From positions 1 to 25,565 of IMG/VR virus record IMGVR_UViG_3300031957_000182: a DNA stretch of 25,565 nucleotides. The stretch is one strand, 5' to 3'. A program made the position numbers and the translations under genes. Positions 1-25,565 of this stretch are shown here, one piece after another (positions within the stretch are counted from its first letter, which is position 1; each line of letters starts with the position of its first letter). The notes beneath the pieces were generated by a model, which was not told where the DNA came from, ran no database searches, and saw only the letters and a list, made by a program, of their open reading frames with translations. The stretch comes from a virus.

Positions 1-691
1 ATCCAGCCGCACCTGATGCCTGTCTGGCACGGTCTGCTTCTGCTTGTTGTAATGCTTGTCGCTGTAGCTGACCCTCAATACCTGCCATACCAAGCGCAAG
101 CTCACCTGCTGCACCACCACGTAAAATATCTGCCCTTCCGCCTTCAAGAGCGCCGACACCTGCGCCACCCGCACCAACACCAATATCTCTCAAAGCGCCT
201 TCAAATGCCTGACGTTGTGCTAGACGCTGTGCCTCTCCCATAGGCTCAAGAAGTTGTCTTTGAGTAGCAATTTCTTCAGCAGTAATTCCCTGCGCTGCTT
301 GACGCTGCATACCTATTGCTTCTTCAAGGCCACCTAACGCAGTCTTATAATAATCAGGCTGTGCAGTTGATAATCCAAGCAAGGAAGCTTGTGCGGCAAG
401 TTGCGGGTCTGTAAATCCAGCTACCCTTTCTCCCTCATAAACTCGTGGTCCTTGCTCATATGCACCCTGTAAATCTTCAAGAGCTGGTTCAACATACGGA
501 CGAATACCTTTAGCAAAATCACCGCCATATTCTTTTACTTTAGACTTTTTACCTAATATTGCAGCACCTGCACCAACACCAGCTGCAATTGCAGCAAGCC
601 CTATATATGCAGTGTTTTGATTTAACTTTTTATCTAGGAAAGCATCGCCAGTATCGTGCGTTATACCCATTAAATCTTCAAAGCGTTCCAT
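1..691 (-). CDS. Probable internal virion / DNA-ejection protein, N-terminal part (C-terminus beyond window)
   Basis: This frame is open from an ATG at 691 to the window edge, giving at least 230 residues beginning MERFEDLMGITHDTGDAF. Residues about 28-47 form a hydrophobic, glycine-patterned segment (AYIGLAAIAAGVGAGAAILG) followed by KK, which suggests a membrane-inserting helix of glycine-zipper type. The rest is rich in Ala, Gly and Gln and looks helical; it includes ERVAGFTDPQLAAQ and later a Gly/Ala-rich stretch (DIGVGAGGAGVGALEGG). The gene starts two bases after the stop of the preceding gene, with AGGA seven bases upstream of the ATG. It lies downstream of the nozzle gene, where short-tailed phages often keep ejection proteins. 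The role is inferred from composition, the membrane segment and position; I do not recognise a named family. Confidence 0.7.
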   Translation of the reverse strand, partial: MERFEDLMGITHDTGDAFLDKKLNQNTAYIGLAAIAAGVGAGAAILGKKSKVKEYGGDFAKGIRPYVEPALEDLQGAYEQGPRVYEGERVAGFTDPQLAAQASLLGLSTAQPDYYKTALGGLEEAIGMQRQAAQGITAEEIATQRQLLEPMGEAQRLAQRQAFEGALRDIGVGAGGAGVGALEGGRADILRGGAAGELALGMAGIEGQLQRQALQQAEADRARQASGAAG

Positions 692-693
692 AA

Positions 694-1308
694 TTATGTC
701 CTCATTAATTCACGTAGTGTTTTTGCTGCACTAATTTCTTTAGGTTGTTTTGTAGTGCCGTATGCTTGTTGTCTTATTTCTTCTCTAATTTTGTCGAGAC
801 GTGCTGCACCTTCATCTGCATCACCATCACCAATTTCTCTAACTTGATTTGCGTCTACAATATATTCATCTTGACTAATACGTGCTTCTGTAATGTCACC
901 ACCATTAGCCACATCATACGACACATTGTCAGACATACCATCACCAATCTCTTCCTGAACCATACCAGTTTTACTTCCGTCAGTATTTTCTACTTGAGGT
1001 AGGGATTGGTCAAGAAGTTTACCGCCTGCATCAGATGAGCCATTGCCAAGAGCAGATACAGTATAGGCATCAATTACATAGTCATCACCGTCTACTTTGC
1101 CGCCTTCGACAAGACCGCCCTCATTACGATATACGGGGGCAGACATTTGCGGCGGCATAGGAGCCGGACGCATGGATTGTTTAGGCATAGCTTGTGCAGC
1201 TACTACTGGAATCATATCGGCCAAACGAAAAGCACGCTGAAAGCCTGTGGCATCCTCTGTCATACCCATTCCTTTTAGCTGTAATATGTTTGCAAGACCT
1301 TCATACAT
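694..1308 (-). CDS. Conserved phage structural-type protein with two EYVIDA...GDG modules
   Basis: A 204-residue protein. Its main feature is an internal repeat: DDYVIDAYTVSALGNGSSDAG at about 75-95 and DEYIVDANQVREIGDGDADEG at about 147-167, each followed by a Leu-Asp. I recognise this motif (E-Y-V-I-x-A-x-x-V-x-x-I-G-x-G-x-x-x-x-G-A) from virion-associated proteins of many environmental phages, where its function is unknown. The N-terminus (MYEGLANILQLKGMGM) is followed by a Met/Pro-rich linker at about 41-58. There is no close Shine-Dalgarno; the ATG is preceded directly by TATAATATTACA. The end of the gene supplies the ribosome site of the next gene. It sits between the nozzle and a probable ejection protein, so a virion role is likely. 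Confidence 0.75.
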   Translation of the reverse strand: MYEGLANILQLKGMGMTEDATGFQRAFRLADMIPVVAAQAMPKQSMRPAPMPPQMSAPVYRNEGGLVEGGKVDGDDYVIDAYTVSALGNGSSDAGGKLLDQSLPQVENTDGSKTGMVQEEIGDGMSDNVSYDVANGGDITEARISQDEYIVDANQVREIGDGDADEGAARLDKIREEIRQQAYGTTKQPKEISAAKTLRELMRT

Positions 1309-1348
1309 TGTAATATTATACCCTATTTATATCAAATATACCAGACAA
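1309..1348 (-). promoter_or_regulatory. AT-rich gap with TATAAT at 1315-1320 and TATAAATA at 1324-1331
   Basis: This 40-base gap holds two -10-like sequences on the coding strand. TATAAT lies six bases upstream of the ATG at 1308, so a transcript starting at the normal distance would begin at the ATG itself. There is no TTG-type -35 at 17 bases. The preceding AGGG is 12 bases from the start codon, too far for a normal Shine-Dalgarno. The same AGG(G/A)TATAATATTAC(A/T)ATG block occurs at 7749-7767. Confidence 0.35.
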
Positions 1349-1615
1349 CTAGTGGAAATCTACCCACCCAGCAGCCGTAGTTGTGTACCCTTTAAACTTA
1401 CCCACACTAATAGCATAGGCAACATCGCCCTGCTGTGGTCTACCAATATCAGTAATTGTAACTACCGTATATATTTTTGTTGACGGTGTACTGTCCTGCC
1501 GCAAGCTTTCAGTATCTAGCTCACGTGTAAGCTCATTAGCCCAGCGAGTTAAATCTGAATGCAGTTCATCAGCAGTGGTTGGCTTACCTATAGGATACTT
1601 TGGAAAGTTAGCCAT
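1349..1615 (-). CDS. Small tail-associated protein (88 aa)
   Basis: An 88-residue protein. The N-terminal part is helical-looking (TTADELHSDLTRWANELTRELD at about 13-34). The C-terminal half is beta-rich and ends in an aromatic tail (KFKGYTTTAAGWVDFH). The segment DIGRPQQGDVAYAISVGKFKGYTTTAAGWVDF resembles the short final beta module that often ends phage fibre or tail proteins, where an aromatic residue closes the fold. The start overlaps the stop of the nozzle gene by one base (TAATG), so it is probably translated by coupling and in fixed ratio with the nozzle. A small tail-tip or trimerisation role fits, but this is inferred from context and composition; no catalytic motif is visible. Confidence 0.7.
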   Translation of the reverse strand: MANFPKYPIGKPTTADELHSDLTRWANELTRELDTESLRQDSTPSTKIYTVVTITDIGRPQQGDVAYAISVGKFKGYTTTAAGWVDFH

Positions 1616-3474
1616 TATCTTTCACCGTCAGGCTGAACAGCTAATCTTACAGAACCCCAACGCCACTGACCTGCAGCATCTGCAGATACACGAACAACAG
1701 ACTGTCTACCTCTAGCACGCATGTTCACCTTTTGCGTATTAGCATCAATAATAAACGGACCCTTCTCTTGGAAGTCATCCGATGGATACCTACGTGTCTT
1801 AATAGAAAACTTAATCTGTTCTCCTGCACTAAAGGTATAGTCAGGAATAAGTTTATCTGCAAACATTAACTGCTTACCCTCATCAAGGTCAAACTCTGCA
1901 GATTCAACAAATGACGTAAGTGCCTGACCATCACCTGTATAAATATTATCAGGCTCGTTATCCCATACTAGCATATCGCCCGTTGCAGATGTACGTCCAG
2001 TTAAAATAGTAGTATCATATACATTACGGTCTGCAAACGTAGTTGTAATCCCATTTTCAAACAGCTTACCATAGACCCACGTTTGTTCTTCATAATTATA
2101 AATTACATAAGAATTAGGCTCTACACTATCGTTGCTTGGATATAGCCAAATAATTTCTTTAAACTCACTATTAATTCCCGCATATACTTTATCTTTTTGA
2201 GTCATGTTAAAACTATCAAAAAGATGTCGGCGTATTGTGCAGGGCATAGTATTAACACGGCCATCATACATATAGAAATTATTATCGCCCATCCAATAAG
2301 ATACGCCATCAATATCAACAGCTGCGTGCGGTGCAATCATACCACAATTAGAACCCACTTGCGTAAACCTAAATATAAAAGGAGTTCCTACGAACTCTTG
2401 GATATACATGGCCTTATCAGTCCAAATATTAATTGTATTACGAGAACGCACTGCGCCAATAATTCTCGACCCTTCAGTCAAATTAACAAAGCCTGCAGTA
2501 TTTGTTGCGCTAGGTATCCAAATCCTAAAGTTATTTTGGTCAGACCAAGAGACACGCATTGGAATAATTGTAGGGTCTGTTGCAGTAGTAGAAGCACCAT
2601 AGCAAACAACATGACCGTCATTAGGTGACACAATAAAGCTATTTGCGTATGGTGCAGTTCCTACAATACTTGCACGAGCAACAGTATAATTATTTTCAGA
2701 AACATCTAAATATGCAATTTGACTTTTACGGCGTAAGGCTAGTAAGTCTTCTCCATAAGAATCAAACGTCCATTGAGTGCCTTGAAAAACAATATCAGAA
2801 GAGGAGGCGGGAACATTCCAGGCTCGTTCTCCTGTGGTGCTTACGCCTGCATTATATACACCTGCACCATAACCTAATCCTTGGATAGCATCAGAACTTT
2901 CATTTGGTATTAAAAGATTTATTCTTCCATTAGTTCCACCCACTCCTGTAGAATTAGATGTAGCACTTTGGTTTGCATTAATAAAAAAAGCATCCTGTGC
3001 GCTAACGGACGTAATTGCAAAGGTTCCGTTAACACTTGTTCCCGAAAAAGTATCTACACTGGTAAATTCAATTCTATCTCCAACGCTAACATTTTGACTT
3101 GGTGTATAGCCTAAATTTATTTTTATTCTTGGTGTACCAGCAGAAGTATCAAAGTTATTAGATACACTAGTTGTTGTAGCAACAGGCGTAGAGTCAGTTC
3201 TAGATTCGTTTTGTACTACATATAGCTGCGTATTAGTACCATAAGCTACATACTTACGTGTGTTATTATCTGTCCAAGTAAGAATGTCACGAGGAATACC
3301 AGATATAGTATCAGTAGAAAACTTTTCATATCCACGTAAATTTTCTGGTTTACCTTCACGGAAACGAACACGGTTTCCATCAAACCATTTACCCTCTTCG
3401 GCATACTTGGTTGACTCCCTGTGAAAACCAGGGACAAAAGTTAAACTTAAAAATTGTGTATCTGTAGAAGCCAT
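1615..3474 (-). CDS. Tail nozzle / P22 gp10-like packaged-DNA stabilisation protein
   Basis: A 619-residue, strongly beta-rich protein. The N-terminus (LSLTFVPGFHRESTKYAEEGKWFDGNRVRFREGKPENLRGYEKF) is the typical opening of phage nozzle/gp10-type proteins: a short arm, then a W-x-D-G-x-x-V-R-F-R-x-G-x-P motif at about 29-42. Repeated blade-like motifs follow (DILTWTDNNTRKYVAYGTNTQLYVV; IVFQGTQWTFDSYGEDLLALRR; NTINIWTDKAMYIQEFVGTPFIFRF; GVSYWMGDNNFYMYDGRVNTMP), consistent with a beta-propeller. P22 gp10 is about 470 residues; the excess here is a Ser/Thr/Asn-rich insertion at about 95-190. Nozzle proteins form a hexameric tube below the adaptor that closes the tail channel. No strong Shine-Dalgarno precedes the ATG, which lies two bases after the previous stop, so coupling is likely. 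Confidence 0.85.
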   Translation of the reverse strand: MASTDTQFLSLTFVPGFHRESTKYAEEGKWFDGNRVRFREGKPENLRGYEKFSTDTISGIPRDILTWTDNNTRKYVAYGTNTQLYVVQNESRTDSTPVATTTSVSNNFDTSAGTPRIKINLGYTPSQNVSVGDRIEFTSVDTFSGTSVNGTFAITSVSAQDAFFINANQSATSNSTGVGGTNGRINLLIPNESSDAIQGLGYGAGVYNAGVSTTGERAWNVPASSSDIVFQGTQWTFDSYGEDLLALRRKSQIAYLDVSENNYTVARASIVGTAPYANSFIVSPNDGHVVCYGASTTATDPTIIPMRVSWSDQNNFRIWIPSATNTAGFVNLTEGSRIIGAVRSRNTINIWTDKAMYIQEFVGTPFIFRFTQVGSNCGMIAPHAAVDIDGVSYWMGDNNFYMYDGRVNTMPCTIRRHLFDSFNMTQKDKVYAGINSEFKEIIWLYPSNDSVEPNSYVIYNYEEQTWVYGKLFENGITTTFADRNVYDTTILTGRTSATGDMLVWDNEPDNIYTGDGQALTSFVESAEFDLDEGKQLMFADKLIPDYTFSAGEQIKFSIKTRRYPSDDFQEKGPFIIDANTQKVNMRARGRQSVVRVSADAAGQWRWGSVRLAVQPDGER

Positions 3475-3476
3475 AT

Positions 3477-3767
3477 CTATTTAATAAGTTTTGTTTCAAC
3501 CTCTCCAGAGTTAGCCATTGACAATAATTCTTTTTGCTGCTCAACCATTATATTTCTAAAACTTTCAACCGCTGCTCCCGTATGGGAAGACTGTCTAGCA
3601 TTTTCAATCATAAGCATAGGGAGTATAGCCATGCTGCATCCCCACTCATTTACCTGCTCCCCTGTTTGTGGGTTAGTTCCAGCCATTTCAATAAACCAAG
3701 CGCAATCTAATTTTTTACAAGGTTCAAAATTATTTAAAGGACAATTATCCTTAACTTCTAATTTCAT
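3477..3767 (-). CDS. Small four-cysteine phage protein, possible metal-binding
   Basis: A 96-residue protein with four cysteines spaced C9-x7-C17-x4-C22-x21-C44, in the sequence context CPLNNFEPCKKLDCAWF and NEWGCSMAILPMLMIENA. I recognise this pattern (C-P-x-x-x-F-E-P-C-x-x-x-D-C-x-W-F ... N-P-x-T-G-E ... W-G-C) as a small conserved protein in tail regions of many environmental phages; its function is not known to me. Four fixed cysteines suggest a zinc site or an iron-sulphur cluster. The C-terminal half (about 60-92) is predicted helical and charged. The start codon directly follows the stop of the collar-type fibre gene (TAAATG) and the gene ends two bases before the nozzle start, so it is co-expressed with tail proteins. 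Confidence 0.8.
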   Translation of the reverse strand: MKLEVKDNCPLNNFEPCKKLDCAWFIEMAGTNPQTGEQVNEWGCSMAILPMLMIENARQSSHTGAAVESFRNIMVEQQKELLSMANSGEVETKLIK

Positions 3768-4670
3768 TTAGTAATCCTTGGTACAAATAATAACATCTGC
3801 ATATTGCACATCAAAATCCATAGCCGTCCCAGTAAAGGCTAAAGTGCCAGCACCGTGGGTGTGTTCTTCATTATCACCAATACTTTTTGACCTGCCCACA
3901 TTAGGGTCTGTGGCACTTGCTGCAGAGGTTGGTCTTTGAATATCATATTCATTATCAAAGCCACCACCTGCAGTTTTTACTGCTGAAAAAGTACTAGCTC
4001 CTACAGTTCCACTACCGCTTGCGTTATTAACAAACTGATAGTGAAAGTGTGATGGCAGTTGACCTTGTGTTATAGCGTGTCCTGCTGTAGAACCAGACAT
4101 AGTACCAGCTGGAGTTCTTGCCGCAAAAACAGAACTAAATGCTGTAGTGCCTGCTGTGCTTCCACCGGACCCACTTACTACTCTTAAAGCTTTATCATTA
4201 ATAGTTTGCTTTGTCCATCCAATAGGTGCCGCTGCTTGATAAAAAAGCATAGAGGTTTCAGGAGCAAAGCCATCAAGCTTTACAGAGTTTGTTCCATCAA
4301 AAGCAACTAATGCTGGAGTGCTTGGATAAATAGTTTCAGAAGTTGTTCCAGATTTTAATACAATGTTTTTATCGCCTGTTGTTTCATTGTTAACAAAGTA
4401 AACTTTTTCAGAAGCAGGGGCAACAACTGTACAATCAGCAGTCAAAGCTCCCGTAAATCTTAATGCCATGTTTCTTGATTGGTCAGCAGTTCCGTTGTTA
4501 GCAGTAAGGGTTGCAGATGTTAGACCATCAACACTTATAGTTTCATAACCAGCAACCGCCTCGTCAACTATGTCAATAGTATTTTCATTTAATCGCAACC
4601 CCCATGTGTTAGCGTTTTCACCGTCACCTTGCTTTTCTAATCTAATTCTTGATGTATATGAAGAAGCCAT
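3768..4670 (-). CDS. Tail fibre protein with collar-type C-terminal domain
   Basis: A 300-residue fibre protein. The N-terminus (YTSRIRLEKQGDGENANTWGLRLNENTIDIVDEAVAGY, about 5-42) is a familiar virion-attachment segment of marine-phage fibres. A beta-rich shaft follows. The C-terminal half begins MLFYQAAAPIGWTKQTINDKALRVVSG (from about 140) and carries two histidine-rich motifs, LPSHFHY (about 205) and EEHTHGAG (about 267), like the metal-binding His motifs of tail-collar fibres such as T4 gp12. It ends in an aromatic tail (YADVIICTKDY). It probably binds the host surface. AGGA lies eight bases before the ATG. The upstream neighbour is a small holin-like gene and the downstream neighbour begins at the stop codon. 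Fibre identity is confident; the receptor is unknown. Confidence 0.85.
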   Translation of the reverse strand: MASSYTSRIRLEKQGDGENANTWGLRLNENTIDIVDEAVAGYETISVDGLTSATLTANNGTADQSRNMALRFTGALTADCTVVAPASEKVYFVNNETTGDKNIVLKSGTTSETIYPSTPALVAFDGTNSVKLDGFAPETSMLFYQAAAPIGWTKQTINDKALRVVSGSGGSTAGTTAFSSVFAARTPAGTMSGSTAGHAITQGQLPSHFHYQFVNNASGSGTVGASTFSAVKTAGGGFDNEYDIQRPTSAASATDPNVGRSKSIGDNEEHTHGAGTLAFTGTAMDFDVQYADVIICTKDY

Positions 4671-4680
4671 ATCTTAATTC

Positions 4681-4842
4681 CTATTGTTTACCCAACAGTT
4701 TTTTTACTGTTTCTGTTTCATAAATTCTAATGCAAACCCAAATCAATGAGGCCAAAGCAGTTATGCTAGGAAGCACCTGAAAAAAAGCACCTGCGGTTAC
4801 ACCAAGCGCACTAATATCAACCAATGTTTTATCTGTATCCAT
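4681..4842 (-). CDS. Holin-like small membrane protein (53 aa)
   Basis: A short gene below the usual ORF cutoff. It encodes MDTDKTLVDISALGVTAGAF..., a 53-residue protein ending VKKLLGKQ. Residues about 10-40 are hydrophobic (SALGVTAGAFFQVLPSITALASLIWVCIRIY), giving one long or two short membrane helices, followed by a charged helix with a basic end. AGGA five bases before the ATG is an excellent ribosome site. Size, topology and the basic C-terminus fit a phage holin or spanin-like lysis protein, and similar small proteins lie among tail genes of marine phages. No endolysin is visible beside it, so the lysis role is inferred. It has its own candidate promoter 29 bases upstream. Confidence 0.75.
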   Translation of the reverse strand: MDTDKTLVDISALGVTAGAFFQVLPSITALASLIWVCIRIYETETVKKLLGKQ

Positions 4843-4870
4843 ATCTTTCCTAGCTAATAGTTATCTCTGT

Positions 4871-4899
4871 ATTATACAATAAAACCCTTTGTCAGGCAA
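4871..4899 (-). promoter_or_regulatory. Candidate sigma70-type promoter before the holin-like gene
   Basis: TATAAT (4871-4876) is preceded by exactly 17 bases and then TTGCCT (4894-4899), which matches four of six -35 consensus positions. Transcription would start near 4864, leaving a leader of about 20 bases with a strong ribosome site. The -35 lies inside the loop of a hairpin with arms CTTTGT/ACAAAG (4887-4911). Confidence 0.55.
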
Positions 4900-4911
4900 T
4901 ACACTACAAAG
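4887..4911 (-). terminator. Weak hairpin after the first C1q-like gene, possible terminator
   Basis: Six-base arms (CTTTGT and ACAAAG) enclose a 13-base loop and are followed on the coding strand by GGTTTTATT. The 5' arm overlaps the stop codon region of the upstream gene. The stem is short and the T-run interrupted, so termination would be partial at best. Confidence 0.3.
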
Positions 4912-5386
4912 TTCTTTCTAATTTTACAAAATCAAAGTTATTTCTTGACGGAGTAGTAACCATAAAAGCACCACCAGACACAGAATTAAGTCTTTTTATT
5001 CGAACCTCTACAGTATCATTTGCATTTAACTCGACTGTTTTTTTCAGGGTAGGTGCAATATAATTATTACCATCTCTTCTTCTAAGATAACCAGTTGAGG
5101 TTGCTGCAATTCTTGTTGTACCGTTTTTTAAAAATTCTAATTCACATGTATATCTATAGTTGGTCGTTCCAGCATTATCTTGGATTCCTAGGGAAGTATT
5201 AATTTCATATAATCCTGATTCAGAAACTGTAACTACTCCAGAAGAAACACTATAAATATCATGTCCAAAATCTAACTTCCACGAATCAAGCGTAATAAAA
5301 GATGTTGAATCAACAACCGTAAACGCAGTGTAATAAAAGCTTGCTGCTTTAACATCTGTAGAAGGCGTTCTTCCTATATATGACAT
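4904..5386 (-). CDS. MSYIG-anchored C1q/TNF-like jelly-roll tip protein (third copy)
   Basis: A 160-residue beta-sandwich protein starting MSYIGRTPST. The order of strand motifs fits a C1q/TNF-like jelly roll: VVTVSESGLYEINTSLGIQ (about 52-70), a YRYTCELEFLKNGT strand, LKKTVELNANDTVEVRIKRL (about 114-133) and the closing NNFDFVKLERTL. These motifs line up one for one with the next two upstream genes, so the three are diverged paralogues. C1q-like domains usually trimerise and bind surface ligands, so this is likely a receptor-binding tip. The gene lies two bases beyond the stop of its upstream paralogue and is followed by the holin promoter. Fold assignment is by eye. Confidence 0.75.
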   Translation of the reverse strand: MSYIGRTPSTDVKAASFYYTAFTVVDSTSFITLDSWKLDFGHDIYSVSSGVVTVSESGLYEINTSLGIQDNAGTTNYRYTCELEFLKNGTTRIAATSTGYLRRRDGNNYIAPTLKKTVELNANDTVEVRIKRLNSVSGGAFMVTTPSRNNFDFVKLERTL

Positions 5387-5388
5387 AA

Positions 5389-5868
5389 TTAAATAACCGT
5401 CTTTTGCAGCTGTATAAAATGGAGGTTACACATATTAGCTACTGTAGTTGCATTACCAGATACAGTGCTTATTCTTCTAATAAAAACCTCAATCTCATCG
5501 TCTTCTTCAAGTTGATATAATCTACTATACGAAGCATTCATAAAGTAATTTTGTTGCTGCGTACTTGCCCTAATGTGTCCCCCATAAAATGCACCTATCT
5601 CTGTCCCGTTTTTCTTGAGTGTAATCCAAGGCTGGTATCTATAGTTAGATGTTGTTCCTGTTATTGTTAATGATATATGTATTTCATATAAACCAGGTTG
5701 ACCAACAGTAACCGTACCCGAAGACAGGCTGTATATGTCATCAGCAAAATCTTCAGACCAAATACTTAATTTAGTGTCGCTTGAAGAGTTACAACTAGTT
5801 CCGCCAGTAGTATCACTATAACTAGCAAATCTTAAAGACCTTCCAGGATTAGACCCTATATATGACAT
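5389..5868 (-). CDS. MSYIG-anchored C1q/TNF-like jelly-roll tip protein (second copy)
   Basis: A 159-residue paralogue of its two neighbours, starting MSYIGSNPGRSLRFASY. Corresponding motifs are WSEDFADDIYSLSSGTVTVGQPGLYEIHISLTI (about 37-69), YRYQPWITLKKNGTEI, YQLEEDDEIEVFIRRI (about 117-132) and the final CNLHFIQLQKTVI. Loop sequences differ strongly from the other copies while the strand framework is kept, as expected for alternative ligand-binding tips on a common fold. The neighbouring copies lie 2 bases downstream and 6 bases upstream. A role in host binding is inferred from fold, position beside the fibre chaperone and the shared N-terminal peptide. Confidence 0.75.
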   Translation of the reverse strand: MSYIGSNPGRSLRFASYSDTTGGTSCNSSSDTKLSIWSEDFADDIYSLSSGTVTVGQPGLYEIHISLTITGTTSNYRYQPWITLKKNGTEIGAFYGGHIRASTQQQNYFMNASYSRLYQLEEDDEIEVFIRRISTVSGNATTVANMCNLHFIQLQKTVI

Positions 5869-5874
5869 TTTATA

Positions 5875-6348
5875 TTAACCCGCTTCTAATTTTATAAATG
5901 CTAAATTACATTGTCCACTTAATGCTTTAAGTGTATTTGAGTCAGTTGCAGAGGTTGTACGTCTTACACGAAGCTGTATAGTATCTCCTTTTTCTAATGA
6001 ACTAATTCTTGATAGCCTAGTCTGTGTTTCTTGCGCACCAGAATTATTTCTAATATAACCGCCCTTTATAGCCCATTCAGTAATAGATGTATTCTTTGTG
6101 TATTCTACTTCTACACCTAAACGAAGACCACTATCAGCATTAAAAGATAAAAGAGAATCAATTTTGTAATCTCCTTTTTCGTTTATTGTAAATATACCAC
6201 TAGAAGATGTATATGTACACAAGCTAGAAGAAAAATCCTCGTTCCAATTGTTAATTGTAATAAATGTAGTTGCTGTAGTTAATACATCCGCATCAGTTGT
6301 AAAGCTTGCAGCCTTACTATTTGTAGTTGTTTCTCCTATGTAAGACAT
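5875..6348 (-). CDS. MSYIG-anchored C1q/TNF-like jelly-roll tip protein (first copy)
   Basis: A 157-residue member of the three-gene C1q-like set, starting MSYIGETTTNSKAASFTT. The framework motifs are present: WNEDFSSSLCTYTSSSGIFTINEKGDYKIDSLLSF (about 35-69), RLGVEVEYTKNTSI, ISSLEKGDTIQLRVRRT (about 114-130) and the closing CNLAFIKLEAG. It shares N-SKAASF with the third copy (VKAASF), suggesting these two are closer in their N-terminal part. It lies immediately after the fibre-assembly chaperone gene (four-base gap), and trimeric tips commonly need such a chaperone. Fold and role are inferred. Confidence 0.75.
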   Translation of the reverse strand: MSYIGETTTNSKAASFTTDADVLTTATTFITINNWNEDFSSSLCTYTSSSGIFTINEKGDYKIDSLLSFNADSGLRLGVEVEYTKNTSITEWAIKGGYIRNNSGAQETQTRLSRISSLEKGDTIQLRVRRTTSATDSNTLKALSGQCNLAFIKLEAG

Positions 6349-6352
6349 TTAA

Positions 6353-6754
6353 CTATCCGTTTAAAACATCTGGTTTTGTTGGCCATGTAACAGATTCAGG
6401 AAAAGAAGATTGACTAGGAACATCTAAAAGATTTTGTCTATATGTTTCTACCTCTGTTTGTTGTGATGAGCTTAATCCAGCCCAGCGTAATGGGTTAGTA
6501 ACAAAAGGGTCAACATCTTCCATTAAAATATTATTTCTTTTCTTTCTAATGCTATATGCTTTTTGTTCTGTTGTTCGAACATCAATGCTTTCAGATGTTC
6601 CATCACTATTAATTTTATTATGATTATTATTAAGTGCGTTCTGCCATTGGTCTATAGTTAATTCTATATTAGGCTCTGGAATAGTCCTATGAATTTCTTT
6701 AGTGTAGTAACCCTTAAGAATATTATTTTCGTCTATGTGTGCAAATATACTCAT
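6353..6754 (-). CDS. Tail fibre assembly chaperone-like protein
   Basis: A 133-residue protein. The C-terminal half (RKKRNNILMEDVDPFVTNPLRWAGLSSSQQTEVETYRQNLLDVPSQSSFPESVTWPTKP, about 69-129) matches the pattern of phage tail-assembly chaperones: R-x-x-R-N-x-L-L, a short loop, W-x-x-Y-R-Q-x-L-x-D-V/I-P, then F-P-x-x-V-x-W-P. The N-terminal part (FAHIDENNILKGYYTKEIHRTIPEPNIELTIDQWQNAL) is the usual partner region holding a small beta unit. Such proteins help fibres or tips fold and trimerise and are not always in the final virion. It sits exactly between two gp53-like and three C1q-like tips, so it could serve both groups. Confidence in the family is good. Confidence 0.8.
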   Translation of the reverse strand: MSIFAHIDENNILKGYYTKEIHRTIPEPNIELTIDQWQNALNNNHNKINSDGTSESIDVRTTEQKAYSIRKKRNNILMEDVDPFVTNPLRWAGLSSSQQTEVETYRQNLLDVPSQSSFPESVTWPTKPDVLNG

Positions 6755-6755
6755 T

Positions 6756-7085
6756 TTAAATTCCTACCGCAAACCAAGAATACGAACCAGTTGCTGCCGT
6801 ATCTATATTAGTCCAGCTTGTTGCTCCTGGGTCACTAGTTCCACATATGTTAGCTGTTTGATTTGTTCCGTCTGTTCTATGCCCCATTGCCCTAAAGCAA
6901 GCAGTTGGAAATGCTACAGGCCAAGTAATGCTTTGACCCGATGAGCTAGTCAACGAAGCTTTTCCCCACTGAAAAATAAAACCATTAGCAAATTTAATAT
7001 ATCCAGAGGTAGCACCAGAAAAAGCAGGAAAAAGAGTTCCTGGGTCTACAAGACTTGATTTTGTATCCGAACCTATGTATGACAT
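6756..7085 (-). CDS. MSYIG-anchored gp53-like fibre tip (second copy)
   Basis: A 109-residue tip protein starting MSYIGSDTKSSLVDPG. From about residue 28 it has the gp53-like C-terminal fibre fold: GYIKFANGFIFQWGKASL, then SITWPVAFPTACFRAMGH, a TNIDTAATGSYSWFAVG end. In this family the I-x-x-x-N-G-x-I-x-Q-W-G opening and the W-F-A-V-G ending are standard for compact trimeric receptor-binding domains. The upstream neighbour is a paralogue with about half of the positions identical by eye. It ends one base before the chaperone gene. The domain name is from family knowledge; the receptor cannot be told. Confidence 0.8.
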   Translation of the reverse strand: MSYIGSDTKSSLVDPGTLFPAFSGATSGYIKFANGFIFQWGKASLTSSSGQSITWPVAFPTACFRAMGHRTDGTNQTANICGTSDPGATSWTNIDTAATGSYSWFAVGI

Positions 7086-7086
7086 T

Positions 7087-7422
7087 TTAATTTCCTACTG
7101 CTATCCAATTATATGTTCCATCTGTTGCTACATCTATATTTGTCCAGTTAGATGCTGATGGTTCTGTATTACTACAAATTTTACCTGTTTGATTAGATGC
7201 TGGTGTTTTAAATCCTACTGCTCGAAAACAACTAGTAGGAAAGGTTACAGGCCAAGTTAATGTAGTTGAGCCTGTGCTTAACACAGCAAAGCCCCATTGT
7301 ATAATAAAACCATTTTCATATTTTATATAGGCATTTACTGTTGGACTGCCGCCATCACCAGTAAAAGTATCTATAAGATTTCTGTTTCCAGCAAAGGCAG
7401 GCTCCACTCCTAAATAAGACAT
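7087..7422 (-). CDS. MSYLG-anchored gp53-like fibre tip (first copy)
   Basis: A 111-residue protein starting MSYLGVEPAFAGNRNLIDTF, then a gp53-like domain: AYIKYENGFIIQWGFAVL, LTWPVTFPTSCFRAVGFK, NWTNIDVATDGTYNWIAVGN. It pairs with the next gene, keeping the framework and differing in the surface strands and in the N-terminal linker. The ATG overlaps the previous stop (TAATG), and GAGG lies eight bases upstream inside the previous gene, so translation is coupled. Likely a small fibre tip or distal adhesin. Confidence 0.8.
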   Translation of the reverse strand: MSYLGVEPAFAGNRNLIDTFTGDGGSPTVNAYIKYENGFIIQWGFAVLSTGSTTLTWPVTFPTSCFRAVGFKTPASNQTGKICSNTEPSASNWTNIDVATDGTYNWIAVGN

Positions 7423-7751
7423 TAGGTAACCTCTAAGCGGCTTAGTGTAACATCAGCAGAAGAGGCAGTATCAGACTGCACAATTACAACATCATTTGGT
7501 TCTAACACTACCTTTTGATTTCCACCCACAACAACTAAAGAACTTCCTGGAGGAATTGGTGCGTCTTTCACTAAATGAATTTTAGATGCGCCTCCATCAT
7601 TAATTTTAACATCAACAGTAATTTGACTTGTAATAATATTTGCAACTGTTAAGCCAATGATTGTTGCTGATGTACTTGCTGGGCAAGCATAAACAGATAC
7701 TTCTGCTGTGCCTACAGATGAAGCGGTTGATAATTTAAATGAATTAGCCAT
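7422..7751 (-). CDS. Small beta-rich virion-type protein (109 aa)
   Basis: A 109-residue protein starting MANSFKLSTASSVGTAEVSVYACPASTSATIIGLTVANI. The repeating strands, the central HLVKDAPIPPGSSLVVVGGNQKVVLEPNDVVIVQSD (about 59-94) and the ending SADVTLSRLEV match a small protein I know from fibre regions of marine phages, with no assigned function. The KDAPIPPG-x-x-L-x-x-x-x-G-x-x-K-x-V-L-E-x-x-D block is the most recognisable part and suggests a compact beta-sandwich. The ATG has no close Shine-Dalgarno: it follows TATAATATTACT directly, so the mRNA may be leaderless. It precedes the MSYIG tip array and overlaps its first gene. Confidence 0.75.
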   Translation of the reverse strand: MANSFKLSTASSVGTAEVSVYACPASTSATIIGLTVANIITSQITVDVKINDGGASKIHLVKDAPIPPGSSLVVVGGNQKVVLEPNDVVIVQSDTASSADVTLSRLEVT

Positions 7752-7757
7752 AGTAAT

Positions 7758-7786
7758 ATTATATCCTAAAAGTTAGCCTAATGCAA
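7758..7786 (-). promoter_or_regulatory. Candidate promoter giving a leaderless start for the 109-aa gene
   Basis: TATAAT (7758-7763) is preceded by 17 bases and TTGCAT (7781-7786; TTG matches the consensus). The -35 lies in the last codons of the mini-fibre gene. The ATG at 7751 is only six bases from the -10, so transcription would start at about the start codon. Confidence 0.4.
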
Positions 7787-8456
7787 TGGCAAAAGCTACA
7801 GCCGCAGCATTTGCGTTTGAAATTGAAGTAGCTATTGTTGCTGACAATGTTGCACGAGCAGTGTTACTATTGTTAATAGACGTAGCCATTGTGCTTGAAA
7901 CATTTGCAGCAACAACTGATACCGCATTAATACGAGTGTTAACAGATGTAATAGCTGCCGTTCTATTATTAATAGACGTAGCCATTGTTGCTGACAACGT
8001 ATTAATTTTAGTTTGAAGTGTAGCAGAAGTTCCTACACTTGCTCCGGCAGTAATGCCTGTAAGGTTACTACCATCACCATAAAAAGCAGCAGCAGTAACA
8101 TTACCAGTTACTGTAATACCGCCTGTAATATCAATATTACCTGTACCAGTAATATCATTACTATTTAATCCAAGGTCTGTACCCATAGATATATTACTAC
8201 CTGAATCACCAAGAGTAATTGTTATACCTGTTGTACCACGTATCTCACCATTGACCTCCATAATTAAGTCAACGCTGTTTACACCATCACCAATAATAAC
8301 ATCTGCAGTAGTATCACCCAAAGAAATATCACCGCCAGGATTGGTAATAGTTAAATTACCACTAGCATCAGTTTCAATCTTTGCGTCTACAGTTCCGCCA
8401 CTATCCTTAAATTCAATCTTTCGGGACGCTGGGGTAATAAGAACATCATCGCTCAT
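7773..8456 (-). CDS. Mini-fibre protein sharing repeats with the giant fibre
   Basis: A 227-residue protein. Residues 1-115 are a beta-rich fibre head (MSDDVLITPASRKIEFKDSG..., DISLGDTTADVIIGDGVNSVDL) of a kind common in marine-phage fibres. Residues 116-135 hold TGNVTAAAFYGDGSNLTGI. Residues 137-227 are LSATMATSINN-type repeats nearly identical to those of the 1654-aa fibre, including the 50-residue unit. The ending (NANAAAVAFAIALG) has no globular or chaperone-like tip, so it looks like a stub generated from or feeding the long fibre. Its ATG overlaps the tailspike stop by four bases (ATGA). It might be a shorter fibre needing one of the small tip proteins encoded next; that is inference. 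Confidence 0.8.
   Translation of the reverse strand: MSDDVLITPASRKIEFKDSGGTVDAKIETDASGNLTITNPGGDISLGDTTADVIIGDGVNSVDLIMEVNGEIRGTTGITITLGDSGSNISMGTDLGLNSNDITGTGNIDITGGITVTGNVTAAAFYGDGSNLTGITAGASVGTSATLQTKINTLSATMATSINNRTAAITSVNTRINAVSVVAANVSSTMATSINNSNTARATLSATIATSISNANAAAVAFAIALG
7785..8045 (-). repeat. Fibre repeat block in the mini-fibre, copy of the giant-fibre repeats
   Basis: The block encodes LSATMATSI, NNRTAAITSVNTRINAVSV and NVSSTMATSINNSNTA units. At the DNA level it closely matches 11700-12360. The flanking sequence encoding FYGDGSNLTGIT (about 8040-8100) is also near-identical to about 12355-12420, with only scattered mismatches. This indicates duplication or gene conversion between the two fibre genes. 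Confidence 0.85.
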
Positions 8457-10909
8457 TTGAGCCTACCTCCTAATCTTCTTTTTCTTTGAGTAAAAGAATT
8501 TTTAATATTTAAAATACCACTAGCATTAACTGTACTAAGATTGCCCATGCTAAACATAGGATTATCAGGCGCTCTGTCTAAAAATACATTAAAGTTTTTT
8601 ACATAATAACCTTCAGTTGCATTGTTGCTTGTTGACCAAATTCCTACCTTGTAATATCTACTATAACTTTCTGGCTCAATAGTAATTTGTTTTTCTTCGT
8701 AAGCACTATCAAAAGCGGATGAATATTGTGCATTAACTCTTTTTCCCCGTAAGGGTCGATTTGTTGTAGCACTAAACTCTAAGGCATTTTCTTCGTGCGC
8801 AGACCTAGTATCGTGTGCCAATAAATAAGGTCTAGTCCCGCTAAATCCACTTACACCTTTTACTTGACAAGTAATTCTGGCTGTTGCCCCAGCTGGAATA
8901 TAGATAGTTTCACCAAACATAGGATAAGAACTGCTATCATGTCTTCGAGTAACATACCAAGCATTTTCAGAAGTATCCCAAACAACTTCTTGATTAAACA
9001 AATACAGTCTCATAGCATCATATTCAAAGTTATGTTCAATGCTCATCATTGACCTACTAGTACCACCATGAAATGCTTGTCCCATTCTAGATTCGCCTGC
9101 CTGTGATGTTCCAGTTTTTTTATCAGGCGAGGGGTGTCCACTTAAATTTGAAAAGAAAGAATCCATCATACCTGCATTCAGTTGTGCAGGACCATCAACA
9201 GTTAGACCATATCTCATGCCAGTAAACTTACATCTCCAAACACTTCCTGGATGTGGCATATACCAACCAAGGCCTCCATAATGGTTTGCATCGGAAATAA
9301 TGTTATGCAGTGCTCCACCAATACCTTCTTCGTATGCAAATATTCTATTTCTATTATTACATCTACTAGCATAACAATAGCTAAAGTCAAACATTTCTGT
9401 TGACCCTTCCATTCTAAAAGCAAAACTTGTTTGACCTGCAGAAATACAACCCATTATAGATGCGAATGGCTCATAGTGCGTGGCTATACCATCATCACCA
9501 TATAATGATATACAACCTCTTGCTACCGCAGACCTGCAGTCATATAGCCAAAGACTACCCCAGTCTCTTTCGTGACCAGGATAATGCTGAATAGTAAGAC
9601 CCTCAACCCATGTACCTCTACTTTGTTGCGGGAATGTTTGTGTATATGTAACAGGATTACTACCATCGCCAATTTTATTCTGCCCTCTTAAAACAACACC
9701 TGTTCTAACATTGTTGTCCGTATCACCAATTAGATGAAACTCTACGTCCTTCAAAACAATGTAGCGATTATAACTACTATTATGAATAACATAAAGATGA
9801 TAATAGTCACTACCGTCTGTAGCAACAGTAGTAAATCTTAAGCCTCTTGAAAGTAAACTAACCAGGCTACCCTCTACAACTTTATAATTTAGAGCAGACG
9901 TAAGTGTCAATGTGTTACCACTAATGCTTTGAATAACATAATCATAACCAGAATTTTGGTCAGTATAATCTGTAGTTCCGTCTGCTTCTGAACGTTTTTC
10001 AATCCATATTCTATCACCTACAGACAATCCACCAACACCATTTAGTGTAATTGTAGTTGCACCACTTGCGGCTTCTGTAGAAACTTTTGCTGCCATCTTT
10101 CTAACCTTAGAATTATTGACATGCGGTTTCAAAGACATCGCTCTGTATACAGTTTCTCCAACAACACTACCAGTAACAGCTGAATTTAAAATCATTCGGT
10201 TGCGGCTATAGTCTATTGAATTGATTGTTCTAATATTTCTATTACTACCAGTCCCAAAAATAATTTGTTGTCCTTTTCTAAACACCTTTGCATTAGAAAC
10301 TATTAGCAATGTTCCATTGGCTTTTGTTACAGTCGAATCTTCTGGCCCAACAAAGTCACGAGTATAAACTGTATTACCATCTATATCGTGAATCCAAAAG
10401 CCTTCGTCTTGAAAACGAATGCCATCATTTTCATCTGTTGATGTGTAATCATATGCATATATCTGAATCCAGTCACCTATAGCAAACGCACTGGCACTTG
10501 CTAGACTGTGTGTACAAACATTACCATCTGTTGCTGCAGTAGTTGTCGTTGTTCCTGCTGGGTCATCCCCCTCAAGAATTAAGTTTGAATTAGCAGAAGA
10601 CTGCACTTGCAATCCATGGTTATCTCCATCTGCTCCATTGAACTGAACTTCAAGATTATCTTTGAAATGAATCGTTCCAGCATTTGCATTTAGATTACCA
10701 TTTATACGAAGTGTTGTATTATTATCGTTTGTAAGGATGCCACCGCTTCCAACAGTAATATCTCCAAAGCCATTAGTAGGAGTTGATAAACCAGTATCAA
10801 TAGTTACAGTATGGTTAATAGTTAAGGTGTCACCATCCGCAGGAGTGTTACCACCCCACGTTGAGCTTGCGCTAAAGTTACCATTCTGTGATGAACTATA
10901 ACTCGCCAT
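8453..10909 (-). CDS. Tailspike with N-terminal G8-like domain and parallel beta-helix
   Basis: An 818-residue protein. Residues about 8-100 (FSASSTWGGNTPADGDTLTINHTVTIDTG..., then ITVGSGGILTNDNNTTLRINGNLNANAGTIHF) follow the G8-type pattern: W-x-G-x-x-P-x-x-G-D-x-x-x-I, V-x-I-D, then a ladder of short strands with G-G-x-L. A Ser/Thr-rich middle leads into turns of a likely right-handed beta-helix (about 380-600; TWVEGLTIQHYPGHERDWGSLWLYDCRSAVARGCISLYGDD, HPGSVWRCKFTGMRYGLTVDG). A C-terminal beta domain ends in a basic tail (TQRKRRLGGRLK). Such spikes often bind or cut surface polysaccharide; acidic residues are abundant but I cannot place an active site. AGGA lies 11 bases upstream of the ATG. 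A perfect sigma70 promoter lies 77 bases upstream. Confidence 0.8.
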   Translation of the reverse strand: MASYSSSQNGNFSASSTWGGNTPADGDTLTINHTVTIDTGLSTPTNGFGDITVGSGGILTNDNNTTLRINGNLNANAGTIHFKDNLEVQFNGADGDNHGLQVQSSANSNLILEGDDPAGTTTTTAATDGNVCTHSLASASAFAIGDWIQIYAYDYTSTDENDGIRFQDEGFWIHDIDGNTVYTRDFVGPEDSTVTKANGTLLIVSNAKVFRKGQQIIFGTGSNRNIRTINSIDYSRNRMILNSAVTGSVVGETVYRAMSLKPHVNNSKVRKMAAKVSTEAASGATTITLNGVGGLSVGDRIWIEKRSEADGTTDYTDQNSGYDYVIQSISGNTLTLTSALNYKVVEGSLVSLLSRGLRFTTVATDGSDYYHLYVIHNSSYNRYIVLKDVEFHLIGDTDNNVRTGVVLRGQNKIGDGSNPVTYTQTFPQQSRGTWVEGLTIQHYPGHERDWGSLWLYDCRSAVARGCISLYGDDGIATHYEPFASIMGCISAGQTSFAFRMEGSTEMFDFSYCYASRCNNRNRIFAYEEGIGGALHNIISDANHYGGLGWYMPHPGSVWRCKFTGMRYGLTVDGPAQLNAGMMDSFFSNLSGHPSPDKKTGTSQAGESRMGQAFHGGTSRSMMSIEHNFEYDAMRLYLFNQEVVWDTSENAWYVTRRHDSSSYPMFGETIYIPAGATARITCQVKGVSGFSGTRPYLLAHDTRSAHEENALEFSATTNRPLRGKRVNAQYSSAFDSAYEEKQITIEPESYSRYYKVGIWSTSNNATEGYYVKNFNVFLDRAPDNPMFSMGNLSTVNASGILNIKNSFTQRKRRLGGRLK

Positions 10910-11075
10910 TGTTTTTCATTTCCTCTATGTCAGCATTTATTTTTATAATCTTATCATTACCATCGTTAGTAACGCTGATGCTACTATTATACTCGCTAAA
11001 CTGCTCTATGTCAATAGTATTATCTTCTTTTAATCTTAACCTAATGTTAAGTGTTCTATACTTAGGAGTCGCCAT
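10896..11075 (-). CDS. Small protein between giant fibre and tailspike (59 aa)
   Basis: A 59-residue protein, MATPKYRTLNIRLRLKEDNT..., ending IEEMKNNGEL. The ATG at 11075 is chosen because GAGGTGG stands just upstream; a TTG four codons earlier is possible but has no better ribosome site. The gene starts within the end of the giant fibre gene (14-base overlap) and ends inside the start of the tailspike gene (14-base overlap). The sequence looks like one beta-strand pair followed by a charged helix, and the function is unknown. It may be an adaptor or chaperone for the flanking fibres. Its codons 25-34 also carry the -35 and -10 of the promoter at 10986-11014. Confidence 0.65.
   Translation of the reverse strand: MATPKYRTLNIRLRLKEDNTIDIEQFSEYNSSISVTNDGNDKIIKINADIEEMKNNGEL
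10986..11014 (-). promoter_or_regulatory. Perfect-consensus sigma70 promoter upstream of the tailspike
   Basis: TTGACA (11009-11014) and TATAAT (10986-10991) on the minus strand are separated by exactly 17 bases, matching the bacterial sigma70 consensus at all twelve positions. The start would be near 10979, giving a leader of about 70 bases before the tailspike ATG at 10909. It is embedded in the 59-aa gene, so transcription of the tailspike and everything downstream could be boosted independently of the giant fibre. Confidence 0.75.
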
Positions 11076-14000
11076 ATTCCACCTCAAATCTTTCGATGTC
11101 TTTTCTTTCTCCAGTAATAAAATAAAAATATTCAGAGTTATTATATACAGTAACTTTGTTGTCTTTTATTTCTTCAACATATAACTTATCATAAATACCT
11201 ACAGGGGTTAGCTGAACTGTAATAGTATCTTCGTGAACCAAGCCTTCCCAATAATCAGGAAGCTCAATTACAGATGAACTAGACTTACCTCTAATATATA
11301 CAGCATGTTCTGGTCCTTCAAGAACGCCATGATGTAAGCGCATTCCGTCTTTTGTCGGGTGTTCAATATCAAATGATTTTGTTACACCTGATATATTACC
11401 ACCAGATACAATATCACCTGAAGCACTAACTATACCCGTAATAGAAATACCGCCAGCAGTAGTGGCGAGTTTAGCAGAGTTGTCGTAATAGAGTGTGACT
11501 GCGCCATTCGCACTAGCGACAAGCATATCTTCGTCACCGTCACTCCGCAGATTAACGCTTGCTCCTCCCTTAATATACAGACTTCCTGTGCCTGTGTCCT
11601 CAATAAAGGAGTGTGACCCATTGTGATAAATCTGCAAGTCAGAGCCAGCACCGAAGATGGCTTTGTTGTTGTCTCCGAATGACAGATTGCCTGTAATTGT
11701 GTCGCCAGCCTTAGAAACTTTATTACCAATAGACGTAGCCATTGTTGCTGACAGTGTAGCAATGGCAGTGTTACTATTGTTAATAGACGTTGCCATTGTG
11801 CTTGAAACACTAGCGGCTAAAACTGATACCGCATTAATACGAGTGTTAACAGATGTGATAGCTGCTGTTCTATTGTTAATAGACGTAGCCATTGTTGCTG
11901 ACAACGTTGCAATAGCAGAGTTACTATTGTTAATAGACGTAGCCATCGTACTTGAAACACTTGCAGCTAAAACCGACACCGCATTAATACGGGTGTTAAC
12001 AGATGTAATAGCGGCTGTTCTATTGTTAATAGACGTAGCCATTGTTGCTGACAATGTTGCAATAGCAGTGTTACTATTGTTAATAGACGTAGCCATCGTC
12101 GCTGACAAAGCTGCACGAGCAGTGTTACTATTGTTAATAGACGTTGCCATTGTGCTTGAAACACTTGCAGCTAAAACAGACACCGCATTAATACGAGTGT
12201 TAACAGATGTAATGGCCGCTGTTCTATTGTTAATAGACGTAGCCATTGTAGAGCTTACAGCTGCAATAGCAGTATTACTATTGCTAATAGACGTTGCCAT
12301 TGTAGAGCTTACAGCTGCAATCTTAGTTTGAAGTGTAGCTGATGTCCCTACACTTGCTCCGGTAGTAATGCCTGTAAGGTTGCTACCGTCACCATAAAAA
12401 GCAGAAGCGGTTACGTTACCAGTTACGTTAATGTCTGAATGAGCAAACAATTTGCCTATATGCATTTCGGATGTTGGGTCGTTGGCTGTATCAAATAATG
12501 TTGTACCTGATGTAATAGTATCAGCTGTTAAGTATCCAGAAGTTGTAATACTGGGGCAATTACGCCACACTGTTTCAACTGCAATATAAGCAAAGTCAGC
12601 CGCAACAACCCACACAAACATGTTACCCGACCCATCATCAATAAGCTTAATAGAAACACGGTCTGCTACGCTGTCTTGGTCATCGTGTTCATACCACCAA
12701 TGACCCCGTGCTGTTCCACTGTTTTGTGCGAAACTAAAATGAACAGTTGCACTGTCAGTAGTTGTACCAAAGTCATAAGCAAAGTAAAGCTTACCTTCTA
12801 CAGCTCCGTGAGTATCGGCATTATTTTCAATCTTACCAAGAAGCCAAGCACCTCCACCAGAGCCAGAGTTCATATCATATTGTCTATAATTAGCAACATC
12901 AGAATCAATATCAACTGCCGATACTTTTGCTCTATTTGCGCTAACAGTTCCTACGACAGCAACACCACCAGAGTTAGTTTCAAATTTTTGAACACCATTA
13001 AAATATAAATCTACAGCACCATTTTGATTTGCAACAATACTTTCTTCACTATTTACGGCTCTAATTCTAATTTTGCTGCCACCGCCATATAAATATAACT
13101 CGCCAGTTGCATTTTGAATAGCACTATTAGTTCCATCATGGTAAATCTGCAAGTCAGAGCCATCACCTAAAATAGCTATGTTGTTATCACCAAAAGACAG
13201 ATTGCCTGTCATCGTGTCGCCTGATTTGGAAACCTTATTGCCAATAGACGTTGCCATTGTTGCTGACAGTGTAGCAATGGCAGTGTTACTATTGTTAATA
13301 GACGTAGCCATTGTGCTTGAAAGACTTGGGGTAAGAGCTGATACTGTAGCAATACGGCTATTAACAGATGTAATAGAATCTTTATTTGTTTTAGTTAAAA
13401 CTGATACTGTAGCAATATGAAGGTTGCTATTATTAATACTCGTAGCCAGCGTACTTGAAACACTATTAATACGAGTGTTAACAGATGTAATAGCATCTAG
13501 ATTTGTTTTAGTTAAAGCTGACACCACAGCAATAGCAGAAACATTATTAACTGCAATAGTATTTACAGAGGTAATAGCCGCCAGGTTAATTGCAATGGTA
13601 GAGGCATTAGCTGCAATAGAGGTATTAGCCAAAGCAATTGCTAGAGCATTAGCAGCAATAGCAGAGGCGTTAACATCTGCAACCACAGAGTTTAAGGCGC
13701 TTACAACATTATTAATAGATGTAACTGAATCTAAATTTGTTTTAGTAAGAACTGACACCGCATTAATACGAGTGTTAACAGATGTAATGGCCGCTGTTCT
13801 ATTATTAATAGATGTAGCCATTGTTGCTGACAGTGTAGCAATAGCAGTGTTGCTATTATCAATAGACGTTGCCATTGTGCTTGAAACATTTGCAGCTAAA
13901 ACTGATACCGCATTAATACGAGTGTTAACAGATGTAATAGCTGCTGTTCTATTGTTAATAGACGTTGCCATTGTTGCTGACAGTGTAGCAATGGCAGTAT

Positions 14001-16026
14001 TACTATTACCAATAGACGTTGCCATTGTGCTTGAAACATTTGCAGCTAAAACTGATACCGCATTAATACGAGTGTTAACAGATGTGATAGCTGCTGTTCT
14101 ATTGTTAATAGACGTTGCCATTGTTGCTGACAGTGTAGCAATGGCAGTATTACTATTACCAATAGATGTAGCCATTGTTGCTGACAATGTTCCAATAGCA
14201 GTGTTGCTATTATCAATAGACGTTGCCATTGTTGCTGACAACGTATTAATTTTAGTTTGAAGTGTAGCCGATGTTCCAGCACTTGCATAAGCTATAGCAT
14301 TAATAGAAGTAATAGCATCTAGATTTGTTTTAGTAAGAACTGATACACCAGCAATTCTAGTTTCTAGTGTACCAGAAGTTCCTACACTTGCATAAGCTAT
14401 GCTATTAATAGAAGTAATAGCGTCTTTGTTTGTTTTAGTTAAAACTGATACTGCATTAATTCTAGTTTCTAGTGTACCAGAAGTTCCTACACTTGCATAA
14501 GCTATAGCATTAATAGAAGCAATAGCATCTAGATTTGTTTTAGTTAAAGCTGAAACATCTGCAATGTTTACAGTATTAACAGATGTTAAAGCTGACACTG
14601 CGGCTATACGAGTTTCTAGGGTAGCTGATGTTCCAGCACTTGCATATGCACTGCCATCTCCTAAGATAGCATTAATAGAGGTTACGGCATCTTTATTTGT
14701 TTTAGTAAGAACTGATACACCGGCAATTCTAGTTTCTAGTGTACCAGAAGTTCCTACACTTGCATAAGCTATAGCATTAATAGAGGTAATAGCATCTAGA
14801 TTTGTTTTAGTTAAAGCTGAAACATCTGCAATGTTTACAGCATTAACAGATGTTAAAGCTGACACTGCCGCAATAACAGACGCATTATTTACAGCTAGTG
14901 TATTTACAGATGTAATGGCTGCCAGGTTAATTGCAATGGTAGAAGCATTAGCGGCAATTGAAGTATTAGCCAAAGCAATTGCTAGAGCATTAGCGGCAAT
15001 AGCAGAAGCATTAACATCATTAACAACTGAATTAATTGCGCTAACTACATTGTTAATAGATGTAATAGCATTAGTGTTTGTTGTTATCTTTGTTTGTAAA
15101 GCTGTGGATACACTTGCAATGCTTGTTGCTAAAGTGTTAGATACTGTAGCAATCCGTGTCTCTAGTGTAGCAGACGTAGCAGCAAAGGTACTAGATACCC
15201 CTGCAATACGAGCTTCAAGTGTAGCTGAAGTTGTTGCAAATGTGCTAGACACTCCTGCAATACGGGCTTCAAGTGTAGCCGATAATGCAACAACTGCAGA
15301 AGCATTAGCCGCAATAGAGGTATTGGCTACGGCAATAGCAGAAGCATTGGCAGCAATAGCAGAAGCATTTACATCTGCAACTACAGAATTAATTGCGCTT
15401 ACAACATTATTAATTGAAGTAATAGCTGAATTAGTACTTGACAAAGCTGCCGAAACCGTGTTAATATGACTTTCCAAAGTCGCAGAGGTTGAAGCAAAGG
15501 TAGAGCTTACACCTGCAATACGAGTCTCCAGTGCTGCCGATACATTAGCAATACTAGTAGCCATAGTCGAACTAACTGTTGCTAAGCCTGCCGATGTAGC
15601 TACTGGTTCACCTGCCAATGTAATATTAGTAGCAGCAACAGTAGTTGCGCTTACTGTACCTGCACTAACAGTTGAAGCATGTAAATTACCAGTGCGTAAA
15701 CTACTAACACTTACATCTTGGAATGTAAGAGTTTCTGCAGTTAATGTATTTGTTGTGATGTTTGTTGCGCTAAGTGTTGATACATTTATACTATTAGTAG
15801 TTAATGAGTTTGGTTGAAAAGTACCCTGAACAGTTAAGTTACCATTAATACTTACATTACCAACAAATGCAGCTTCTGTTTGAGAAAGCTTTAAAGCTGT
15901 ACTATTACCGCCACCATCTTGAACACGGCGTAGTGTTTCGTCTATACCACTATTAGATGCACTAGAATTAATCTGCAATAAATCCTTATAGGTATTTGCA
16001 ATTTTTTTACCTGTTAAGTCTGACAT
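11062..16026 (-). CDS. Giant repetitive tail fibre (1654 aa)
   Basis: The largest gene in the window. Residues 1-70 (TGKKIANTYKDLLQINSSASNSGIDETLRRVQDGGG... LTVQGTF) are a virion-anchoring segment typical of marine-phage fibres. Residues about 70-150 are short beta repeats. About 150-930 are helical-type repeats of 18, 35 and 50 residues. About 932-1045 is a GDTMTGNLSFGDNN...SDLQIYHDG domain. About 1045-1200 is a beta-sandwich-like insertion (GSGGGAWLLGKIENN, GHWWYEHDDQD). About 1203-1430 is GDGSNLTGIT plus more repeats. About 1430-1545 is a second SDLQIYH domain. About 1550-1654 is a C-terminal domain (FDIEHPTKDGMRLHHGVLEGPEHAVYIRGK, LPDYWEGLV) seen at fibre ends. The ATG follows the previous stop directly (TAGATG). 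Such fibres are usually trimeric and host-binding. Confidence 0.88.
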   Translation of the reverse strand: MSDLTGKKIANTYKDLLQINSSASNSGIDETLRRVQDGGGNSTALKLSQTEAAFVGNVSINGNLTVQGTFQPNSLTTNSINVSTLSATNITTNTLTAETLTFQDVSVSSLRTGNLHASTVSAGTVSATTVAATNITLAGEPVATSAGLATVSSTMATSIANVSAALETRIAGVSSTFASTSATLESHINTVSAALSSTNSAITSINNVVSAINSVVADVNASAIAANASAIAVANTSIAANASAVVALSATLEARIAGVSSTFATTSATLEARIAGVSSTFAATSATLETRIATVSNTLATSIASVSTALQTKITTNTNAITSINNVVSAINSVVNDVNASAIAANALAIALANTSIAANASTIAINLAAITSVNTLAVNNASVIAAVSALTSVNAVNIADVSALTKTNLDAITSINAIAYASVGTSGTLETRIAGVSVLTKTNKDAVTSINAILGDGSAYASAGTSATLETRIAAVSALTSVNTVNIADVSALTKTNLDAIASINAIAYASVGTSGTLETRINAVSVLTKTNKDAITSINSIAYASVGTSGTLETRIAGVSVLTKTNLDAITSINAIAYASAGTSATLQTKINTLSATMATSIDNSNTAIGTLSATMATSIGNSNTAIATLSATMATSINNRTAAITSVNTRINAVSVLAANVSSTMATSIGNSNTAIATLSATMATSINNRTAAITSVNTRINAVSVLAANVSSTMATSIDNSNTAIATLSATMATSINNRTAAITSVNTRINAVSVLTKTNLDSVTSINNVVSALNSVVADVNASAIAANALAIALANTSIAANASTIAINLAAITSVNTIAVNNVSAIAVVSALTKTNLDAITSVNTRINSVSSTLATSINNSNLHIATVSVLTKTNKDSITSVNSRIATVSALTPSLSSTMATSINNSNTAIATLSATMATSIGNKVSKSGDTMTGNLSFGDNNIAILGDGSDLQIYHDGTNSAIQNATGELYLYGGGSKIRIRAVNSEESIVANQNGAVDLYFNGVQKFETNSGGVAVVGTVSANRAKVSAVDIDSDVANYRQYDMNSGSGGGAWLLGKIENNADTHGAVEGKLYFAYDFGTTTDSATVHFSFAQNSGTARGHWWYEHDDQDSVADRVSIKLIDDGSGNMFVWVVAADFAYIAVETVWRNCPSITTSGYLTADTITSGTTLFDTANDPTSEMHIGKLFAHSDINVTGNVTASAFYGDGSNLTGITTGASVGTSATLQTKIAAVSSTMATSISNSNTAIAAVSSTMATSINNRTAAITSVNTRINAVSVLAASVSSTMATSINNSNTARAALSATMATSINNSNTAIATLSATMATSINNRTAAITSVNTRINAVSVLAASVSSTMATSINNSNSAIATLSATMATSINNRTAAITSVNTRINAVSVLAASVSSTMATSINNSNTAIATLSATMATSIGNKVSKAGDTITGNLSFGDNNKAIFGAGSDLQIYHNGSHSFIEDTGTGSLYIKGGASVNLRSDGDEDMLVASANGAVTLYYDNSAKLATTAGGISITGIVSASGDIVSGGNISGVTKSFDIEHPTKDGMRLHHGVLEGPEHAVYIRGKSSSSVIELPDYWEGLVHEDTITVQLTPVGIYDKLYVEEIKDNKVTVYNNSEYFYFITGERKDIERFEVEYGDS
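11700..12345 (-). repeat. Second repeat block of the giant fibre (150-bp and 54-bp units)
   Basis: Copies of the GCTGCTGTTCTATTG marker (plus strand) lie at 11861, 12011 and 12215, spaced 150 and 204 bases. The 204-base step equals one 150-base unit plus one extra 54-base unit (18 residues). All units are multiples of three, so copy-number changes keep the frame. Confidence 0.85.
13750..14245 (-). repeat. 150-bp tandem repeats of the giant fibre
   Basis: The marker CTGCTGTTCT occurs at 13791 (variant), 13941 and 14091, exactly 150 bases apart. The 50-residue unit reads NNRTAAITSVNTRINAVSV, then LAANVSSTMATSI, then NSNTAIATLSATMATSI. Confidence 0.88.
14271..14830 (-). repeat. 105-bp repeats of the giant fibre
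   Basis: The marker CATAAGCTAT lies at 14286, 14391 and 14496 (105-base spacing) and again at 14763. The 35-residue unit reads AITSINAIAYASVGTSGTLE then TRIAGVSVLTKTNKD. Thirty-five residues equal five heptads, fitting a coiled-coil shaft. Confidence 0.85.
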
Positions 16027-16326
16027 CTATACTGTATTCCAATTCTTATCTAATAGTTCCCACTGATAAATAATCGTGTGTCGTTCAGTGGCATCTTCCC
16101 AGTTTATGTTCCTATCAATGTTAGGGTCAGGTCGTGCATTCATTACGAAGTTACTTCTGTCTCGCATATCAGGCGTTTTATTCTGCGGGTGGTCTACTCT
16201 ATTGTATGCCCCATCCCAGTCATCGGGGCAGACCCACAAGTTATAGCTGTTCTTTCGAAGCCTACTGCGAGGATAAGAAAAACCACATACATCACATTCT
16301 GCTTTAACATGCTTACCTCGTGCCAT
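16027..16326 (-). CDS. Zinc-ribbon-like HPQN protein, second copy (99 aa)
   Basis: A 99-residue protein beginning MARGKHVKAECDVCGFSYP. It has C-x2-C (11, 14), then KNSYNLWVC with a third Cys, followed by D-D-W-D-G-x-Y-x-x-x-x-HPQN. Small phage proteins of this kind usually have C-x2-C ... C-x2-C before an H-P-Q motif; here the fourth Cys position is Asp, so the His of HPQN may complete the site. It is a paralogue of the preceding gene and adds a C-terminal region (RNINWEDATERHTIIYQWELLDKNWNTV). Its ATG follows the previous stop directly and its stop abuts the giant fibre ATG. Function unknown; a small DNA- or virion-binding part is possible. Confidence 0.75.
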   Translation of the reverse strand: MARGKHVKAECDVCGFSYPRSRLRKNSYNLWVCPDDWDGAYNRVDHPQNKTPDMRDRSNFVMNARPDPNIDRNINWEDATERHTIIYQWELLDKNWNTV

Positions 16327-16575
16327 TTACAAACTTGGTAGCCACGCCGACACCGCTACTGCAGAAACAAGAGAGGGTCGTTGTGGTCTAGCATCCCTAA
16401 TGTTTTCGTCATCGGTTACTCTAGCTATTCTGTTTTGGGGATGATTGTGTTGGTCATACTTTCCTTCGTAATCCATGTTGCAAACCATCATACCATAACT
16501 ATTCTTTTTTAGTTCCCGCAAGGGATACCGAAAGCCACAGATATCACAGAGTCCTAATGATTTAGTTGCTCCCAT
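16327..16575 (-). CDS. Zinc-ribbon-like HPQN protein, first copy (82 aa)
   Basis: An 82-residue protein, MGATKSLGLCDICGFRYPLRELKKNSYGMMVC..., with C-x2-C at 10 and 13, a third Cys in MMVC, then Asp and HPQN. It aligns over about 40 residues with the next gene (C-D-x-C-G-F-x-Y-P-x-x-x-L-x-K-N-S-Y-x-x-x-V-C), so the pair arose by tandem duplication. Its C-terminal tail is short and hydrophobic (PSLVSAVAVSAWLPSL), unlike its partner. The start overlaps the stop of the gp4-like gene by one base. Role unknown. Confidence 0.75.
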   Translation of the reverse strand: MGATKSLGLCDICGFRYPLRELKKNSYGMMVCNMDYEGKYDQHNHPQNRIARVTDDENIRDARPQRPSLVSAVAVSAWLPSL

Positions 16576-17246
16576 TACTTATAGTTCAGGCGGGGCGTAA
16601 GATATAAGCTTGCACGTTCTTTATCTTCCTCTTGCGCTCGCACCAGCCTTTCTTCATACTCCGTCTTTAACATTTGGATTCTGCCCATATCAACACCTGG
16701 TCGCTTCATGGACATAAAGTATGCCGTACCTGCAGTAAGGCAGGGATAAAAACGGCGAGAGATGTCTGCAGTCTGTGAGGACCGTGAGACATCTTGAAAA
16801 TATTTTACAGTTTCAAACTTAACTTTGTCTGTATTGTTTTCGGGTACAGGCCACAAATACACAACAGGGTTATCACGCTCTCTGCGTACTGCGTATTGTG
16901 TCGGGCGACCCGTCTGCCCTTTGCGTGGAATCTTAAGATACTCTTCCATGCTAATACGCTCTAGCTGCAAGTCAGTGTTATCTCTATTAACCACTGCCTC
17001 AATTACGTCGATGTTATGTGCGTCTAGACTATAGGCTGTGACACTTGTTGCCACGGACACCGCCGTAGTATTAATTGTCCAAAGCTGGATACCACGGTTT
17101 TGCCAATCTTGTAGGAGTAAGTTTATAGAACGGCGTGCAGAGCGAGGCTCTTCGCCTAGTGTCGGCTCACCGCCAATCATTTCCATTGCTTCTTGGATTA
17201 CTTCATCAATATCCATTGAGAAACTATATGTACCTGATGTTGCCAT
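16575..17246 (-). CDS. P22 gp4-like head-completion / tail accessory factor
   Basis: A 223-residue protein. The N-terminal motif (IDEVIQEAMEMIGGEPTLGEEPRSARRSINLLLQDWQNRGIQLWTI, about 13-58) is the typical first half of the P22 gp4-type adaptor: an acidic helix, then an R-x-x-L-x-x-L-L-x-x-W-x-N-x-G-x-x-L-W helix. Beta strands follow (VAVSVTAYSLD-like region; GRPTQYAVRRERDNPVVYLWPVPEN at about 137-161), then a final helical arm (MGRIQMLKTEYEERLVRAQEEDKER). Twelve copies normally bind the portal and hold the nozzle. AGGA is eight bases upstream; the start follows the stop of a basic small gene. It lies far from the portal gene, as accessory adaptors may. Confidence 0.85.
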   Translation of the reverse strand: MATSGTYSFSMDIDEVIQEAMEMIGGEPTLGEEPRSARRSINLLLQDWQNRGIQLWTINTTAVSVATSVTAYSLDAHNIDVIEAVVNRDNTDLQLERISMEEYLKIPRKGQTGRPTQYAVRRERDNPVVYLWPVPENNTDKVKFETVKYFQDVSRSSQTADISRRFYPCLTAGTAYFMSMKRPGVDMGRIQMLKTEYEERLVRAQEEDKERASLYLTPRLNYK

Positions 17247-17426
17247 TTACACTTTCCTTTTCCTTGCTTTCTTTTGTGCTGTTTTAGAAAGCTCTCCAAA
17301 ATGATAAAGAGGTTTACTTGATGCGGTGTGCCTTGCCCCACTGTGCAGTTTTCCATCAGACATTTTATGTGTGCCTCCTTTATGTTTAGAGCCATCTCTA
17401 AAATAATGTGCCATTCCTTTTGCCAT
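17247..17426 (-). CDS. Small basic phage protein (59 aa), MAKGMAHYFRDG family
   Basis: A 59-residue basic protein too short for most ORF cutoffs, starting MAKGMAHYFRDGSKHKGGTH and ending KARKRKV. It contains HKMSDGKLHSGARHTASSKPLYHFGELSKTAQKKARK; the H-Y-F-x-D-G, G-G-x-H-K-M-x-D-G and L-Y-H-F-x-E-L-S-K motifs are ones I know from small proteins of marine phages, function unknown. Many His and Lys residues suggest nucleic-acid or metal binding. AGGA lies seven bases before the ATG, and the stop directly precedes the gp4-like ATG, so translation is coupled. Confidence 0.75.
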   Translation of the reverse strand: MAKGMAHYFRDGSKHKGGTHKMSDGKLHSGARHTASSKPLYHFGELSKTAQKKARKRKV

Positions 17427-17437
17427 CTAGTATTCCT

Positions 17438-17602
17438 TTAATATAGTCTATTATGTCCTGATTGGTTGCGGCCAGTCTTTAGGTTAGCTTTCTGGCCTGT
17501 GCCTCTTGGACTAACAGAACCAGTAGAGTTTCTTTTGCGACCACCTACCTTTCTTCCAGGTTTGCTAATCTGTTGACTGACCGCTGCCCTACTTATCGCC
17601 AT
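17438..17602 (-). CDS. Small basic protein (54 aa) ending SGHNRLY
   Basis: A 54-residue basic protein, MAISRAAVSQQISKPGRKVG..., ending QSGHNRLY. It is rich in Arg, Lys, Gly and Ser and has no hydrophobic core, so it may be disordered and DNA-binding. Its last seven residues (SGHNRLY) equal those of the 94-aa protein two genes upstream, although the rest differs. No strong Shine-Dalgarno is visible before the ATG. Absent from cutoff-based gene lists, but the tight packing and shared C-terminus make it credible. Confidence 0.65.
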   Translation of the reverse strand: MAISRAAVSQQISKPGRKVGGRKRNSTGSVSPRGTGQKANLKTGRNQSGHNRLY

Positions 17603-17607
17603 TGTCT

Positions 17608-17964
17608 TTAAGTTTGTTTTCTGTTCTTGCGACCAAGACCGAAAGTCTGTTTTTGACTTTTAGGAGGACGCTTTTTACTGCCTGACTTACCTGCCCAAAA
17701 GACTTTATCAGCCCAGTAAGCAGCTGAAGTCTTGCCTTTAGCAATGTTCTTTCCATGCCGTGCTTTAAAGTTTTTACGAGCTTCTGGGCTGTAGTTGTGA
17801 CCCATTCCTTGAGCGCCAAACCGAATGACTTTAACGTTTCCATTATTTCCCCTTACGGCCACTACGGCCTTTTTGCTTGGATGATTGGGAGTTCTCTTAG
17901 GTTTGTTCAAACCAGATAATCCCAGCTTCTTTAGTTTATTTTTTTCTGCGTCTGTCAGTGCCAT
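17608..17964 (-). CDS. Small basic phage protein (118 aa) with KARHGKNIAKGK motif
   Basis: A 118-residue basic protein. The N-terminal LKKLGLSGLNKPKRTPNHPSKKAVV, central VKVIRFGAQGMGHNYSPEARKNFKARHGKNIAKGKTSAAYWADKVFW (about 44-90) and Lys/Arg-rich C-terminus match a family of small proteins known to me from phages and some algal viruses, with unknown function. The F-K-A-R-H-x-K-N-I-A-K-G-K and S-A-A-Y-W-A-x-K-V stretches are its signature. The start overlaps the stop of the previous gene by one base. It may be a DNA-associated virion protein; that is inference from charge and neighbours. Confidence 0.8.
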   Translation of the reverse strand: MALTDAEKNKLKKLGLSGLNKPKRTPNHPSKKAVVAVRGNNGNVKVIRFGAQGMGHNYSPEARKNFKARHGKNIAKGKTSAAYWADKVFWAGKSGSKKRPPKSQKQTFGLGRKNRKQT

Positions 17965-18248
17965 TAGTATAACCTGTTATGTCCTGAAATTTTACCGCCT
18001 TTTGCTGCCTTGCGAAACTTTGCAGTTTTCTTTGCTATAGCTTTAGGCTGCTTAACGAATTGCTTTCCCTGTTTGCTTCCTTTTCTTTTTGCTCTCGATG
18101 TTGCCGCATACTCTGCTGGGGAGAGTGCCTCAATAGCCGCCTCTGGTAAATACCTTTCGCCAGTCTTACTCGACTTCTTGCCACTCTTAGTTCTCCACTT
18201 CTGCTTTGTCCAACTGTCGAGAGACTTTTGAGATTTTGCTTTTGCCAT
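17964..18248 (-). CDS. Small basic phage protein (94 aa), WTKQKWRTKSGKKSSKTGERYLP family
   Basis: A 94-residue, very basic protein. Residues about 9-33 hold S-L-x-x-W-T-K-Q-K-W-R-T-K-S-G-K, then S-K-T-G-E-R-Y-L-P. The segment AAIEALSPAEYAATSRAKRKGSKQGKQFVKQPKAIAKKTAKFRKA follows. I know this family from phages and large algal viruses as a conserved protein of unknown function (possibly the one called DUF5872; I am not sure). It ends SGHNRLY, like the 54-aa protein. It overlaps its downstream neighbour by one base. DNA condensation or a packaged DNA-binding role is plausible but untested. Confidence 0.8.
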   Translation of the reverse strand: MAKAKSQKSLDSWTKQKWRTKSGKKSSKTGERYLPEAAIEALSPAEYAATSRAKRKGSKQGKQFVKQPKAIAKKTAKFRKAAKGGKISGHNRLY

Positions 18249-18256
18249 TTAACATA

Positions 18257-18673
18257 CTACGATTTGTAGCCTCCACCTCTTGCTTTATATTCTTTAGCCA
18301 TCATCTGTGCTTTTCTTGCCGACCACTGACCAGGCTTGCCGCCCTTTCCGCCCGCTTTGATTTTTTCAAAAATCTTTTTACGCATACCAGGCTTTGTGTA
18401 GTTTCCTGCCTCATTGACACGGCTGCCTTCTTTTTTATTTACTTTTTTTTTACTACCACGATTATCAGAAAGTTGAGACTCAATATAATCCATATGCTTT
18501 TTAAAGTCTTCCATTTGAGCCTTTTCAGATTCATAAGCACGCTTGGCTTGTTCAGGTGTGCCACGTGTACTAGACTCTTTCATTGAGCCACCTTCTTGTT
18601 TATAACCCATACGATTACGAACCTTAGTAGGAAGCTTTGAAAGACCTGGATTATTTGCTGGTACTTTTTTCAT
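18257..18673 (-). CDS. Basic protein (138 aa) with KPGQWSARKAQM motif
   Basis: A 138-residue basic protein. The central part (AKRAYESEKAQMEDFKKHMDYIESQLSD) is a likely helix. The C-terminal half (NYTKPGMRKKIFEKIKAGGKGGKPGQWSARKAQMMAKEYKARGGGYKS) carries the motif Y-T-K-P-x-M-R-K-x-x-F-x-x-I-K-A-G-x-K-G-G-x-x-G-Q-W-S-A-R-K-A-Q, which I know from many marine phage genomes where it is found near structural genes with no assigned function. Its ATG overlaps the previous stop by one base. It is one of six basic proteins in a row. Confidence 0.8.
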   Translation of the reverse strand: MKKVPANNPGLSKLPTKVRNRMGYKQEGGSMKESSTRGTPEQAKRAYESEKAQMEDFKKHMDYIESQLSDNRGSKKKVNKKEGSRVNEAGNYTKPGMRKKIFEKIKAGGKGGKPGQWSARKAQMMAKEYKARGGGYKS

Positions 18674-19350
18674 TACTTCATTGCCTTTCCATAACCAGAC
18701 TTAGCGCAGCCAACACCCCTAGGCTTACTTGACATGCCACCACCAGCCTGGCGTTTAACCGTTTTCTTTTTCATACCACCACCATAAGATTTTTTAGAAG
18801 ACAAACGGTCAACCATTTCTTGACGAGGGCCAACATATTTACCAGCTGCTCTACGTTTTCTTTTGGTACTTAATTTACGAGAATCAGCGCCAGACTTAGC
18901 TACAGTTTTTGCCAGCCTCTCTTTCTTTTTTCTAGCTGTTTCTTCTTCTTTAGTCCGTGTATTATAAGGTTTTCCATTAAACATAAATTGTTTTTTACCT
19001 GCTTTACGTGCAGCAGCAAAAGCCTGACCAAATGTTTGTTTTTTAGCAGCAGGTTTAGCAGCAGGTTTAGCAGCAGGTTTAGCAGCAGGCTTCATTTCAC
19101 CACGTGCTTTTAATTCTTTTGCTGCTCTATCAAAACGAGCTTGAGCATTTTTTGCAACAGGAGTTCTCATATAGCTTCCCTTGCTTGATTTGCTCAATCC
19201 TTTATTAATAGTATCTTGACTCTTTTTAATTACAGACTTTAGTTCTGCAACCGTCATCTTAGATTCACGAGAAGCTGACTTAGCGGCCTTCTTTTTGGCA
19301 CGTTCAGTACGCAAGTTTTCCATGTATTTTTGATAACCTGTTTTTTCCAT
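18673..19350 (-). CDS. Lys/Arg/Ala-rich protein with TFGQAFAAARKAG motif (225 aa)
   Basis: A 225-residue, highly basic protein. It opens MEKTGYQKYMENLRTERAKKKAAK. Four KPAA/PAAK units at about 88-103 form a linker encoded by 12-base repeats. A small folded-looking domain follows: KKQTFGQAFAAARKAGKKQFMFNGKPYNTRTKEE (about 103-136), a motif I recognise from short-tailed marine phages. The C-terminus (GGGMSSKPRGVGCAKSGYGKAMK) is of the Gly/Lys/Met-rich type common in these phages' basic virion proteins. The function is unknown; DNA or virion-lumen binding is inferred from charge. Confidence 0.8.
   Translation of the reverse strand: MEKTGYQKYMENLRTERAKKKAAKSASRESKMTVAELKSVIKKSQDTINKGLSKSSKGSYMRTPVAKNAQARFDRAAKELKARGEMKPAAKPAAKPAAKPAAKKQTFGQAFAAARKAGKKQFMFNGKPYNTRTKEEETARKKKERLAKTVAKSGADSRKLSTKRKRRAAGKYVGPRQEMVDRLSSKKSYGGGMKKKTVKRQAGGGMSSKPRGVGCAKSGYGKAMK
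19045..19092 (-). repeat. Four 12-bp units encoding a KPAA linker
   Basis: AGCAGCAGGTTT (plus strand) is repeated three times exactly, followed by AGCAGCAGGCTT. It encodes the Lys-Pro-Ala-Ala linker of the basic 225-aa protein. The near-perfect units suggest recent slippage. Confidence 0.9.
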
Positions 19351-19366
19351 TTTAAGTTAGCTCCCT

Positions 19367-20017
19367 TTATTCATTTCCATTAATTGTATTTTCACCAAAT
19401 AAAGAAGCAGGTGCTTCCATGTCATCACGGCGAGTTCGTCTAGCTTGATTTCTTAATAATTCAATTGCATTTTGATAACGCTGTTCATAATAATTACTTA
19501 CTGAAAAGTTTTTCATAAAGTCTCCTGCTTCCACCATGCAGCCATAAAACAAGGCATCATAGCAAAAGTCAGAGAAGTAGTTAGTTTGGCTTGAACTAGT
19601 CAGTGTGGTCGGTCTAGCAACATATACAAGTTCCCCGCTGTAAGTAGCGCTTGCAGTAGGAGCAACAATAACATCTGTATTTGTTTTCTTTGCATAATAC
19701 TTTGGAGTTCCTGTGCTGGCGCTTACAGGCCAGTAGTCATAAATAAACTCATCTGTTCTTTGTAGCAGATTAATCTTAGTTCCACTATCTTCAATGCGAA
19801 GATTCTTTACATAGCGTGTTCCCGAAGGAAGCGTAAGGCTGTTCTTGCCTGCTGATAGTGTAACTGTTGTAGTTGTTACCAAACCATAATCGTCCAATGC
19901 TTTAGTTAGCCGTTCTTCAACACGGTTAACTATTCTTGGAATAGCCGAAACAAATTCGCTGCCATCATTTTCAGTGGCTTCGATAATGTCGGTAACGAGA
20001 TAAGTATAATTAGCCAT
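19367..20017 (-). CDS. Head-tail adaptor, SU10 adaptor-like
   Basis: A 216-residue protein starting MANYTYLVTDIIEATENDG. The frame extends 13 codons further upstream (a Leu-rich MFLLLLLFLRQFI), but that part overlaps the previous gene and is AT/CT-rich, so the ATG at 20017 is preferred. The sequence has an N-terminal helix pair (FVSAIPRIVNRVEERLTKALDDYGL), then strands with LPSGTRYVKNLRIEDSG and LLQRTDEFIYDYWP. GTPKYYAKKTNTDVIVAPTASATYSGELVYVARPTTL follows, then helices with CYDALFYGCMVEAGDFMKN and a basic C-terminus. This pattern fits the SU10-type adaptor, which forms a ring under the portal. It overlaps the previous gene by eight bases. Confidence 0.8.
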   Translation of the reverse strand: MANYTYLVTDIIEATENDGSEFVSAIPRIVNRVEERLTKALDDYGLVTTTTVTLSAGKNSLTLPSGTRYVKNLRIEDSGTKINLLQRTDEFIYDYWPVSASTGTPKYYAKKTNTDVIVAPTASATYSGELVYVARPTTLTSSSQTNYFSDFCYDALFYGCMVEAGDFMKNFSVSNYYEQRYQNAIELLRNQARRTRRDDMEAPASLFGENTINGNE

Positions 20018-20300
20018 AATAAATTGTCGTAGAAATAGTAGTAGCAGCAGAAACAATTATTTTGCCTGCCATGCGAACACCATTGTCTGCGAAATCCTGA
20101 TAATTGTTTCCGTTAATTTGGAACTTAATACGACCACCGTTGGTATTACCAAACGGGTCTACAGACGTACCAGTAATAACCACAATTCCTGTTCCTACAC
20201 ATTGTACGCCACGTACACGAGTATCAGTAACGGTTACACTAGTAAGCGAATCTACGAAAGTACCAGTTCCAGAAACAAATGCGCTTCTAATATTAGTCAT
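20010..20300 (-). CDS. Small beta-rich head-region protein (96 aa)
   Basis: A 96-residue protein, MTNIRSAFVSGTGTFVDSLTSVTVTDTRVRGVQCVGTG..., almost all beta-strand and turn, with a GGRIKFQINGNNYQDF stretch (about 55-70). AGGAG is eight bases before the ATG. It is the first gene after the terminator behind the capsid gene, and it ends overlapping the adaptor gene, so it could be expressed separately from the head genes. Composition resembles a small decoration or stabilisation protein, but I know no family for it. Confidence 0.65.
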   Translation of the reverse strand: MTNIRSAFVSGTGTFVDSLTSVTVTDTRVRGVQCVGTGIVVITGTSVDPFGNTNGGRIKFQINGNNYQDFADNGVRMAGKIIVSAATTISTTIYYG

Positions 20301-20331
20301 TGGTTGCTCCTATAAAAATGTCAATAGCTAT

Positions 20332-20360
20332 ATTATACTAAAAAAGGGGGTGAGATACAA
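20332..20360 (-). promoter_or_regulatory. Candidate promoter fused to the capsid terminator
   Basis: TATAAT (20332-20337) is preceded by 17 bases and TTGTAT (20355-20360). The -35 falls in the hairpin loop of the terminator and the -10 is one base after its T-run (TTTTTTAG then TATAAT). The start would be near 20325, about 25 bases upstream of the 96-aa ORF's ATG, with AGGAG between. Confidence 0.5.
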
Positions 20361-20373
20361 GTCCCACCCCCTT
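20340..20373 (-). terminator. Strong intrinsic terminator after the major capsid gene
   Basis: On the minus strand AAGGGGGTGGGA (20362-20373) pairs with TCTCACCCCCTT (20344-20355) over 12 positions with one G-T wobble, with a six-base loop (CTTGTA). Six T residues (20340-20345) follow, the first two belonging to the stem. It lies 27 bases after the capsid stop codon. High-level capsid transcription would be cut here, and lower levels of the tail genes would follow from the adjacent promoter. Confidence 0.9.
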
Positions 20374-20399
20374 CAAAGGTTAGCTAATAGGTGTTTTAA

Positions 20400-21320
20400 T
20401 TAAGCACCTTGGCTTCCGTAGAAACCACGCCAGTCACTGAAACCAAACGCATAACGCTCACGAGCCTTAAAGCGCAGGTTGCCAGTGTCAAAGTCAGGCT
20501 CCATTTTAGTCTGAAGCGGCGAACGTACGAACATTTTCGCACCATTCGGAACATCAGTCTTAATGAAGTAACCATTCGTGTCCGTAAAACGGCGGTTCAC
20601 GTAGAAGCCACCAGGGACAAGACCTTGATTGCGAATGCTGTTAATGTCGTTGACATTAGTAGCATTGTTTACAATCGTGGTTGACAAGGTGCTGTTCAAA
20701 ATCTGGTCAGCAGTAAATGCCAGGTCTGACGGGATATGCAGGCTTTCAGCCTGTGCGCCAATCAGAATACCACGGTCATCTTTAGTTTTAGAAACAGCAA
20801 TCAATGCAGTTTCCAAAGCGGCTTCCGAAAGGTCAGAAGCAGCCAAGGCATTGCTTTGGTTACCATTGCCAATGGTTGGGTGTGAAGCGGAGAAGAAAGC
20901 TTGTCCGTCACCACCTGCAAAGGCAGAGTTAAAACCGTTGTTGAAAACATCAGCAGCTTTAACTTGTTTCGTGTTCGCCATAGCACGAGCCAAACCTTTG
21001 GCACGCAGTTTAGCGAATGTGTCATAGAGGTTGTCCTCCATAGCTTCTTCCGTAACGGCGAAGCCAAGGGCAATCGTCTCATGCGTATAGCGTGAGGTGT
21101 AGCTTTCTTGGGCATCGTCATATGATACGGCAGCGCCTTCACCTTTTACAGGTGCAGTGCCGAAGCCAGTGAAGAGAACTTCTTCTTCAAATGCACGGTC
21201 TGAATTTTCAGTATCAAACAGCGGTGCATGTTCGTCAGCAACTTCCCCATACTCAAGGCCGAATACGGCGTTGAGGCCAGGGAGAAGCTCTTTTGCAATA
21301 CTTGCTCTATTAATAGCCAT
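20400..21320 (-). CDS. Major capsid protein, Mu gpT-like
   Basis: A 306-residue protein. The segment GDGQAFFSASHPTIGNGNQSN (about 138-157) matches the G-x-x-F-F-x-x-x-H-P motif of the Mu gpT-like head proteins, which share the HK97 fold. The N-terminus is an acidic helix region (MAINRASIAKELLPGLNAVFGLEYGEVADE). Strand and helix blocks fit: ETIALGFAVTEEAMEDNLYDTFAKLRAKGLARAMANTKQ (E-loop/spine region), KDDRGILIGAQAESLHIPSDLAFTADQIL, VPGGFYVNRRFTDTNGYFIKTDVPNGAKMF, ending GFSDWRGFYG. Length is typical for unprocessed or lightly processed capsids, and no maturation protease is seen between portal and capsid. AGGGAGA is nine bases before the ATG; a strong terminator follows. Confidence 0.88.
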   Translation of the reverse strand: MAINRASIAKELLPGLNAVFGLEYGEVADEHAPLFDTENSDRAFEEEVLFTGFGTAPVKGEGAAVSYDDAQESYTSRYTHETIALGFAVTEEAMEDNLYDTFAKLRAKGLARAMANTKQVKAADVFNNGFNSAFAGGDGQAFFSASHPTIGNGNQSNALAASDLSEAALETALIAVSKTKDDRGILIGAQAESLHIPSDLAFTADQILNSTLSTTIVNNATNVNDINSIRNQGLVPGGFYVNRRFTDTNGYFIKTDVPNGAKMFVRSPLQTKMEPDFDTGNLRFKARERYAFGFSDWRGFYGSQGA

Positions 21321-21335
21321 TATTATTTATCTCCC

Positions 21336-21923
21336 TTAGTTAGTTGTGGTTACTGTGGCTGAAACAACGGCATTCTGATAGTCAGCAGCATCATAGTTAA
21401 ATGCAATTTCTACTTTCGGGAATGCGTCACCAACAGCGTTGCCAGGCTCATCAACAACTCCGATAACACGGAACAAGCCATTAGTAGCTTTACCCGTACC
21501 ACCAGCAGAAGTAGTAGCAACTAGATTTGACTTACCAGTAAAGGTAGAGCCACCAGCAATTGCACTAGCTTCTACGTTGCGGCCAACAATACCAGCAGCA
21601 ACAGAAGTGTTAACAGCGACAACATAAGTTTGGTTAGGGTTGTCGTTTACAATGCCAACGATGTCTGAAGCAGACACGCCAGAATAGTAAGGTTTAAATT
21701 TTTGTTCCCCGTCCTCAACGTAGCGGCAACCTTGGAAAGTACCAACAGGTACTTCAGTTGTCGTTACGCACGGTGTAAGTGTACCAGAAGCAAGGCGTAC
21801 AGGAGTACCTGTGTACATTGCCGTAGCACCTGAAGCAATAGGATATTCGTTCAGGCCGTTACTATTTGGTGCAGCACCACGAACACGGGAAGGCTGAAGT
21901 CCAGTGACTTTAGTAGTAGACAT
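21336..21923 (-). CDS. Head decoration-like / capsid-associated protein (195 aa)
   Basis: A 195-residue beta-rich protein with a flexible N-terminus (MSTTKVTGLQPSRVRGAAPN). The stretch NEYPIASGATAMYTGTPVRLASGTLTPCVTT is a barrel-like opening seen in decoration-type proteins (a loop with G-x-x-V/I-x-x-x-x-G). GTFQGCRYVEDGEQKFKPYYSG, FRVIGVVDEPGNAVGDAFPKVEIAFN and other strands follow. It is directly upstream of the capsid gene in the operon and has AAGGAG six bases before its ATG, so it is expressed in quantity. A capsid-surface role is likely; the family is not known for certain. Confidence 0.7.
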   Translation of the reverse strand: MSTTKVTGLQPSRVRGAAPNSNGLNEYPIASGATAMYTGTPVRLASGTLTPCVTTTEVPVGTFQGCRYVEDGEQKFKPYYSGVSASDIVGIVNDNPNQTYVVAVNTSVAAGIVGRNVEASAIAGGSTFTGKSNLVATTSAGGTGKATNGLFRVIGVVDEPGNAVGDAFPKVEIAFNYDAADYQNAVVSATVTTTN

Positions 21924-21972
21924 ATTTTTCTCCTTCAGTGTCTAAGTTTTGTAACCAGACTTCGCCACCCTT

Positions 21973-22464
21973 TTAATCAAAAGAAGGGGTGCGACCCTTG
22001 GTTACATTGGTTTTGCTTTGATTTTGAATAGGCATTCTGCGGTCTGATGAGTTTTCAAGCTGTGCATTAACAGCATCAACCATCTCTGCGGATGCGTTTT
22101 CAAAGTGTCTTTGTCGAGCTTCTGCACGTTTAATTGGCAATTTAGCAAGTGCCAAATCTCCTCGACATACAGTACCCTTATATCGACCTTCATCTTTAAT
22201 TGCAGATGTGTGCGCTAGTTCAGGTACTTCTTCAAGAGAAACAAACTCCCAGCCTTCGGCCATTCGTTTGCCAACATTTGTATAATCGTCACCACCCTTT
22301 AGGGTTGTACGTATCCAACGAAGTTTCATTCCTTGGTCTTCAAACCGTGAGGTTACTGATTCAGGAATATCTAGAAGGTTCGGTTCACGATATTCAAAGT
22401 CTTCTTCTACTTCTCTTGTTTCCAGTTCACGACTCTGGGTGCTACGTGTGGTGTTTCGTGCCAT
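21973..22464 (-). CDS. Conserved head-region protein (163 aa)
   Basis: A 163-residue protein, charged at both ends. The middle reads SVTSRFEDQGMKLRWIRTTLKGGDDYTNVGKRMAEGWEFVSLEEVPE (about 36-82), then GTVCRGDLALAKLPIKRAEARQRHFENASAEMVDAVNAQL (about 97-136), likely a helix. I recognise this architecture (M-x-L-R-W-I, then G-W-x-F-V, then G-D-L-x-L-x-K-x-P) from the gap between scaffold and capsid genes in marine phages. It has no assigned function. AAAGGA lies nine bases before the ATG. A role in head assembly is likely by position. Confidence 0.75.
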   Translation of the reverse strand: MARNTTRSTQSRELETREVEEDFEYREPNLLDIPESVTSRFEDQGMKLRWIRTTLKGGDDYTNVGKRMAEGWEFVSLEEVPELAHTSAIKDEGRYKGTVCRGDLALAKLPIKRAEARQRHFENASAEMVDAVNAQLENSSDRRMPIQNQSKTNVTKGRTPSFD

Positions 22465-22484
22465 AAGTGTATATCCTTTCGCAA

Positions 22485-23531
22485 CTATCGGTTAATGGTA
22501 GTATACTCGCCTTGCCCTGCCTTTTCGACTTTTAGCTTTTCGGCTGCATACTGTTCAAGTGATATGCCCCATTTTTCTGCAAGGCGTACATCTTCTTGAG
22601 AAAGCTTTACCTTCTTACTTGATGAGGGTGCTGGAGTGTGCGAAGCTCCTGCAACCACTTGAGCAGGTGTTGACGTTTCCTGCGCTACGGGGTTTTCGGT
22701 TGCTACTTCTTTGGTAGCTTTTCCAAACTTTTTAGGAAATTGCTCTGCCATGCGGCGGTCAACTTCTTGATAGTAATCATCGTCAGCTGGGTCAAAGCCT
22801 TCTTCTTGAACCTGACTGTCAATTTCAAGGGCAACTGCAGTCATTACACGGTCAGTATTAAACCAGTCATTTGCTGCTGCCCAGTCTGTTGCTTTACGTT
22901 GTGCATCTGACACAACTGTAGATTGGGCTTGTTGTTGTCCTTCAAATGTTTGAGGCTCAAAAGACTCTGCCTGTTGACGAAACTCTGTCAGTCGATAATT
23001 ATCTTGTTGGGCAGTATTAAGAGATTCTTGTGCCTTTAAGATGTTATCGGCATCGCCGCTTTCTACGGCCTGACGGTAAGCAGAACGAGCAAGCTCTAGC
23101 CGTTCCGTCACTTGACGCTCGTTAGATTCAACATTATTATTTAAGAGATTTTTATATTCTTCTTCTCTTTGTTGAAGCTTCGTTTGCATTTCCTTTTGCT
23201 GTGACAAAAGATTTTCAATTTCAGCTTCACGTTCTTTTTTCTGTTTTACCAGCTGTCGAATACGTTTCTGTGCGCCAGATGTTTCTACACCCTTGGTTTC
23301 TTTTTCTTGCTCTTCTTCAATTGTAGGGGTAGCTTCTTCTTGTGGTGCTTCTTCTTGTGGTGCTTCTGCTTCTACTTTTGCTTCAGACTCTTGTGGCTCT
23401 TCTGCTTTAGTTTCCACTTCTGCTTCGGGGGCTTCTGCTTCTGCGGCTTCTTGCCCTTCGATTTCAAATTCCACCTTTTCTTGTTCAGGGGGTGAACCTG
23501 CTTCGATGGTAGACCATTCAGTCTCTGCCAT
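22485..23531 (-). CDS. Scaffold-like head assembly protein (348 aa)
   Basis: A 348-residue protein with three parts. About 1-80 is extremely acidic and Ala/Glu/Pro-rich (QEEAPQEEA repeated), likely disordered. About 85-200 is a Gln/Glu/Lys-rich coiled coil (KRIRQLVKQKKEREAEIENLLSQQKEMQTKLQQREEEYKNLL, then ERLELARSAYRQAVESGDADNILKAQESL). About 210-270 holds WAAANDWFNTDRVMTAVALEIDSQV and EVDRRMAEQFPKKFGK; the C-terminus is helical (VRLAEKWGISLEQYAAEKLKVEKAG). Highly charged, helical scaffold proteins sit between portal and capsid genes and line the inside of the procapsid. AGGAG is nine bases before the ATG. A candidate promoter lies 60 bases upstream. Confidence 0.82.
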   Translation of the reverse strand: MAETEWSTIEAGSPPEQEKVEFEIEGQEAAEAEAPEAEVETKAEEPQESEAKVEAEAPQEEAPQEEATPTIEEEQEKETKGVETSGAQKRIRQLVKQKKEREAEIENLLSQQKEMQTKLQQREEEYKNLLNNNVESNERQVTERLELARSAYRQAVESGDADNILKAQESLNTAQQDNYRLTEFRQQAESFEPQTFEGQQQAQSTVVSDAQRKATDWAAANDWFNTDRVMTAVALEIDSQVQEEGFDPADDDYYQEVDRRMAEQFPKKFGKATKEVATENPVAQETSTPAQVVAGASHTPAPSSSKKVKLSQEDVRLAEKWGISLEQYAAEKLKVEKAGQGEYTTINR

Positions 23532-23589
23532 AGTATTTTCTCCTGTTTAACGTCTGCGGCGAATTAGACGAGTAACGCCGATGTATATT

Positions 23590-23618
23590 ATTATATAGTA
23601 TGATTGTTTAATTCACAA
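23590..23618 (-). promoter_or_regulatory. Candidate promoter upstream of the scaffold/capsid genes
   Basis: TATAAT (23590-23595) with TTGTGA (23613-23618; four of six matches) exactly 17 bases away. The -35 overlaps the hairpin at 23610-23633. The start would be near 23583, with a leader of about 50 bases that contains the small inverted repeat CGTCT/AGACG. It would raise expression of scaffold, decoration and capsid genes relative to the portal. Confidence 0.5.
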
Positions 23619-23633
23619 GAGTAGCTGTGAATT
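23610..23633. terminator. Perfect 8-bp inverted repeat after the co-chaperonin gene
   Basis: AATTCACA (23610-23617) and TGTGAATT (23626-23633) enclose an 8-base loop. Seven T residues follow on the plus strand (23632-23638), so it resembles an intrinsic terminator for plus-strand transcripts. On the minus (coding) strand there is no T-run after it. It starts four bases beyond the co-chaperonin stop. Confidence 0.4.
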
Positions 23634-23636
23634 TTT

Positions 23637-24044
23637 TTAATTACTTAGATTAAACGTAGGGTCTAAGTCTTTAGCATCTTCAACTACCATCTTGATATCG
23701 TCATCAAACAATAGCAAAAGATTTATTCCTTTATAAAAGAATTTGTTCCCTGTATGTTTTCCGTAACACACAAAGTCACCTTCTTTACACCAAGGACCGT
23801 TAGCAAACTTTTTGTCTTTATAAGCTAGGTCGCCAACTTTTAGAACACGACCAACTGTTGTAAGGTAAGCCATGTCCGATTTGGTTGAGTCAGGCAAAAG
23901 GATACCACCCTTAGTTGCTGACTTAACTGATACTGGACGAACAAGGATATGGTATCCAGGGATTCCTGGAAGTGGGTTAGGGTCTGCGATGTCCTCGTCT
24001 GTAATCCATTCATCATTTTTCAAAGCATTAGATGCAACTTGCAT
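23637..24044 (-). CDS. GroES-like co-chaperonin (Cpn10)
   Basis: A 135-residue protein with a GroES-like fold. Residues about 27-55 (GIPGYHILVRPVSVKSATKGGILLPDSTKS) match the GroES start and mobile loop: V-R-P ... then G-G-I-L-L at 46-50, corresponding to the G-G-I-V-L that contacts GroEL. TVGRVLKVGDLAYKDKKFANGPWCKEGDFVCYGKHTGN (about 63-100) covers the strand and roof region, followed by FFYKGINLLLLFDDDIKMVVED, like the final GroES strands. It has an N-terminal extension of about 25 residues (NALKNDEWITDEDIADPNPLP) and a C-terminal tail. It lies between portal and scaffold, as does a phage that needs chaperonin for capsid folding (compare T4 gp31). AGGAG precedes the ATG. Confidence 0.88.
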   Translation of the reverse strand: MQVASNALKNDEWITDEDIADPNPLPGIPGYHILVRPVSVKSATKGGILLPDSTKSDMAYLTTVGRVLKVGDLAYKDKKFANGPWCKEGDFVCYGKHTGNKFFYKGINLLLLFDDDIKMVVEDAKDLDPTFNLSN

Positions 24045-24046
24045 AT

Positions 24047-24229
24047 TTACTCCTCTTCGATATATTTATTCAGATAATCTTTAATAAGACCTATGGCCTT
24101 TTCTAAACCAGCGATTGTTCCCACTGATTCACAGTATCTAGAATAATCCGAAGCGGCTCCATACGCAAGGGAATTTTTTATAGATTCGATTTCTTTTTGT
24201 ATATCTTTTACTAACTCTTCGTATAACAC
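24047..24229 (-). CDS. Small helical protein after the portal (60 aa)
   Basis: A 60-residue protein, MLYEELVKDIQKEIESIKNS..., ending LNKYIEEE, predicted as two helices with a break around GAASDYSRYCESVGTIAG. It starts with GTG, whose first base is the last base of the portal stop TAG, so translation is coupled to the portal. I recognise small proteins with a D-Y-x-x-Y-x-x-x-x-G-x-x-x-G-L-x-x-A-x-x-x-I pattern in this position of several marine phages, without known function. The TAA and then GAGGAG before the co-chaperonin ATG follow immediately. Confidence 0.75.
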   Translation of the reverse strand: MLYEELVKDIQKEIESIKNSLAYGAASDYSRYCESVGTIAGLEKAIGLIKDYLNKYIEEE

Positions 24230-25565
24230 TACTCAATGCCTTGTTGCTTAATTACATCTTGTAATAGTTTAGCAGAAAGTTTTGCTTCTTCCAAGTCATT
24301 ATTTTCTTGTGCCTTCAAAAGGTCAGCCAAAACATCCATAGCTTTTAGAACACGCTTAGAGTTTCTGTCTTCTTCTTTTTGATAAGCTTTCATTTGTTCA
24401 GACATTCCTTGACTTTGTGCATCGAGAACAATCTTCTGTTCTTTTAAGTCAAGGTCACGTTGTTTAAGGGCCGAATCTGCTTGAGACTTAGCAATTTGTG
24501 CAGCAGTTTTATTTTGTTCAACCTGAAGTTTTTGAGCCTCAAGCTGTACCATTTGCTGTTCGGGAGTTTGAGGACCGCCCTGTGCCATCATTTGATTTGT
24601 TTCTGCAATCTGTTGAGCAGCAATTGCTTGGGCAAACGCTTCTGGGTCAGCCATCTCTGCCAGCTGTGCAGCAGCCTGTGGATTTTCAATAGCTTTGTCC
24701 ATTAAGCCTTCTACTTGCTCTTGATACTTCATAAGCATGTGTTCAGAAATATTAGCTTGTAATGCTGCCCCAATCTGTGCCATAAACGGATTGCCTTGGT
24801 TTCCAGGGTCTTGCAAGAATGACATTTTAAATTGTACATGTGCATCGTGGTTTTGACCAGGAAAAGCTTTAATTGGCTTATTCTCCATAACCTGCATAAT
24901 ATCTGACATCGGGTCAAGAGGAACTACATCCTTCTTTAAGGGCATAAGTTTATCTACGTCAGGCACATTAGCAGTAGTTAACAGCATTCTGTTGATTGCT
25001 TCCATGTCAAACATGCCAGGGTCTGATTGCTGTGCAATCTGCTGCACCATTTGAATAAGCATCATGCGCTGTGCATTAGATGGAATGTTCGGGTCAGATA
25101 CTGGAATAATATCTACACGACCATCAAAGTCTGTCTTAAATACTTTCTCACTAATACCTGGAAGGTCGTAAGGATACTCGCTAGGCAATGACTCGTGATT
25201 AACACGTGCCAACACTTTGAACTCATCGCCTTGTGCTTTGTGCAATCTTTTGTGAATAGCAGAGAAAAATTTACTTGAAGCCTCAAGCAAAGCCATCGTT
25301 GTCCCAACAGGACCGTAACCACCACTGTCTGCAATAACCTGCTCCGTACTATCAGCAAACTTCTGACCTGCTCCTGTTACAAAAGACAGCATGTTAAACA
25401 AAGTCTGCGAAGGTTCTTTAAATGGTAGAGGAATAATAGACTTGGACAAGTCCATGCCTGTAGCTTCTACTTCCTTAAACTCACCTGGCGCAATTGGGTC
25501 ATTATCCCCGACCATCCTAACGCCTTTAGCTTTAAAACCCCCTGGTAGATTAGCGAACTGACCAG
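24229..25565 (-). CDS. Portal protein, C-terminal part (N-terminus beyond window)
   Basis: The frame stays open to the window end and the first in-frame Met (25515) is preceded by GQFANLPGGFKAKGVR, so this is the C-terminal part of a longer protein. It follows P22-type portals: VGDNDPIAPGEFKEVEATGMDLSKSIIPLPFKEPSQTLFNML, then GYGPVGTTMALLEASSKFFSAIHKRLHKAQGDEFKVLARVN. The C-terminal part (from residue about 285 of the visible region) is a long Gln/Lys-rich helix (EAQKLQVEQNKTAAQIAKSQADSALKQRDLDLKEQK), as in the barrel that P22 portal extends into the capsid. Twelve copies normally form the DNA entry ring. The stop (TAG) overlaps the next gene's GTG. Confidence 0.85.
   Translation of the reverse strand, partial: GQFANLPGGFKAKGVRMVGDNDPIAPGEFKEVEATGMDLSKSIIPLPFKEPSQTLFNMLSFVTGAGQKFADSTEQVIADSGGYGPVGTTMALLEASSKFFSAIHKRLHKAQGDEFKVLARVNHESLPSEYPYDLPGISEKVFKTDFDGRVDIIPVSDPNIPSNAQRMMLIQMVQQIAQQSDPGMFDMEAINRMLLTTANVPDVDKLMPLKKDVVPLDPMSDIMQVMENKPIKAFPGQNHDAHVQFKMSFLQDPGNQGNPFMAQIGAALQANISEHMLMKYQEQVEGLMDKAIENPQAAAQLAEMADPEAFAQAIAAQQIAETNQMMAQGGPQTPEQQMVQLEAQKLQVEQNKTAAQIAKSQADSALKQRDLDLKEQKIVLDAQSQGMSEQMKAYQKEEDRNSKRVLKAMDVLADLLKAQENNDLEEAKLSAKLLQDVIKQQGIE

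Follow-up and report, generated by a model that had tools for sequence, protein, structure and literature searches.

The DNA analysed here, referred to as the window, is a 25.6 kb virus record from IMG/VR (IMGVR_UViG_3300031957_000182, 25,565 nucleotides) which contains the structural region of an ocean phage, with the structural genes under discussion located on the minus strand. Its capsid protein shares 52-55% identity with the capsid proteins of the Pelagibacter phages HTVC023P/027P, the Roseobacter phages CRP-901/902 and phage DSL-LC04. A preliminary description of this DNA had focused on five small genes with a common start peptide (4904-7422), an interval that stopped short of the likely partner genes, designated here as the connector (7422-7751) and the AIALG-tailed gene (7773-8456). 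The genes of the region are as follows, the terms "peg" for the start peptide, "tip" and "connector" reflecting the roles proposed below.

11062..16026, minus strand: long stalk fibre, 1654 aa, start MSDLTGKKIANTYKDLLQ; relatives have the MSDLTGKKIANTYKDLLQ N-terminus and the AIALG tail combined in a single protein
7773..8456, minus strand: AIALG-tailed gene upstream of the connector, 227 aa; translated C-terminus AAAVAFAIALG, AIALG codons 7776-7790
7422..7751, minus strand: connector, 109 aa, candidate socket or coupler; phrog_1276/phrog_26609; upstream of peg genes across phages
7087..7422, minus strand: gp53-like tip 1, 111 aa, MSYLG start; PF21882, E 1.3e-12; peg codons 7408-7422, the start codon overlapping the stop of the connector
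6756..7085, minus strand: gp53-like tip 2, 109 aa, MSYIG start; PF21882, E 2.7e-14; peg codons 7071-7085
6353..6754, minus strand: tail fibre assembly chaperone (Phage_tail_APC), no peg; PF16778, E 1.4e-10; PHROG tail fibre assembly
5875..6348, minus strand: C1q/TNF-like tip 3 by profile search, 157 aa, MSYIG start; peg codons 6334-6348
5389..5868, minus strand: C1q/TNF-like tip 4 by profile search and Foldseek, 159 aa, MSYIG start; peg codons 5854-5868
4904..5386, minus strand: C1q/TNF-like tip 5 by profile search, 160 aa, MSYIG start; peg codons 5372-5386

All five peg genes are intact and nearly identical in another contig, IMGVR_3300032084_000953 (loci L004/L010), which makes an assembly error unlikely. 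Elsewhere in the window, the LTGKKIANTYKDLLQ start (11062-16026) and the AIALG end (7773-8456) of the stalk region are on separate genes, with an 818-aa gene between them; in close relatives, both termini belong to a single stalk protein. The gene at 3768-4670 carries a different N-terminal module (MASSYTSRIRLEKQGDGENANTWG...), of which the first 100-130 residues are common to more than 100 viral loci and the C-terminal parts vary; this pattern suggests a second fibre anchor of larger size. Also, the gene at 23637-24044 is located where HTVC023P, HTVC027P, CRP-901 and DSL-LC04 have a gene annotated as GroES co-chaperonin, an assignment based on position and appearance only.

The ORF translations confirm that the five genes begin alike, with MSYIG in four and MSYLG in one, and that the codons for S-Y-I/L differ among them (TCATATATA twice, TCTTACATA, TCATACATA and TCTTATTTA). 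No M-S-Y-I/L-G motif was found at other ORF starts of the window. The five genes do not amount to five independent cases of the peptide: the three C1q-like proteins show 30-41% identity to the first of the three and the two gp53-like proteins are 49% identical to each other, so the shared start represents only two lineages, with the peptide inherited within each group of paralogues.

The preliminary division of the tips into three C1q-like and two gp53-like folds was upheld in full for the latter. The gp53-like_C (PF21882) matches of the two short tips score 53.9 and 48.5 bits, against a curated cut-off of 24.9, and gp53-like tip 2 (6756-7085) was found by profile search to be related to R-type pyocin fibre tips. 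The C1q-like assignment was supported by profile searches and by Foldseek but stayed below threshold in Pfam, where C1q (PF00386) reaches E 0.02 and 15.4 bits on 5389-5868 (cut-off 23.7) and gives no match to the other two tips, and where BclA_C reaches a sub-threshold E of 0.007. Profile searches of solved structures returned RANKL and C1q-related factor (E 0.03-0.25) for the C1q-like tips, and the top Foldseek matches were nearly all from the TNF/C1q family (E about 1e-5, TM 0.5-0.6), with a query model of low confidence (pLDDT 62). The candidate fold is the C1q/TNF jelly-roll. In the structure models, residues 1-10, which comprise the peg, have a pLDDT of about 30. When sequence relatives of the C1q tips were sought in viral contigs, one near-identical contig and nothing else was found. 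The C1q-like tips are, however distantly, 30% identical to the C-terminus of an S-SKS1 protein; this 1187-aa annotated baseplate wedge subunit (locus L259, 4887-8450) lacks an MxYIG start and terminates in the C1q-like knob of the window tips. Some long peg fibres also carry this knob at the far C-terminus, in view of which the window tips look like stripped-down fibres, each with a peg, a short linker and a knob.

With sizes of only 109-160 aa, the five products might be thought to be free or accessory proteins, acting in decoration, in lysis or as secreted factors, rather than tips of the virion. We consider this highly improbable, given that the same start peptide is common to full-length annotated tail fibres, that the genes belong to the fibre cassette, as does a tail-fibre chaperone gene, and that gp53-like_C and C1q-like domains occur as the C-terminal tips of long fibres.

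The peptide also occurs well beyond this array. Tail-fibre proteins of marine phages commonly begin with M-[A/P/S/G]-[Y/F]-[I/L/V]-G, and xxP often comes next. Using a motif-independent set of 79 new loci, fetched via a different neighbouring gene and restricted to ORFs of at least 80 aa, we found M.Y[IL]G at the start of 9 distinct ORFs; most permutations of these residues gave none and one permutation gave 4 near-identical ORFs. A scan of viral contigs with one codon form of M.YIG..P returned at least 120 stretches, compared to 43 in all for the scrambled M.IYG of equal composition. A chance origin of the motif was rejected on this scrambled control, since 104 of the 111 distinct M.YIG..P matches listed are real-looking ORF starts, versus 4 of 28 for the control. 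Furthermore, the presence of the peptide on unrelated folds was substantiated: once the first eight residues are disregarded, the peg proteins among the matches listed fall into about 20 N-terminal contexts, a number that includes a few singletons, probably chance ORFs.

The proposal that the peptide is maintained by selection was likewise borne out, at the level of the protein. Among 65 distinct peg starts adjoining connectors, the entropy at residues 1, 3, 4 and 5 is 0, 0.39, 1.0 and 0 bits, and beyond residue 8 it is about 2.6-3.6 bits; the peptide is thus more conserved than its neighbouring residues. The codons of each conserved residue vary among these starts, and conservation of the peg at the DNA level was rejected on this variety. 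It is this combination of low entropy, freely varying synonymous codons and unrelated domains behind the peptide that argues for protein-level selection. In one close relative (L359), MSY[IL]G is kept before a different protein body, with nucleotide identities to the window of 0.77 in the connector, 0.60 in the peg codons and 0.47 beyond. Residue 2 is A, P, S, G or T in 161 of the 163 peg starts, a bias that is weak as a sign of Met removal given that such residues occur at 74% of other gene starts.

It could still be argued that the shared start is simply inherited, or that it serves expression or DNA exchange, as a start-site context or a recombination seam, and not docking. The paralogy within each fold group would fit such an origin, as would the switch in gene content exactly at this seam. 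Nevertheless, the motif spans unrelated domains and is conserved as protein with varied codons, and the DNA conservation of the peg codons is no better than that of the connector, leaving this explanation with little probability.

The genetic context of the peg is itself conserved, in the order of a stalk ending in ...A-I-A-L-G-COOH, a connector of about 110 aa and then the peg-bearing fibres or tips. The window connector matches two function-unassigned families, phrog_1276 and phrog_26609 (E 1.6e-10 and 1.4e-12), whose profiles match 12 of 13 and 11 of 13 aligned connector members, respectively; comparison of the connector with the C1q profile revealed no relation. Connector homologues were found in 92 loci examined, and 83 of these loci also contain a peg ORF. 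From the opposite direction, a connector is located on the same strand within 6 kb upstream of all 50 peg ORFs that have at least 5 kb of upstream sequence, and of 89 of the 92 that have at least 3 kb. The strongest single association found is the AIALG tail on the gene preceding the connector: a C-terminus of the form A[IVLM]ALG?$ is present in 70 of 100 distinct genes upstream of the connector compared to 5 among 3378 other ORFs, all five of which resemble genes of that type.

Because the first set of peg loci had been fetched by the peg pattern and was hence biased, the junction test was repeated on loci retrieved through the connector only. For the connector of locus L105, the next gene starts with the peg in 68/68 cases and the preceding one ends in the tail in 76/76, the 68/68 set representing one close clade since the fetched connectors are at least 87% identical. 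With the window connector, the corresponding values are 49/74 for the peg and 78/82 for the tail; the following genes here include several near variants (MAYQG, MAMIG) and about 14 with an M[AP]IS[KR]I start. Among named phages, connector homology places the junction in HMO-2011, CRP-13, HTVC019P, HTVC026P, HTVC115P, vB_OspM_OC, GN1 and Melnitz, as well as in two Rhizobium phages, including RHph_TM30; S-TIM5 has the same arrangement with the start peptide MPHIG. The order AIALG gene, connector, peg gene is thus found across unrelated phages, podophages and myophages included. The annotated gene directly after the connector lacks a canonical peg in HTVC010P and CRP-143, where a peg gene comes later, and S-SRM01 has the connector with no peg gene beside it. 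MxYIG fibre genes were absent from the stretches examined of the nearest named phages by capsid (HTVC023P, HTVC027P, CRP-901, 023Pt_psg01 and DSL-LC04), although the 023Pt_psg01 stretch does have a connector; the cassette is therefore not predicted by capsid kinship.

Analysis of the closest relatives of the window (loci L359-L368), with connectors 81-86% identical in protein to that of the window, allowed us to follow the exchange of genes at this junction. Their stalk starts with LTGKKIANTYKDLLQ, ends in AVAFAIALG and is followed by the connector, after which the next gene differs by locus (611, 275, 364 or 452 aa), with one or two further peg fibres downstream. Across this boundary, nucleotide identity between close relatives drops: it is about 0.75 within the connector and about 0.45 immediately inside the gene that follows. 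Genes thus swap behind a conserved connector, and the peg often stays. A connector is usually followed by one or two peg genes, and the five in the window are the maximum among the loci examined.

Two other features of these cassettes were observed. In six loci (L361, L364, L366, L368, L382 and L391), an M[AP]IS[KR]I start replaces MxYIG directly after the connector, and may possibly be another class of peg. In L376, L379, L396, L405 and HMO-2011 (L260), MxYIG genes enclose tandem arrays that encode numerous short proteins (about 120-160 aa), which have a KAW-type motif internally and GDLA at the C-terminus.

Taken from the sequence comparisons above, our favoured reading, which we hold with some confidence, is that MSYIG/MSYLG is the N-terminal docking peg of a modular tail-fibre system with interchangeable tips, probably seated on the connector or the stalk. 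The stalk fibre would terminate in a hydrophobic C-terminal tail (...ALAIALG), which the small connector, encoded next, would cap or extend; the fibres or tip domains encoded further downstream, probably trimers, would then plug into the stalk/connector assembly via the peg. In the window, each distal part would consist of little more than a peg, a short linker and a knob (gp53-like in two cases and C1q/TNF-like in three), with the chaperone gene located among the tip genes, so that several alternative tips could occupy equivalent sites. If these tips bind receptors, their simultaneous or alternative use might possibly broaden host range.

The connector or the stalk end would be the likeliest site of docking because it is the component common to otherwise different phages. 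The M[AP]IS[KR]I starts behind some connectors, including close relatives of the window connector, count against an exclusive YIG socket, and we give moderate weight to a direct binding of peg and connector. The peg may instead dock on another component of the virion, such as the tail hub, the baseplate or an adaptor protein, with the connector merely a syntenic neighbour in the fibre cassette. Such an arrangement would accommodate the peg genes that lie 1-5 kb from the connector with intervening genes, and the connectors that precede other start peptides; it is harder to reconcile with a connector common to peg phages of very different tail types, whose hubs and baseplates are expected to differ, and we regard it as unlikely. 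PDB searches with the connector, the peg fibres and the tips returned no entry showing this peg docked.

Docking on the connector or stalk, if correct, would give a role to phrog_1276/phrog_26609 and provide two short terminal peptides as sequence markers for the mostly unannotated receptor-binding tips of ocean phages. It would also account for the exchange of unrelated adhesin folds between phage families with no redesign of the virion. A tentative extension, which we put forward as a possibility, is that two-ended peptide coupling is general to phage fibres, with an ALAIALG stalk tail and an xYIG peg joined by a dedicated connector (phrog_1276/26609). A standard socket would then be common to unrelated podo- and myophages, and tip genes could be exchanged between families or stacked in arrays.

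Short N-terminal docking peptides have been described or proposed before in K1-5/SP6-like, KP32, KP34 and related phages (review and modelling in PMC6872550), so that the kind of mechanism is already known. In the K1-5/K1E/SP6, KP32 and KP34 viruses, a conserved N-terminal peptide of 7-11 residues or longer is found on otherwise unrelated second receptor-binding proteins (RBPs) (PMC6872550), and the K1-5/SP6-like, KP32 and KP34 peptides have been proposed to attach the RBPs, of which there are several per phage, to an adaptor or to the first RBP (PMC6872550). A published description of the present motif, the AIALG tail or the role of the connector was not found in the open-access papers searched, which is weak evidence of novelty. 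The peg resembles the K1-5/KP32/G7C-type anchor-branched RBP systems in being a short conserved N-terminal peptide on divergent proteins. Unlike the K1-5/SP6, KP32 and KP34 peptides, which have a different motif and are group-specific, it spans podo- and myophages. The partner also differs, being a T4 gp10-like domain in K1-5, KP32 and KP34 and, here, a separate small connector plus a C-terminal tail on the preceding protein. No T4 gp10-like domain was detected at the Pfam threshold in the window proteins 7422-7751, 7773-8456, 8453-10909 and 11062-16026, a sub-threshold Gp10_C match (E 0.07) being found in 3768-4670; lacking such a docking domain, the system is not assigned to the anchor-branched type.

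Closer in organization are HMO-2011, CRP-13, HTVC019P and HTVC026P, which share the order of AIALG-like structural gene, connector and MxYIG fibre, with a chaperone and further fibres downstream; in these HMO-2011-type/pelagiphage modules the peg genes number one or two and are mostly longer, whereas the window has five very short ones. The C1q/TNF-like tip domains of the S-SKS1 baseplate wedge C-terminus and of BclA_C may share the fold predicted for the three tips of about 160 aa, which are of low identity to characterised C1q/TNF members and owe the fold to a model of modest confidence. The two tips of about 110 aa are homologous in sequence to gp53-like_C (PF21882) and the R-type pyocin fibre tips; elsewhere gp53-like_C forms the far end of a long fibre, whereas in the window it stands almost alone behind the peg.

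Follow-up and report, generated by a model that had tools for sequence, protein, structure and literature searches.

Internal promoters are known within operon genes, such as trpP2 in trpD of E. coli and pI in xis of phage lambda. Local promoters also occur in the late region of T7, for example phi17 before the tail-fibre gene. In LUZ100, the capsid gene has been described as controlled by a promoter and a terminator (PMC10134795). Here, we analyzed a window of 25.6 kb (25,565 nt), IMG/VR record IMGVR_UViG_3300031957_000182. It resembles the trpP2 and pI systems in that a candidate sigma70-type promoter lies within coding sequence and would provide a downstream gene with its own transcript; unlike these, the site in the window is a prediction, has perfect consensus hexamers and is located in a region of virion genes. 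As in T7 and LUZ100, several putative promoters divide the structural region and the capsid gene is followed by a terminator-like element, but T7 and LUZ100 use phage-specific promoters, whereas those of the window look like host sigma70 promoters.

The capsid and portal proteins encoded in the window resemble those of HTVC023P/HTVC027P, CRP-901/902, DSL-LC04 and 023Pt_psg01, and uncultured relatives are far closer, with capsid protein identities of 67-89%. No RNA polymerase gene is present in CRP-901/902, and these phages are believed to depend on their host (PMC10149686). A literature search retrieved no promoter mapping for these phages.

A consensus sigma70 site within the 59-aa gene

On the minus strand, positions 11014..10986 read TTGACA TAGAGCAGTTTAGCGAG TATAAT, a match to the sigma70 consensus at 12/12 positions with a 17-nt spacer, within the 16-18 nt that separate TTGACA and TATAAT in sigma70-type promoters (Table 1). 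This confirms an earlier note on this DNA, which had reported a perfect TTGACA-17-TATAAT inside the 59-aa gene; no other 12/12 match with this spacing is present in the window. The -10 hexamer is preceded by a G and followed by an A, as in the late promoters of relatives. From the predicted start near 10979, about 7 nt past the -10, to the ATG at 10909 the leader would measure ~70 nt, in agreement with the distance to the tailspike given in the same note. This leader has no unusual structure, and searches for RNA families and tRNAs gave no hit.

Table 1. Coordinates of the genes, the in-gene site and the further promoter-like elements of the window, with counterparts in related loci
Feature	Position	Strand	Remarks
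59-aa gene	10896..11075	-	ORF containing the promoter site; 56-aa homolog in L004
Putative spike, 818 aa	8453..10909	-	First large gene behind the promoter site; ATG 10909
Long fibre gene, 1654 aa	11062..16026	-	Upstream of the promoter site
-35 hexamer TTGACA	11009..11014	-	Codons ATT GAC ATA, I-D-I
-10 hexamer TATAAT	10986..10991	-	Codons TAT AAT, Y-N; 17 nt from -35
Predicted transcription start	10979 (about)	-	Inferred from spacing
Putative promoter TTGTGA-17-TATAAT	23590..23618	-	Intergenic, before 348-aa gene; counterparts L088, L089, L091, L098
Putative promoter TTGTAT-17-TATAAT	20332..20360	-	After major capsid gene; -35 within terminator hairpin loop
Terminator-like hairpin GGGGGTG...CACCCCC + T6	20340..20371	-	Directly after capsid gene; read from sequence
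Putative promoter TTGCAT-17-TATAAT	7758..7786	-	Before 109-aa gene; -35 in 3' end of upstream gene; kept in L088, L098
Putative promoter TTGCCT-17-TATAAT	4871..4899	-	Intergenic, before 53-aa gene; class match
Putative promoter TGGTAT-17-TATAAT	1315..1343	-	-10 six nt before ATG of 204-aa gene
Terminator-promoter counterparts	L088:9670, L089:5146, L091:5557, L092:1567, L093:8250, L098:10998		

The start of the 59-aa ORF overlaps the end of the fibre gene and its stop overlaps the start of the spike gene. Because the 56-aa homolog in locus L004 is conserved as a protein, with synonymous third-position changes, we consider the ORF a real gene. The promoter would sit inside it since the fibre-spike junction has no intergenic gap. 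The 818-aa product is presumably a spike; it has a 46% identical homolog at the same place in L004 and no Pfam or PHROG match, and beyond L004 one genome contig carries a 28% identical match. The C-terminus of the fibre is common to many marine phages. Within the fibre gene, many near-identical repeats at 11748-14888 give rise to recurring hairpin-like and promoter-like antisense matches.

Consensus hexamers may also arise by chance, if a 59-aa peptide written in common codons of an AT-rich gene happens to spell them and nothing initiates there. Dinucleotide shuffling yielded 0.013 expected exact TTGACA-17-TATAAT sites per window on both strands, and codon permutation 0.009 on the coding strand; an exact site is uncommon in any single window, and one among many windows is no surprise. 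Synonymous redraws of the 59-aa peptide reproduced 12/12 in 14.6% of cases and at least 11/12 in 55%. With common codons, the peptide thus makes a perfect match fairly likely, and the hexamer match alone is weak evidence; a judgment of the site by this match was rejected on the grounds of these ~15% of redraws, which speak for a chance origin. Exact 12/12 hexamers within genes of other phages point the same way. For example, two phages have TTGACA-18-TATAAT within homologous small genes (L014:7642-7671 and L022:9605-9634), and these matches are likely driven by the encoded peptide.

The late-promoter class of the relatives

As a comparison set we used 80 loci with related capsid genes, comprising 787 kb of late regions. 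In these, 67/163 coding-strand intergenic TATAATs are preceded by TTG at exactly 17 nt, with 6 cases at a spacer of 16 and 1 at a spacer of 18. The antisense frequency is 9/329 in genes and 1/72 in gaps, and elsewhere the rate is ~3%. Judging by their sequence and placement, we take the dozens of intergenic TTGnnn-17-TATAAT (TTG-N20-TATAAT) sites in the late regions of the relatives to be promoters. The consensus of the class has a TTGCAT/TTGTGA-like -35, a 17-nt spacer that is G-rich just before the -10, and TATAATA. Most sites have TTGCAT, TTGTGA or TTGTAT as their -35, and ACA follows the TTG in 3/67. Among the intergenic TATAATs of four cultured relatives (HTVC027P, DSL-LC04, 023Pt_psg01 and CRP-902), 0/21 belong to the class, which therefore characterizes the closer, uncultured relatives.

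Inside genes, coding-strand TTG-17-TATAAT occurs at the background rate in the 80 loci (8/260, several of them ORF-calling artefacts), in line with a chance origin of such matches. Promoters overlapping an upstream gene are found in relatives, e.g. in the last codons of a gene at L149:198-226. The group has few in-gene promoters: apart from the ORF-calling artefacts, only this case is comparable. In the window itself, the class comprises 4/6 intergenic and 1/8 in-gene coding-strand TATAATs, the latter being the site at 10986-11014, and 0/14 antisense TATAATs. This site shares with the late promoters of the group the TTG, the exact 17-nt spacer, the TATAAT with G before and A after it, and the position upstream of a late gene. 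It differs in its location and its -35: the others are found in gaps or where genes end, usually with TTGCAT, TTGTGA or TTGTAT, whereas this one has TTGACA and is placed midway along the 59-aa gene, before the start of a gene that overlaps it.

A profile of the class was built from 54 non-redundant sites of relatives, with the window left out. Six positions stand out on the coding strand of the window, namely 7763 (22.3 bits), 1320 (20.6), 23595 (17.9), 10991 (17.6), 20337 (16.9) and 4876 (15.7), with the in-gene site ranking fourth. The next coding-strand scores are 11.8 and 3.5 bits, and the best antisense score in the window is 1.0. No antisense position reached 16 bits in the 787 kb of relatives' loci or in the window, which argues against chance. 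The flanks fit the profile as well: scored by themselves, they rank within the top 1.2% of both coding-strand and AT-matched positions, and 39/54 real sites score at least as high. Other genuine in-gene or antisense-in-gene matches have flank scores from -5 to -22.

The synonymous codons around the in-gene site are biased towards the class profile (p about 0.002-0.016), which is a further point against a chance origin. The observed full profile score was reached in 0.13% of synonymous redraws. With TTG and TATAAT held fixed, the flank score was reached in 0.2-0.3% of redraws, and in 1.6% with a within-gene synonymous permutation. Calibration of the codon test gave 0.8% at 0.01 and 5.7% at 0.05; half-profiles gave 0.003 and 0.007 for the in-gene site, and the same test on seven other in-gene TATAATs gave p values of 0.13-0.81. 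Most of the signal is contributed by the codons adjoining the -10, GAG before and AGT AGC after it. Following the profile and synonymous-codon tests, the view that all in-gene matches are noise was dropped for this site.

The fibre-small gene-spike cassette in a second phage

Fibre, small gene and spike occur in the same order in only one other record, at locus L004 of IMGVR_UViG_3300050343_000135 (called G001). A second close relative with this cassette was not found in IMG/VR or phage records, and apart from the L004 homolog the 59-aa peptide is encoded in no further record. G001 has no homolog of the capsid or portal of the window and so is a different phage that shares the cassette; its late region hardly uses the TTG-N20-TATAAT class. 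The earlier note had proposed to align relatives and see whether both hexamers are kept at synonymous positions. The one relative available for this comparison, from another phage lineage with different head genes, has lost both hexamers, and its residues are changed as well (I-D-I to I-T-V; E-Y-N lost). The loss fits a chance origin of the site, but we did not accept it as a refutation, as the residues were altered too and capsid and portal homologs are missing.

All 13 exact TTGACA-17-TATAAT sites of G001 fall within 48.9-67.6 kb (48991-67603) in its early half and evidently are early promoters. They are mostly intergenic, and in many of them the upstream flank is A-rich, the spacer contains a GGTT-like motif and ATAT follows downstream; the structural half of G001 has no exact TTGACA-TATAAT site with 17-nt spacing. 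As these promoters share hexamers and spacing with the in-gene site and G001 shares the cassette, the site could be a remnant or member of this family that was brought in with an exchanged cassette. The in-gene site is without the A-rich upstream and ATAT downstream flanks, scoring -26.2 on those of the family, a background value reached by 39% of background positions, and the cassette copy of G001 itself is without the site. Assignment to this family was rejected on the basis of the flanks, and we regard such an origin as highly improbable.

The 56-aa gene of G001 contains a different site, TAGACA-16-TATAAT (11/12), 34 nt before the G001 spike. Since at least 11/12 was obtained in ~21% of synonymous redraws of this gene, it was not adopted as independent support, being weak. 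A rather doubtful extension would be that the cassette moves between unrelated lineages with a promoter of its own, carried along or evolved anew in the small leading gene, which would be both a coding gene and a promoter carrier, so that the spike would be expressed independently in any recipient operon.

Two perfect or near-perfect sites lie before putative tail genes elsewhere. In L002, a phage that shares the fibre C-terminus, a perfect TTGACA-17-TATAAT (3430-3458) is located 22 nt before a tail-fibre-like gene, an intergenic parallel. In L170 (HTVC027P), a phage with a published transcriptome, TTGACA-17-TAAAAT (11/12) lies at 40389-40417 in the short intergenic stretch that precedes gp69, which is a putative tail protein.

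Predicted transcription of the late region

From its sequence context, the in-gene site is probably a functional sigma70-type internal promoter, a common type of signal whose position is unusual. Host RNA polymerase of the sigma70 type would presumably initiate inside the 59-aa gene near 10979, and the transcript would cover the spike gene and the 227-aa gene that follows, besides read-through from upstream. The sequence match, the fit to the class profile and the codon bias towards it are observed; initiation by the host sigma factor, the exact start, the timing and the strength are inferred. The distance of 76 nt between -10 and ATG, longer than usual in the class, and the uncommon ACA in the -35 are points against it. 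Chance sites with a score of 17.6 bits are at least as rare as in-gene promoters in the group, and roughly one in ten chance sites would be expected to fall directly before a gene start; the position just ahead of a large gene hence counts against coincidence, which we consider unlikely, although it is the most serious alternative.

The in-gene promoter would be one of about six TTG-N20-TATAAT promoters dividing the late region of the window. The proposal of the earlier note that the spike has an independent, host-dependent transcript is supported as far as the internal host-type promoter is concerned, by the profile of the relatives and the codon test, while the picture of a lone promoter in an otherwise continuous operon is not, as there are at least five more putative ones of the same class. 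If the promoter is real, it would show how a putative receptor-binding gene can be transcribed separately where intergenic space is missing, in compact phages that belong to an abundant, uncultured marine group. The comparison also yields a predicted map of late-region TTG-N20-TATAAT promoters for this group; its cultured relatives CRP-901/902 lack an RNA polymerase of their own.

Past the major capsid gene (20332-20371, minus strand), terminator and promoter form a composite, with the -35 (TTGTAT/TTGCAT) in the loop, the T tract in the spacer and the TATAAT at 17 nt. This arrangement is kept in roughly 15 relatives despite changed stem sequences. In two other places, 7758-7751 and 1315-1308, the -10 is only 5-6 nt ahead of an ATG (TATAAT-N5-6-ATG), and at the 109-aa gene this spacing is conserved (L088:16113-16124 and L098:16882-16893). 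Such a short distance suggests that some late genes are transcribed without a leader.
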